From Polytrichum commune (lineage: Eukaryota; Streptophyta; Polytrichopsida; Polytrichales; Polytrichaceae): a stretch of 64,000 nucleotides of DNA. The notes below the pieces were generated by a model. The model was not told where the DNA came from, ran no database searches, and saw nothing but the letters and a program-made list of their open reading frames with translations. Both the position numbers and the translations under genes were made by a program. The stretch lies in the NCBI GenBank assembly GCA_950295325.1, contig OX485807.1:12799001-12863000 (forward strand), given 5' to 3'. Within the stretch, counting starts at the first letter, position 1. Every line of letters starts with the position of its first letter. This document shows positions 1 through 64,000 of this stretch, one piece after another.

Positions 1-59
1 TTAGGTAATGTCTGTCAAGCTCGGTTTGTCAAGATGTATATATTAATCTAGACTATATT

Positions 60-330
60 GTAGTAAGTCACACCACAGTACTCTTGCCATGCTCCCCGCC
101 CTTGGGGTAGGACCTTTGATAACAAGTCGCGCACATAGCAAGGGTATAATCCTTTGCAAGCTGGTAAACTACATGATGGGTTGTTAGTCGCTAGAAATCA
201 TGAGAGTGCTTAAACCAACAATTTGGCTGATTTTATAAGCGAGGGTGAAAATAACCTAGGATATGGAAGCACACTGTCATAGAGAAGTAAAGAAACAATT
301 TCATCACAGCATGAATATAGTACGCAACTT
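60..330 (+). repeat. Diverged copy of the 6130-6320 sequence
   Basis: This stretch shares an ordered set of words with about 6130-6320, inside intron 1 of the RPA70N-like gene: a run like ACAACAAGTCGCGCACA, then a run ending GGTAAACTAC, then GGCTGATTTTATA against GGCTCATTTTATG. No open frame is shared. It may be an old duplicate of that intron region or a dispersed repeat. Confidence 0.45.
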
Positions 331-1678
331 TTTTCATGTACAGTATTGTATTTAGTGTTACTTACTACTTGGAGTTACACAATGTTATGTCTTTTTATTG
401 TTCCGGTAAATTTTACCAAATAAAGTAGTTTTTGTTCTATAATGTCCAGACAACCAATTTCATTTTTGTTGGAAAAATATGAGATATATAGATAGTTATA
501 ACATTATGTAATTCTAGATAGTCAGTGACAATAAAAAAAATATCTAGTGTATTTTCTCAATGTTGTCTTATATAGGCCACTGGGTAGCTACAAAGCAAGT
601 TTATTATAGTGTTATTTTGTCCCTTCCTAGCCATTTCCATCCTATTCTACCCTATAGAGGGGGGTTGCTATTTCATGAGCATTCTCATGTCAGAGTGTAC
701 AGTCACAATTTTCATAGGTCTCTGATATAGGTACATAAGCGTTGCTAGTGTATTGGGCAAGGCTACCCTTAAAATAAAGTACTAGGACGTCCAATTGGAG
801 CATTGTGAAAAGATAATCAGTAATATAATGATAAGTTTTATTACCTTGCTCTGGTTGTTCTAGAATGCAAATTGTTTTTAAAGTGTTCCACTAGCCAAAT
901 GATTAATTTTAATTTTAAAGCTTGGCTACTCGTATTTTCAATTAGTTGCATGCATAACTAATATATTTTTGGGAACATGATTCCTTGTGAAACCAAATTA
1001 TGCACTACCCCAGAGAGTATATTGAGAAGTTGCACAAAATCTCATCCTCTTAGAAGTTCTTCAATAACTGGAATAGTTAAGCTAGCCCTGTAGAATTGAG
1101 CAATTTGTTTGTCAACTTTGGCTCCCATTACAAATTAATTGCACCTAACATTTGTAAATATTCTTTAGTACTTGCTTTAATAACTTGAGAAAAAAATTCA
1201 CGACTTATAAGGAATCAAAAACCAAATTTGGTTGGAAGGTAAAGAAAATTTCATATTTTGGAGGTCCATGCACTATTTTGAGCCCACAATAAACTAGACT
1301 TAAACTCTTAGGTCTTTTAGATTTCACCAATTCATTAAAATAAGATGCAACCACCAACATTTGCACTCAGTTCATAAATTGGTATGTAGAGTATTTGCAA
1401 ACTGCCTTTAAATCTATATACTTTTTGACTCCTACTCTAAAGTTCCAATGCACAAAGCGAATATGGATTGGTAATCCTAATTCCACGAATAGGCGTCTGG
1501 TGTTTTCTAGCCATGGTAGAAGACTGTAGTCACGAGAAGGTGGACCAATCGAAATTTGATAATTTAAATCAAGTACAATTTTGAAATTAAATAATAATTT
1601 AAAATTATGGCCATGTTCTCACATTGGTTGATGAAGAACGTATTTAATATTCAATTAGACCTACTGGTATCGTTTAAA
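331..1678. other. Intergenic, no gene seen
   Basis: AT-rich sequence without a credible coding frame or RNA gene. The 335-375 part (ATTTAGTGTTACTTAC) resembles an end of the small R7 element found intact at 51640. Confidence 0.5.
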
Positions 1679-2220
1679 GATTGAGGGCTTGAGGTCTACA
1701 CGAGTATTTCATAGTAATAGTCTTGAATGACAAAGCTCATATAAATGTAGAGGAGAAAATTTCATCAATATTGGAAAAAATAAAAACTAGAATAGGAGTT
1801 CATTTGCATTTTGTATGTAGTTCTGGAGATTGAGGGCTTGTGGTGGGCACTAGTATTGCATAGATAGCGGGGAATGACAAATCTCATAAAATTGTAATAG
1901 AAAAATTCCATTAATATTGGAATTAAAAAAAATTTGTGTTTGTTTCTACTATGTATGAATTTTGGAGATTGAGGTTGAGGTCAGTCCCAATCTTGTGTTG
2001 TACTAGTGCTGAATGATAAATCATATATGAATGTAGAGGAGAAAATTTCATCAATATTATAATGATTTTTTTGAAAGAGGAATTCTTTTGCACTTTGTAT
2101 GAAAATATGGAGGGCTTGTGGTCAACACTAGTACTACATAGTACTCTTGCTGAATGACAAAGCTCATATAAATGTAGAGGAGATCATTTCATCAATATTA
2201 ATTTTTTTAAATAAAAAATG
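1679..2220 (+). repeat. Tandem repeat, four diverged units of about 110-150 bp
   Basis: Units begin near 1679, 1829, 1967 and 2111. Each opens with GATTGAGGGCTTG or a variant, then an ACTAGTA-like run, then GAATGACAAAGCTCATATAA, then GTAGAGGAGAAAATTTCATC. The units differ by many substitutions and indels, so the array is old. The last unit is shortened. Confidence 0.75.
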
Positions 2221-2699
2221 TTATTTAAGTATATTTGAATAAACCGCTTGTCCAAAATAATAAGGAATGTGCATTTCAATGGGCAAAAACATCAGACGAC
2301 AACCACAAAAAGCAAGAAGATAACAACCATAACTTCAAGTGCTTGTATTCCATGGTCGCCAACCATCATATTTGTGTATGTTTGTGATCTAGTGTATATA
2401 ATATTGACGGTTGGATTTGTCCAAAATTCATGCATAAATTCATATATACTTAAATCCTAGTTCAGTGCCTTGCATGTGACCGTATTAATATATAGTACTA
2501 GGGTTTAGCTCCTAAGCTCACAAGGCTACCTCACTCCTTGGAACATTTGTGTGAGCCAAGTAGCAAATATTTGAAAGTAATCACGAATATTCTTGTTATC
2601 ATTAACAATTAAGTAAGATGATTTCTAATGCTTTGTCAATGGATTTGTTACATAACTTAAGTGGTAGCTTGGATTTAATCAACATATGAGAGCAAACAC

Positions 2700-3330
2700 G
2701 GTGAAGTATATGGAAAAAATGCTCCAATATACTAAAACCATAATTTTTTTGGTCAAACATGTAAAAATTAGTAGCAAAATGTTGTCTAAATTGGATTTTT
2801 TTTGTTTCCCTCTATTTTTGTATTAGGTACTCAAATATAGAAAATCAAAATGAGATCTTCAAAACTTATCATTAAAAGTACTACTCAAAAGGTAATGGCT
2901 AAATCTAGTTTTGGATGTAGATGTCATGACCTTAAATATTTTGAAGTTGGAATATTTTGAAGTAAATAGCTTCCCTATTACTTGAATTCATTATAGACTT
3001 GAGGGCAACATTACAATTTTTTTTTAGAAATACATCAATTTAATATGATTTAATCATGTTTTAAACAAAATTTAGACAATTACGTGTTCAATATATCTAC
3101 TTGCACACTTGCACCGTCTTCTCAAATATGTAGACTTTTCTTAAATTTATTTTTTTCAGCATAAATTGTTGGGCTTTGTAAATCAATATGTTTTTGAAAT
3201 GTTTATGATTATTTCCTTCACAAAACTCAAAGTTAGTATACAGTTTTGAATCACTTTCACTTAACCCTATGCATGATAATAGAAATGTGTACTTGGCTGT
3301 ACTTGCACACATATGCATGTCCTTAAGATA
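2700..3330 (+). repeat. Dispersed repeat R2, copy 1
   Basis: The run AGTAGCAAAATGTTGTCTAA and later ATCTTCAAAACTTATCA followed by GGATGTAGATGTCATGA recur in the same order at about 13240-13480 and 57720-58000. The shared part with the third copy reaches the TTGAATTCATTATAGACTTG segment. No coding capacity is seen and the family is not recognised. Confidence 0.6.
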
Positions 3331-3339
3331 TAAAAACTT

Positions 3340-4300
3340 GTGTCGTTCTTGATGGAAAGTTTGGTAGCGCTTAAATTAGTCACACAACTTTTTTGTTATT
3401 GAGGAAGAATTTAGTAACATTGGTTTTAACGTTTTGGTAACAAACTTTTGACATGATTCAAGTGGTATTTTGGACTTAGCTGGGATATGCATGTCCTTAG
3501 GATATATAAGCTTGTGTTGTTCTTGGTGGAAGCTCATTGTGAAGATTGCGAGGGTGGCAAGGGTGGTGAGGGAGCCAGGTAATTCTTTCCGCAATTTTCT
3601 TTGATATTCTAGCATCTGTTTATTGGTGAAAGTTTGTTTGTAAAGGGGCTATGTCACTACTCGTGTGCTTCTCATCATTTCGAACTTACTTACAATGTAT
3701 CTCAGACACTATTAACTTAGTAAGCTAGAGTAAAAACCATGAAATAATATCTGCCTTGTTTTGGAAGCTGCAATTGCTTTAAAGCAAACAAAAGTCCTGA
3801 TATCATCTCATGGCACGAACTTTTTGTGGAGTTGGAAGCGTCGACAATAGGGTATATATCTCCTTGCTTTTGTCAAATTAGCAAAAGAATTCTATAGTTA
3901 AATGATTTGTATGTCATAAGCTATTTTCATCTCAATACGGAATATCACATTGATTGTGTAATAACCTCTGACTTTTGAGTGACAACTACAACCACAATTG
4001 ATTCTTTCTATTGATTCCTTAACTGCACAGAAACCTCATCATGCATGTACTTGTGAAAACCTCATCATTGAGTAGGTGTGCACAAAACTAGTTGAATGTT
4101 AGTGTTCACACCTACCGTGTGAAAGTAAAAAATGTATTAACAAATTTTGCAATTATAAAATGATACAAGGTTCAATAAGTGAAGTTCTATATATTAAAAT
4201 GCTATAAAGAGCCTACTTCCAAGGTAATTGAGCAAGAATAATGAATTGGCTTGCAGTCCCAACAAAGCATGGTGAATAGTTTGTAAGATTTATGTTAGAG
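3340..4300. other. Intergenic, no gene seen
   Basis: The only open frames are short and unlike any protein I know. A direct repeat of the words GCATGTCCTTAAGATATA / GCATGTCCTTAGGATATA (about 3315 and 3488) suggests a small local duplication. Confidence 0.4.
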
Positions 4301-4309
4301 TGTGCTACG

Positions 4310-4800
4310 ATAGATTTCAAAAGGTTTCATTAGAATTGAACAACTTCTATCATGGTATCAAATCTTGTCTACTTATTATCTCTAAGTTTATCTTTACACA
4401 CTCATCATGTGTCTTGGAACTTGACACTTGATGAGCTAATTACAAACTAACTTGATTTTAAATACATTATACTGTCACCAAGAGTCCTTATTTGACACTT
4501 TAACCAATCATTCATAACAAAGAAATAGGGATAGATTTGTCTCGTCCTTGAAACCATGCTTACATTATGTTTTTTTCATATTTGGTACTTGCCTCTCTCA
4601 TGTAAGTGCTTCTAAATCTCCTTCATGGAGATCAATTCCATCTAACTATGACACCTCTGTCATTGATTCACAACCTCAGGACCTTCGGGAACCCTAGGAC
4701 CCTTTTTTGAATTTGTTCTCTCCAGCTCAATGAAAGAGCACCCCCTCGGTAATAGGACAGCATACCTTACCACTTCAAATACGGGTGTTCAATTAAGGAT
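4310..4800 (+). repeat. Dispersed repeat R1, copy 1 (possible retroelement piece)
   Basis: About 450 bp is shared in order with 39307-39790 (same strand) and 55690-56062 (opposite strand). Shared words include CTCATCATGTGTCTTGGAAC, GATGAGCTAATTACA, CATAACAAAG and CCCCTCGGTA. The run TGGTATCAAATC near the start resembles the initiator-tRNA primer site that follows a Copia LTR, so it could be a retroelement leader. No coding region is attached. Confidence 0.6.
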
Positions 4801-5080
4801 CGACCGCATAAGGCCCGAATACCGTGCTTGAATCACTTACTCCCAGAATGTTTTTTTCCAATCACTGGTCACCATACATGTAGCCGTCTCACTTTCAAAA
4901 ACTGACAACGTTGGACAATAGCGAACCTCAGATTATACACTACACTAAAACTTGAAACTGTTTTTTCAAAATTGGTCATCGATGGACTGAATTCACATTG
5001 TTCAGGCTGTTCCGAATCTTTCATGATGTGGAATCGACCGCGACGGCATTTTGTAAAACGGTTCATAGTGTCAATAGTCA

Positions 5081-7218
5081 TCAATCCTCGGGGACCACTT
5101 CCCATTCCTGGTCGTCTGGATCCATCCATTCCCACAATTCCTCTGCCCAGTCTTCCTCCATCCATGCATTCTCCCCATCTTCACCTCCAAGCATAAAAAT
5201 ATACTTCAAGCCCTCCCCAATGAGAATGAAGTCGGCCTCCACAACTCTCAAATCAAGAATCTTGATCATCCTACAAAATTCCGGAGCACACAGGATAGGT
5301 TGTCAAAGGTTGAGGTTATATGGATAGTTGTGTGTACATTCAAGAGAGGATGGGTTAGAAACTGATTCTCAGGTGAGGCAATGACATTGAACGTCAAATG
5401 GTAGTCAGTACTTTCAGAGTAGTTACATAGGTGCAGATTGTCAGGCACAAAAAGGTGTGAACGGAAAACCGGGATGTGTACTTGAGCATATTGTCAGTTG
5501 CAGCTTCTTGCAGATGGAGACCACAGAATGGTAAGGGGAAGCTTTTGATCTCCACTCTTATTTTTTTAGCCTTATTTTGATGTCAAAATAAAAACTACAA
5601 AATCGTAAGCGTATCTTATGTAGCTTAATTGTCGGAAATTAGGATGATCCACAAATTACTAAAATGCAGTACTGGAAGCATGAAACGCTCTAAACACAAA
5701 GCCATATCGGTGAATTCCACACACCTTTTCAAAGGATGATAAATGTGTGCGTGTAATTCGTATTTTCTCATCAGAATCACCGTGCCCTTCTTGACCATTG
5801 AGTTCTTGACCTTCTCCGTCAGTTCAACCGGAAATATGGCGTGTTGGAGCTCTTTCCCGTCAGTAAGGAGGCAACGGAATTGCTCTGTATTAGTGAACAC
5901 TGAACGAATTGTCCATATGTCATATATCTGTTGATAGGAAACGCACATAATCAGCACGACCGTATCCTGGAACGGAATTGTTGAAGTTATGAATTATCGA
6001 AGAGGTAGGGAAATTTACTGGCTGCCAGCATTTCAAAACAGGTTTGCCATGATATAATATTATTCTGAACTACACTGCAGTAGGTAATGACATGCGCACG
6101 CGTAGTTCAAGCTTATATGAAGTTCATGCCATTGGCGCATGACCATTGACAACAAGTCACGCACAGTGCAAGCGCTGTATCCCTTGCAACGTGGTAAACT
6201 ACGTCACGAGGCCGTCTGTTGTAAGAAACTACGAGTCGGCATATAATCAATTCAGTTACTGGCGATGATGAAGTTTTTGCAGTGGAAAAGAACCAAATGG
6301 CTCATTTTATGTATAGCCACGATGAGCTACGTAATGAACATGGGCTTTGAAGAGACATGTACATATATCTATACATCCCATTGAGGAAAAATACACATAA
6401 TGATGATCCCTTGCAACTGGAACTCATTCATAGGAAGCTCGCAGTATAATAAATTCTTAACAGATTTACGATATTATACCACGTTACGAACATCTGCAGT
6501 AAAGTCCTTACTAGAGCATATAGTTCTCATAAATTTCGCACTGTAGTTCGTTAGGTGCGTCTATAACGACTATTTCTCCAATATAGAGAAACTGCACACC
6601 ATGATATAACCTGCTTGTAAAGTAAACTAGTGGTTTAGGAACCTTATTCTAGAAGCTCTGGACAGAGTTCCTACGTTAAATTCATGATCAGTTTCAGGAT
6701 GCTTGGCTTTGCAGCCACATAATTCCCTGTATTGGAGCGGAACTTGAGGCGCGTCCATGAGGTTTTATTTCCAATTCAGGCAAACTGCAGACCATGATAC
6801 CTTCTTAGAACTTGTGCTAATTCTCTAGGGAGCTCAATCCAGAAATTCTAGACAGAGTTGGGATCATACACCATCTTGGAATTATCAGTTTTAGGATGAT
6901 TCCCTCAGGAACATTACTCCCTGCAGTTGAGCGGTACTCGAGGCCGTTCAATAAAGTCTCCGCGCTGTAAAATTTCGCAGATGCGATAAATGAGTGCACA
7001 AGAATTAAGGAACATATACACGCACTTCGACGTGCATAACTTACTCGATCACTTCGAACAACCAAAAAAGAAATAAACCTCCAGACCTGAACGACTGGGG
7101 GAGAGAACTCGTCCGGGTCAAAGATTGGCCAGATGATGCAAGACAGTGGATCTATCATGTTTCTGATTATCTGCTCCTTCTCCTTCTCTTCCTCCTTGCT
7201 CACTACTGGCAAGCCCAT
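5081..7218 (-). CDS. RPA70N-like OB-fold protein, 3 exons, 187 aa
   Basis: Three exons join in frame: 7218-7087 (44 codons, start ATG in an ACCATGG context, donor CAG/GTCTGG), 5966-5725 (acceptor TTCCAG, donor AAAAG/GTGTGT, phase 2) and 5270-5081 (acceptor TTTTGTAG, stop TGA). The product resembles the N-terminal OB domain of the replication protein A large subunit. Residues 73-84 (QFRCLLTDGKEL) match the strand pair of that domain, 102-114 (VKKGTVILMRKYE) match its lysine- and glycine-containing turn, and 126-136 (MIKILDLRVVE) match its last strand. It then ends in an acidic tail rich in E, D and W (residues 145-187). RPA1 itself is over 600 aa with three more DNA-binding folds, none of which is present here. 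In RPA this domain binds checkpoint and repair proteins; a role in DNA metabolism is inferred only. Exon joins are predicted by eye; a pseudogene cannot be excluded. Confidence 0.6.
6590..6960. repeat. Diverged tandem duplication in intron 1 of the OB-fold gene
   Basis: Two units of about 190 bp start near 6595 and 6783. Both run through GCA(C/G)ACCATGATA, then GACAGAGTT, then ATCAGTTT(C/T)AGGATG, then TGGAGCGG or TGAGCGG and CGAGGC. A fainter third unit may begin near 6045. Confidence 0.6.
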
Positions 7219-7646
7219 GGTCGTGTATCCAACTCGTACGTACTGGCGTTCGCAACTGGTCTGCGAGTTCTTCGATCTGAATATCTGCAGCGTCGCCCAA
7301 CCGGCTCTTGAATGGGAGCCTGAGTGGCGCCCTGACAGAATTTGAATTTCGAAGGTTCCCGAAGGATCCAGGTCTCATCTACCCAACACGTGATGATGGA
7401 TGGATGAATATCATCCAGGTTCTGATATTGGTTTCGTTCTTCAAAATGTGCATGTTAATGCTAGCTGTCTATTGGAGTATGTTGTTGTTTGCTGTTTGTT
7501 GTTGCACTTATAATTTTTTGCCTCCGAAAAAATGAAAACACGGTGCAGGATTGAGATGCGAAAATTTCAGGATGTCAAAGTAAAGGTTCTCATTCTCTTT
7601 ACGGTAAGTGAGTCTTCAACAAACATTACGAAACATGCAACTACAT

Positions 7647-7677
7647 TGTATATATATATATATAGAGAGAGAGAGAT
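7647..7677. repeat. TA/GA microsatellite
   Basis: A TATATATA run passes directly into GAGAGAGAGA. Confidence 0.85.
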
Positions 7678-8049
7678 GTGAAACTATTTATTGTTTATAG
7701 AGGCATATGGTATTTTATATCATTGTGGTAACTTTTCTAGTGACACTTCTTATTAATAAGTTCTTAACATTTGTCATCCCAAGTGGAATTAATGTCTCCA
7801 AACTCAACAACAATGGTCGATTTAGTTGAGCACACATTCCATACACCGTAGTTAGTTGCTCCCTCCAATTTGTTGCTTCCCGACATTGTAAAGCTTCCCT
7901 CTCCTACCATTCTCACCAACTTTGTTTGTGTGTGCAGGAAGGAGTGCTATACTCCAAAACTTCCTTCAATCTAGACTTCTTTTTTCTTTTCTTCTTTCAT
8001 GCAATCTAGGAGTATAATTTTATTGCGTTCCTATTCAATATGTCTAACC

Positions 8050-8870
8050 CAAAAAATAACTACTCTTCTTATGTGCTAGGATCTACGTCGATCTGATTGA
8101 AGTTTCTTAGGTGTTGTTGATGTCTTCAACAACCTTCTAGCAACTAGTCTTGGAAATGTGTGGGTGATTCTCGAATGGAGAGGTTTTGAATCTAACGTCA
8201 CAATGCCCCGAGCGATTCGAATGTCAAACTTCTCCTAGTCGGCTTTGATTACTTGACAGCACCCAAGCAGCCCGGAGTTTGCAACTCTCCAACCTCTTCA
8301 CAGTTCAGAGCACCCTAGCGTCTTCAATTTCACAGCACCTCAACAATAGAATCTGAAATGTTGTTGTCACTTAACCAACACCACTCACGCCACACCTAAG
8401 GGACAGACTTCTGACTCTGATGCCATGTAGAAAACTCACTTAGACAATGTTGTCATGAGAGCAACTATATTGAACTGAGGTCCAAGGACCAATACATTTG
8501 AATATATGCATTTTGAGTAGAATACATGTATCTAAATTACTGGTATGTACATTGGTATTAGAGTGAAAGTAGGTGCTCACTGGATCAGAGAGCTTCTAGA
8601 TACTTTATCTACTACCACTTGCCTACAATGTAGGAAAACCTTTTGCATAATACTAAAGTTACTCAACATAGTAACTCTCCAGGGTAATTGAGTATAAAAG
8701 AGCTGATAATGATGTATGTTTGTTTCAACAAAATGATGTTAGGTTTACATTTAGTGTTGGTGACACTACACGGGTGGTTTACAATGAGTATTGAGCAAGA
8801 CAAAGAGGAATTGGTGACACTGAATACAACATTTAGTGTAGTAGCAAAACACATGTGATTATCGATCGTA
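8050..8870 (-). mobile_element. Possible LTR retrotransposon remnant
   Basis: On the minus strand, TTTTCTACA is followed at once by TGGCATCAGAGTC (about 8418-8437). This is the usual arrangement of an LTR end followed by a primer site complementary to initiator tRNA-Met (consensus TGGTATCAGAG). The LTR would lie at 8428-8870 and an untranslated leader at 8050-8427. No gag or pol frame, partner LTR or target duplication is visible. The call rests on this one junction. Confidence 0.3.
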
Positions 8871-8879
8871 ACATGAATA

Positions 8880-10200
8880 ATTACTGTGAAAATCAGGATC
8901 CACAGAGCAGCCGGTTGGATGCATGTCCTTGAAGGTCACAGTGTCTTCATTCATTGTCACGAAGTGCAATCAAGAATTTAAAGATCATTATCAACACGCA
9001 AGAGCATCAAAATTTCCTCATTCCCTCTTCGACCTAAAATACTAAATGATCGAAGCGTCCGGCTCCATGCGAGCTGGATATGGATTCCATATTTATTATG
9101 CTATTGGTACTAATTATGTTGACCATTTTTGCACAAGGTCTTACAAAACCAACCAATTGGTTTGTGCTTCGATCATCCCTGTTTGGAAAACATCCAGTGG
9201 AACGCCTCGATGAATTGATCATTATTGATTCGGAGACAAGATTTCACTAAGAATTACAAGCGGATTGGTGCGCACAGCTACAGGTGCACCCTACATCATA
9301 ACTTCGTGTAATTCAGAATTCAGAGAGCACTGGGCAGCATGTTGATTGTTTGTCCACAATTTGCATGAGAGGTTTCATTTGTATGGATCAACAACACGCA
9401 AGAGCATCAATTTTTTCTCTCTCCTCCAATCTACAACATCTCCTCCCGTGTTGATTAAGGTGATGTCCACTAAGCAACCACACCAATCTAATGTTACCCA
9501 AGTTTATGGGAGTTCGATATACACCTACAATCATTCAGTTAGGTGGAGCACAAATAAAGTTCAGACTTGGACGTTACCAAGCACTGGAATGTGATGATTG
9601 TTACGACATCAGCCAAGAGTGCAGATGCAAATCGAGATTCATTTGCAAATCCAAAATTATGGTCTAATTTTTAAGTAATACGTGAAAATGGACCAAACAT
9701 GCACTTGCAGAGTGATGAGATTAGATCTTCATCTCCGACCTCCTTTGTACCAATCTGAAAAGCAAGGGCGAACCAGAGAGACCATAATCATTTATAGTGT
9801 AACATAAGATGATGTTTATCTATGAAGGTTGGCTAAACTGGGATATGCAGGTTTAAATCTAAATGAAGAGAAAAAAACTCACGAACATGAGTTGTGAAGG
9901 TACATTAGAAGATACACCTGTGAAGTCAACTTTAAAGTTTTACAACAGAAACAGCTTGGGAACAGCTTCATCATGTTTAGAGATAATGAATCGTGACAAC
10001 CATGATGATCTCATGTTTTCTTCATGAGCTGATTCAAACATAAGGTGTTTTTTTTGTTGTTCTTTATGCTTCAATCAGGGACTCATCTATCTTCTTTATT
10101 GCTTCATAATCTAGATGAGTCAAGACATGAACGGTTAATTTGTTATCTAGGTAATTTAGAGTCTGCACCGATCGACTGTCACCAAGGACCTGAGCCTTTA
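8880..10200. other. Intergenic, no firm gene
   Basis: Two stretches, about 8900-9010 and 9310-9430, share AACACGCAAGAGCATCAA and nearby words and may be a local duplication. No convincing exon is seen. Confidence 0.4.
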
Positions 10201-10214
10201 GCCAGATTAATTAC

Positions 10215-10323
10215 CTGGATGTGTAATATAAAGACTTGCGTGAGCTCCCGAAGCCCACCGCGGTTGCGCTTGTTTCGCCACAATAACCATCAATACCATT
10301 AAAATGAAACCTCTAGTCGTCAT
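10215..10323 (-). CDS. Possible first exon of a secreted protein
   Basis: From an ATG at 10323 the frame gives a basic start, a hydrophobic run (GFILMVLMVIVA) and small residues before A-G-A, as in a signal peptide. A donor-like CCAG/GTAATT closes it at 10215. An alternative ATG lies in frame at 10392. No downstream exon was recognised, so this may be chance. Confidence 0.18.
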
Positions 10324-10557
10324 CTTGACAGTTCGTAGCTCTTTGTTTTCTGAACAGAAACAAATCCAAGCAAATGGTTCACCTGTCAGCAACCACTTTG
10401 GCGTGACAGAAAATTATGAAAAGCAAGAGTACGTATTAAAGCAGCGATGACTCTTCTTTCACAACACCTTCTCTGATGACAATTCGTGAACTCTAGACAT
10501 TCTCACCTGCACTAAAAGATTATACGCATAGAAAGTACACTACCTACGTTTGCAAAG

Positions 10558-11010
10558 CGAGAATGCAAGGAGAAAGGTGAGGAAGACTACACAGAATGCG
10601 AAGGAGAGCAACAACCTGGAGTGCAAAGTGTGAGGAAGCAAAGAATGGGAGTGACATGGAGAACGGCAGCAGCCTTGCTTTTAATACTGCAAGGAAAGGC
10701 TTCATCCACCGAGGCTCTGGGATTTGCATCCTGTTGAGCAGACATTGGCCAGGGCACCACTTGTGCAACCCTACCGCGACAGGCAAAAGAGTGACGTCGA
10801 CAATGTCTTCTCAACTAGATGCAAATCTAGCCTCTGCAGTTGAATCTCGAATTTCCTCGATGGGTGAAGCTTTATCCTCTATTCAAGACAGGGTGCGGTC
10901 ATCCGTGATGTCACTGGTATTCTGTGCTCCCTTGCACTCCAGCTTGCTTTGCTTTGCAATTTGGGTACTCTTGCTAACCTTTCTTCTATGCATTCTCCCT
11001 TTGCAAAATT
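10558..11010. repeat. Imperfect inverted repeat, arms about 200 bp
   Basis: The left arm (10558-10790) and the reverse complement of the right arm (10800-11010) share GAGAATGCA, AGAAAGGT, CTGGAGTGCAA, AGTGACAT, ATTTGCATC, GTTGAG and AGACATTG in the same order. The centre lies near the palindromic GTCGAC at 10797. This could be a foldback element or a head-to-head local duplication. The overlapping open frames on both strands look like by-products of the repeat. Confidence 0.5.
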
Positions 11011-11017
11011 GGGTAGT

Positions 11018-11299
11018 TTACTTGTTATTCGCATCCAGTGCAGATGAGTACGACTTAAGTTTAGAGATCATATCATCAGAGAAGGTCTTGTGAAAGAAAA
11101 GCTTTAGATCTGGAAACACACCTTGACGAGAGAATTCTACTTTTTCGCTTCCAGCTTCGAAATTGCTAGGTGAATGCTCCAGAAGAATTTGTGTTCCCAA
11201 TTGTTTGTAGGGCTCTAGTGGATTCAGACCAGGCCATGTAGGCCATAGTTTTTTCCTACTTTCATTCAAAATATCCATTATCCTATCCTTGTCGTACAA
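11018..11299 (-). CDS. Unrecognised 93-aa open frame or exon
   Basis: The frame has a composition closer to protein than most short frames here: charged, with PTWPGLNPLEPYKQLGTQ and later FPDLKLFFHKTFSDDM, and few rare residues. I do not recognise a family. It begins beside the inverted repeat and has no clear neighbouring exon. It could be an isolated exon, part of a decayed gene or chance. Confidence 0.25.
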   Translation of the reverse strand: MYDKDRIMDILNESRKKLWPTWPGLNPLEPYKQLGTQILLEHSPSNFEAGSEKVEFSRQGVFPDLKLFFHKTFSDDMISKLKSYSSALDANNK

Positions 11300-11309
11300 T
11301 ATGACTCTT

Positions 11310-13230
11310 CAAGTGGTTTTTGTTGATTGAGTGGGAAAGGCAATAGGCAGGTAGAGATGGTTACAACTTCTCACGGTTGAACGTCCCAACAACTCCACTA
11401 AAGGACAAGGGCTATATATCAACAATAGGTGGAGATTTTTGGGCATTGTCTTAGCAAGAGATGTAGGAGAAATATAGCTAGTTAAGTTTATAGCAATGCA
11501 CGGAAGTCAATGTTGAGCTTTACCTTGATAAATTGAGTCAATGAACCGTAGGAGAGTGTTATTAACGTGAAGAGATCGTGAGAGTATGATGGAGTTAACA
11601 TTGCAAGGTCAAACAAAATATACTTAGAGAGTGATGCTTGCGACATGGGAGAAAGGAAGTCATGAGAGAGAGAGATCATAGGCTATCAATACAAGAATCA
11701 AAGTCAGCATGAATGACCAAGTGTAGATTGCAATATAATCCCCTATATACAATATTTGTATAGAGAAAACAAATGTATTGCAATAAGGTTCAAGGTTTGT
11801 TGTGTAGTACTATAGGTTGATAGCCGGTCTGGCACAAAGTTAAATCTAAAAGTAAATGTTAGATTATTTGGAAAATGATAGGCACATTTTGCCAAAATTT
11901 CTTTAGTTTTACCCTACGTTTTTGCCAAAATATGGTAATTCTCACACTACACAAGCATATGTAGTGTTAATAATCCACTCTAGGGTATTACATAGAGGAG
12001 GGGTTCACATTATATTCCAAGTTGTCCGTAGTCATCGCAAAGAATATGGGTCAACATGACATTGCAAGACTATATATGTACTCGGAGCTTGGTCTACGTC
12101 CTTAATAAATTTTTGGACCTCAATTCCACATAGACAATGCACTTATTTGGAATTGTGTTCAATTGGAGAAAGTTGGCACATGCAACAAAGTACTATGCCC
12201 AGGACTAACTTTGTGTTTTGAGAATTTTGTGAAAAATATATTAACAAATGTCAGCAAGCCTTTTCAAGAAGTGAGGAAATTTGAAGAGAAAATGTGTTAT
12301 GAACATATTTTGGAGCTTGATTATGCTACAAATAATTTCTTTGGAGTTGTGCTAAAATAAGAAAACTTATGCAATCAAACATAGTACCACCTCCAACAAC
12401 AACCAAAATCCAATTTGAAGTTGTTGTACAAAAGATATGGACAAATACATGCAAGAGGACTACCGAGGCTCCATCTCTCAAGTTTACAAATCCCACATGA
12501 ATTGTAGACACCTCATGGGGAGGAATTATATACTAAAACTTACTTCTAATATAATATGTAATGCAAACACCTTATACCTATTGGATGGAGATTTGTGAAC
12601 TAGTTGAAATTACAAAAAAGTCATCGGGAAAGTGTTTGAGTATTTGAACTTATTATTTTGAAGAGCCGGATTGGCTATCAACCTATGGTAGTATCCCAAT
12701 GTACCAACAAATCATAGCATGGAGACAAGGCATTAAGGTTTGCAAATAACATGGCAACAAAATAAAGAAGACGACAACCCATTGTTTGATGTTTGGGAGG
12801 TCCTAGGAAGTGTAGGCCACTCATTTGAATGCTATGGGATGTTATGGTCCCAAGATACACTTAAATCCATAGGCTATGAGCGCTTAGGTGCCAATGTATA
12901 TATGTGGATGAGGAGTCTTCCAATACATGTCTTCTTTTTCTTTTGGCACAATTGAAAATTCAATTGCACAAGAGTAACCAAAATACAACCAAACTTGGGT
13001 GACGCAACGCAACCCAAGTGGAGATCAAGAAAGTCTTCCAATACATGTCTTGATTGGAGTATATATTCTCATTTGTCACGAATCAAAGCACATGCACTAC
13101 CTTAGTGCGAGGTGTAGGTTTCAATCTTGATCCAATGTACTTCACACTTTGTTCATTTTAGAAATTGTCCTATCAATATTGGGATTCCAGCATTGAGACT
13201 TTGTTACACTCTTGTAATGCCTATTGCGTG
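11310..13230. other. Intergenic, no gene seen
   Basis: AT-rich sequence with frames below 75 codons and no recognisable motif. The words GTCTTCCAATACATGTCTT recur at about 12917 and 13034, indicating a small local duplication. Confidence 0.4.
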
Positions 13231-13239
13231 TAAGCATGG

Positions 13240-13480
13240 TAAAGTGGACCAAAAAATGCTCCAGTGTAGTCTTTTTGGTCAAATGCTTAGAAGTAGTAGC
13301 AAGATGTTGTTTAAATTGGATTTTTTTTCATTTACCCCTTTATTGTTGTCTTTAGTGCTAAATATAATATATCAAGATCAGATTTTCAAAATTCATAATT
13401 CAAAGTAATGCTCAAAAACGAATGGCTCAATTTGGTTTTAGATGTAGATTTCATGATTATAAAATTTTTGAACTAGGAAT
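13240..13480 (+). repeat. Dispersed repeat R2, copy 2
   Basis: Shares AAAAAATGCTCCA, TTTTTGGTCAAA, GTAGCAA(A/G)ATGTTGT and TGGATGTAGAT or TAGATGTAGAT words, in the same order, with 2700-2950. Confidence 0.6.
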
Positions 13481-14203
13481 TGATGATTTTACATGATTCA
13501 AAAAGACTCCAAAATGGTTAGAGAGGGTTCTTCAACCGCTTCAACACGTGCTTATAGATTTTCTCATGTTGATTCATGATATGCTATGTATCTTAACCCC
13601 TAATCACTCAAGTTGTTTATCTTCAATTCATCAATCGATTGAAAGCTGTGAATTCCCCTGTGGATTCTTGTTCTCAAAAGACATTTCACCTTAGTAGAAA
13701 GTTGCGAATGATGATGTTCAGTTCACATCCATTTACGGTTGTAATATTCCAAAATCGTTTGGAGCTTCATGATTCAAATTTGAAGGAGCTACACTTCAAA
13801 ACTTCATAAACCAAGGACATGACATAGTTGAAAGTCCAAATTTTGTGAAATTGTCACAAAATTATGTGCTTTCAATCTATGGAAATTCTACAAACAAAAC
13901 AAACCACATGCGAGAGTTATAACAAAACTTTTCACTTTTAGTACAAAAGTTTACAAAGAAACCCAACTCACCCAAAAAAGCATGAAGAAAAACATAATTA
14001 TTGATTTTTCAAGGCAATGAAGTTACATTATATGTAGAAAAGGTGTTCCTACGAAAGCTTCAATTTATATCTCAATCCATTCAAACTACCCCTCCTATCC
14101 ATAGCCTCAAAGTCAAAAAGTGATCACTTTTGATTCCTTGGTTATTTAGGAGTTTTGGAGGATTATGTAACAACTTGGACATCTCTTTATATTCACATAG
14201 TTT

Positions 14204-14227
14204 CCCCCCCCCCCCCCCCCCCCCCCC
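14204..14227 (+). repeat. Poly-C run of 24
   Basis: An uninterrupted run of C eight bases before the left end of the MITE at 14236. Run length is prone to sequencing error. Confidence 0.9.
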
Positions 14228-14235
14228 TCTCCTAA

Positions 14236-14821
14236 GGGGTTGTTTACACTAAGGACCACGAAGTCGTCCCAAGGCCCTGTAAAATTTGTGATTAGCCGTT
14301 GAACTCGTCCTAGGACCACTTCGGGTTACACCAAGAAAAAATGGTCAAAGTGACCATGGAGTTTGAGGCTACTATAATACATATTTTAAGGCCTAGTATA
14401 TTATCCACCGACATGGTCCAATGGGTTTTGCGGTGGGGGAGGCAAAACATTTGTTTTCGTAGAAAAAAAAGTCAAGGGCCCATGGCAAAGAAATATCTTT
14501 ATAATTATATTTGAAGAGCTTTTTTTGGGGAAGAGAAGAGAAGATTCTTTTTTGGGGAAAAAAAAGAATTGTCACATTTGATTAGTTTTTTCAACACTAC
14601 CCTTTTTGGACATATATTCCAAAATCCAGCACATTCACTTTTTGGTGCATGGTCATTCCTCTTGGTCCACATTTGGTTTACACCTAATGAGGGGCCCAAA
14701 GGCTTTGTAAATTGTTTTGTTTTTTGAGAAATCGGACATGGGAATTGGACCCTGAAGTCTGACCATGGAAAAATTCCATCTTCCAGTGTCCAACTTCATG
14801 GTCCATATTGTAAACGCGCTC
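14236..14821 (+). mobile_element. PIF/Harbinger-like MITE, 586 bp
   Basis: Flanked by TAA on both sides (14233-14235 and 14822-14824). The left end reads GGGGTTGTTTACACTAAGGA and the right end is its imperfect inverse, ending TTGTAAACGCGCTC. Subterminal motifs around GGTCCACATTTGGTTTACAC and CATGGTCC recur in the copies at 46820 and 52673. It has no coding capacity. A 3-bp TTA/TAA target duplication is the hallmark of PIF/Harbinger (Tourist) elements. Confidence 0.8.
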
Positions 14822-14839
14822 TAAGTGTCACTCAAAGTG

Positions 14840-15980
14840 CTCAATCACCTAGATGTTCAAATGAGCTAGTATATTATCTTGGCTACCTTATTCCTTCAAA
14901 TTGTGTTCAAATTGTCAATTGGTGATTTTAATACAAAGAGCAAGGGGGCATATTATAAGTTATGCAGTGGCAACTGCTATCCGTATTGGTAAACAACATC
15001 AGTTTACCATCATATCATCTTTACAACACCAACATCACCTTAACCCTTCACTTCCTAGAGTGTATTGTGATTTCATTACATCATTTAAAACGTAAGCTTT
15101 CTAGAGCCCAAATTTTATTTTATCTAAAGGAAAAGTTGTTGCTAATGATTTTAGGATCACATCAATATAGTAGCAATATTAAGTATTCTTCATAAAATGC
15201 TTATCGTGATAAATATAGTATACATAATAGAAATTAGAGTCCAAACTTTCAAGAATACATTATCATGAACAGACATACACTTTGAGGTAAGAAAAAGTGT
15301 CCATAAAAAATTGACAATTCTCAATCAAAATAATATTAAATTACTATATATATAGTAATCTATCATCAAAGAGAAAACTTAGTTCACTCTCAACTTTAAA
15401 ATTTTCTTGTGAGCAACCATCTTGTTAATATTGGAATGGGATCAATTCCATTTGCCAAGAAAATTTCACGAGAAACACAATGATGTATGTTGTAACCTTC
15501 CTGGCACCTTTCTTTTGAATGAATTTGCCTTTAAGAGTCATCCATAAGCTGAAAATGGTCTCTCAGGAAATTAAGGGTTAATATCATCAGTATCCACGAT
15601 TCACTAACATGGTCATTGCTTGTGGCACAAAACAACATTCAACAACCTCGAATTTATGGATTCGGACAAGTTCGCTGTCAAGAATGTCACCAATTGCAAA
15701 TGCTCAAGTAATAACCCAGGCTTATTATATGGTCAATGAAAACTGAATCTACATTTAAATGCAATAATCCTACCGAATGTGGCCGGTACGGTGGACATCC
15801 AGAGATTCCTCAGCTCAACCTGCGACCTCAATATCCCAGTAGCCAAATCTCCACAGTCTAGATCCCTTCACTATTATTATCATAAAATTAACACTATACT
15901 TTGACAAATCAAAATTCCTCCCGGCCTGCACTCCCCTGCCAATTAAGACACTAAATCACAGGAGATCGCACAAACGATGT
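14840..15980. other. Intergenic, no gene seen
   Basis: AT-rich flank downstream of the germin-like gene. It probably holds that gene's 3' UTR next to 15990; no clear polyadenylation signal could be chosen. Confidence 0.4.
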
Positions 15981-15989
15981 GTCTGAGTC

Positions 15990-17236
15990 CTAACCAAAGT
16001 AGCGAGGAACCGAGCCCTTGATGCTCTTCACTGTCTTGGCATTGATGCCGAACGACTTCTCCAGAACGGCGCTCGGAATGCCAGTCTCAAACACTTGGTT
16101 TGCAGTCATAAAGAACCCCGGGCTTTGTGAGGTCAGAGTGTTGAACGTGATGGCAGTTTCATTCCCAACGTTGAGCTGGAAATGCTGGGTTCCCTTTGGG
16201 AAGATGGTGAGGTCCCCAACCTGCAGGGTGGAAGCATACAACACATCGTCGTCACTGACGAAGCCCGTGTAGATCGATCCCTTCACCACAAAGAGGGTCT
16301 CTGCTGCGAGCGGGTGGGTGTGGACGGGGAGGACGCCACCAATGCCAAAGTCGAGTCTGAGGTGCGAGATGCCTTGAGTGTTCACCCCTGGAAACTCAGT
16401 CACAGTTGCCAATGTGAAAGAAGCATTCGTGCCAGTGATGGAAGGATCGGAAGCTGGTGGAACATCATGGACAGCACACAATGTCAGGGGCTCATGTTTT
16501 GCACCAAAAATAATAAGGTGAGTTTTTTTCTTTCTCCTCTTTTCTTATCTGCCATGGTAATGAATGCCCTCCTTGTGATCTAAGTCCATTGTTTAGGAAA
16601 CATTTACAGCATGTCTTCAACTTAAAATCTAGATAAACCAAACAAGAAGCCATGTGGCATTCTTCATTGTGACTTGTGCAGCCCAGATACTCATAAAACC
16701 AAAAAAAACAAAACACTGTAACGTCCCACTATCGGAGATTGCAGTACAGGGAAGTGTTTAGTCAAGAGAAATGTGCAGCTAACTGCTGATAATTGACTGG
16801 TGTAATCTCTTGAATTTCAATACTACTTAAGTGAGGATCAACTCCACAAATTGATTAACGGGTACGTATGCCATGGTTGTGCACTGGTGCTTATCAAGGC
16901 TGACATTAGAGCAATCGTCCGCAGCTTCAAGTAAGATACTTATAAAACACATGGACCTTGAGTTATCCATAATTGCGGCAATTAATTACCATAGCCAGCC
17001 GGCCCGCTTCGAAGACCCGTGAACAGGAAGTCCGCCGCGGTCACATTCGATCGCGATTTGCAGGGGTAGCCATTCACACGTGGTGCATTCGCAGAGAAGT
17101 CAGCCACACAGAAATCTTGCAAGGGGTCAGGATCGGAAGCGTGAACCAACACTTCATGATGCGCAAGCAGGCAAGAGAATGCCAAGAGGATCATCACCCA
17201 AGTGCCGCGTCCGTTGAGCTCATGCACGCTCTCCAT
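15990..17236 (-). CDS. Germin-like protein (cupin), 2 exons, 236 aa
   Basis: Exon 1 is 17236-16990 (donor TATG/GTAATT, phase 1) and exon 2 is 16453-15990 (acceptor CCACCAG, stop TAG); they join in frame as [13 protein letters not shown]. The protein starts with a secretory signal (hydrophobic residues 15-24, small residues near 33). It carries the two conserved germin cysteines (FCVAD, YPCKS) and possible N-glycosylation sites (NVT, NAS). Both germin boxes are complete: [15 protein letters not shown] (His127, His129, Glu134) and [16 protein letters not shown] (His173). These four residues bind a metal, usually manganese, in germins. Length and the single intron fit the family. Germin-like proteins are apoplastic, and some have oxalate oxidase or superoxide dismutase activity; which applies here cannot be read. 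The intact frame and splice sites suggest an active gene. Confidence 0.93.
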
Positions 17237-17405
17237 AGCTGAAAGTCAAACAGTCGCAACAACGATCAATGGACCAAAGTCGAGTTCTGAGTGAGACTTT
17301 AGATCCTCCAATGACTTTCAAATGAGCTGCCGATATGGCTTGGAGAGGAAGAAATCGAGAACAAGTGAGGAGTACGAGATGAACTGACTGTATATTACCA
17401 CAGGT

Positions 17406-17413
17406 TTTATATA
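17406..17413 (-). promoter_or_regulatory. TATA box of the germin-like gene
   Basis: TATATAAA on the minus strand, about 170 bp upstream of the start codon, so a 5' UTR of about 140 nt would follow. Confidence 0.6.
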
Positions 17414-17449
17414 CATAGCAGGTCTTGAACTGCTGAAACCAGGACAGTA

Positions 17450-19454
17450 CTAGTGTGTGCTAATAGCTTGGTGCATGAATTTCCTAGTTAACAGGAGGAG
17501 CTTTCCAGGGAAGTGTCCCTCATCACATGCGCACATGAAGTCATAAACCGAAATTTCTAAGCAACCGAATGTGGTGGCCATGTGTGCGTGTCCCTGTAAC
17601 TAATTTTATTAGAGTCAAAGATTATGTTTCGGAGTGTGCTTTTCCCCCTCAGCATGCCGGGCCAGGGCTAGATGGCCTATCTCTTTGAGCTGGGCCCATA
17701 CCGTTATAACCAGAGGTGAAAACGCAGGCCATTCTATTATAGCGTTTATATTTCTTTATTATTTGGGAAATCTGACCCCAAAATCAGAATTAGAGGTGTC
17801 GAATTAGAGTAGGGAACCCTGCTTTAGATGAATAAACCACATGCCTATGGAGATGGAGATCGTGTTTTTACTAGACCTCTTTTACCTTGGTAATAGGGGT
17901 GGGGGCCTAGCTCAAAGGGGTGGTTGTGTAGCCTTGGCCCTCCACATGCTAACTCTGAGACTTTGGTTATGAAGGGAAGCAACCTAGAGTTACATTTCGG
18001 TAGTCAATCTAATTTAATCCTACAATTGTGAAGAACTGTAGAAATTATTCCTTAAATTGTGAGTGAATCTTCACAAGTCTCGCTTCTGGGTTAGAGACAA
18101 GTGGATCAAAGGCTCATAGGGAATTATTATTTCAGACGAGCGTTCCTCTCCTTCATCCAAAGATAATGTTATGAAATTGTCTTTAAGTCAGTGGCCACCT
18201 TTTTAGATGCATTGCAAATCAACTTCAGCTTCAACAATCCCAAATGATTCTATTGGGACACATGTGGAATAAATTGACTACAAATCTAAAAGGTGATTGT
18301 TTCTAAGAGTGACACTTTCAAGAAAGTAACAAAGCCAAGACACATTCAAAAATTCAAAAAAAATTCAAAAATTCAAAAATTCAAACAAAAACTCCATGGA
18401 TCCACAAAATTGTGAAGACAATTAAACAATTAAAAGTCTACATAGGTTCATAATTTTTTTAAGGATTTTTTATTGCCCACCGGGGAGGTCCAATACTACA
18501 TTGAATCTCCCATTAAGCGTGTGTGGTACTAATTCCCAAAACATGCACTAACTTATTTACCAAGTCTCAAAATTAGCGATGTCTAAATTTTTTACTAACC
18601 AAAATTAAGTTCATAAACACATGCTCACTTATTATACATTTGAAGAAAATTAATGCATGCTTGAAGGTGCTTTGAAGCTTGAGATCACAACTCTAATTAT
18701 CATTCTCGATTGTGCACCAGCAACAACAACTACATGCATTGAAAATAGGCATGGTAGCATTGCTACGCATAGAAATTTGGCAAAAAAAATGGCGAAAACA
18801 TTTTGGGTTCCCAAAGGCACTATTATCCAACCCTCACTAAATGGGATAATCAGTGTAGTGGATACTTGGGTGAGAATTGTCACAAATTCAACATTATAGT
18901 AGGTGAGAGTCTTTTATTAAATGACTCTATTTTTCTTGCACCGCCTCGTCAAGCAGGCTAATGCTAAATTAGCCATTATGATTAGCCAAATTTAGTGCTC
19001 TTCATAGATCATTTTTACATCCTTCTTACACGTCTACTTTGATTGGTCAAAGTGGTGTTATGTTTTGTACTTACTTTAACATATGATTGATCGTTTTTAG
19101 TTTTGACTTACTTAATGCACCGTCGCACTCAATGCTCCTTTTTGATGGGTCCACCTTCATTTCATCTGATGAGTTACTTGTTTTTTGTGCCTTTCAATGT
19201 GATGGACAACATCAAAAACTACCTTTCAAATGACGGGTTGAGAAAATCTTAATATTTCATACAAAATTAAAGATCAAATCATATTCTTTCAAGAATAAAT
19301 GTAGAGAAATTTGAACTTCTTACAATATTTAGTCCAAACCAAGAATTCTCCAATCCCTTAGATGCTTGCACATGCATGACGAGTAATAAACACCAAACTA
19401 GTTGGAGGAAAATGAAGAGCCTCCCATCTAGCCGTGACCGTAGATTTGTGATCA
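17450..19454. other. Intergenic, no gene seen
   Basis: The first few hundred bases probably include the germin-like promoter. A low-complexity stretch of iterated ATTCAAAA lies at 18345-18390. No coding exon is recognised. Confidence 0.4.
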
Positions 19455-19467
19455 TTGCTTTTCTCGT

Positions 19468-20046
19468 CAGCGACGCTATCTTGTGAGCGATGAGCGGTGA
19501 GCGGTGAGCAGAAAATTTGAAATTTTTGAAAAAAAATTGATTTAAAAAAAAAATCAGAATATTTGACTTAATTCTTACACCGAGTAGGACTCTTCGTATG
19601 GTTTCTTTACAAATATGACTAAAAGTAGATGGTACGTTTAACTGTGGATGGTGCCTATAACCGTGGAGTGAAAGAAATTATAAACTTTTGAAAAAACCAT
19701 CCATAAAAAGAAACGGAAGAAAACGAAAAAACAAATTTAGAAAAAAAAATTCCAAAATAATAGGGAACATAAAATAAGGGATAAGAATGTAAATTAAAAT
19801 TTTAAGTATTTATCCACGAAAACTCAAAAAAAGGAAAACAGATAATAAAAAAAATGATTTTTTTTTGTCAAGGTCCTTTCGGATCCGAGACAAGAATATT
19901 CTATAGTCACAATTGAGAATAAAAAATAGAGAAAAATGGTCATAGGGTCTATATCATACATTTCATTGAAAAATTTGAAGAATAAAAATTCAAATTTTTT
20001 GCTCACGGCTCATTGCTCACCGCTCACCGCTCACAAGATAGCATTC
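19468..20046. mobile_element. Mutator-like MITE, about 570 bp
   Basis: Inverted ends at 19475-19530 and about 19990-20042 share GCTATCTTGTGAGCG and a run of GAGCGGTGAGCGGTGAGCA, then continue as AAAATTTGAAATTTTT-like sequence. The word TTGCTTTTCTCGT flanks both sides exactly (19455-19467 and 20047-20059); a 9-13 bp duplication points to Mutator-like elements. It holds no open frame. A single similar end (minus strand) lies at about 62703-62738. Confidence 0.7.
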
Positions 20047-20302
20047 TTGCTTTTCTCGTGATCACATGTGTACAATTTTTGCACACTTTTGCAACTTGTT
20101 CTCAAAACCCATGGTGAGTTAACATGAAATTCCTCACATGTAGAGCATTTCATATAACCATGTGTAGGCCCACTATGTGGTCTCACATGCATGAGCCATT
20201 TCTTGCCAATTATTTTCAAAGATGACCTAAACCTCCTTTCATATGTATATGCATGAGCCCTTGTAGGTGAAGTTGTTGAACTTCTTCGGAGTCGAATAAA
20301 CC

Positions 20303-20714
20303 CCTGGAGAGTGCACTTAAAGTTAAGATTAGGAATACACGTGAGTGCGTTTTAATGGCATACCCCCTACATTACTTGGCCTTAAATTAGTTTTTAAATT
20401 AAGACTTTTTAAGTGCCAAATCATTACGTATATATCTATCACTTGGTATAAATTTCAGGACGAAAAGTTCTTAAAAATTATTAAAAAAAATGATAGAAGT
20501 TTGAACTAAAATGAGTTTTTTTTGCTTCAAAAATAAATTTAAAAATATTTACAATTGATTATTTTTCAAAATTTATACAACAAGAACTTTAGATTGTGTT
20601 TAACAACTTCATATTTTTTGTACAATTTTTAGATGATTTTTTAGTACATACATAGGGGGGTCAAAAGTACGCACTCACGTGATTCCTAGTCTTAACTTTA
20701 AGTGCACTCCCCGA
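20303..20714. mobile_element. Mutator-like MITE, 412 bp
   Basis: Flanked by the exact 9-bp duplication GAATAAACC (20294-20302 and 20715-20723). The inverted ends share GAGTGCACTTAAAGTTAAGA, then TAGGAAT and CACGTGAGTGCG, over more than 40 bp with few mismatches. No coding capacity. The 9-bp duplication suggests a Mutator-like origin. Confidence 0.82.
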
Positions 20715-20954
20715 GAATAAACCATTATCAGAAGGTGAATGTTCACTGCTTAAAAATGGCTTGTTCGCTTGACTTTGTGATGCAATTTGTACAACCCATC
20801 CTTGATTGATTAAATTGTAAAACTATTGAAAATTTAAAAAAATAACTTATGTTAAAAATAACACAGAGTGAAATACCACTTTAATAAATAAAATTTTATA
20901 AGGTATTGTTTTTCTAATTAAGGTTTCCTGGCCGAGAAGTGCGTGCTGTGCTAT

Positions 20955-21065
20955 TGTTGAATTTGAGAGGTAACTGGTTCAGTTAGAGCCTGAATGTACA
21001 GAATATTCTTCAGTTTAATGAAGAAAAACCGAAAGATGTCAACATGTAACCGGTTGAGATCTCGA
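20955..21065 (+). repeat. Dispersed repeat R3, copy 1
   Basis: Shares AATGAAGAAAAACCGAAAGA and TGTCAACATGTAACCGGTTG with 33935-34110, 36935-37110 and 37912-38115. The family is marked by ACCGGTT words. Not a family I recognise. Confidence 0.65.
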
Positions 21066-21939
21066 CTGAAAAGAATTGCCTGGGCACTTGCTGCTAGGTT
21101 ACCTTCTGGCCTATTAAAATTGGTGTATCTAGTCTTCAGTGTAGTGTGGGTGGCATTCAGTGTAGTGTGTCACAAATCACGTACAGAACTCTGAGTGGTT
21201 GGGTTTGGGATTGTCTGTATGTGAAGGCTCCTGGAACTTCAGACACAGACGTTAGGGCGAGAGGGAAGTGTTGTGCAAGGCGCTTACTTCTCGGCTGTCC
21301 GTTTGAAAAAGACAGCCTCCCATGGCATGTGTGTAGCTATAAGTAGCAATCTCCTAAAGTTGTCGAGTATCACTTGGCCTTCAAAGCATTACCAAGTGAG
21401 TGTGATGAAGGCTCCTTCTTGCACTCGTCACGAAATGCATGTAAAGATCGTGAATCAATCTTGCCCCTTGCCAATCAAATCTAATCTATGGTGTTTTCAC
21501 ATCCATTACACTCAATGGTATTGACCAAATAGAGTTTGGAGCAATTTGTGAATTGAGTGGTAAAAACTAACCAAACATTTGTCGAGGAATGTGCTTGCAA
21601 AATGGTTTATGCAGTGGAATCTATTGACTTTTATGGAACTTTTTATCTTTCTGAGATACGGTGGTTCCATCATTTATTAGCTATCCAGTTAGTAGTAAGT
21701 ACTTACTTGCCCCTTTGTCCCTACGCTTGCTCAACACTTACTTCTCCTACAGTCAACACTTTAGTGTAGTGTACGGAACAACCCTCACTTGGACTATTTT
21801 CAAAAACCACCTCTTGAGGGTAGGCCTAACACAAAACCGGGAGACCATGGCACTCCAAAGTCTCACAATGGTTGATTCTTTCTATTTTATCATGTGTGAG
21901 GATCCCGCATGAATAGAAATTCATTGAAATAGCATTTGG

Positions 21940-22097
21940 TTGAGGGCCTGCTCACACATGACTTTACACTGCACTCAAGGGCCCGTCATCACATTGCATG
22001 ATTTTGGAAGTGTCTTGGGATGGCCTTTGAACACTTCTTTTGGGCTCTCACAATTTCATGGTCATGGCTCTTGGCTCATGTGTGAAGTGGCCCTCAA
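21940..22097. mobile_element. Small MITE, about 158 bp
   Basis: Ends are inverted: TTGAGGGCCTGCTCACACAT on the left and, read on the minus strand, TTGAGGGCCACTTCACACAT on the right. No clear target duplication. Related end sequences (GAGGGCCACTTCACAAATGA) occur near 45077. Confidence 0.6.
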
Positions 22098-22149
22098 TGT
22101 CATGTACACTATTCGCGAAGGGCCTAAACTAGATGACCTAGAGGTCTCA

Positions 22150-22680
22150 AAGTGTTGCCTCTACTAATTGCCAACATGATACTATTTGTTGACATAAGTA
22201 ACATTTTAAAGTGATAAATTATTTACGTTATAGCATTTAGCATTGCACATTGGGATGCTTGAGATGGTAGTCTTGTGTTTCAGTATGCAAGGGGAAGATA
22301 TTATTGAGCATACTAATAGAAAGTGTCGTTGTTTACTTTTTAGAATGCAAGAGGAAGATGTTCTTGAGCATATTAATGCCAAGTGTCATTTGTGGACTTG
22401 TAGACCATTGTGTAATATAGGCATGCACCTCATAACACATATGGAACATACTCATGCCAAGATATTTGTAAGTACACTTGAACGCCAAGTGTCATGAGGT
22501 GACACTAATGATGAAGTTGTTGATCATTAGTGTAACCTAGCATATGCCTCAAAATAAGGTAAGTGACACTATTACACATGTGACACTAAATACCATAAAC
22601 AATGTACACTGATTATTCTAATTAGTGCATGTTACTTTTCAAAGTTACGCAATGCAATAATGTCCTTGTAGTTAATGTTT
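22150..22680 (+). repeat. Dispersed repeat R6, uninterrupted copy
   Basis: Matches the reverse complement of about 49780-51620 over its whole length, except that the 50136-51369 foldback element is absent here. Shared words include CTAATTGCCAACATGATACT, GAAGATATTATTGAGCATAC, GATGAAGTTGTTGATCATTA and GTGTAACCTAGCATATG. The point matching the foldback insertion is about 22456-22460. No coding function is seen; an 84-codon frame inside it is open by chance. Confidence 0.75.
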
Positions 22681-22689
22681 TTCATTAGG

Positions 22690-24440
22690 CTTCAATAACC
22701 CAAGGAAACAACCCAGGGAACTAGGTCGCAAGGACAATTGAGCTAGTGTCTAATGTCACATTGGATTAAGGATTCTATTAACAAACTAGGTGTTTTACTT
22801 CTTCACTTCTTCTTTATTAAACCTAATCTTCATCTCATGGTTCATTGTGTTTTCTCAAATGTGTGTGATTCAATCCTATGTGTGTGTAGACTTCTATCAC
22901 TCTAATTTCATCCTCTAAATCCGTCGTGAAGCTCAAATGTAATGGCTCTAAATCAATAGTTAATGCCTCATAGTTAGGACAATGTCTAGGGAAATGTCTT
23001 TTGAGTAACTACATTGTCTTTTATTGCCATGAATTATGCTTGCAGTAATCTCAAATATAGTTCATTTTAATTAACTTACAATCATCATGGCAAACTTCAC
23101 AACTGTAATCACCACCTTTAACTTCAGTGGACCTAGCGACTTATATCAAGACTCAACCACATAGGTTAAGTTAGCATCAACACGTCATCAAGATAGGCTA
23201 TATCCTTTGTTCATATGCTCTTAGTCTATTTTGTGCACACAAATAAGCTGTAGGATTTATCCAACTACTTTGGTAAGGTACGTCTTTCTCCTTTTAAGGT
23301 AATGTCCTTGAGAACTTATAGCTTGCCCAAAGTAACCTCAAGTTTCATCACCATTGCATGTAGCCTCTATCTTTACCCGACAAAATGCAGTAGACCTAAC
23401 TCAGCTGTACTCTTCAGTATCTATCATAAGGTAATGTCTTCCATTCACTTGCCTATCTCCTACCATGGTGTTCACTTATCTCACTTTCAGTCTTTATCAC
23501 GGCTATGGCTTGTCGAACTTATTTAGTCATGATTGTGCCCATCGCAAGCCTCTCAATCTATACCACAAGGGAGTGGCTTTCCTTCTCTTGGTTACTCTCA
23601 ATCAAGTCTTGGCTATGGCCTTCTTCTTTCACTCAAGGCTAATTGCTTTACTTGAACTCTGTCAACTCATAAACTTCGGCTACTCAGCTATTCGCTCCCA
23701 TTCATACAAGCTATCGCCTTTCTTAAGGTTTTCAATCATCTTCTTTCTCCTTCTCTGTTTCACTTGGCTATATGCCTCTCATTCTCATGCAAGTATTATT
23801 TATCTCTTGACCTCCTACTGGTCATACCTGAATCACTCCGTACAGTTGATTGCATGTCCGGCCTATGACTACTTGCTAAACTCAATCACTTAGTATTGAC
23901 GATACTAAGTCAAGACTGCCTTTGAGTGGTAATAAGGCCCTGGTAATGCATATCAAAACTTGATGGATAAGGCTTGAGGGATAACACTTGATGAAGCTCA
24001 GTGGAAGCTTAATGGAAGCTCAGTGAAAGTTCCAAATTAATGTGAAAAAGCTTGTAATTCAAAATAATTACCTTTAAAATGTCATGTTAGGACAACCTCT
24101 CATGGCAAAGTCACAATCCTTGGTAACTATTATAGACACAGTAGTTGACATAATTGGTGGGGAGAGCCCTAAATGATCAATTAAAACTCTAATAATCTTC
24201 ACTTCGACAATGAATAAAATATTCATTCGAGCTCCGAAAATTATGAGAAAATTGGTTGCAGGCACGACTTGGGTTTGCTAATCATCTCGTAGGTAATCGT
24301 GTGTTTTCATATTTGTGCGAGAAGTGGGTGCGAGAGAAAAGTATCTTAAGAATTTTTGTGTACTCCCAATAGTTGACACGTTTAGAGGGCCGAGAACAAG
24401 TGGAAGGAGAAGTATTTTTTGCTCAAAATTTGCCGCAAAT
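22690..24440. other. Intergenic, no gene seen
   Basis: The stretch 23300-23900 is rich in C and T on the plus strand and so contains hydrophobic frames, but no recognisable domain, start context or splice structure. Confidence 0.4.
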
Positions 24441-24483
24441 TTTCTCTTCTCTGCTCTTCGCAAGTTTTGCTGACACCGCAGCC

Positions 24484-25508
24484 ATGTCGTCCGAGAAGAG
24501 AAGCATGCGATTACTCATGGTTTGCGCTCTGGGAACACTCGCTGGTAAGCATGTTTCTCCTTTCTTCTTATCAAATGACTACATCCTGTCTCTCAAACAT
24601 TCTTCATAGCTGCTTCATGTTCCATTCAGGCTGCTTAAATCTAATAACTCGCGCAACGTCAGGATTTAAGCTCAGAGGTTGTGGACGGAATTATCTGTGT
24701 GCTTCTGGAGTACCTCGATCGACGCAACGTGCTGGGTTTGCGATTTCATGGTGCCAAAAGTGTGGACTAAGGTTTAGGGTTTAAGAAAATCTCCCTATTC
24801 CCAGCTTCGAAGACCTAATAGTCATCGGAAGGTGCTGGGTTGAATTGCATTTTGTGACGACGAGTGAATCTTTGAGTGATCGATATAGTCGGTTGGAATG
24901 TGGGATTATGGCTTCTGGCAGTTTCGATGGTGTGATATTCATCTCAGTATGCAAGTGATGAGGGTTAATGAATGTTGAATCAGTGTGGATACATATCTTT
25001 CAGGGTTTAATAGTCAGTTCTAACCTAGCATTAAGCCAATGAGTCATTCAACATAGAATTTACTCATAATTCAACGTTTTAATCTTTTTTCAATGATAAG
25101 ATTTAGAGAAAAAAAAGGATGAAAAAAGGTAACCCTATTTTCTGGTAGGCATTGATTCAATGTTGGATTTTGATGTGATTGAATCAATGAGAAATCATTG
25201 TTGATATATGTGTTTAGAGGTTTATGATGTCATTTGCGCCATTGAATGTATTTTAGGATCTAATCACGGGTTTGGGTTTCTTGGCACAATAGGAAATGTA
25301 AGTTGGGCATGCCTCGTTTTGTTTGTGCATATCAATTTTTTTTGTTGCACTACTGCATGGATTTTGGAGATAAATATGACTCATGATCTGAAGCTTGTTT
25401 TTGTGTCCAGGGATTTTGATGGCTTCAGCGGATAGAAAAGCGCAGAAGGCTGCAGATGGTCCTCTAACTGTAGAAGAGAAGTTGAAGCAATTAGATCAAA
25501 AACCTTAG
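24484..25508 (+). CDS. 52-aa single-membrane-segment protein, 2 exons
   Basis: Exon 1 is 24484-24544: ATG in a good GCAGCCATGTCG context, ending GCTG/GTAAGC, phase 1. Exon 2 is 25411-25508: acceptor TGTGTCCAG, stop TAG. Joined, they give 52 residues: a basic N-terminus (residues 1-9), one hydrophobic segment (about 10-25, RLLMVCALGTLAGILM) and a charged, lysine-rich tail (LTVEEKLKQLDQ). The shape fits a small membrane protein, perhaps of an organelle, but I do not recognise the family. Strong splice sites and an uninterrupted frame across the join argue for a real gene. The intron carries an R4 repeat at 24965-25245. A C-rich leader with CTTCTCTGCTCTTCGC precedes the start. Confidence 0.6.
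24965..25245 (+). repeat. Dispersed repeat R4 in the intron
   Basis: Shares GGTAGGCATTGATT, TTTTGATGTGATTG, AAATCATTGTT and TTTAGAGGTTTATGATG words with the duplicated segments in HISN2 intron 1 (32430-33060). Confidence 0.6.
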
Positions 25509-25519
25509 GCACCTAAATT

Positions 25520-26690
25520 TTCATGTGGGATGATTTTTCTCATTCTTAATTGACATCTTCAGATTTTTGGTACATATTATGTAGCAATCTGAGGTCATCC
25601 TTGGGCGACTTCAGTAGGTTTTGTTGATTCATTGGGTTCTCAGAATTTATCTCGATACCTTTGACACCCGCGATTTTCCTCAGCATCTACACGGACTTCA
25701 CTGAGTGAAGTATGAGAAAGTGCTGACAAGGGATCACAAGTCATACGCAGTCAATAGTTCATTCTAGTCCGACAGAATTGGCTCAGGTGTATTTGAGATA
25801 TTATATCAAAATGCTGATGAAGTCCACTTAATTAAGAAATAACTATTAGCAAGTTATTGACATGTTTTATTCAGCGAAGACTTATTGATCTGACAAACCT
25901 TACCTTACACTATATGCCTGGCTTTTTCTAGCATGGAAGCATTGAAAATTTGTAGAGAGACATTCTCCAGTTACTATTTACAAGGTTGATCATCAGTTGA
26001 GCTCATCTCATGCGCAAGACTTGATCATCTGGGCGCTCGGTGTTTCTGAGTGACTCACACAATCAAATTAGTGTTTGTAAATTCTGATGTTAGATAAACG
26101 AGTGTGTACAAGATATAACTAAGGATACTGGGATAAACCCACATAGGCAATACCTATGATGTGGACCCCTTGAATAGCTCCCACCACCTCAACTGCAGTC
26201 TTCATGCAATTGATCGGCACATTCTGGGTTCGCATGCTTCCCAGTGCATAACTATTCATTACTACAGTCAATGAGCATGACTACCAAATGCATGGTTTGT
26301 AAGATTCCCAGCTCAAGGTGTCCCAGTGCTGCAGGATGACAATTTTAACATCTTTGGTGAGAACTCTAACTCCGCACTATAACATTTTGTGCGAAATCTT
26401 GTGGACACATGTCAATTTAATTTGATTGAAAGTAATATATTATAGTGACAAGGCTGTCCTCCTGCATCATCATCATGACCTATTACTTAGCAATTAAGTA
26501 GCAGCTGAAAATTTGTACTCTTAGACCTTCATTACTTAGATTCCCATAAAAATTTGTTGCACCCAGAGTCCTGTGCCATCACCAGATACGTCTTGGAAAA
26601 GTTCAAGCATCAGGGCACCCCCATTGTTTGGCAAGAACCCAATGACAGGGCTTTTGTGAACCAACCAATGGTTTGAAGTGGAGTCTCAGA
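25520..26690. other. Intergenic; one exon-like frame on the minus strand
   Basis: On the minus strand about 26545-26670 an open frame reads like coding sequence (PVIGFLPNNGGALMLELFQ). It has no recognisable family or joined exon. The rest shows nothing. Confidence 0.25.
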
Positions 26691-26865
26691 ACTCCAACCC
26701 TGCAGCATCAAGTATCATTTCGCCTGCCTCCAGGAACAAAGTGCAGAGTGAGGCCTCTTACCATATTGATAAGTAGACCGCGAAATGGAGATTAGAATGT
26801 TACATCAGTTTTGAGAAGAACCGAGTGGTTTATCAGTTTTAGGGAGGCCAAGGTATGGACCTCAT

Positions 26866-26876
26866 TGCCCCATACG
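26866..26876 (+). promoter_or_regulatory. Upstream sequence element of U2 copy 1
   Basis: TGCCCCATACG resembles the plant snRNA upstream element (RTCCCACATCG). It lies 32 nt before the TATA box, the spacing typical of Pol II snRNA genes in plants, and is identical at the second U2 gene. Confidence 0.7.
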
Positions 26877-26908
26877 TTTTGGATTGTTCATTGTGGAGAA
26901 GAGGTGGG

Positions 26909-26915
26909 TATATAA
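26909..26915 (+). promoter_or_regulatory. TATA box of U2 copy 1
   Basis: TATATAA ends 24 nt before the first base of U2. Confidence 0.8.
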
Positions 26916-26939
26916 GGTGAAGTTGATTGAAGGAGAGGT

Positions 26940-27131
26940 ATACCTTTCTCGGCCTTTTGGCTAAGATCAAGTGTAGTATCTGTTCTTATCAGTTTAATAT
27001 CTGATACGAGGCTCATTGAGCCTCATGATATTAATCTACTTTTTATCGGGTGTAGTCTCTTCAGGCAGCTTGCTGTCCGAGGCTGCGAGTGTCGCCATGG
27101 TATTGCACTACCTCCTTGGCAGGCACAACCC
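26940..27131 (+). ncRNA. U2: U2 spliceosomal snRNA, copy 1
   Basis: The RNA opens with ATACCTTTCTCGGCCTTTTG, followed by the invariant branch-point pairing region GTGTAGTATCTGTTCTTATC and the stem IIa region. It then has a hairpin (GAGGCTCATTGAGCCTC), an Sm-like site and two 3' stem-loops ending near GGCACAACCC. U2 pairs with the intron branch point in the spliceosome. Length (about 192 nt) is normal. The Sm site reads CTACTTTTTATCGG, a poorer match than in copy 2, so activity is less sure. Promoter elements are intact. Confidence 0.92.
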
Positions 27132-27440
27132 TCCCTATGGGAACCCAATTAAACCAAACTGGACGCTCAACTTTCAATCTTTACTCTCCTTGAAAACTTT
27201 CAGGTGCTTTATTTTACAACCTGAATTTGTATTTCACTTTTTATTCATCTTTGTCCAACCCAATTCGTCACCAGTACCCAATTACACTAAAGTGTCTCCA
27301 ATAGTTTCAAGTAGTATATAGTAAATACCTCATTGTCGAATTACTGCTCCAGCACTGCATGCATGCCCATTCTACAATCGTCCACTTAATCGACCCTCGC
27401 AACACTAAAACAGGAGTTGTTTAAGATGTGTCAGGAACAC

Positions 27441-27850
27441 CTTCCCTGATAGCATTCTTGACAGGTGCAAATTCTTCATTTCTGTCAACCTCCAGTGTAC
27501 ACACAAAAGAAAATTACAGCAATATGCGAGTAATTTTTGTCTCGGCTTCGAGATGGAACATTTATATTTGAAAGGTTCTTAGGAGTATCCTTTGAGTAGA
27601 ATATTCTATGAGCATATGCATGATGTTGGGATGAAATCTGCAAGCTCAAGAAGGTTGATATAGCTGAAGTTTGTGAATTTGCAGGGCAGTCAAACCAAGC
27701 AGTCAAAACAATAAGGGGCGTATAATGGCCAACTTACTTTCTCAGGATCACAATGCTGGGAGCATCAAAGACGAACTCCTCCAGCTTGTTTGTCTGGCTT
27801 GACAAACCACACAAGTCATGCCCTGATCCAATTGACTCGAATTGCAAAAA
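27441..27850 (-). pseudogene. UDP-N-acetylglucosamine pyrophosphorylase fragment
   Basis: Two exon-like pieces. Piece A (27850-27738) encodes a segment ending KLEEFVFDAPSIVILRK before a GTAAGT donor. Piece B (27489-27441) follows a pyrimidine-rich acceptor and encodes VDRNEEFAPVKNAIREG. The pairing of KLEEFVFD with EEFAPVKNA is the conserved C-terminal block of UAP-type UDP-sugar pyrophosphorylases, which make UDP-GlcNAc. The two pieces do not join in frame with the obvious splice sites, and the catalytic GGxGTRLG region and C-terminus were not found. It is therefore best seen as a captured or decayed fragment. Family assignment is fairly firm, the broken state likely. Confidence 0.55.
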
Positions 27851-27859
27851 CTGCTTGAC

Positions 27860-28860
27860 GTAGATATGACATTAATATGAGCACATAATGATATCAGTAT
27901 GATGCACCACAACATTAGCAATCATAGAGATAAATCATAGAGAGTTCGTACTTCATATCAGCTATGCTGCAAGTTAACCCCTAAATCCCTGAGAAACCCA
28001 AAATGACCAATTTTTTTATGGTTTTTGTTTCGAATGAGACCTTCAACATATTCAGATGGAGGTGGAATTTATGTCAGAAATCATGAATTTCATTTTTCAT
28101 CTAGCGTCCCAAATTCCATTGAATTTGGACTCAACCTCATGATACACTAGGAAATGTGTCAAAGAGGAGAACACCTCATATGTACTTGGAAAGCTATGAA
28201 GATTTGCAAGGATTTTGTTTATTTTATGTTTCAAATTTCTACTGTTGGGATTGGTAATTGGAGTTTTTGAAGTTACTTAGAAAAATATTATGTAAGATTG
28301 GATGTAAAATGAAGTGCTACACATTGTAAGGGCTCTCAAAAAATCACATTTGGTGCAGACATAAAAATTTCAAGCCTCAAAGGTTCACAATTTAGTTGGA
28401 AATGTTATGCAAAAAAATTCATCCCAATTTGGTCTCATCCCGTCATCCGTTTGATGATGTCCGTAGGGTTTAAGTTTGTTGTCAATTATCTACCCATCCG
28501 TTTTACCTTTACATACGTACTAATTTCTCATTCACATTGCCACATGGACAGTTCATATTTTTTTGGATAGCTCATACAATGACTAATATCATATCCGTAT
28601 GGTTGGATGCTCAAAAACATCTACGGATTGAGTCCTAAATTATCTCTGATTTAAGGCCAATTTTGAGGAGAATGGCGCTTAGGGACTTGGGGGTTAACAC
28701 AATCTACGAGAAGAACTGGAATTGCACCCTTTGTCAAAAGAACAATGGTCTGCGATGTCTTCGGAAATGGTGTTGTTTACAAAGTTTACAAAGAGAATTG
28801 TGATCGAAGTTTACTGATATATGTAAACTCTCAAACAGACGTTCAAAACACCACTCAAGC
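27860..28860. other. Spacer between U2 copies, no gene seen
   Basis: AT-rich sequence without recognisable exons. Confidence 0.4.
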
Positions 28861-28905
28861 CCATTGTTAAGTATCCGATTTGGTTTGGTTGGGTCCCCGT
28901 AGGGA

Positions 28906-29097
28906 GGGTTGCGCCTGCCAAGGAGGTAGTGCAATACCATGGCGACACTCGCAGCCTCGGACAGCAAGCTGCCTGGTGAGACTACACCCTGGAAAAATTA
29001 GATTAATATCATGAGGCTCGATGAGCCTCGTATCAGATATTAAACTGATAAGAACAGATACTACACTTGATCTTAGCCAAAAGGCCGAGAAAGGTAT
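28906..29097 (-). ncRNA. U2: U2 spliceosomal snRNA, copy 2
   Basis: Same 5' region as copy 1, with the branch-point pairing sequence intact. The hairpin differs by one compensated pair (GAGGCTCATCGAGCCTC against GAGGCTCATTGAGCCTC, a loop-side change). The Sm-like site reads TCTAATTTTTCCAGG, closer to the AATTTTTGG consensus than in copy 1. The 3' stem-loops are nearly identical. With its promoter intact, this copy is the better candidate for an expressed gene. Confidence 0.93.
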
Positions 29098-29120
29098 ACC
29101 TATTCTTCCATCAACTTCAC

Positions 29121-29128
29121 TTTATATA
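29121..29128 (-). promoter_or_regulatory. TATA box of U2 copy 2
   Basis: TATATAAA on the minus strand, 23 nt before the U2 start. Confidence 0.8.
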
Positions 29129-29160
29129 TCCACTTCTTCTCCACTATGAGCAATCCAAAA

Positions 29161-29171
29161 CGTATGGGGCA
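29161..29171 (-). promoter_or_regulatory. Upstream sequence element of U2 copy 2
   Basis: TGCCCCATACG on the minus strand, 32 nt from the TATA box, exactly as at copy 1. Confidence 0.7.
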
Positions 29172-29349
29172 ATGAGGCCCATACCTTGAAAACCCTAAAA
29201 CTGATAAACCACTCGGTTCTTCTCGAATCTGATGTAGACTGTTTCTCCCAAACCTTGACCACGTTTTACCAAGCTGGAACTTAGTAATCTCCATTTCTCT
29301 GTCTAATTGCCAGTATGGAGAGGCCTCACTCTGCTCGTTGTTCCTGAAG

Positions 29350-30120
29350 CCAACTTTTTCTGCCTTTCCTGAAGGCAAAATCAGACCTAAGTGAACTTCA
29401 TCTACTAGCCTGTTATAGGACCATGTGGTAAACTTCTTGCACAAATCATTAGGTGCATTATTTGTTTTTGCATGATTGCAGTTACCGAGATATCTGTTGT
29501 TCTACATCATGTTGTCATGACTTTGGACTTTTGTGCCACGTCAAGGATTTAACGGCATTGCAATTGACACGAGCTATTCCTTTCACATTAGCTCTTTAAT
29601 AGTATGCACCGACATTTGCTTGCAAATTTTTTTTTTATGAAGCATGCTCTCAGAACATTGCCATCTTGTGCTACAGAATGAAGTGCAGAACTTGCAGAAA
29701 GTAGTCTTCAATGCCAGGAGTGCTGCATTTACCCAACTTTCACTGTTACTTAAATCAAGCTGGTTTGAAGTTCTGCAGTTGGCATTTGAGGGCAACTCAA
29801 ATTCTGACGTGGTCAAGCTTAAAGCTCAGAATTCCATTTTTTGCTGGCATGGCGGTTGCCACATGTAATGATTCAATAGCAGTAGAATAAGATGCTAGAC
29901 TGGGATTCAAGGATGCACCCCTGTTGCATTCACTTTGCTTCCGACACAAAAGTGATACAAACAAGGAGAATACTAGAGCTTGGCAACTCCAATGGGTAGA
30001 CCAAAAAGGACCAATAGAGCTTAATTGGCCAAAAAATACACTTTGGTAATCACAAAAATGCTTTGCTTTTATTTGGTATAGTATCACTGTGAAAGGGTAG
30101 TGCATTGAGGGAAATACTCA
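29350..30120. other. Downstream flank of HISN2, no firm gene
   Basis: Both strands of 29640-29870 carry open frames with protein-like composition, which cannot both be real. No family is recognised. Confidence 0.35.
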
Positions 30121-30131
30121 ATAGATTTGTG

Positions 30132-33100
30132 CTAACTGCTAGGGGCCTTAATTGCACGCTTGTTCTTCTCCTCAATACCAGATTGACTAAAGCGGTTCCG
30201 AAGTGTAGCCATTACCTCTTCCAACTTAACATCCTGTATTGAAAGTAATACCATACTATGATACAACAGATCTGCCATTTCTGATACTGTTCGATCCCGG
30301 CCTTCTGAAGCTTCTATTGTTTGGCAAAGCTCAGATGCCTCTTCCCTGTCAAAGTAGTACCAATTCATTCAGAATCAGTAATTGCAAAACTCCACACCTA
30401 CTATTGAGCCCAAATTGCAACATCAAAACTGCAACACCTACTAAGAGGTTAATGAGAAAATGCAGTAAAAACATACCGAATTTTGGAGCACAGCAGTGCA
30501 GGATTCTCTATCAACCGCTTTGTCCAGGAAGGTTTGCCACCAAGGATTGCTTCCTCAGCCTTCCGTTGTGCAATGGTGTTTTCCAAACCGTATAAAGTTG
30601 TTGCAAGCTGCTTTGAGCTATTTTGCTGCAGGACAAAGTAGAGGGTCTTTGTCAATTGTGGCAGACACTTGTGATGAAGTATGTGGGCCTTATGTGGTCA
30701 CTCTTCTTGATTTAGCACCTGTATTCAAGTGGTATATGGCAAGGCTTGCATTTAAGAGCAGACACCAACAAGGGCAAATGTTTAAATGAGATTGGACTGT
30801 GTGCTTGAAATACATTAAATAATTTATGTTCAATAGTCAACACAATTGAGAGGGCTAGTGTGATTGTTTGAAGGAAGAGAATCTTCACTTTAAGCTTTTT
30901 TTAAATTATGCATCTTAACTCTTAACTCTAATGACAATCCTCATCATATATAATTGATTATCATATAAGTGAATCGACTTTATAATCCACGGCTACATAT
31001 ACCCAGAGTGGAAGTGCCTAGAATAGGTACACATACATTCTAAACCCTTCAGATTGTCCCAAAACCTTTAGGTTTCAGCGTTTTTAACTATATAACTCAA
31101 GAACACCTATGAAGGATTGAATTTCTCCATTTCAAGAACAATTGGCTATTTCCTTGTAAGATACTCCCTCCGTTTCATATCAAAAGTTACGTTTGGACAT
31201 AATTTGCGTTACGAAACAAAAGATACGTTTGGTGAAATTTCTTTCAAACTTCGTCAAATGAATTGGAATGTTGCTATAAACAATGTAAATGTTGTTGCTG
31301 ATGAACTACCAAGTCAATCAACTAACAATTTACACTTATTTAACAATTGATATTTGAACTCAACCTAAACCCAAACATCAACACGGTTTTATGTGTATCA
31401 TTCGTCAATGGTGATGAACGGGCGTGTTGCCTTCAACAAATTCAACAAATTTGATTTTTTTTTGGACACCCCTAGCTCACCGGAAAGTGCTTAGTGAGAG
31501 CTATACAACGCACACAATTTCGTGCTAAAAATGCGAAAAATGACCTTAATCCCACATATTTAGTGAAACGTAACTTTTGATATGAAACGGAGGGAGTATC
31601 ATGGAGTCTGCAAACCAACTTCTCCTGCACTTTCAAATTATCACTGAGGAGCACCTTATTCAATTTTGACTTCACATTGATTTTAATCAAACTGGCACTT
31701 GACTCAACTTAATAAGCAATATTCTCAATATCCCCATCAGCGAAGTACCAAGGATAAAAAAGAAAGGCCAAGAATTGAACCTGTAAGACAGATGTGTAGT
31801 AACAAGTCTCAGCACCAGTGTGGCATGTTGGTCCATCAGGATTCCCTAGATATATAATCTACACCACCCTTGCAATTCGTGAACACAACATAACGTCCAA
31901 TGTACAAATCCAACTTCTCAGAGCCATATCACATTTTGCGAAAAAAATTGGCTAAATAGAGGAACCATTGTTTTTATTGGGAAGATCAACACTAAGAAAC
32001 CCTAATTTTCTGAAGTGAACACTCTAACCATTAAGACTATCTGATAGAATCACAAAACTGACCAAACTCTGAGATTATCACCACAAATCAATTTCCTTCC
32101 ATATCTGGTAGTATGAGCCAACATTTTGAGTTCTAGAGGAATTTGGATGGGTGGGGATGAGCCATACAGAATCTCGGTCACAGTCGAGATAAATGTCCAC
32201 CACATGAATGAAATTGGAAGAAGTCTCGCCTTTGGTCCACAACGAATTTCGGCTGCGGCTGTAGAATGTGGCTCGTCGAGATGCGATCGTAGCTGACAAT
32301 GCATCTCGATCCACAAAGCCTTGCATCAAAATTGCGCCCGTATCTACATGCTGGGCTATACCTACGGCCAACCCATTCTTGTCCCACTTCAATGTGTCTA
32401 GCAGCGCATCTACCTGCCAAAATGCAAGTGACCAGTGTTTAATGTTGAGTCAGTGTTCAATCATTAGCTAAACATTCAACATTTAGCTAGTGAGATATTC
32501 ATTCATCGTTGATTTAATTCATGATTCAACCTTTTAGGTCTTGCAACTAAATAAATTAGAAACAAAAGACAAAATTTGCAACCCTATGTCTTGTAGGCCT
32601 TGATTAAATGTTGTAGGTTGATGTGATTGCATCAAACGGAAATCATTGTTAATGATATATGGATTTAGAGGTATGTGATGTGAACAATGACATACATCAG
32701 TCTCTTCCATCCATGTCTCTGCTTCCAACTTTTAATTGTTAACTCAACATTCAGCTAGTGATTCATTCGAAAATGATTCAACTCCATGATTCAACTCATG
32801 ATTCAACCTTTATGGTCTTGCAACTTTAAAATCCAGAAACAAAAGATCAAATTTACAACCCTTTGTTTGGTAGGCATTGATTGAATGTTGTGGTTTGATG
32901 TGATTGCATCGATATATAATCACTTATGAATTAAGATTTTATGATGGTGATTGCATTATGAAGCAATGCTTGGTGAAGAGAATGAAATAGTAATCAGATG
33001 AGTTAACAATCTTGCAACGAAACAATTGAATTTAGAGGTTTGTGATGAGAACAATGACATACATACATTAGTGCCTTGCATCCATGTTTCTGGTTCCCCT

Positions 33101-33341
33101 GGGTGCGAGAGGGTACCTCAGGTGTGGAAACAGGTACAGCCCTCTCTAAATGGCCATGACCGGCCATAGCCACTGCAGCGTGTCCTCGTTTGCACTGAAG
33201 AATATTTGCTCCCATTCTCTGAGCCCGCGGCAGATGAACACGGAAAGACGAGGCATAGGAGAGAAAATTTCTTCTAGGATGAAAAGATCCGTGAGGTGCG
33301 ATTTGGGGTTTTGAGAGCAATGCAACGCGCATCGTGGCCAT
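30132..33341 (-). CDS. HISN2: HISN2, bifunctional histidine biosynthesis enzyme, 5 exons, 303 aa
   Basis: Exons: 33341-33117, 32413-32168, 31858-31781, 30625-30477 and 30345-30132. All sites are GT-AG; the first three joins are in phase 0 and the last splits an Arg codon. Residues 1 to about 70 form a basic, Ser/Arg-rich region typical of a plastid transit peptide. The HisI domain (76 to about 183) is phosphoribosyl-AMP cyclohydrolase: it has LWTKGETSSNF and zinc-binding cysteines Cys153 (DCD), Cys169 and Cys176 (CHTGAETC). The HisE domain (about 190-300) is phosphoribosyl-ATP pyrophosphohydrolase, with KPSWTKRL, LLCSKIREEASEL and the acidic helix EMADLLYH. Together they perform the second and third steps of histidine synthesis in the plastid. 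Arabidopsis HISN2 is about 280 aa with the same order. All catalytic motifs look intact. Introns hold a Stowaway element and duplicated repeats. Confidence 0.95.
30664..31090 (+). repeat. Dispersed repeat R5 in HISN2 intron 3
   Basis: Shares TATGTGGGCCTTATGTGGTC and ACTCTTCTTGATTTA with 63425-63460, and GAATCTTCACTTT with 63240 and 63597. The order is rearranged, so the copies are partial. Confidence 0.55.
31164..31596. mobile_element. Stowaway MITE, 433 bp, in HISN2 intron 3
   Basis: Bounded by TA on both sides (31162-31163 and 31597-31598). The ends are inverted: CTCCCTCCGTTTCATATCAA on the left and the inverse on the right, extending through AAAGTTACGTTT. CTCCCTCCGT is the classic Stowaway end, belonging to the Tc1/mariner superfamily. 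It has no transposase. It sits away from the splice sites and should be spliced out. Confidence 0.92.
32430..33090. repeat. Tandem duplication in HISN2 intron 1 (R4 repeat)
   Basis: Two units, about 32430-32735 and 32736-33090. Both run through ATTCAACCTTT, GTCTTGCAACT, GAAACAAAAGA, TTGATTAAATGTTGT or TTGATTGAATGTTGT, TTGATGTGATTGCATC, GAACAATGACATACAT and GCATCCATGTTTCTG-like words. The second has an extra insert near 32925-33010. The same repeat lies in the intron of the 52-aa gene. Confidence 0.75.
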
Positions 33342-33934
33342 CGCTTGGGGCTCGAGTACAAAGCGAGGTGGAAGGAAGGTATCAGGGTTTAGGGTTTAAG
33401 TGTCACCGAGTGCACTTCCCAGGAAAGAGCAACTAAACTCCTGTGGTCACTGGAAAATGATTCTCTCATAGGCCGCCCACACACACTGGGATTTGGGCAA
33501 ACCAACCCATACAGACGTTTCTTGTTGGATGCTTAAACCCTTGCCTCCAAGGAACCATTGTACGGGTTGGTTCGCTCCAGCCCACAAATTGGTGGTGGGC
33601 AGCTGTGAACAGGCGAGCTTCCTTCATTCCAAGGTTGGAATCATGAGGTTTTCTACAGTTGGGTTTTTCATAGTTTTCTTTTTAAAACCCAATCATTTGA
33701 GATCCAACAAAATCCAATTTAATTCGGTTTTATTACAGATTAGTTGAGATTGTAGGGCAGAGAGCCCAATGTCTACCAATGGCGGTGTCGATTGCCAAGT
33801 GTTGGAATAAAACCATGGTTTTATTCAAAGAATATGGGTTTTTAACATTAAAACTAAAAACCCAATGCATCGGCCATAAAAAGTTGGGTTTCTCCCACCC
33901 TTGGTTCAATGCCGCTAGTAAGTGTGGGCCTATG

Positions 33935-34110
33935 TCCGGGGAGAGCCGGCGGTTAGTTACAGATGAACTGGTTGAGTTTGGGAAATACCATGTTGAAGTT
34001 GGAGACTTCAAGAGAATTACCGCTTATTTTAGAGGAATCTATAGAATATACCTCAAATGAATAAAGCAAAGCCAAAAGATGTCAACATGTAACCGGTTGG
34101 ATTTAAAATT
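33935..34110 (+). repeat. Dispersed repeat R3, copy 2
   Basis: Runs from GTTAGTTACAGATGAACTGG through TTTTAGAGGAATCTATAGA to AAAGATGTCAACATGTAACC, in the same order as 36935-37110 and 37912-38115. Confidence 0.7.
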
Positions 34111-34119
34111 ACTAGGAGT

Positions 34120-36490
34120 TGCTAAGAGTATGTGGGTGTTATTAGGTTTGTTTTTCTTGTTATCCATCTTCTGTTGATCATACCTACATCTTCAAAGTTG
34201 TGTTGCATCAACAAATCTATGATGAAACATCAAACAAAAACCAGAGTGAAGATCGGATCTCCCATGGTTTAGTTATGGTTCTTGGAAGTGCATGTTTGTT
34301 GGTTTTTGGTGGATTGAACACACAGATTTATATGATGATTGAAATAACCTACATGTTTTTTTAATGAGTAGGAAAAAATTCACTTTGGATCTGAATAAGG
34401 TATTCACATGAGCTTTGAAAACTAGGAGGAAAATGACTATGGGCATGAGTTAAATTCATGTCCAATCATCATCTTACATTAATTCTACGTTTCATATCTT
34501 ACAAGAATAGGGTGTAGAGTAAAAAAAGTTTGTTTAAGACATGCTTATTTTAAGTACCTTACCTTAGGCACATGCACTAGTGAAACAGAAAGGGAGGAAG
34601 AGAAAATCTTCACTTCAATAATGAATAAGATATTCATACTAGCTCTGATAACTATGAAGAAGTTGGCTGTGAGCACGATTTGGATTCACTACTCACCTTG
34701 CATTTATTTTGTACAGAGCTAAAAAGTGTATGTTTGAGACTTGTTGCCCACCCTACATAAGTACATTAGCTCATTGCGAAGGTGAAAACATAGTGAATTA
34801 TCTCGTGTGAAATTATTTGATAGTGCAAAATTACCTCGCGCATCAGTGAACGAGCGAGTGGTAGGATGGATACACCCAGTTGCTACCACTATTATAAAGT
34901 GTTTGACCTTGCTAGTGAGAGTCATCGGTTGGCCTCACCACCACTAGGTGTGGGGGGCCTATCAGTGACGGAAAATAAGCCTAAACTCGGAGACATTTAG
35001 GATGCATTTACACAAGGGTCCATGACCCACATCACAAAGGCACTGTGAATGGGCCTTGTGTGGTTGTTGGCATTGTGCATCCAGGCTATCGATCCACCAA
35101 GGTTCATCCAAGATTCTAGCCACATGTAGCTCTGGGATGGAAGAAATAGATAAATTTCTAATGTGTCAATTGATGTTTGAGTTGTTTTTTTTTTACAAGT
35201 GACAACGCACTTGATATTTTTGAGCCTAAAAATGAAGCTTAAGCTTAACAAGGATCCAATCTAGTTCAGCAAAGTACCTAAAGGCCACAATACCCCTTGA
35301 CCATAAGATTAACAAAGGACATTCAATAGTTAAGTTGTGAAAAAAATTACAAACAAATTTGGGAAGGGGTGTCACAAAGTTGACACAAGCAATGGTGCCT
35401 ATTGAATATGGCATGCGAGTGACCGGACACTCCAATCTAAAGTCTTTTTTAGAGCAAGCTTTTCATTTGTATTAATTAACTTTATTATATATCAATATGT
35501 TTGCTTTGGCAGGTGCCTAATGTTTATTGTTGGGTTGTCGTGTTGTCATCATTGTATGGACTTCATAATGCATGGGCTAGAGGTCTGCACTTTACAGACC
35601 TCTTGGATGAATCCAACACCTCTACCATGGGGTTAGGATGGGGATCAATAAATATTGAGAACCAATAGTTGCATTAAATATTTCTATTAATGTGGACCAC
35701 AATAATTCTCTAAAACCCACATTATTTCTCATAATAAGGAAAAATGTGGACCATATTATTTTTCAACCCATGTCAAATTAATAGTTATAACTGGAATGGA
35801 CCGCATCAATTTTTTATTAAGTGGCAAGTCAATGCAGCCAATTGTTCAATTTTATGCAGGGCATTCTCTAGATTTATCCAGAGTGTTGTCAAAGAAAAAA
35901 TCTCATGGGAACCATCCACAATATTGTATGCTTCCAAAAAAAAATTAATTTACATGAAGAGCAGAGTTTTTTTATGGGGAGAAAATAGCAAGAAAGGTTG
36001 TCAACGAGTTTATATGAAGAGCTAAGATTTCTTACATGTGTTATTGCTGAAAAATTTCCTAATTTTTTTTCATGGATGCTTGATGATTTTTTAGGAGCTT
36101 GACTTTAATCTTTATTATCATCTCTCCTCCCCAAAATCCTATTGTCTACTGTCAATTGGATTGTAACATGCTTATTTGGAGTAGAAAGTTTTTGTGCGAA
36201 AAGAAAATCAACAAATTGAAGGAGGTTCTTTCTTCCCTAATGTGTGATTGTATTTCACAGAAAGATGGAACTATCATAAAGGATACAACTAAATTGCTCA
36301 GCACATGCATAATCTCGTTATCTCTTAAAAAAGTTAAACCCTCACATGTCAAGCCTTCACATCTTCTTCTCTTTTTTAATTTTTATATATAAATTTCATT
36401 TCCATTTTTTTTTCATATATAAATTCATCCACAATCATGTAAGGAGGGTATTGCAACATAAAGGAGAAATCAAATCAAATTAAAAAATTA
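34120..36490. other. Intergenic, no gene seen
   Basis: AT-rich, with only short frames. Nothing with recognisable protein or RNA features was found. Confidence 0.4.
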
Positions 36491-36506
36491 AAAAATTAAA
36501 AATTAA

Positions 36507-36508
36507 AG

Positions 36509-36539
<31 letters not shown>

Positions 36540-36540
36540 T
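36507..36540 (+). repeat. AAG trinucleotide microsatellite
   Basis: About eleven uninterrupted AAG units. Confidence 0.9.
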
Positions 36541-36934
36541 TGCTTGTTTGTTTGTTTGTTGGAGGGGAAATGAATTTTCAAAGAGAGGAGCTCCAAAAGG
36601 GGCCATGCCGGATGACATACCACATGACACTACTAACAAGCCAACCGCCTTAGAGGAACAACAACAAAGGCATAGCCTATGGACTATTCCAGTTACTTTC
36701 AGATTCTCCCCGTTGGTTGACAAATAATATGTGTGTTTGCAATTTTCATTTCGAAATTAGAACATTCTCTAATGTTCTCGTATTTTATTCATAAAAATCC
36801 AAGTTTTTTGACCAAAAGACAATCCTCAAAATTCTTCAACAAATTCCCCAAATTCTAAAGTAAATGCCAAAACCGTCATGATACTATAGTAATTTGTCAC
36901 TGGGGATTTGAAATTTTGTATAAAGCAATGAGCA

Positions 36935-37110
36935 GGTAGAACCGGCTGCTAGTTACAGATGAACCGGTTGAAGTTCAAGATTTCAAGAAAAATACCGATC
37001 ATTTTAGAGGAATCTGTGGACTATACCCCCAAATCAATGAAGAAAAACCGAAAGATGTCAACATGTAACTGGCTGGACTTGGAAACACTAGGATCTCAAC
37101 CGATTATGCC
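36935..37110 (+). repeat. Dispersed repeat R3, copy 3
   Basis: Shares CTAGTTACAGATGAACCGGT, TTCAAGATTTCAAGAAAAA and AACCGAAAGATGTCAACATG with the other copies. It sits just downstream of the amine oxidase gene. Confidence 0.7.
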
Positions 37111-37336
37111 CAAAAATCTACCCAGACACTGGTAGAAAGACATGCTCAGGGCAATCCAAAGACTGCGAGAAGTGAGAACTATTAAAGAGCTGAAAAGCAA
37201 GAAATGGTGAACAAGCTTTTATTTATGTTGCACAAAGTTAAGGCAACATGACTTTTCTAAATTTCTGTTAATTCAGTATAGAATTTCACAGCCAGCTCCC
37301 TGCATGTAACAGGGTTCCACCAGAGCTCATATTATT

Positions 37337-37715
37337 GATCCTTATAGTAATCTAGGTGGTGATACTTGATCATCCAGAAAACAGTTCATTGTAAACCATG
37401 ATATTTGATAGTTGTTGAAATACACAAGTGCAAATAAAAGGGTCATGACTTATCAACCCAATCTGCACACGGCTTCAATGGTAGGGCCGGATCTTCAAAT
37501 TCCAATTGCGCTCGACGAAGTTATCGATCCTTTTAGTAGTCTAGTTGGTGATACTTGATAATCCAGAACACAGTTTATTGTAAACCATGATATTTGATAG
37601 TTGTTGATAAACACAAGTGCAAATAAAAGGGTCATAACTTATCAACCCAATCTGCACTCAGCTTCATTGGTAGGGCCGGATCTTCAAGTCCGGATTGCGC
37701 TCAAAGAAGTTGGCT
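37337..37715. repeat. Tandem duplication at the 3' end of the amine oxidase gene
   Basis: Two adjacent units of about 180 bp, 37337-37515 and 37518-37710, are roughly 90 percent alike by eye. They share AACCATGATATTTGATAGTT, GTGCAAATAAAAGGGTCAT, ACTTATCAACCCAATCTGCA and GGTAGGGCCGGATCTTCAA. The duplicated part covers the last codons, the stop and the start of the 3' UTR. Confidence 0.85.
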
Positions 37716-40700
37716 GGCTTCAATTCGAAGCTCGCTTTTGATGCAGGCATTACAGGGAAATCTTCTTGACATGGCACGTGATGGAAACCCAATGTGTACC
37801 ACACTACGATGTCTGTATCCTCAATGTTCCGATTCCTGGATGATAACACGTAAAATATTCAAGAATATGGATTGATTTACACTACAGCCTATATAACATT
37901 TCTTCAGCCCAATGACCGGGAAGACCGACCGCTAGGTACAGATGAACCGGTTGAGTTTGAAACGTAACTGGTTAAAGTTCAAGACTTCAGGAAAACTACC
38001 CATCATTTTACAAGAATTTGAAGAACATATCTCAATTTAATAAAGAAACCCCGAAAGATGTCGGCATGTAAATGGTTGGACTTGGAAACACTAGGGTCTT
38101 AACCGATTATGCCAATAAATGTCACTGGGCATTGCTTCAGCCATTGTATTGGAACGGCCTCTTTATAGCTAACCTGTAGGGAATCCTACTTTTTTATATG
38201 CTAAAATACATCAATTTTGATTCTACTAGGTTTAGATCTTCATAGTGTAGATGGTACTTTTCTCCAATTTCAACTCAAATAGGACAACTTCCTTATTTGG
38301 AGGAGAAATTGGCTGGTTGGGAGGTAAATGGCAGGCTTATTCTATACACCAGAATGGAAAAGGATCAGGAGTTATTTTGTTAGGGAATTTTACACGTACA
38401 TGGCATTTTCATCCAATAATCCATACACATGTGTTAGTGTTGATAATATTGTGATTTATGATTGGCGTCGATTGTAGTCAGTCAACCATGCTCTACCAAA
38501 GTGGAGAAATATTATAGTATGGATAAGATCAATGCATAATCATCAAATGATGATACTCTTCCTGTGACGTTACATGAGTTTGATTCTATAAATATCAAAT
38601 ACCTTATGTAAGAGTTGGGCAAATACAACCAATTCATTATAACGTTATGTGATTGAATGAGATTTTGAAAGAAGAGACGTACTTGTTCGACCAAACTGGA
38701 AGACCATCATCGCCATGACTTTGACACACAAGGAAGCCAGCAGCATACTTCTCAGTCCGATTATACTTTGTAATCCATATCTGCATCAAGAAGAAGATTA
38801 ATTGTATGGTGATGCAAACCAACCAACCAAAAGAAGAATCAATCTCATTGTTATCAAACGTAAAATTAAACAGCTAATCACAATAATAATCTACAAGTTG
38901 CACTTAGAAGGCAACCTCTATGGTGGCACTATTACACCACAAGTTTCAATTACTCATGTGGTCCACTTTGATTGTAATTAAGAATTACGTGTCATGTCAC
39001 TCATCGGTCAGTGAACAACACAACAAACAAGGGAGTTTTGGAGTCTAGTTTGTCAAGATTATGATAATTACCTACATGGAAATTTCAATTATATTTCTCA
39101 TAATAATTCCCATAATACATGCAATAAGATGTACGGTAAGTATTAGATAATGGTTAGTGAAGACATTGGGCATGCACAACATTTAAGGATTTTCTAAACC
39201 ATTTGTTGGACCATATATATGACATTCTTAAAAAGATCATGTTGTGTTTGAACATTGTGTGGTTTACCCTAAGACAATTTGAGTGGAGGACCCAAGATCC
39301 CTAAATAGATTTCAAAGGGCCTCATTTTGAAATTCAACAACTCATATGATAGAATCAAATCTTGTCTATCTATTACCTCTTAGTTTATCTTTACACACTC
39401 ATCATGTGTCTTGGAACCAACACATAATGAGCTAATTACACACTAACTTGGTTCTAAATATCCTCACCAAATGTCCTATATTCGACACCTTAGCCAACTA
39501 GTCATAACAAAGGAATAGGAAGAGATTATCTTGTCTCTGAAACCATGGTTACCTTGTCATAATTAGATAGTTTGTGTTCCTTATTTTTGGTACTTGCCTC
39601 ATCCATGTAAAGGGTTTTAAATTTCCTTCGTGAAGATGAGCTACACCTAATTCCTATGCCTCCTCTCCCTCAATAGTTCACTGCATTGGGAACTTTGGAA
39701 ACCCTAAAACCTTATTTTTTGAATTTATTCTCTAGAACTGAGAGAGAGGACAGCCCCTCGGTATGACGGGCAACATACCTTAATTAGGACACTGATATGT
39801 GGGCAAAGAGACTCTAGAATTCATGCCAGCATTGGCAAAACATAAACATTATGCTTTTTCTTTTCTTCTCTTCTCTTTTTATAAGCCATACTTCCCGATT
39901 GAAATGATATAGTACCTGATTATCAACGAAGCCAGCTCGAATTTGAGGAAAGTCGGCCGGGTCCAAAAGAGACGCTGCGATCGCTCCGGGCACCACACGA
40001 TAGCTCACTGCATTTCCGAGCCGTGTTTTCTTGGTGGGGTTCGTCACGTAAAAATTCGATGGGTTGTTTAATTGGCCATTCAAATTCACACGGCCCTCCT
40101 CTTCGGTCTTTGCGACACGCCTCTCAATGCCCCACCGGCTCCTCCTTAGGGACTGCTCGGGGGGTATGAGGTGCCTCACAAACTTCCCTTCCACAAAGGA
40201 ATTGTCGAGGCCGTCCACGTCGAAGTCGAGGTAGAAGTTAAAGAAGTGGTCATGGAAGATCCCGACCGTGTTTTCTGATATGAGGTTTCCATACATCTTG
40301 TCGTGCTCCTCCGTGGTCATGTTTGCATTCACATATGTCATGTTCGATGCTGATACCTCCAAAGCTCCTGTTGCCTCCACCTATATATGATAGAATAATA
40401 GCCTCTCTTTTTAGCACGATTCATCAGTTCTTCAAATATTTCACATGTGTCAAACTTCTACTAATGAAAGGCATATCCATTGTCACCACCCCAATGCCCT
40501 CCAAGTCCTATTTCAAAGTGGCAAGTGAAGAAACTTGTGGAGTACACTAAGTTGAGAAGCCTTAAAATTTTGTAAAAGTGACACAGTCACCACAGCTACA
40601 ATATCAAATGTTACTTTGTATGTGTAATATTATACTTTTGGAATGTGTAAGAAGATAATGTGCATATATTGATCTTAACAAAGTAATTGTACAGAGCTCA

Positions 40701-42938
40701 ATATAAAATGTGGAATATTATGAAAATTTTGGTATTTAGCAATGAAACTGGTTAGACCGAGATAGATGAGCCTCTATAATTTTACATCAAAATAGTGTGT
40801 TCTCTCTTTGTATTGGCCCCTCTAAAACTTTCAGAGATGTTGGGGCAAGTGGTGGAGATTGTCTAACAAATATGATGCTAAAGCATAAACAAAAAGGGTT
40901 GCCCTGAATTGTGTATATTGTGTGCGTTAAATTCACAAGGTGAGGAATGTAATAAAAACCTAGCTAGCTCAGAAGTAACTTTAGAGTTCAGCTGTGAAGT
41001 ATAACACAGTACTGGGGAAAATAAAGTATGCACCTTGATGCAAATAGTTCCATCCAATTGAAACTCATAGTCGATGATGTAGTCATAATTCCCGGCCGAG
41101 GCGATCATTCGCACCACTAGGGTCATCTTCGGCCTCGACTCACGAATCTTCTTGCAAAAATTTATTCAAAGTCTCATAAAAAGGCATTGCATGAACCATT
41201 ATCCACAACAAAATTAGCCTGGTTATATCAATTTCAATTCCTCTCACACTTACCGTTTTTATGTCGTTTCCGCCGTGGACAGTAACATGCACATGATTGC
41301 AAAAGAAAATGTTTGGGGAAGAGAACAAGAACAATATAAAGGAACGTCGCTATCTATACATACTTTCAAAGTAAAGTGATCAAAACGCTACTCTAGATGC
41401 ATAACTTCGCTAACAATGTAGAGTACATGCAACTCAAACGTGTCTGTAACAAGAGTTGCAGTTCACAATGAAGGGGCTAGTTTCTACCATTTGTATCATC
41501 TCCCCTTCCCTCCTTGGCAGGTTAGCAATTATGAGTATAATCTAGTAATGCATAAGATTCATGCATGAATCTAGATTTGCTTAATAATTTGTTCGACATT
41601 GCACAACATCTTGGAGTTTATCAAGGTTTCAACAAAATGTTTTGCAAACCATGACAGAAACAAATAAAGTTGGGAATAGCTATCACGTACATGGGCAACT
41701 GGCAAGTCTTCCGTGTGATGCCATGCGATGTCCCCTGCATATTGCTCAAAAATGCAAATGAGGTTTTTGGTGACATAAGGGGACCCATCAGACCCCGCAA
41801 ATGTGGCATCCAGATATTTTGCGTGGCGGGGGCAGTCATTGAGCGGTTGTAGCGGGAGCGACAGAAATCCGACCCCATATTCTCCCGCATCAAAATACGT
41901 CCGCCAGTACCAATCTGTCTCGGGCGATTGGTAAGGCACAAAAATCTCCGACAGGAATGCTTGGTACAACACACTGCGGCCGTCCAATTTCACTTGAGAG
42001 ATCACATTTCCCGCTCGCCAATTTGGGCGAACATGGAACTCCCAACCGGCCCACTTCACGTTATGCCCGTCGAGGGTGAAGCTCGGGTGGTCGATCACCC
42101 CGGGATCGGGGAGCGACAGAAACGGTCCGTTTTGCTTCGAGTAGCGATAGTCGGTGCCTTCGCTCTTGGGAACCGTCCGTTTAAGCACGTCCAAGTATCT
42201 GATGACTTTCATCTCGGTCACGTCCACGACAATGGTGACCCCTTCAATGGGTCGCATGTAAATGTTGGCCGTGCCCTTGGTGTCCCAGCACGAGAGGTAC
42301 ACGAGAATCCTATTTTCTTCCGCGGCAACGTTGAACCAACCGGGGCTCGACGGGAGGCACAAAGTGTCATTCACATTAATCCCCCGCGCGGCCATCGAGT
42401 CACGGAATGGTTGGTATGTGGCTGGGATGGAAACGGTTTGATCCTCCGCAACCGCCGACAAAGGCGGGTAGCCAGTCCCCGGAATCACTTTGTTTTCGAG
42501 TATACTTCCCGAGCCCTGTAAATCGACCACAATTTTGTGCGGTTTTGTGTTGAAGGTCATGATCACCTCCGCGCGGCGGGTCGGGATTGGACTTCCCCAT
42601 TTCCACCCCAAAACCTCCTGCTTCTCGGGATCGTCAAGGTCCACGCTCACGAGTACTTGCCTCCATCCCCCAAGAAGAGAAGCCTTTCGCAACACAGATT
42701 GCACCAACAGGTACTCGGAAGACGTGAGAGGGTCCAATGGGTGTTGTGCAACCTGACTACTAGACAGCAACCTAGTTTTCTTCGGGCTGCTGGGCGAATC
42801 TGATAGAACTCCCAAGGACTCATCAACTCGTGATGACTCGCTGCTCCCATCGACGACGAATACTACCAAAACGAGTACGAGAACTAGGCACGCAATTGGT
42901 ATAAATTTTGCTGTTCGCAGCGTCCAAGGATGAGACAT
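37664..42938 (-). CDS. Copper-containing amine oxidase, 5 exons, 699 aa
   Basis: Exons: 42938-41691, 41150-41034 (the acceptor could lie one codon later), 40380-39916, 38780-38683 and 37835-37664; the frame is kept at every join. A signal peptide (hydrophobic residues 12-29) predicts secretion. The catalytic base is in YFDAGEYG (Asp350). The topaquinone cofactor forms from Tyr438 in [10 protein letters not shown]. Copper ligands are His498 and His500 (FHDHF) plus a histidine in [15 protein letters not shown] (661 or 662). The enzyme oxidises primary amines such as putrescine to aldehydes, giving ammonia and hydrogen peroxide; apoplastic forms act in wall stiffening and defence. Length and all key residues fit an active family member. 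The substrate cannot be read from the sequence. Confidence 0.95.
37912..38115 (+). repeat. Dispersed repeat R3, copy 4, in amine oxidase intron 4
   Basis: Lies between exons 4 and 5. Shares CTAGGTACAGATGAACCGGT, CAAGACTTCAGGAAAA and CTTGGAAACACTAGG with the 36935 copy. Confidence 0.65.
39307..39790 (+). repeat. Dispersed repeat R1, copy 2, in amine oxidase intron 3
   Basis: Lies between exons 3 and 4. Matches 4310-4800 in order, including ATCAAATCTTGTCTA, CACTCATCATGTGTCTTGGA and GTACTTGCCTC. It adds much of this intron's length. Confidence 0.65.
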
Positions 42939-43329
42939 CGTGAATCAATAAGAATTGCCTCTTCTAAAATATGAATTATTAAGAACCTGCGCAGATACGG
43001 GGCCACTAGTCATGTCACCATGTCTGCGTAGGTTGTGCTCTAGTGGCCAAGCCAACAACCAATTTTTGCTTAACATGTTTCTTTTCTATTGATTAGATAC
43101 GAGCTGCAGCACATTTTATCATTGCATGTAATTGAAGACGATGGCATTTTGATTTTAACCACCACGTCCAATAATAGACACTTGTCACCCTGCTATTGGT
43201 TGTGGTAGGCTAGCCGCCTAGTACAGCCCTTGGCATAGCCCCACACGTCCATTACATAATTCGTAGTCAAAGAGTGCATGAAAGTCGTCAGCAATATAAT
43301 ATCCCTGGCCTTCTCATGTATGTACCAGC

Positions 43330-43542
43330 CTAGTAAAAGCACATTGTCGTCATGACTGGTATTGAAAGATTCAAAACCAGGGAAATGGAATGTGTTGCTG
43401 TACCTGTCTCTCTTTTCAAGCTGTTGCAGGTGGAAAGCACCTGATCTGAAGGAGACGAGTACAGTCCTGAACGAAAGTCATATTTCTCAGGCCGGTTCAC
43501 CTCGATCGGTGCTGGAAAGCAGCAATGCGCATTTGAGCACAT
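43330..43542 (-). CDS. Unrecognised 70-aa frame, possible exon
   Basis: The first part (CCFPAPIEVNRPEKYDFRSG) has protein-like composition and ends near a CAG/GTGCTT donor-like site. No family is recognised and no partner exon found. Low confidence. Confidence 0.2.
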   Translation of the reverse strand: MCSNAHCCFPAPIEVNRPEKYDFRSGLYSSPSDQVLSTCNSLKRETGTATHSISLVLNLSIPVMTTMCFY

Positions 43543-43699
43543 GAGTCATCCTCATTCTTCACATTCTCTGAACATAAGAAAGTTACACTATAAGTAAAGT
43601 GTTGTCAAGGTACATAACACAGTTGAACCACAAAGACTGGCTGAATTAGTTGGGTATCCTAATTAGATCCAGGTAAGAACTGATAATTCAAGTGATTTA

Positions 43700-44370
43700 A
43701 GCCACTCTCTATGAAGCTCTCCGATTGACCCACTTCCAGCTTAAACCCCTGCTACCACATCTAAATACTTCATCCGACCCGAAGATGAGCTCCCTAGCTC
43801 GTGATCATCACAATGAAGATGAACTTTCACAACTTGCTACCTTCCCCACCTTTTGGAGCCTCTTCAAGCGACCAATATTTCAGAGTACGATATATGAAGC
43901 ATTGGAGGACCTGATTCTATGCCCCTGAAATCATATGGACACTTGATCAAATGAGGTGATGCCAAGGCTCAAGCAATTGGTACAGAATGGAGAACCAGTG
44001 CTGTACAACTGGATCGTTTCTATATGATCCAGTTTAGCACTGATGATTTAGATCTATTCTTTGCAACATAAAAGTCACCTGATGCCAGGATTCAAGCCTG
44101 CTGTGATACAGCCTAATATCTCTGTGTATGTATAGGCTCTCCATGGCCAACGATCCCACTTCTAGCTACCTAACCCTGCAATCACATCGCATACATCACT
44201 CTATATCACGCTGCTGCTTTACAACACATCACTCTTCACATGATGACCAAGTAACTGAAAGACACTGGGCACCGCATTCAAGCTCCCCTCACGTTAGTGA
44301 AGATGAATAATATCCTCCAAACACATACCATAATGAGGCTACCTTTCCCTACCTTTTCAGAGAAAAAATG
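43700..44370 (+). repeat. Diverged tandem duplication, about 410-bp units
   Basis: About 43705-43900 and 44135-44370 share GCTCTCC, GATCCCACTTCTAGCT or GACCCACTTCCAGCT, GATGA, and CTACCTTTCCCTACCTTTT or CTACCTTCCCCACCTTTT. A hairpin (ACTGGATC and GATCCAGT) lies at 44010-44035. A 67-codon frame in the first unit and a 60-codon frame in the second may be decayed coding sequence. Confidence 0.4.
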
Positions 44371-44865
44371 AGTCAGAGGAGGACCTTCCTCATGTTGTCT
44401 ACGTTTGCGATCAGATGCAGAATAATGTCCCAACAGAATTAAGACTCTGCTAGATTTGCATCCACACAGCACTATCATACATATTCCAGAGCCAGTAAAA
44501 ACACCAAAGACATTCCAATGGTAGCTTTCGTCTGAGGATACTCACAGGTGCCGAAGCCTGCTGGGGTTAGGAGACTCTGCACTTGAGGAGCTAGTCTTGC
44601 TCTCTAATGAATCCTTACCTTAGTACTAAAGATGACGATCCAAACCCATCTTCCGGAACTGTGGAATAGAGTTTATGCATTTGGCGTTTGTTGGCCTTCT
44701 GTCTCAAAAACAAACCAAAAACAAAACCGAAAAACTTTGGAATAGATCATGTGGTGGAGGCGCACAACTTTAAATGGCTCTGGATATTACAAGTTGAAGT
44801 CAGTAAGCACCAGGTGACTCTGGCAGGGTTGACCAACTTAACTTAGGACCATGCCTCCTAGTACA

Positions 44866-45055
44866 CTGTATTTAGTATTTAATGTCACTTATTCTCGACT
44901 TCAAACCTTTCTAACGAAAGTTGAATAGGTTGTTCGGACATTATAGAACATACATGATTTTGCTTGATAAAATTTCACAGTCTCCATAAGTACTTATAAC
45001 ATTGTGTAACTTTGAATAGTAAGTGACACTAAGTGCCATAAACAGTGTAGTCTAC
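44866..45055. mobile_element. Small MITE, family R7
   Basis: Ends are inverted: ACTGTATTTAGTATTTAATG then GTCACTTATTC on the left, and on the minus strand ACTGTTTATGGCACTTAGTG then TCACTTACTATTC on the right. The same ends occur at 51640-51856. No target duplication was fixed. Confidence 0.55.
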
Positions 45056-45059
45056 TCAG

Positions 45060-46810
45060 GGCAAACACACTTGAGTTGAGGGCCACTTCACAAATGAGCC
45101 AAGAGCCATGACTTTGTAATGGTGAGGACCCTTGACTCTCATCCAAAGGCCATACCATGGGTGTTGGGAAAGCCATTTTATGTAATCTTGGGCCCTTAAG
45201 CATAGTGTGAAGTGAGAATGAACCATGTTGCAGGACCATTGCATATTTTGTTGGCGGAAAAAGAGGGGAGGATTTGGTGTAATATAATATGTCTCAAACT
45301 TTATCAATTTAAGAGAATTACCTGGTGGTGTTTGTCTATCCTCGAATTTGTTATGGAATCTGCCCTGCAATCTATCCTAAAATTTGTCATGCTAGAAAAA
45401 TATATTAAAAATTTCATGGGCTCCCGGAATTTGTGTTAGGCTCGAAGAGGTCTGTTGCAAATTCCAGTAGACCATGCATCCTTATCCATAACATGCCATG
45501 TAGGACTCCATGTAGACTTTTCATCCACGAACTTTTTCTTTGGGCCTTTAGGCCTTCACCTCCTAGTGTGAAGTGGACTTTGACGGTCTCCGCCTTTTCG
45601 ACCAATAAGAGCTCTTACATTGCCATGGTTAGGGGCCTTCAGCCTTGTGTGTGAAGTGGCCCTAAATCAACTCAGCTCGAGATTGCAAGTATGGTGGGCC
45701 AAGGTATATAAGGTAGAGGGTGCTAAAACCAACACCTATAAATGCCTCCCTATTGCCAATACTCTACTACCTTGAAGCGTTCCCCATGGTGTAGGAGTGT
45801 TTGGGCCCACATAGTGACAGTTTTAGGTGTCATTAGTGGTGCCACCTCATAGCGGCCTCTACTACCTTCATGTAGGGTAGGTAACAGGCTCCACTCTATC
45901 TCGGGTTGGTTCAAGGTGGGATCGGGGTGGCTTGTCAATGCCTATTCTAGCCATTCTACTCACAACGCCAAGGAGGTAGGCCCACAAAGCACAAAACGGT
46001 CGGTTCCCGGGATGCAAGATGATGGTTTTGCAAGCAAACTGGGTGGGATGGAGGTAACCGTGTGGCTTTGCGTACCATTACTACTTGGGCTTAAATGTAA
46101 TTTGGGTCTAGTACCCAACTATGTTGTGTTGGTTTTAGGCAATGAACGTGGGGGTCCTCACCATATGCAAGGTTGCCATACATGAGACCTATGGATTGGT
46201 TTAAGAAAACTAGTAGTTCTAACTTTAAATATCCATCAAATATTCAAATGAGACTAAAAATATTTTTTCTTTCTTGATACCTATGTTTAGCCCAAAGGCT
46301 AATACGAATGTATATTTCATATATCAACCACATAGCCATATGTACGTGTAATAGCTTAAAGTGCTGGTTTACGCACCCTCTACCTTATCTAGATAAGAAT
46401 ATGGACCTATAAAGAGCATGGACGATCAACTCTCAAGGTTGATGGTCCCCTCCACACAGGTTGGATTGATTCATGCATTCTAAAGCCCGAACTTGATGTC
46501 GTTGTTGAAGAATTTTCCAAGTCCGACACCGGGTACGTACGAGTGTAACTCAAACATCAAGGCGGTGGTTTGAGTTGAACTTGAGAACCAGTCCAGTCCC
46601 CAAAAAGGGAGGACCTAAAGCTCCTGCACGTGTAAGGGTACATATATATTTTTCTTTAACCCTGGCCCACTGATTTTATAAGCTTGAGCTGAAGCTGTGC
46701 GTGTGGAGGACAACAACACTTAACCTTAAATGGCAACTCTGTACCCATGGCTGGAAGCACAGTACTTGCCCCTCTCCAGTTTCGTGTTTATTCATTGCAA
46801 CTGGATCATG
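45060..46810. other. Intergenic, no gene seen
   Basis: Includes stretches near 45077-45215 and 45630-45660 with AGTGTGAAGTG and GTGAAGTGGCCCT, similar to the ends of the MITE at 21940. These are probably decayed relatives. No gene recognised. Confidence 0.4.
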
Positions 46811-47171
46811 CTAGACTAAGGGCCAGTTTAGACCATTGACCAAAGTGTCATCCCAAGGGGTTGTAATTGCGATGATTGGCTGTTGAACTCATCCCGGGAC
46901 CACTTCGGTTTACACCAAGGAAAAAATGGCAAAGTGGTCATGGAAGTCGAGGTCCCTAAAAGACATATTGTAAGGCCTAATTAATATACTGACATGCCCC
47001 AATAGGTTTTGCGGTGAGAGAGGCAAGAGAGGTGGTCTGATAGGAAAAGGCAAGGGCCCATGGGTGAGAAATGCCATTGTAATAACTTTTTTCATGAATT
47101 TTACTTTTGGGGGCTTTGTAGACAACTCTTCCCACAAGGTAAGGCTCACAAGGCGCATTTTTCAGCATCTA

Positions 47172-48778
47172 CAGTGACTTCAAGAAATGAGTCAATGCCC
47201 CTATCAAGGAGCATTGATGGGGGCTAGCCGGGAAACATTAAGGCGGATGAAGCCGAGCAAAAAAATCTATTGTGCCTCATGCACTCTTAACACATGCCAC
47301 ATGGCGCTTTGCCTAAATAATATCTACATTGTGAGTTAAGATCACAAATGTGCATGTACCCTTATAGACTCATTTTTTGAGGTGGCTTGTGGAGCAACTT
47401 CACATGAGTGTAGAACATAGAGAAATTTGTGTTTTTTGATGAATTTTTTTGTGATTTCTCTTCTCTTCCTTCTTGTGGACCATACTGTGGAGAATAGGAA
47501 TTAGAATTGGCATGATGAAGCCAATTTCAGGAGACAAAGTGAGAGATATTGTTGCTCTTTTGATGAAAGGTAAGAGTACAAGAGTGGTTGCGAAGTCATT
47601 GGGTTTCTCACAGAGTACGGTGAATAGAGTGAGGAAGAAACATTGTAGTAACTTAGAATTGCCAAAACGAGGTGTTCCAAAGATTCTTAGCACTTCAGAG
47701 AGACGATGTGCTATGCGTTTGGTCACGGTTGGAGGGCTGGAAACGGCAGTACATGCAGCAAAAATGTTGAGAGAGGGTAGAGAAGTGGGTTTCTGTGATA
47801 ACACTTTGCGGTCTGCTTTGAGAGATGCTGGATTGAGTGCATGTGAGAAGATTCCTAAGCCTTGTTTGTCACATAAAAATGTACGAGAGAGGCTACAATT
47901 TGCAAGAATTCATGAAGAGTGGACAATAGAGGATTGGAAGAGAGTTGTATTCAGTGATGAAACGAAGATAAATCGTTTCAATGCGGATGGGAGGACTTGG
48001 TGTTGGGTCAATGACCAAAAAATCTTCCCTGATCGTGCAGTGAAGCAAACAGTGAAGCATGGTGGAGGGTCTTTGATGCTATGGAGTTGTATGACAGCAA
48101 GAGGTGTAGGTGATTTACAAAACGTGGATGGGCGTATAAATGCGAAGGACTATATTACAATCTTGCATGGAGATTTGTACTTGAGTTTAGAGAGATTAGG
48201 ATACTTGAACCTCGATAACGTCATTTTCCAGCATGATAATGCTCCTATACATAAGGCAAAGATTCTTCAAAAATGGTTCTTAGAGCAACCATTCACTATT
48301 TTAGAGTGGCCAGCTCAATCCCCAGACCTAAATCCCATAGAACATGTTTGGGCAATTCTGAAACATCGTTTGAATTCCTATCCAACTCCTCATGTAGGTC
48401 TTTTGCAATTATGGGAGCGTGTGGAGGAGACTTATAAGACGATCACTACATAGCAGTGTGAGAGATTGTATGCTAGCATGCCAGATCGAATTGCAGTTGT
48501 TTTGGCTGCTCGTGGAAAGTGGACAAGATTTTGACCACTCTTTCTATAACGCCTCAAAAAATGAGTCTATGTACATAGTCAACTTTGGCACTATGTATGT
48601 TTTTAATCTAGTGGCAATTTCTTTTCAATTTTCTTGAGGTTGTCAGTTACTTCATGCTCTCAAACTTTCATGTTCAAAATTTATTGCTTCATTGATTCAT
48701 TTATTGATTCTTCATACTCTCTACGTTGTTACTTTTCTAAATCAAATACCCTCATAGACTCATTTCTTGAAGTCACTG
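47172..48778 (+). mobile_element. Tc1-like transposon, 1607 bp, with doubled end repeats
   Basis: Outer inverted ends share CAGTGACTTCAAGAAATGAG then TC(A/T)ATG (47172-47204 and 48749-48778). Second, inner copies of the same motif lie at 47363-47383 and 48552-48571, in opposite orientation to the outer copy on the same side. The left flank is TA, the expected Tc1 target; the right flank now reads AT, so that base pair is changed or the edge is slightly off. It carries one transposase frame. Confidence 0.85.
47473..48453 (+). CDS. Tc1-family DD34E transposase with an early stop
   Basis: Reads as a cut-and-paste transposase of the IS630/Tc1/mariner superfamily. An N-terminal helix-turn-helix (about residues 21-55, with STRVVAKSLGFSQSTVNRV) binds the ends. 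The catalytic acids are Asp162 (FSDETKINRF), Asp255 (FQHDNAPIH) and Glu290 (SPDLNPIEHVW). There are 34 residues between the last two, the Tc1 pattern, unlike the DD39D of typical plant mariner elements. Met14 or Met15 is a likelier start than Met1. The frame meets TAG at 48451-48453. The same frame continues with 26 typical C-terminal codons (including SMPDRIAVVLAARGKW) to TGA at 48532-48534. A single base change therefore probably shortened it, and activity is doubtful. Confidence 0.93.
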   Translation: MWTILWRIGIRIGMMKPISGDKVRDIVALLMKGKSTRVVAKSLGFSQSTVNRVRKKHCSNLELPKRGVPKILSTSERRCAMRLVTVGGLETAVHAAKMLREGREVGFCDNTLRSALRDAGLSACEKIPKPCLSHKNVRERLQFARIHEEWTIEDWKRVVFSDETKINRFNADGRTWCWVNDQKIFPDRAVKQTVKHGGGSLMLWSCMTARGVGDLQNVDGRINAKDYITILHGDLYLSLERLGYLNLDNVIFQHDNAPIHKAKILQKWFLEQPFTILEWPAQSPDLNPIEHVWAILKHRLNSYPTPHVGLLQLWERVEETYKTITT

Positions 48779-49779
48779 ATGTAATGTAATGAATCCTGAG
48801 AAGCAAGTCCACCCTCTGTGTGCCTAGATCATATCATAACCCATGTGACATACCATTTCTTCCATGCCTGCCCCTTAAAGTGGCTCCCATATGTTTCACC
48901 AAACAATGTGGGACATCTAGAACTCAAGAATTTGAGGACACATGGTGAAGCAGGTTGCAAATAATGCTCAATGTACAACACACGGTACATGTTACATGTA
49001 AATTGCCTTGAACATGTACAAATTAAATCGCTCATTTTTAAAACAATAATTGTTGTGAAGAGATTTGCAAGCCACATCGTTGACACATTTAACAAGAAGT
49101 GAAGACAACTGAAGCCTAAGAGAAGACAAGAGAATGGTCAAACTTGAATTCTTTTTCAAAAATGCCCTTTTTGGGGATATATTAAAAAAAATCAACGCAT
49201 TCACTTTTTGGTGCATGGTCGTTCTTCTTGGTCCACATTGAGTTTACACCTAGTGTGGGGCCCAAAGGCTTTGTAAATTGATTTTTTAGGAAATCGGACC
49301 ATGGAAAAGGGCTATCTTCCATGGTCCGACTTCATGGTCCATGGTGTAAACCGGCCCTAAAGCAAGGTCTCTAAACATTATTTAGGTGTTCATTCAAAAA
49401 AAATTAATGAAAAATTTAAAAAAATTATTGGATATACAACAGAGTTATCCTTTGATTCAGCTAGAGTTTTGAGCGGGAGTTAGTTGTTTTACATTTTAAA
49501 ATTAAGATCAAAATTTAAAACTTTTGATGTTTAGTAAGTTTCTAGTGCAAGCTTGGAAGCAACGTAAAGGTTTGAGCACAAAAACACATTATATATATAT
49601 CGGCTCATTGAAGGCAAAACTCATTTTGACATGTCAGGAGGTGTTAAAACTATAGAAAGTTCTAACACTTGAGGTTGAGAGCAACTATAGAAAGTTTTGT
49701 ATGCAAAACAAACAACTCCCAACCAAATCTCCAGTTGAATTAAAGGATAACTACATTGATTATCCCAATTAGTGCGTGT

Positions 49780-51640
49780 TAATAGTTGGAATCATGCAAA
49801 GCAATGACGGCTTACTCAAGAGTTCAAATTTCATAATTGAAAGTTCAATAGATTATTCGGGCATCATAGAACATAAATGACTTTGCTTGGTAAAATATAA
49901 CATTTGATAGTTATAGCATTGCTTAACTCCAAGGATTAACACATACTAATTGGGATTATCAATTATCAATGTACTTAGACTACACCATTCATAGTATTTA
50001 ATGTCACATGCATAATAATGTCACTCACCCTATTTTGAGTCATATGCTAGGTTACACTAATGATCAACAACTTCATCAATAGTGGCATCTTATGGCACTT
50101 GGCATTCAAGTGCACTCTCTAATATATTGGCATCATGTGACGTACTTAGATTAAAATACTTAATGTTGGATTATGCAAGAAAGAAAGACTAACCATATTT
50201 TGTTGTACTTAGCATGTGAGTAGATTAGAGTCAGACAACTCCAAAGAAAGAAATAGATTAGAGAACCCAAGAGAATGGTGCACAAGGGTTAGACAACCCA
50301 TGATGGAATTGTGCAATGGACTTAGTCAACTCCCAATCAAAGATCTTAGTGTTGGAGTTAGACAACTCCAACTGGAAGATATGAATTGCAGTTAGACAAC
50401 TCCCAGCAGATGGATATTATTCATTGGAGCCATACAACTTTGAATGAATAAATCTAGTTGGAATTAGACAATTCCAACTACAAAAAAAATGTACGAATGA
50501 TCTAGTTGGAATTAGACGGTTCCAACTAGAATAAATTATCACGTTCCTCTTTTACGCAAGAATAGCGCAAGCATGAATGCACATGAGACATTTTCAAACC
50601 TTTTTACTTTACAAAAAGATTTACAACTTAAGCACAATATTGTGATTGCTATGAGCTTGAACCACCCAACCATAGGAGAGACACAAGACAATCCTCTCTC
50701 CTACCCCAAGCTTTCTCTTATATCCCAAAGGCACTCCTAGTCTTATTCATCGTTATCTATAGTATCTATGAGATACTTGTAGAAATCTCAAGTATTACTA
50801 AATTTAGATTCAAGCTTCTTTATCTATATACATAGATCATTTCACCGTGTGATATTTTCTCATCTTTTGGCTCAATCACAATCCTCTAATTGGAATTGTT
50901 TAATTCTCACTTTATGTATTCATCCATTCTTCTAACTGGAATTGTCTAATTCCAACTTCATCCAATCATCCATTCTTCTAGTTGGAATTGTCTAGTTCCA
51001 ACTAGATTTATTAATTGAGACATATCTAGCTTCAATGAATAATATCCATCCGTTGGAAGCTACCTAACTCCAATTCAAATATTCTAGTTGGAGTTGACTA
51101 ACTCCAAGACAAAGATCTTCCAAAGGGAGGTGTCTAACTCCAATGCAAGGATCTTTCGATCGGGAGATGTCTAACTCCACTGCACAATTCCTCTATGGGT
51201 TGTCTAGCCCTTATGCACCATCCTCTGTTGGGTTGTTTGACCCAATTTTATTGTTTGAAATTGTCTAACTTCAATCACCATCTGCTCATATGCTAAGTAC
51301 AATAAAATATGATTAGTTTTTCTTTCTTGCATAATCCAACATTAAGTCTTTTAATCTAGGTACATCACACATGAGTATGCTCAATACATGTTATAAGGTG
51401 CATGCCTATGTTACACGATGGTCTAGAAATTGACTAAATTGTACACAAATGACACTTGGCATTAGTATGCTCAATAATATCTTCTCTATGCATAATAAAA
51501 CACAGAACTATCATCTCAAAGATCCCAATGTGCTACGCTAAATGTCAAAATGCAAACATTTTTTATTTTATAAATACTTATGCTGACAAATAGTATCATG
51601 TTGGCAATTAGCGGGTGTAACATATCGAATGGTTGTACAC
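49780..51640 (-). repeat. Dispersed repeat R6, copy interrupted by a foldback element
   Basis: The parts 49780-50135 and 51370-51640 together match 22150-22680 in reverse orientation. They include GATCAACAACTTCATCA and AGTATCATGTTGGCAATTAG. The 1.2-kb insert lies between the CATACTCATG and CCAA words that are contiguous at 22450-22460. Confidence 0.75.
50136..51369. mobile_element. Foldback element with iterated short palindromes, 1234 bp
   Basis: Ends are inverted: TGTGACGTACTTAGATTAAA on the left and TGTGATGTACCTAGATTAAA on the minus strand at the right. The flanks CATCA and CATGA may be a 5-bp target duplication with one change. Each arm, about 400 bp, is an array of short palindromic units such as TTGGAATTAGACAATTCCAA and TTGGAGTTAGACAACTCCAA. 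No open frame is seen. The uninterrupted R6 copy at 22150 gives an empty site, so this is a real insertion. Confidence 0.8.
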
Positions 51641-51856
51641 CATTTATGATATTTAGTGTCACTTACTATTCATAGTGACCATTGATGTAACATTTTATTG
51701 TTGATGTAATTTTTTTACCAAGTAAAGATGTTGATGCTTTATGGTGTCCAATCAACCAATTTAACTCTTTTTTGATAAAATATGATATCTATAGTTGAAA
51801 GTTATAGCACAATATAACTCCAATAGTAAGTGACACTAAATGTCATAAACAATGTA
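51640..51856. mobile_element. Small MITE, family R7
   Basis: Inverted ends share TTTATGA(T/C)ATTTAGTGTC then ACTTACTATT. No coding capacity. Related ends lie at 44866 and near 335. Confidence 0.6.
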
Positions 51857-52169
51857 CACACTAAGTAGGTTATTTAGTGTTTGAATGTATTCAATGTTGT
51901 TACTACCCTACCCTGCTCAACATTAATTTTTCTATCCCTTGACAATCAGTGTTAGAAGATATGCTAGGAGATATGCTGAAATTCTCCTTTGATCATTTTT
52001 TTTTTGCATATCCTTACTAACACTAAATTCAGACATGTAACTTCCACATATTATCATAGTTGATATTTAGTGTTTGAGTTTACATTTGATGTTACTTAAT
52101 TTCATAGGGTTATTGACATTGAGGGTGTGTGTTCAAATTTATTGTATCAAACACTAAATATCCTAGTGA

Positions 52170-52669
52170 GGGCCGCTTTACACGTAGAGGCCGGCCCGAT
52201 TCCCCTTGAGGCTGATTGCATGAAATTTCAACCCTTTTTGGGTTGGAGGCCGGCCTCAACTACACATTATAATAAGATTATATGGGGGCCAATTTTCCCA
52301 TATGTAAGGGCCTTGGGGTCAAGAAGCTAGGCCGATTCAATAAATCTAGCATAATCCAACGGATCTAGCATAATCTAGCATAGAGCCATTCATATTTCCA
52401 CATAATCCAATGGCTAAAACAAATTATTGAAATTTGAAATTGGCCCCAAGGCCAAGAATTGGCCTTCTATTTTGGGTGCACCCAATTCAATGAGCTCGGG
52501 CCGTGTCATACCATGCATTTTTTTATTAGAAAATTCATACCACCAAATCGGCCCAGCCTCTAGGTGTAAAGGGGTTGGGACTGATTTCAGCCTTTTGGCC
52601 AATCACAAGTGAGGATTTCAAGCCTCTTTACACAACAAATTGGCCCGGCCTCTAGGTGTAAAGCGGCCC
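52170..52669. mobile_element. PIF/Harbinger-like MITE, 500 bp
   Basis: Ends are GGGCCGCTTTACACGTAGAG on the left and, on the minus strand, GGGCCGCTTTACACCTAGAG at the right, continuing as GCCGG. The right flank TTA is shared with the next element; the left flank is TGA, one base off. Confidence 0.75.
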
Positions 52670-52672
52670 TTA

Positions 52673-53806
52673 GGAGCGGTTTACACTATGGACCATGAAG
52701 TCGTCTCACGTAAGAGGCCTATTTTGCGTGGGACGACTTCACGGGACGACTTCCATGGTCCGAGTTACTAAAATATTAGTTTTCATGGTTCATGGGCCCT
52801 TCACTAGGTGTAAACCGAATGTGGACCATGAAGAATGACCATGCACCAAAAAGTGGAGGTGCTGATTTTTTTAATACATGTCCAAAAAGGGCAATTTTGA
52901 AAAAAAATTAAGTTTGATCATTCCTTGTCTTCTCTTGGGCTTCACTTGTCTTCACTTCTTGTTAAATGTGTCGAAGATGTGGCTTGCAAATCTTCTCACA
53001 ACAATTTTTTTTAAATAAAATAAAATGAGCAATTTAATTTGTACATGCTAAATGTAATTTACATGTGACATGTACCTTGTGTTGTCACTACACTAAATAG
53101 GATATTTAGTGTTTGATTATATTTAATGTTGTTACCACCTTACCTTGCTCAACACTAATTTTCAAATTTTTGATAATTAATGTTAGAAGATTTCCCATTG
53201 CACTTCTTTTGACTACCCTACAATCACTAAACCACTACATTTTTTATTTTATTTTTTGCAATTGCATTTTGTAAGAATATTGGGGTGTGTAATATACCGT
53301 TGGAAAGGTATTTTCAAGACCTTTCCAACGGTATATTACAAGCCCCAAAATTACAAACATTACATTTGGTAGACCGAAAAAACAAATATGCACTTGAATT
53401 CTTGAGTTCTAGATGTCCCGCGTTGTTTGGTGAAACACGTGTGAGCCGGTTTAAGGGGTAGGGCAAGGTAGTGCTGGTATGTCTCATGGGCTATGGTATA
53501 ATTAAGGCGCTTAAAAGGTAGATTCATTAAAAATTTATTGAAATGGTATTTCTCTGACATGGGCCCTTGCTTCTCCTACCAGACCACCTCTCTTGCCTCT
53601 CTCAACGCAAAACCCGTTGGACCATGTCAGTGCATTTATTAGGCCTTAAAAATTATATTTTAGGGACCTCGAGTCCTCGACCCCATGGTCCCTCTGCCAT
53701 TTTTTCCTTAGTGTAAACCGAAGTTGTCCCGGGAGAACTTCAACAGCCAATCAGCTACCTTGCAGAGCCCTGGTCCAACTTCATGGTCCATAGTGTAAAC
53801 CGCCCC
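52673..53806. mobile_element. PIF/Harbinger-like MITE, 1134 bp
   Basis: Flanked by TTA (52670-52672 and 53807-53809). Ends are GGAGCGGTTTACACTATGGA and, on the minus strand, GGGGCGGTTTACACTATGGA. It is a reversed relative of the 46820 element. A segment at about 53090-53225 (ACTAAATAGGATATTTAGTG onward) resembles 51866-51960 and looks like a further insert. Confidence 0.82.
53280..53348. repeat. Hairpin, 30-bp arms with 9-nt loop
   Basis: The inner 21 bp of each arm (53289-53309 and 53319-53339) pair perfectly around ATATACCGTTGGAAAGGT. The arms extend to about 30 bp with two mismatches. It lies inside the 52673 MITE. Confidence 0.85.
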
Positions 53807-53809
53807 TTA

Positions 53810-54500
53810 GTATAGTGTTTCTCTGGATCCATCAGTATCAAGGTTCGGCATGGGAAAGGATACGAGTCAACGAGATTTGCAACGTCACACAAGAAGATAT
53901 TAAATTTGAGACTCCTCCTGCATGGTACCACCAATGACGCATGTGTGTCGTCACATTTGTCTTTGTGAGAACGGAATCCGTGACCCACAAATTCTTATTT
54001 ATTTTGACATGAAAGTTCATAACATTATTCACCTATGTGAGTCGGTTCCATGCTCCTAGAATATGTTAGTTATATTTCATGAGTCTTTGAACAAATTGAG
54101 AATATTCATTTATTATTCATACATTCATGTTGATCTTGGAAATTTGTGTGGAGTTATACTCCTGGCACTTATGCGAAGGAACTACTATTCATCCCATGAA
54201 TATTTGCACAAAAAAAAATTATTCATCCCTATATATTTCTTGGAATCGTTATTAATAGCAACACTATTATTGAAATATACCGACATTATTCATAATATAC
54301 TTACTATTCAAGCCGACATTATTCATTATTTGTACAAGCGTCAGTTTCTTCCTACTTCTAGGTTTCTTCCCGTGAAGGTAAGATAGTGGAGGCCATGTCA
54401 CATGCTAAGTATAAAACGAAACACAATCATGGAGTTGGATAATGTTATGTTGAATGAATGAAATTGATTTCAGAGTTTGAGAAGCCGAAAGGCTTATGGA
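53810..54500. other. Intergenic, no gene seen
   Basis: The 54060-54390 stretch has an open 107-codon frame of low-complexity, isoleucine-rich composition (iterated ATTATTCAT words) and is unlikely to be a gene. Confidence 0.4.
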
Positions 54501-54505
54501 ACTAA

Positions 54506-54899
54506 GGGCCGGTTCACATGGGGGTCCCAAGTCTCAAGTCCCACTCATGTTAGCAGGTCTCAACATGGAGGCAAAGTCCCAACTTGTGAGCCTCAAGTAA
54601 TCACTAAAACATGCTTAATTATCATCAAAGTTAGATCTTGATTAATTTATGAAAAGGAGTCGTGGGACTTGGGTTGGGAGTTGTGTCTAGCTTTTGCTCA
54701 ACCCAACTCGCAACACAAGTCCCAAGCCTCACCTCCAAAAAGTGTTGCCATGTAGGCATTCATGTCATCCTTGGGACTTAGGACTTAGGTTGTCATGTGA
54801 AGTGGTAAGTCCCAACTTCCATGCTCTCAACGGCTAAGATTGCGCAGATTGACTTCAAGTAACTTGGGACTTAGGACTTGGGACCCATGTGAACCGGCC
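54506..54899. mobile_element. PIF/Harbinger-like MITE, about 394 bp
   Basis: Inverted ends share GGCCGGTTCACATGGG then GTCCCAAGTC. The left flank is TAA; the right flank (TTATAA) fits only loosely. The interior repeats GGACTTAGGACTT-like words. No coding capacity. Confidence 0.7.
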
Positions 54900-54909
54900 T
54901 TATAAAATA

Positions 54910-55680
54910 CATCAAGATTGTGTCAAGCCTACTTATTCCCTGGAGTGGTGTAGTGCAGTAGCCTGCAAGAGGTAGAGGCTAATTTCAACTTGATGGTCCA
55001 ATTGGAAGAAAAAAATACTCGAGACTCCCTAATATTGCCCTCTCAAATAGTGATTGAAACTATCTCTAATGGAATTATATAGGGGACACTCTAACACAAA
55101 TTGTGTCAGGTTCTCAACTACAATATAAGATCAAAAGTAGCATAGTCTATTATTACTATAGATAAGGATAGTTGACCACCATCCAATTTTGATGGCAAGT
55201 CAATGATTCGAGGTGCGGTAAACAACAATGATCTTGTGTTGTGGTGGTGTCAATGGTTGCTTCAAGTACAATTCACATCCGTATTTGAGGAAATCCATGA
55301 GGTGGAGGTAATCTAGTTTCTTCCCCAAGAGATGGAAAGAGTTCCACTTTTTAGCAAGAAAGTCCTCCCTGAAATCTTCAAATGTGATTTTTGATGTAGG
55401 GTTGGCTTGCATTCCCAATGAGATAGACCCTATGATGCCTTCCACATGGTTGTCAATTCATGCCAAGTATTAGCCCTTTGTTTGGCAAGGTGTTGGAAGA
55501 GTGATGTTCCTTGACTAACTGACCAAGTGGAGGCTAGGTGGGCGAGCCGTTATTGAAAACTCGTAGTTAGTTTAAGAGCGCATAATTCCATGAGAAGTTC
55601 TCCAAATTTTGCCAATAGAACATGATAGGTTGTCGAAAAATGCAACGGAATTATAGGTTGATAATAACATAGGTATTATT
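54910..55680. other. Intergenic, no gene seen
   Basis: An 81-codon minus-strand frame at 55200-55445 shows no recognisable motif. Confidence 0.35.
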
Positions 55681-55689
55681 GTCTTATTA

Positions 55690-56062
55690 CCAAGGGGATT
55701 GCCCTTTTGTCGAGATCCAAGGAAGAATTTCTAAAGTTAGGGCCCCATGGCTCATAAAGTTGCAGTGCATGGGGTGTTGGAGTTAGGTGGAGTCCATCTT
55801 CATGAACGAAATTTAGGAGATGTGAATACCGACAAGAAGACCACGATCTTTCTTTTATTATGACAAGATAAGCATGGTCTCAAGGAGAAGATAATTCCTT
55901 CCTATTCCTTTGTTGTGGTTGGTTGCTAGGGTATTGAATTCAAGACACATGATGAGGGTATTTAGAGCCTAGTCAATGTGTAATTAGTTTGTTAGGTGTT
56001 GTTTCCAAGACACATAATGAGTGTATAAAGATCAAATTAGTGGTAGAATATCATCTAATCAT
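55690..56062 (-). repeat. Dispersed repeat R1, copy 3
   Basis: The reverse complement matches 4310-4800 and 39307-39790. Shared words include CACTCATTATGTGTCTTGGA, AACAAAGGAATAGGAAG and the CCCCTTGGTAATA end. Confidence 0.6.
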
Positions 56063-56069
56063 AGACAAT

Positions 56070-57460
56070 AATGACAACCGGTATTCTATATAAAGGGGTA
56101 TACTTGGAGCCCAATACGAGGTGTCAGAAAGTCCATAATACATCAATCTAGCATAACACTTTAAAATTTCATAACTAATTCATGCTATGTCCAATAACAA
56201 ACACAAAATAGAAAAAATTGTTCTCTTGATTTACATTGAAATTTTCTTGAAGAAACTCACAATTATCTAGATGCTAAAATTGGTCAGGATCACGGGTAGG
56301 TCACTTAGTGCATTTTAAAAACGACGTGCGGCATAATATAGAGAGGATTAAAATCATTTGAAATAAAAATTATAAAGGAATTCCAAATAATGAAGGGGCC
56401 ATTAAATGTAGACAATCCCATTATAAGTAAGTTAGATGGACATAAAAATGTGGGCCATTATTTTTTTGTAAAATTAATATAGGGGGTGAAGATAAAGATC
56501 CTAGAAGGTATGTTTAGTATGTTTGCTATGGTCTCCTATGTGTTTTCTTCATAACTTTGTTTGCAATGATATTATTGTTTGCACCCTTCTTTGTTTCTAT
56601 GGTTTCCCTTAACACTCGTCAATGTGTTAGGAAGTAGATTAGCTTTTATTACTTAAAAGGAATATAGAGTACAAAAAATTACAGTGACTTGGACAATATA
56701 AGTAATGAAAGGGTGCAAACAAATGGGCCATTTTTAAAATTTAAGTAATTATAGGGAAGCTTTAATTCAACCCTTGAAGGTAAATAGCCCCAAAACAAAA
56801 AACTCCCAGCCGCACGTGGTGCACAAAAATGCCTTAGAGTGACCTACCCGTGGTCAGGATGTAGTTCTCTATGATAGGCCAACATACCATAGTTCCAAGC
56901 GGAACGGTTGGAAAGCATTCATCCTAGAAATCAGAAGTTGCTAGACAATGGGGTAGCAACTCCACAAGCTTGAGAAGACATAAAAAATACAACACAAAAG
57001 GCCCTATTCTAAATACTATCAACTCCACATAAAAGCCTTAAAATGCAAAAAATAATTTATCTAGACATTAACTACACTTGGAGTTGTGGTTCTTGATACC
57101 TACGCATCCACATGTGATTATTTTTCTCAATTCAATTCATTAGCATTTAGAAACATTTTGCTTGTTTTTAATGTACTTATTGTTTTATTTGTTTGTGGTA
57201 TCAAGTTGCTAATATTCATGCTTGTAGCATTTGAGGGAGATTTAGTCATATTTGATGTCATTATGTCTCCTTTGTGCAATTCTCATCACATGTGAAAGTG
57301 TCTCTCATACTATCTCCATAGCAGTTGATGATGAACCTATTTGAAAGGTTGCAAAGCATTCCCACATTAGTAAGTTTGGTTGATACTTAATATGTGCATT
57401 TTAGAGTATTTGAATATTGCTAAAAATCCGAATTTCAATCACCTCCAAGCTTGATGTTGC
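56070..57460. other. Intergenic, no gene seen
   Basis: Two related words, GTGACCTACCCGTG at about 56840 and its inverse CACGGGTAGGTCAC at about 56292, hint at a 560-bp inverted-repeat element. The inner sequence ATGGTGTCA-like matches are weak. CACGTGG and GACGTGCGGC also pair imperfectly. Confidence 0.35.
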
Positions 57461-57719
57461 TCCCTCCACATGCAAAAAGTATTTGTTAAGGTTATGGCAA
57501 CTCCTAAAATATCCCAGCAATTGATTTAGTGTACATATGCAGATAACGAGGCATAGGATGATAATCAAGATGATAGCGAGAATGAATCACATCGTAGGCA
57601 AGATGTTTGAATGTGTGTGTGTTGTTTTCATTATATGACTTTCTTTGAATTTAAACAACCTTCGGGATTAAGTAAATCCTTCCACACCTAGGTCTGAGCT
57701 TGTATTATTGCCTATAAGT

Positions 57720-58000
57720 ACTAGCAAAATGTTGTTTATATTGGAGTTAATTTTCCATGGTGACATGTATTGTTGTGTTAAGTACTCAATTATAGAATAT
57801 CAATATGAGACCTTAAAAACCTTTCATCAAAAGTAAAGGTTTAAAGCAAATGGTTCAATATGGTTCAAAACATAAATTTGTTAATCTTAAATTTTTTGAA
57901 GTTGTAATTTTTTTCATATTCCTTGAATTCATTATAAACTTGAGGTCAACATAATTTATTGGCGTAAATCCATCAATGTGATATAATGTTATCATATTTT
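57720..58000 (+). repeat. Dispersed repeat R2, copy 3
   Basis: Shares AGCAAAATGTTGTTTA, AATTATAGAATATCAATATG and ATTCATTATAAACTTGAGG words with 2760-3010. Confidence 0.6.
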
Positions 58001-58199
58001 AAACAAGTTTGAGTGACAATTCTTTGTTCAATGTCACCTACTTTTTTACCTCTAACACCATCTTCTAGTATACTTTGTGAACATAAGTTTTCTTGACTTT
58101 TGAAACGTTTATTGTTTTATTTTACAAAATTTAAAGTTAGTTTATATTAGTTTTGAATTAATTCCACTTTAGCCTTGACATGTATCGGGAGTTGTTCAC

Positions 58200-59300
58200 T
58201 ATACCATGCTTGCACCCCTATGTCCTCATGTTTGTTCAGGGTATAGGCGATTATACCTTGGTCTTAAGTCATTTAACATGTATATGTGAAATAAATATGA
58301 ACCCCAACACCTTGGTCTTAAATTGAAATTAGCCACAACACCCATTAATGATACATTGTTTTGCATCATTGCATACAAATGTTTTCTTTGATACCACGTA
58401 CGAACTAATGTGAGTGTAAGAATTGGTATTGTTTGAGTCATTACCGTACATAATATACATGAGGTACTAAAAAATGTTTTCTCTCACATATAGTACATAA
58501 AGAAGGCTATTAGATTTTTTTTGAAGTAAATGTTGATGTATTCAAGGGGGCCCTAAGTTCTAGAGAAAAAATTGACAATATTCATTTTAATTCAACCCAT
58601 AACTAGGACAATAGATGTGCTACTTTCATGGCGTCTAGGCGCTTAAATTTTGTGTATTTATTAATACAATTATGTATAGGTGTATATAGGTGGGTAGATT
58701 AAACATGTTGGATGGTAGGGTGGTGGTCAATGTAATTGTAATATTAAATGCAAGATGACATAAGATTACATGATATTGTAGTGAATATCATTACATTGTA
58801 TGTAAAACAATAAATATATTCTATTTTAATTTTGAATATATATTTATATTTATTTGATGTACTACAGTATTGTTGTTGTTGTGGTCGATTTTTCCATGAT
58901 TCTATAATTTTTGTCTACTAATTCTACAATGAATTTTTAATAATGGGCATTTCAATACTACAAACCACCTCTCAATAATGTATAATGCTCATATATTATT
59001 AGCCAATAGATGCCTTTTGCTTTTGTCATTATGTGGACTCATGGTCTATGGATGTTGTCCACCATGAATACACGTTCCATTATAAGGATGACACATGGGA
59101 TGTAGAAATCTTAGGTTTTTATTTTTAGGACATAGTTGGTGGATAGTATCCTATGTCGAAAAATGGATCCAAGGGAAAACGATTACTACTTAAGGGGACA
59201 TCCCCTCACCAAGGGACTCTTTTTGCATCTCAAATGTGGGTTAAGCTCTCAAGACCCTTGTAATGTGTTGGGTTTTTATTTTATGCATGTATAGATCCTA
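58200..59300. other. Intergenic, no gene seen
   Basis: AT-rich flank of the palindrome array without recognisable features. Confidence 0.4.
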
Positions 59301-59323
59301 TTATGCCGCCGCAAATAACGGAA

Positions 59324-60511
59324 GTTTACGGACGCGCGTCCGTAAACCTCAAACCTCTTGGTGCATTGAATTTTTATTGCTTTGAACATTTTAGTTGAGC
59401 TAGTGATGAGGTACAGAGGTTTACGGACACGCGTCCGTAAACATGCATACCTCTAGTATCATGGTTCGGTATGGCACCTAAACTGATATCATGACCATGT
59501 GTCATGTAGAATAAGACAACGAGATTGTAGTGTTATGGAAGTATACGGACGCGCGTCTGTAAACTTTAAACCTCTTGGTGCATTGAATTTCTATTGCTTT
59601 GAGCATTAATTTTCAGTTGAGCTAGTGATGAGGTACAAAGGTTTACGGACATGCGTCCGTAAACATGGATACCTCTAGTGTCATGGTTCGGTATGACACC
59701 TAAACTTACATCATGACCATGTGCCATGTAGACTATGACAACGAAATTATAGTGTCATGGAAGTTTACGGACGCGCGTCCATAAACCTCAAACCTCTTGG
59801 TGCATTGAATCTCTATTGCTTTGAGCATGTCCGTTGAGCTAGTAATGAGGTACAAAGGTTTATGGACGCGCGTCCGTAAACATGCATACCTTTGGTGCTA
59901 TAGTTTTGTATGACACCTAAAATGACATCATGACCATATGCCATGTAAAGTATGGCAAGGAGACTATAGTGTCATGGAAATTTACGGAAGCACGTCTGTG
60001 AACGTAGAACCTCTTGGCGAATTGAACCTCTAATGCCTTGAGCCTTGTACCCCCAAATCTACATCACGTCATTAAACCTACTTGCGTCTCGTAACCTACA
60101 TTACCCTATATATCATAGTACAAAAATTTGACATTGTTAAAACACAGTAGGAATCGCGTATGTTATTCTCTTCAAATTCGTATTGTTGTAAGGCTTGGGT
60201 ATACATGTAAATGGCGCATGAACCTCTTGGTTCCCTAAACCTCTTTGTCTTTTGACAACACTAATTTTTAACATACGGATGTTTACGGACACGCATCCGT
60301 AAACCTATGTTGTATAGTTTGTCAAAGCCTTTACGTTTGACACTGACCTCTCTGACCACAATGAGATTTGCAGATGTGCGTCCATAAACCTTTGGTGTTT
60401 TTGTTGTCTGAACCTTTGCGCCGACTATTAACAGACAAATGTATCCAGATGTACGTATGCTTACACTAATAATGTTGTTAAATGGAGGTATACGGACGCG
60501 CGTTCGTATAC
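59324..60511. repeat. Tandem array of about 220-bp units, each with two GC-rich palindromes
   Basis: The 24-bp palindrome has the core ACGGACGCGCGTCCGT flanked by GTTT and AAAC. It starts at 59324, 59419, 59541, 59641, 59763, 59858 and 59980; more scattered, diverged copies start at 60281, 60365 and 60488. Spacings alternate between about 95-100 and 120 bp, so a unit of about 220 bp is repeated three and a half times. Between sites the spacers are conserved: CCTCTTGGTGCATTGAAT after odd sites, and CATACCTCTAGT then CATGACCATGTG after even sites. The palindromes contrast strongly with the AT-rich surroundings. Confidence 0.93.
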
Positions 60512-60591
60512 CAATATGTCTTTGTTTCCACGCCCTGAAAGCCACTATTGCCCACATTGTGTTTCATTAATAATAAGCGTTAGGACTATCC

Positions 60592-61083
60592 ATGAAATTT
60601 ATTGAATGGGATATTTTGACATACTTTTCATTTGGCTCTCTTGTAGTGGCCATGGATTCCAACGCCGGTGATAGTGCGTTTGAGTTGTCTTCGGAAGCGT
60701 CAAGCTATGGTAGCGACTTTGAAGCTGTCGTGAAATATGAAACTACAATTGGTGTTGCCAATGAAGAGGATGAATTTCTTCCACCATGTGAGGGTTATTC
60801 ACGGGAACAGTGGGTTGATTTTGATGTTGTCCTAGTCCTTGGTTGTGGCGTTCCCGTGGCTGATGGTGTTTGTAGGAACTCGAATCCTAATGATTGTATT
60901 GATGCAAATTCCTTTGGGAAGGAAGATGTTAGGGTGTGCCTCCAACTCTACACGTGCAACTTGACAATTGTGCCAAGGACAACAAAGGTCGATACATGTT
61001 TTTTTTTTGTCATTGGTTGTAGCCAAGGATATTTTCAAAGAAGTGTTTGTGTCTTTTTTTATGGTTGGTCATACGCACGATGA
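60592..61083 (+). CDS. Unrecognised 163-aa frame beside the palindrome array
   Basis: The frame is open for 163 codons. A second ATG at 60652 in a GGCCATGGA context gives a 143-aa product and is the better start. The N-terminal third is acidic and serine-rich (ELSSEASSYGSDFEA), followed by EEDEFLPPCEGYSREQW. The last third is cysteine- and phenylalanine-rich and less protein-like, so the true coding part may end at an intron near 60990. No family is recognised. Acidic N-termini of this style occur in plant transposon-encoded proteins, but no other evidence supports that. Confidence 0.35.
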   Translation: MKFIEWDILTYFSFGSLVVAMDSNAGDSAFELSSEASSYGSDFEAVVKYETTIGVANEEDEFLPPCEGYSREQWVDFDVVLVLGCGVPVADGVCRNSNPNDCIDANSFGKEDVRVCLQLYTCNLTIVPRTTKVDTCFFFVIGCSQGYFQRSVCVFFYGWSYAR

Positions 61084-61279
61084 TATTGATGTTTTATTTG
61101 GATGTTAGATGCTTCATTTGATTGATTCACACGGATAAATAATAACAAGTTTCTAAAGATAAAAAATAATCGAGAAGATTCTACGCACACCCGCGTAGTA
61201 ACCTCTTCTTTGTATCCGCCTATAAATTATTCATGCTTTATCACTAGCTCAATTTGGGATAGCACCAGTCAATGTAACC

Positions 61280-61350
61280 AACCCGATTCGAACCCAGGTT
61301 GATCCAGACCTAATACCAACCTCTTACACAACTCACATCCACAGGTGGAT
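61280..61350 (-). repeat. Possible tRNA-derived (SINE-like) promoter sequence
   Basis: On the minus strand, GTGTAAGAGGTTGG (A-box-like) is followed about 25 nt later by GGGTTCGAATCGGG (B-box-like). A proper acceptor stem and anticodon arm could not be folded, so this is not called a tRNA gene. Confidence 0.25.
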
Positions 61351-62127
61351 GTCTTGAAACCTAGTAGCTACCTACATGTTGACTATTTCTAATATCTAAC
61401 TTCCTTGCTTTTGTAGATTGTGGGTCTTAATTCAACCCGTGAGCATGACCCGGACATATTAAATGTGTGAAAGATTAGACATCAATAGTTTGTCATGTGT
61501 ACGATAGTCGATATTGTAAAGTCGATAGTCTATATTATAGAAATTTTATAGATTATAATTATATTGCATGATTGTATTACTTTATGGACGTGGAATCCAA
61601 CTTCTCATGCACTATCAAATGTTTTTTATATGTTGTTTTACGGATGTGAAATCCAAAACTATATAATATTGCAGATGCTAATTTGCAAATTCTTATTAAC
61701 ATTGTCAAATTATTTTAAGTATTAATGCGTTTGGGATGTGCCGTTCAATTCAACCATAATTGGATAAGACCATTATGTTTGGGATACGCATCCAAGAGTC
61801 TATGATATAAAAATAAATGGTTATTTATCGATTCGTTCAAAAATACAAAATAATTGTGAATTTGTGTCATTGAAATATTGTGTTCGGCATAGTTTTGATT
61901 ATCATCTATATATTTACTATATTTAGAAACATATATATTCATCACATATGGATTTTTAAACATAATGTTGCCATTGTTCCCTATGTTCCCGATGTTCCGT
62001 ACGTTCACAATATTCGCATCCGAAACTATGGGTCCAATTTATTTTGAGACTTTCCAAAGTCTCCGATTAAAGAATATAGTGTTATTAACCACAATCAATT
62101 TTTTGTGTGCCAATTATGTCTCATGCT

Positions 62128-62413
62128 CTCGGGGGGTTCACTCCCTCTTATATTTTGCATACACGTGTGTTCGGGACCTATTTATTGGGGGGGTTATTTA
62201 CCTTGTAGAAAAGATTATAAGGTGATGGTATTTTACATGTAAAAAGCTTGAAAATATTATATGTGATGGTATTTTACATGTAAACATGTTTCATTATTTT
62301 AAAATCCCCTATTTTACATGTACATTTTTTCCAAAATTTATCTACAATGAATATATTGGACCCTATTTTTTATCGCACGTTGTTCTACGATTTTCGCCAG
62401 TGAACCCCCCGAG
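62128..62413. mobile_element. MITE with 8-bp target duplication, 286 bp
   Basis: Exact inverted ends CTCGGGGGGTTCACT are flanked by the exact 8-bp duplication CTCATGCT (62120-62127 and 62414-62421). An 8-bp duplication suggests the hAT superfamily, although the end sequence is not a typical hAT end. Inside, GTGATGGTATTTTACATGTA occurs twice (about 62223 and 62263). No coding capacity. Confidence 0.85.
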
Positions 62414-62702
62414 CTCATGCTTCCATCATATGTTGCAACATATTACTCCAATCAAATGCCACTTTCCATACATGATATCATTTTCCCTACACAAATGTGT
62501 TGGCAATTGAGATTATGTCCTTTTTATGAAACACTATAATCTTTATAAAAAATAAAGTCTAGAACACAAATAAAATTGATTGTTATATGTATTGACCATA
62601 TACATTATTCATTACCATGTACTTGGTCCACCTATTCATGCAAAATACAATGGTTACAAGTTATACCTCTAAATAGTGTGTGGTCATTGCTTAAATGTCA
62701 TA

Positions 62703-62738
62703 GTTTATTGCTCACTGCTCACTACCCATCGCTCACAA
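62703..62738 (-). repeat. Lone end of the 19468-type Mutator-like MITE
   Basis: On the minus strand it reads TTGTGAGCGATGGGTAGTGA then GCAGTGAGCAATAAA, matching the left end at 19481. No opposite end is seen. Confidence 0.5.
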
Positions 62739-63219
62739 CTCACACGCAGCATCTTCCCACCGTGAGGAGATTAACATTGTCAAACCCCAAACTAGCTAGC
62801 CATATAAGACAAGTAAGGACATAAGACACACATGCCTAAAAGGTATATGGTCTTATTGTGGGTGCTTCCAACTCCATACATAGTTTTGGCCATTGGAGCG
62901 AACCAAGAATTGTTTCATGCAGTTAGTGATTGCAAAGCACAAAGATTTTCAAAGGCGGAGGTGAGATGCAAAAGTTGCAAGAGTCCAAAAGTGAGGATTC
63001 TCTTTCTCTTGAAACAATTAGATAGATAGAAAGATAGATAGAAACTCCGGTCCCTTTTTAGCAAGGGGCCGGCGTGAATAAAGTGTCCGTTCGTAATGTC
63101 TCTTGAAACAATCACATAGGTAGGTCTTTCTAAATGTGTTAACTATCAAAACCATATTGGTATCTATATTTTGAGAACATAGTCCCACCCCATCGTAACA
63201 CATGTTGTTGTTTTTAGTG

Positions 63220-63790
63220 TTCTAGGTTAACGAGAAGGAGAATCTTCACTTTGGACTCTTATAACTTTTATATCTTTACTTCAATTCTAAAACTTGAAAT
63301 GATATAATCTTTGTGATTTGCAATTACTAAGCGGATGAAAGAAATCCTGAGCCGATCTAACAACCAATAATGTGTGTGGGGTTGGAAGTGCCCACAATAG
63401 GGGCCCATACCTTAATTAAGTTAAGATATGTGGGCCTTATGTGGTCACTCTTCTTGATTTAACACATGTATTTGAATGGTTAGTGGAAAGGCATGTGTGA
63501 CAATGAGAGTGGACTATGTGCTTAGAACATGGACACCAATCTAGGCTCAACAATTAACAAACTTGGGACAATTTATTTGATCACTAGAGAAAGGGAATCT
63601 TCACTTCAACCTCTTGTAACTTCTGCATCTCAATTCCAATTATGAAACTGGAAATGAAAATCTTTGTGATTTGCGATTGTTAGCCGGATGAGACAATTCC
63701 TAATATAATCCAATGGGCAAAATTTTATATGGGGTTGGAAGTGTTCACAATGGGGTTAGATGCCTTAACAAGGCCCAAATATCTTAGGTT
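63220..63790 (+). repeat. Dispersed repeat R5, two tandem copies
   Basis: Units 63220-63480 and 63590-63790 share GAATCTTCACTT, CTTTGTGATTTGC, GGATGA and GGGGTTGGAAGTG in order. Related to HISN2 intron 3. Confidence 0.6.
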
Positions 63791-64000
63791 GGGTTTACAC
63801 TAGGATCCAAGACCAGGAAACTCCAATATTGAGTGATCCAATATGTTGAGAGCCATATTTTGAACCCAAAGAGTTTACACTAGGGTCCAAGTATCAAGGT
63901 GTGAAAGTATGAAGTGATGCAAATGTGCTGTCACTTTCCAACCAAATTTTGTTGGTCTCAAGTCAAGGTTACAATCCTCCCTATTTACAAAACCAATTTC
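63786..64000. mobile_element. Possible start of a further MITE, cut by the window edge
   Basis: GGGTTTACACTAGGATCCAA resembles the PIF-like ends elsewhere and recurs at 63870 as GAGTTTACACTAGGGTCCAA. The right end is outside the window. Confidence 0.3.

What the first reader, a model, noticed from the sequence alone, without database searches (positions are those of the whole stretch)
59324..60511. Tandem array built from paired GC-rich 24-bp palindromes
Ten copies of a palindrome with core ACGGACGCGCGTCCGT occur in 1.2 kb of AT-rich DNA, at alternating spacings of about 97 and 121 bp. The palindromes vary less than a freely drifting CpG-rich site should, and changes such as GTTTAC to GTATAC at 60488 are matched on the other side, so the symmetry itself may be under selection. 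This could be a satellite, a clustered binding site for a dimeric protein, or the ends of nested small transposons. Function is inference; the repeat and symmetry are directly visible.
Basis: partly seen in the sequence, partly recalled or inferred. Interest (0 to 1): 0.75.

Follow-up and report, generated by a model that had tools for sequence, protein, structure and literature searches.

The report
Palindrome arrays of a giant transposon
The palindromes are the decayed control region of a 17-kb jumping gene that is abundant in this plant (probably moss) genome, and each related jumping-gene family examined carries its own version of the palindrome, which suggests a private switch read by a protein the element itself encodes.

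Summary
Window 57651-62083 is a decayed, truncated copy of a 17.35-kb DNA transposon with AACACTATATTCGTTA terminal inverted repeats and 4-bp target duplications (4 of 4 copies with both ends read). The palindrome is not a transposon end. It lies inside: upstream of the DUF7869 gene (presumed transposase), upstream of a second large gene, and in that gene's introns 1-3. Sixty-seven of 68 listed exact sites lie within 12 kb of an element gene.

All four other DUF7869 families sampled have their own palindrome, one similar to the focal one and three quite different; in three of the four it was found at equivalent places. Exact sites genome-wide: TTTACGGACGNNCGTCCGTAAA 1147, TTTACGAACGNNCGTTCGTAAA 2909, TTTGGGTCGNNCGACCCAAA 9731, controls 0. 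So sites change together across an element, as expected for a site read by a fast-evolving element-encoded factor. The second gene is the best candidate: weak ParB/KorB-like signals plus a CTD-phosphatase-like domain. Layout and evolution closely parallel the VANDAL/VANC anti-silencing system of Arabidopsis, in an unrelated transposon. Binding, expression and methylation are untested. Symmetry is selected, or kept up by mutation, across the family; the window's ten sites alone do not show it.

The parts
57651..62083 (-). Decayed, internally deleted relic of the left ~6.7 kb of the 17.35-kb transposon (80-88% identical, outside the array, to C1:36951047-36968396); no match to the gene 2 part was found in the window
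   Evidence: blastn of the window against element pieces
62056..62083 (-). Terminal inverted repeat of the element (AACACTATATTC..., 95% identical to intact copies over 65 bp)
60577..61109 (+). Broken remnant of gene 1 (DUF7869 gene): 77% identical to residues 1-122 of the exon-1 frame, then joined to a piece of exon 2
   Evidence: tblastn, blastn; intact copies carry PF25273 at 2.4e-40; the remnant itself has no Pfam hit of note
59320..60043 (.). Tandem array of 217-bp units (3.3 copies), each full unit with two palindromes
   Evidence: TRF
59324..59347 (.). Palindrome 1, perfect
59419..59442 (.). Palindrome 2, 1 mismatch
59541..59564 (.). Palindrome 3, 2 mismatches
59641..59664 (.). Palindrome 4, 2 mismatches
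59763..59786 (.). Palindrome 5, 1 mismatch
59858..59881 (.). Palindrome 6, 1 mismatch
59980..60003 (.). Palindrome 7, 5 mismatches
60281..60304 (.). Palindrome 8, 2 mismatches
60366..60389 (.). Palindrome 9, 6 mismatches
60488..60511 (.). Palindrome 10 with symmetric TAT/ATA change; the corresponding site has it in two other copies too
57651..59302 (-). Remnant of the stretch between arrays 1 and 2 of the element (element positions about 5106-6750)

Best explanation
Shown: the array is 'array 1' of a relic of a large DNA transposon with terminal inverted repeats. In intact copies it lies just upstream of gene 1 (DUF7869), a second array lies just upstream of gene 2, and further palindromes lie in introns 1-3 of gene 2. 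Related families have the same layout but a different palindrome. Inferred: the palindromes are family-specific operators bound by a protein that the element encodes, most likely the gene 2 product (ParB/KorB-like domain; intron-split; with a CTD-phosphatase-like domain). Binding at the two promoters and in the introns would keep the element's own chromatin open, or otherwise control its genes, in the way VANC proteins act on VANDAL transposons. Family specificity would limit the effect to the element's own kind. Tandem duplication changes the arrays quickly while the site is kept. The window copy shows no gene 2, has a broken gene 1, and is dead.
For: Element ends, 4-bp duplications and near-identical copies. 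Exact-site counts of 1147, 2909 and 9731 for three non-overlapping patterns, 0 in each reversed control. Co-location of 67 of 68 listed exact focal sites with a gene 1 or gene 2 match; the zones cover 2.0% of that stretch. Own palindrome in 4 of 4 other DUF7869 families sampled. Palindromes at equivalent intron positions, beginning 5-18 nt after the splice donor of intron 1 in 6 of 6 copies from three families. Palindromes kept better than the rest of the introns: intron 1, 66 of 70 against 208 of 291 columns; intron 2, 139 of 163 against 273 of 425, three pairs summed. Gene 2 homology reaches the CACGGGTG family (hhalign 93% and 98%). Weak signals that agree on the ParB fold: PHROG ParB-like partition protein in 4 of 8 members, best 0.02; GmrSD_N 0.098 and DUF6551 0.12, one member each; DGQHR 0.41, one member; Foldseek top two hits the two ~208-residue chains of the KorB entry 8qa9, probability 0.99, E 0.044 and 0.047. 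NIF phosphatase domain at 4e-13 and 1e-14 in two families. VANDAL21 motifs lie in tandem repeats in introns of VANC21 and VANB21 and upstream of VANA21 (PMC5735166, passages read).
Against: No binding, expression or methylation data. The ParB assignment rests on sub-threshold hits and a model of mean pLDDT 54, and unrelated families score as well or better: YEATS 0.015, an unknown PHROG 0.0036, an ATP synthase subunit 0.15, Cas1 0.4 in a PDB profile search. No convincing helix-turn-helix was found, and the exon 2 model (43.5) is unusable. Outer bases of the palindrome covary although their sequence is free, which independent recognition of two half-sites does not predict. In some families one site lies in coding exon 3. 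The fifth family (GTGAGGCAT) shows gene 2 only by short motifs. Gene 1 differs between families too (65-83% in the two nearest, 34-50% in the others), so it is not excluded as the binder.
Confidence: 0.6

Rival explanations
1. The palindromes are binding sites of the presumed transposase itself (gene 1, DUF7869): internal enhancers that help synapse the element's ends.
For: They belong to the element and are conserved, and gene 1 also differs between families. Subterminal repeat arrays bound by transposase or cofactor are known in other plant transposons (recalled).
Against: Array 1 lies 3.9-4.9 kb from the left end and array 2 about 7 kb from the right end, with further sites in introns. The terminal repeat is shared by the focal and TTTGGGTCG families while the palindrome is not (one end seen in the latter). 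In the two nearest families gene 1 is 65-83% identical and gene 2 exon 1 only 33-43%.
Confidence: 0.15
2. The palindromes work as structure, not as a protein site: DNA cruciforms, or RNA hairpins in the pre-mRNA next to the splice donor. Alternatively their symmetry is only kept up by template-switch repair.
For: The three outermost bases covary with free sequence: 66, 52 and 44 of 101 complementary against 38.9, 37.3 and 32.7 in shuffles, mainly in the focal family. Some arms are 16-21 bp long. Sites sit 5-18 nt from the splice donor.
Against: No clear sense-strand G-U bias: 21 G-U against 17 A-C pairs in the core overall (array 2 14:6, introns 2:6, array 1 5:5). The core sequence is nearly fixed within a family, and the central two bases are not paired more often than by chance.
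Confidence: 0.17
3. A plain satellite: tandem duplication of a fragment that happened to hold a palindrome, with no function.
For: Arrays are tandem and vary in unit length and number between copies (95, 135, 53 bp).
Against: The same palindrome sits in unlike spacers, singly or in small groups in introns, and is replaced in concert in other families.
Confidence: 0.04
4. The sites are recognised by a host transcription factor that the element borrows.
For: Would also explain promoter and intron positions.
Against: Families in one genome use different palindromes, and of 68 listed exact focal sites only 1 had no detected element gene within 12 kb; that one stands in a group of three.
Confidence: 0.04

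Closest known systems
VANDAL transposons and their VANC anti-silencing proteins (Arabidopsis)
   Same: Family-specific short motif in fast-changing tandem repeats, placed upstream of the transposase gene and in introns of the other genes; motif differs between related families (PMC5735166, PMC10398659, passages read).
   Different: Unrelated transposon: DUF7869 gene, inverted repeats, 4-bp duplications. Motif is a ~24-bp palindrome. Second protein looks weakly ParB-like with a CTD-phosphatase-like domain, with no sign of VANC. Binding and demethylation untested.
KorB and its operators on plasmid RK2 (ParB family)
   Same: Sites near several promoters of one mobile element; top Foldseek match of the gene 2 exon-1 model is the KorB entry 8qa9; KorB acts as a long-range silencer (PMC11790492, passages read).
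   Different: Bacterial plasmid. Here the similarity is weak, the motif is DGQHS/HGQHT, no convincing helix-turn-helix was found, and sites are arrayed and intronic in a eukaryote.
CACTA (En/Spm) transposons with TnpA sites (recalled)
   Same: Terminal repeat contains CACTA; a second gene beside the presumed transposase.
   Different: Repeat begins AACACTA with 4-bp duplications; no CACTA transposase domain in the Pfam scans; arrays are internal, not subterminal.

Membership tests
VANDAL/VANC | Mutator-like transposase (VANA) | tested here: not met
   Gene 1 exon 2 matches only PF25273 DUF7869, exon 1 nothing
VANDAL/VANC | VANC protein family member in the element (Pfam domain of VANC recalled, DUF1985) | tested here: not met
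   No such Pfam hit for the gene 2 exons scanned
VANDAL/VANC | Long target duplication without clear inverted repeats (recalled) | tested here: not met
   4-bp duplications ATGG, TATT, ACTA, TAAG; clear inverted repeats
VANDAL/VANC | Family-specific short motif in tandem repeats of non-coding parts, upstream of transposase gene and in introns | tested here: met
   exception: one site in coding exon 3
VANDAL/VANC | Own protein binds the motif and removes DNA methylation | not testable with these tools
   Needs EMSA or ChIP and bisulfite data
ParB/KorB operator system | ParB-CTPase fold in the binding protein | tested here: inconclusive
   Best profile hits E 0.02-0.41 to ParB-fold families, beside unrelated hits of like strength; Foldseek KorB entry E 0.044 on a pLDDT 54 model
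ParB/KorB operator system | Helix-turn-helix DNA-binding domain after the ParB domain | tested here: inconclusive
   PHROG HTH hit only E 0.14 in exon 2; exon 2 model unusable
ParB/KorB operator system | Palindromic sites near several promoters of the element | tested here: met
   Arrays just 5' of gene 1 and gene 2; promoters themselves not mapped
ParB/KorB operator system | CTP (or other NTP) binding and clamp loading at the site | not testable with these tools
   Needs biochemistry
CACTA (En/Spm) | Terminus starting CACTA with 3-bp duplication (recalled) | tested here: not met
   AACACTA, 4-bp duplications in 4 of 4
Sola superfamily | 4-bp target duplication (recalled) | tested here: met
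Sola superfamily | Sola-type transposase | not tested
   No reference profile at hand
   Palindromes are internal; termini are the AACACTATATTCGTTA repeats

The most novel reading that the evidence does not exclude
A eukaryotic transposon superfamily has built its own operator system, like bacterial ParB-parS or KorB-OB. A ParB-fold protein fused to a CTD-phosphatase-like domain loads at family-specific palindromes in promoters and introns and spreads over the element to keep it transcribed. Repeated switching of palindrome and protein has split the superfamily into private, non-cross-reacting families, convergent with VANDAL/VANC.
Probability: 0.3. Interest if true: 0.92.

Novelty: new variant of a known kind. 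Interest (0 to 1): 0.74.

Why it matters
VANDAL/VANC is the described example, of those I found, of transposon families with private, fast-changing control sites. Here an unrelated, very abundant transposon group shows the same logic: site arrays upstream of the presumed transposase gene, site arrays and intron sites around the second gene, and concerted replacement of the site in each family. That would make sequence-specific self-regulation or anti-silencing a recurrent outcome of the arms race, not an Arabidopsis oddity. Several families in one genome, each with its own palindrome and its own version of gene 2, also make the question of how a DNA-binding protein and dozens of its sites change together directly testable by swapping proteins and sites.

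Tried and rejected
Nested small transposons: rejected, termini lie elsewhere. Pure satellite: rejected by the concerted palindrome replacement. RNA hairpin in the sense strand: no clear G-U bias, 21 against 17 overall. Symmetry from the window alone: no excess. Literature: the palindrome core strings in full text, 0 papers; DUF7869, 0 papers; a Sola/TSD/moss term search listed one general paper; a Sola/Academ/Novosib search listed 8 of 50 and a moss/palindromic/introns search 10 of 17, with no listed title about this system; a ParB/transposon term search listed 10 of 26, none by title about eukaryotic transposons with ParB. For some searches I saw listings only, except that passages of PMC12704722 were read. 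That this system is not in print rests on these six searches of open PMC papers only. Viral-contig scan with the gene 2 profile: 46 pattern matches, 0 confirmed relatives. PDB sequence searches with gene 1 of L020, gene 2 exon 1 and its profile gave nothing credible. Exon 2 structure: pLDDT 43.5, matches not credible. A methyltransferase-like motif (VFGGTKFMYAALMLG) at the exon 2/3 junction resembles SAM motif I from memory only; no profile supported it.

Counting correction: the mismatch-tolerant counts 5214 and 7916 overlap, because the focal and TTTACGAACG palindromes differ at only two specified bases; the exact counts do not overlap and are the ones used. The 13,499 allows 2 mismatches; 9731 are exact.

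Sampling limits: of the DUF7869 families (150 scored of 1491 candidates) I read four besides the focal one. Gene 1 counts come from 95 scored of 1734 candidates, gene 2 from 95 of 1056 and 140 of 984. The 68 sites are the distinct places of the capped list, all on C1. In one search, 168 sites from 39 regions that I chose were reduced to 101 at 80% identity; the CACGGGTG and GTGAGGCAT families and the window were not in that set. In one search the 3' ends of intron 2 of L016 and of intron 1 of L014 and L023 were set by eye and are a little off. L014 (two stops) was left out of alignment A1; L029 and L032 are partial rows.

Full report
Observation. The spacer is a 217-bp tandem unit x3.3.

What the array belongs to. 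The genome (G000, 408 Mb, 64 contigs) has 1147 exact copies of TTTACGGACGNNCGTCCGTAAA, 0 for the reversed pattern. With 3 mismatches allowed on the 22-bp palindrome there are 5214 against 2, but that count also takes in sites of the similar TTTACGAACG family. The listed sites come in groups a few kb apart. Cutting out copies at four places showed one element with the same sharp left end in four of four. The full element C1:36951047-36968396 is 17,350 bp. Its ends are inverted repeats AACACTATATTCGTTA..., and the bases outside are 4-bp direct duplications in 4 of 4 copies with both ends read: ATGG, TATT, ACTA and TAAG in a subfamily copy. Long aligned pieces of the copies are about 99% identical. 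Of 95 gene 1 matches scored (1734 candidates), 47 are at least 97% identical to the query and 43 of those have no internal stop. The element has been active recently. The window's stretch 57651-62083 is an internally deleted left part of it, 80-88% identical outside the array, in reverse orientation, ending in the terminal repeat at 62083.

Anatomy. Gene 1 runs from array 1 towards the left end and carries PF25273 (DUF7869, 2.4e-40), a domain of unknown function; 'transposase' is my inference. Gene 2 starts just after array 2. Its coding pieces are joined by GT...AG introns (sequence reading; no transcript data): exon 1 of 430 codons with IVDGQHSVMAAKAL, exon 2 of 440, exon 3 of 472, and exon 4 with an NLI-interacting-factor (CTD-phosphatase-like) domain at 4.4e-13. 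Palindromes lie 5' of gene 1 (array 1, mostly 95-bp units), 5' of gene 2 (array 2, mostly 135-bp units), in introns 1, 2 and 3 of gene 2, and one in coding exon 3. Of the 68 distinct exact sites in the capped list (all on C1, 25.4-40.4 Mb), 67 lie within 12 kb of a gene 1 or gene 2 match from the equally capped lists; these zones cover 2.0% of that stretch. The remaining one stands in a group of three sites.

The key result. I cut out four other DUF7869 families. All four have palindrome arrays near the DUF7869 gene, each with its own palindrome: TTTACGAACGNNCGTTCGTAAA (L021, also L014), which is close to the focal one, and three quite different ones, GTTTGGGTCGNNCGACCCAAAC (L019/L023), CACGGGTGNNCACCCGTG (L020/L024/L033) and GGTGAGGCAYATGCCYCACC (L022/L025). 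In the first three, gene 2 relatives are found: exon 1 43% and 33% identical, and hhalign 93%/98% with E 2.6e-7/1.5e-12 for the third. The family's own palindrome is in array 2 and at intron positions; intron 3 was not read in the TTTACGAACG family, and exon ends in the CACGGGTG family are inferred. In the fourth, gene 2 is suggested only by VDGQH and GRDFSF motifs downstream of its array; the profile comparison is weak (15%), and its introns were not read. The TTTACGAACG and TTTGGGTCG palindromes have 2909 and 9731 exact sites genome-wide, 0 in controls. The terminal repeat AACACTATATTCGTTA is also found beyond gene 2 of the TTTGGGTCG element (one end only). In these two nearest families gene 1 is 65-83% identical to the focal one and gene 2 exon 1 33-43%; in the two others gene 1 is 34-50%. 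So site and gene 2 change faster than ends and gene 1, and the sites of an element change together.

Site conservation. Between subfamilies of the focal element, palindrome columns in introns are more conserved than the rest: intron 1, 66 of 70 against 208 of 291 aligned columns summed over three pairs; intron 2, 139 of 163 against 273 of 425 (one intron end set roughly). The first palindrome of intron 1 begins 5-18 nt after the donor in 6 of 6 copies.

Symmetry. In 51 unique sites of three intact focal-family copies and the window, 515 of 612 position pairs are complementary against 486.7 (sd 4.6) in shuffles, 0 of 5000 reaching it. In 101 dereplicated sites of three families the outermost three pairs covary although their sequence varies (66, 52, 44 of 101 against 38.9, 37.3, 32.7), as do two inner pairs (offsets 4 and 5: 93 and 98 against 88.0 and 93.6); farther out there is little. 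The outer signal is strong in the focal family at all three positions, in the TTTGGGTCG family at the first only, and not significant in the TTTACGAACG family. The centre does not pair more often than chance (43 against 50.8). Shuffles keep column make-up but not relatedness, and sites within an array share ancestry. Core G-U against A-C mismatches are 21 to 17 overall (14:6 in array 2, 2:6 in introns, 5:5 in array 1), so nothing clear points to an RNA hairpin. The free-sequence covariation is not what two independent half-site contacts would give. It fits a structural need, or repair copying one arm from the other.

Who binds. No direct evidence. Gene 2 is preferred because it varies with the palindrome and because several weak signals agree on the ParB fold at its GQH motif: PHROG ParB-like partition protein in 4 of 8 members (best 0.02), GmrSD_N 0.098 and DUF6551 0.12, DGQHR 0.41, and the top two Foldseek hits, chains of the KorB entry 8qa9, at probability 0.99, E 0.044 and 0.047 on a model of mean pLDDT 54. 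None passes a usual threshold, and unrelated families score in the same range (YEATS 0.015, an unknown PHROG 0.0036, an ATP synthase subunit 0.15, Cas1 0.4). That DGQHR and GmrSD_N are ParB-fold families is recalled; [quoted passage not shown] The same paper surveys this fold in bacteria, archaea, phages and eukaryotes; a text search of it for 'transpos' gave 0 occurrences.

Mechanism. The closest described logic is VANDAL/VANC: in passages read of PMC5735166, VANC21 binds YAGTATTAY in tandem repeats that lie in introns of VANC21 and VANB21 and upstream of VANA21. VANC6 targets have different motifs, and repeat units diverge together. PMC10398659 (passages) places both silencing and anti-silencing in these non-coding parts. 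The present system matches the cis side of this in an unrelated transposon. I therefore favour family-specific self-regulation, probably anti-silencing. A KorB-like repressor role (PMC11790492, passages) or a transposition role remains possible. The gene 2 phosphatase-like domain hints at an effect on RNA polymerase II, by inference only.

Organism. The best PDB match of an Lhcb gene, apart from one 620-residue chain, is 8htu, then 7xqp, ahead of the other chains listed. From memory these are Physcomitrium structures, and the lower ones seed plants and green algae. Seven large contigs (C1-C7) appear in the hit lists. A moss is likely; the species is not established.

Window copy. No gene 2 sequence was found in the window and gene 1 is broken. 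Its CpGs are decaying, to TG or CA in 14 of 15 losses in the palindromes, which fits methylated dead DNA. The function, if any, is in the intact copies, not here.

Noticed in passing
window 50200-51260: A second palindrome-like motif (about TTGGARTTNGACAAYTCCAA) repeats on two facing flanks, as in a non-autonomous fold-back element; possibly another family with its own site.
   Followed up: partly
window 37332-37711: 189-bp tandem duplication, 90% matches, no indels.
   Followed up: no
L003:3605 (C1:37103605): A near-identical element copy begins abruptly beside a palindrome unit of array 1, and the 3.6 kb read to its left does not match the gene 1 side; a gene 1 copy lies about 18 kb away, so a nested insertion is as possible as a break in the array.
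   Followed up: partly
L002:4905-4928, L016:6216, L018:8060, L033:1105: One palindrome lies in coding exon 3 of gene 2, in the focal family and in the CACGGGTG family with that family's own sequence.
   Followed up: partly
L020:7361: A perfect CACGGGTG-family palindrome lies between two open frames of gene 1 (7293 and 7388), perhaps in a gene 1 intron.
   Followed up: no
L016:4800 (C1:37233800): Intron-2 palindrome with about 21-bp arms, much longer than the core.
   Followed up: no
L002:5375-5420: The NIF phosphatase-like domain has DLNGVL where the usual motif (recalled) is DLDxTL, so catalysis may be altered.
   Followed up: no
G000 C5:1751760-1846160: Fourteen chlorophyll a/b-binding genes with the same profile score stand within 95 kb.
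   Followed up: no
L014:1073-5717 (C7:25096073-25100717): TTTACGAACG-family element sequence lies directly next to the end of a focal-family element.
   Followed up: no
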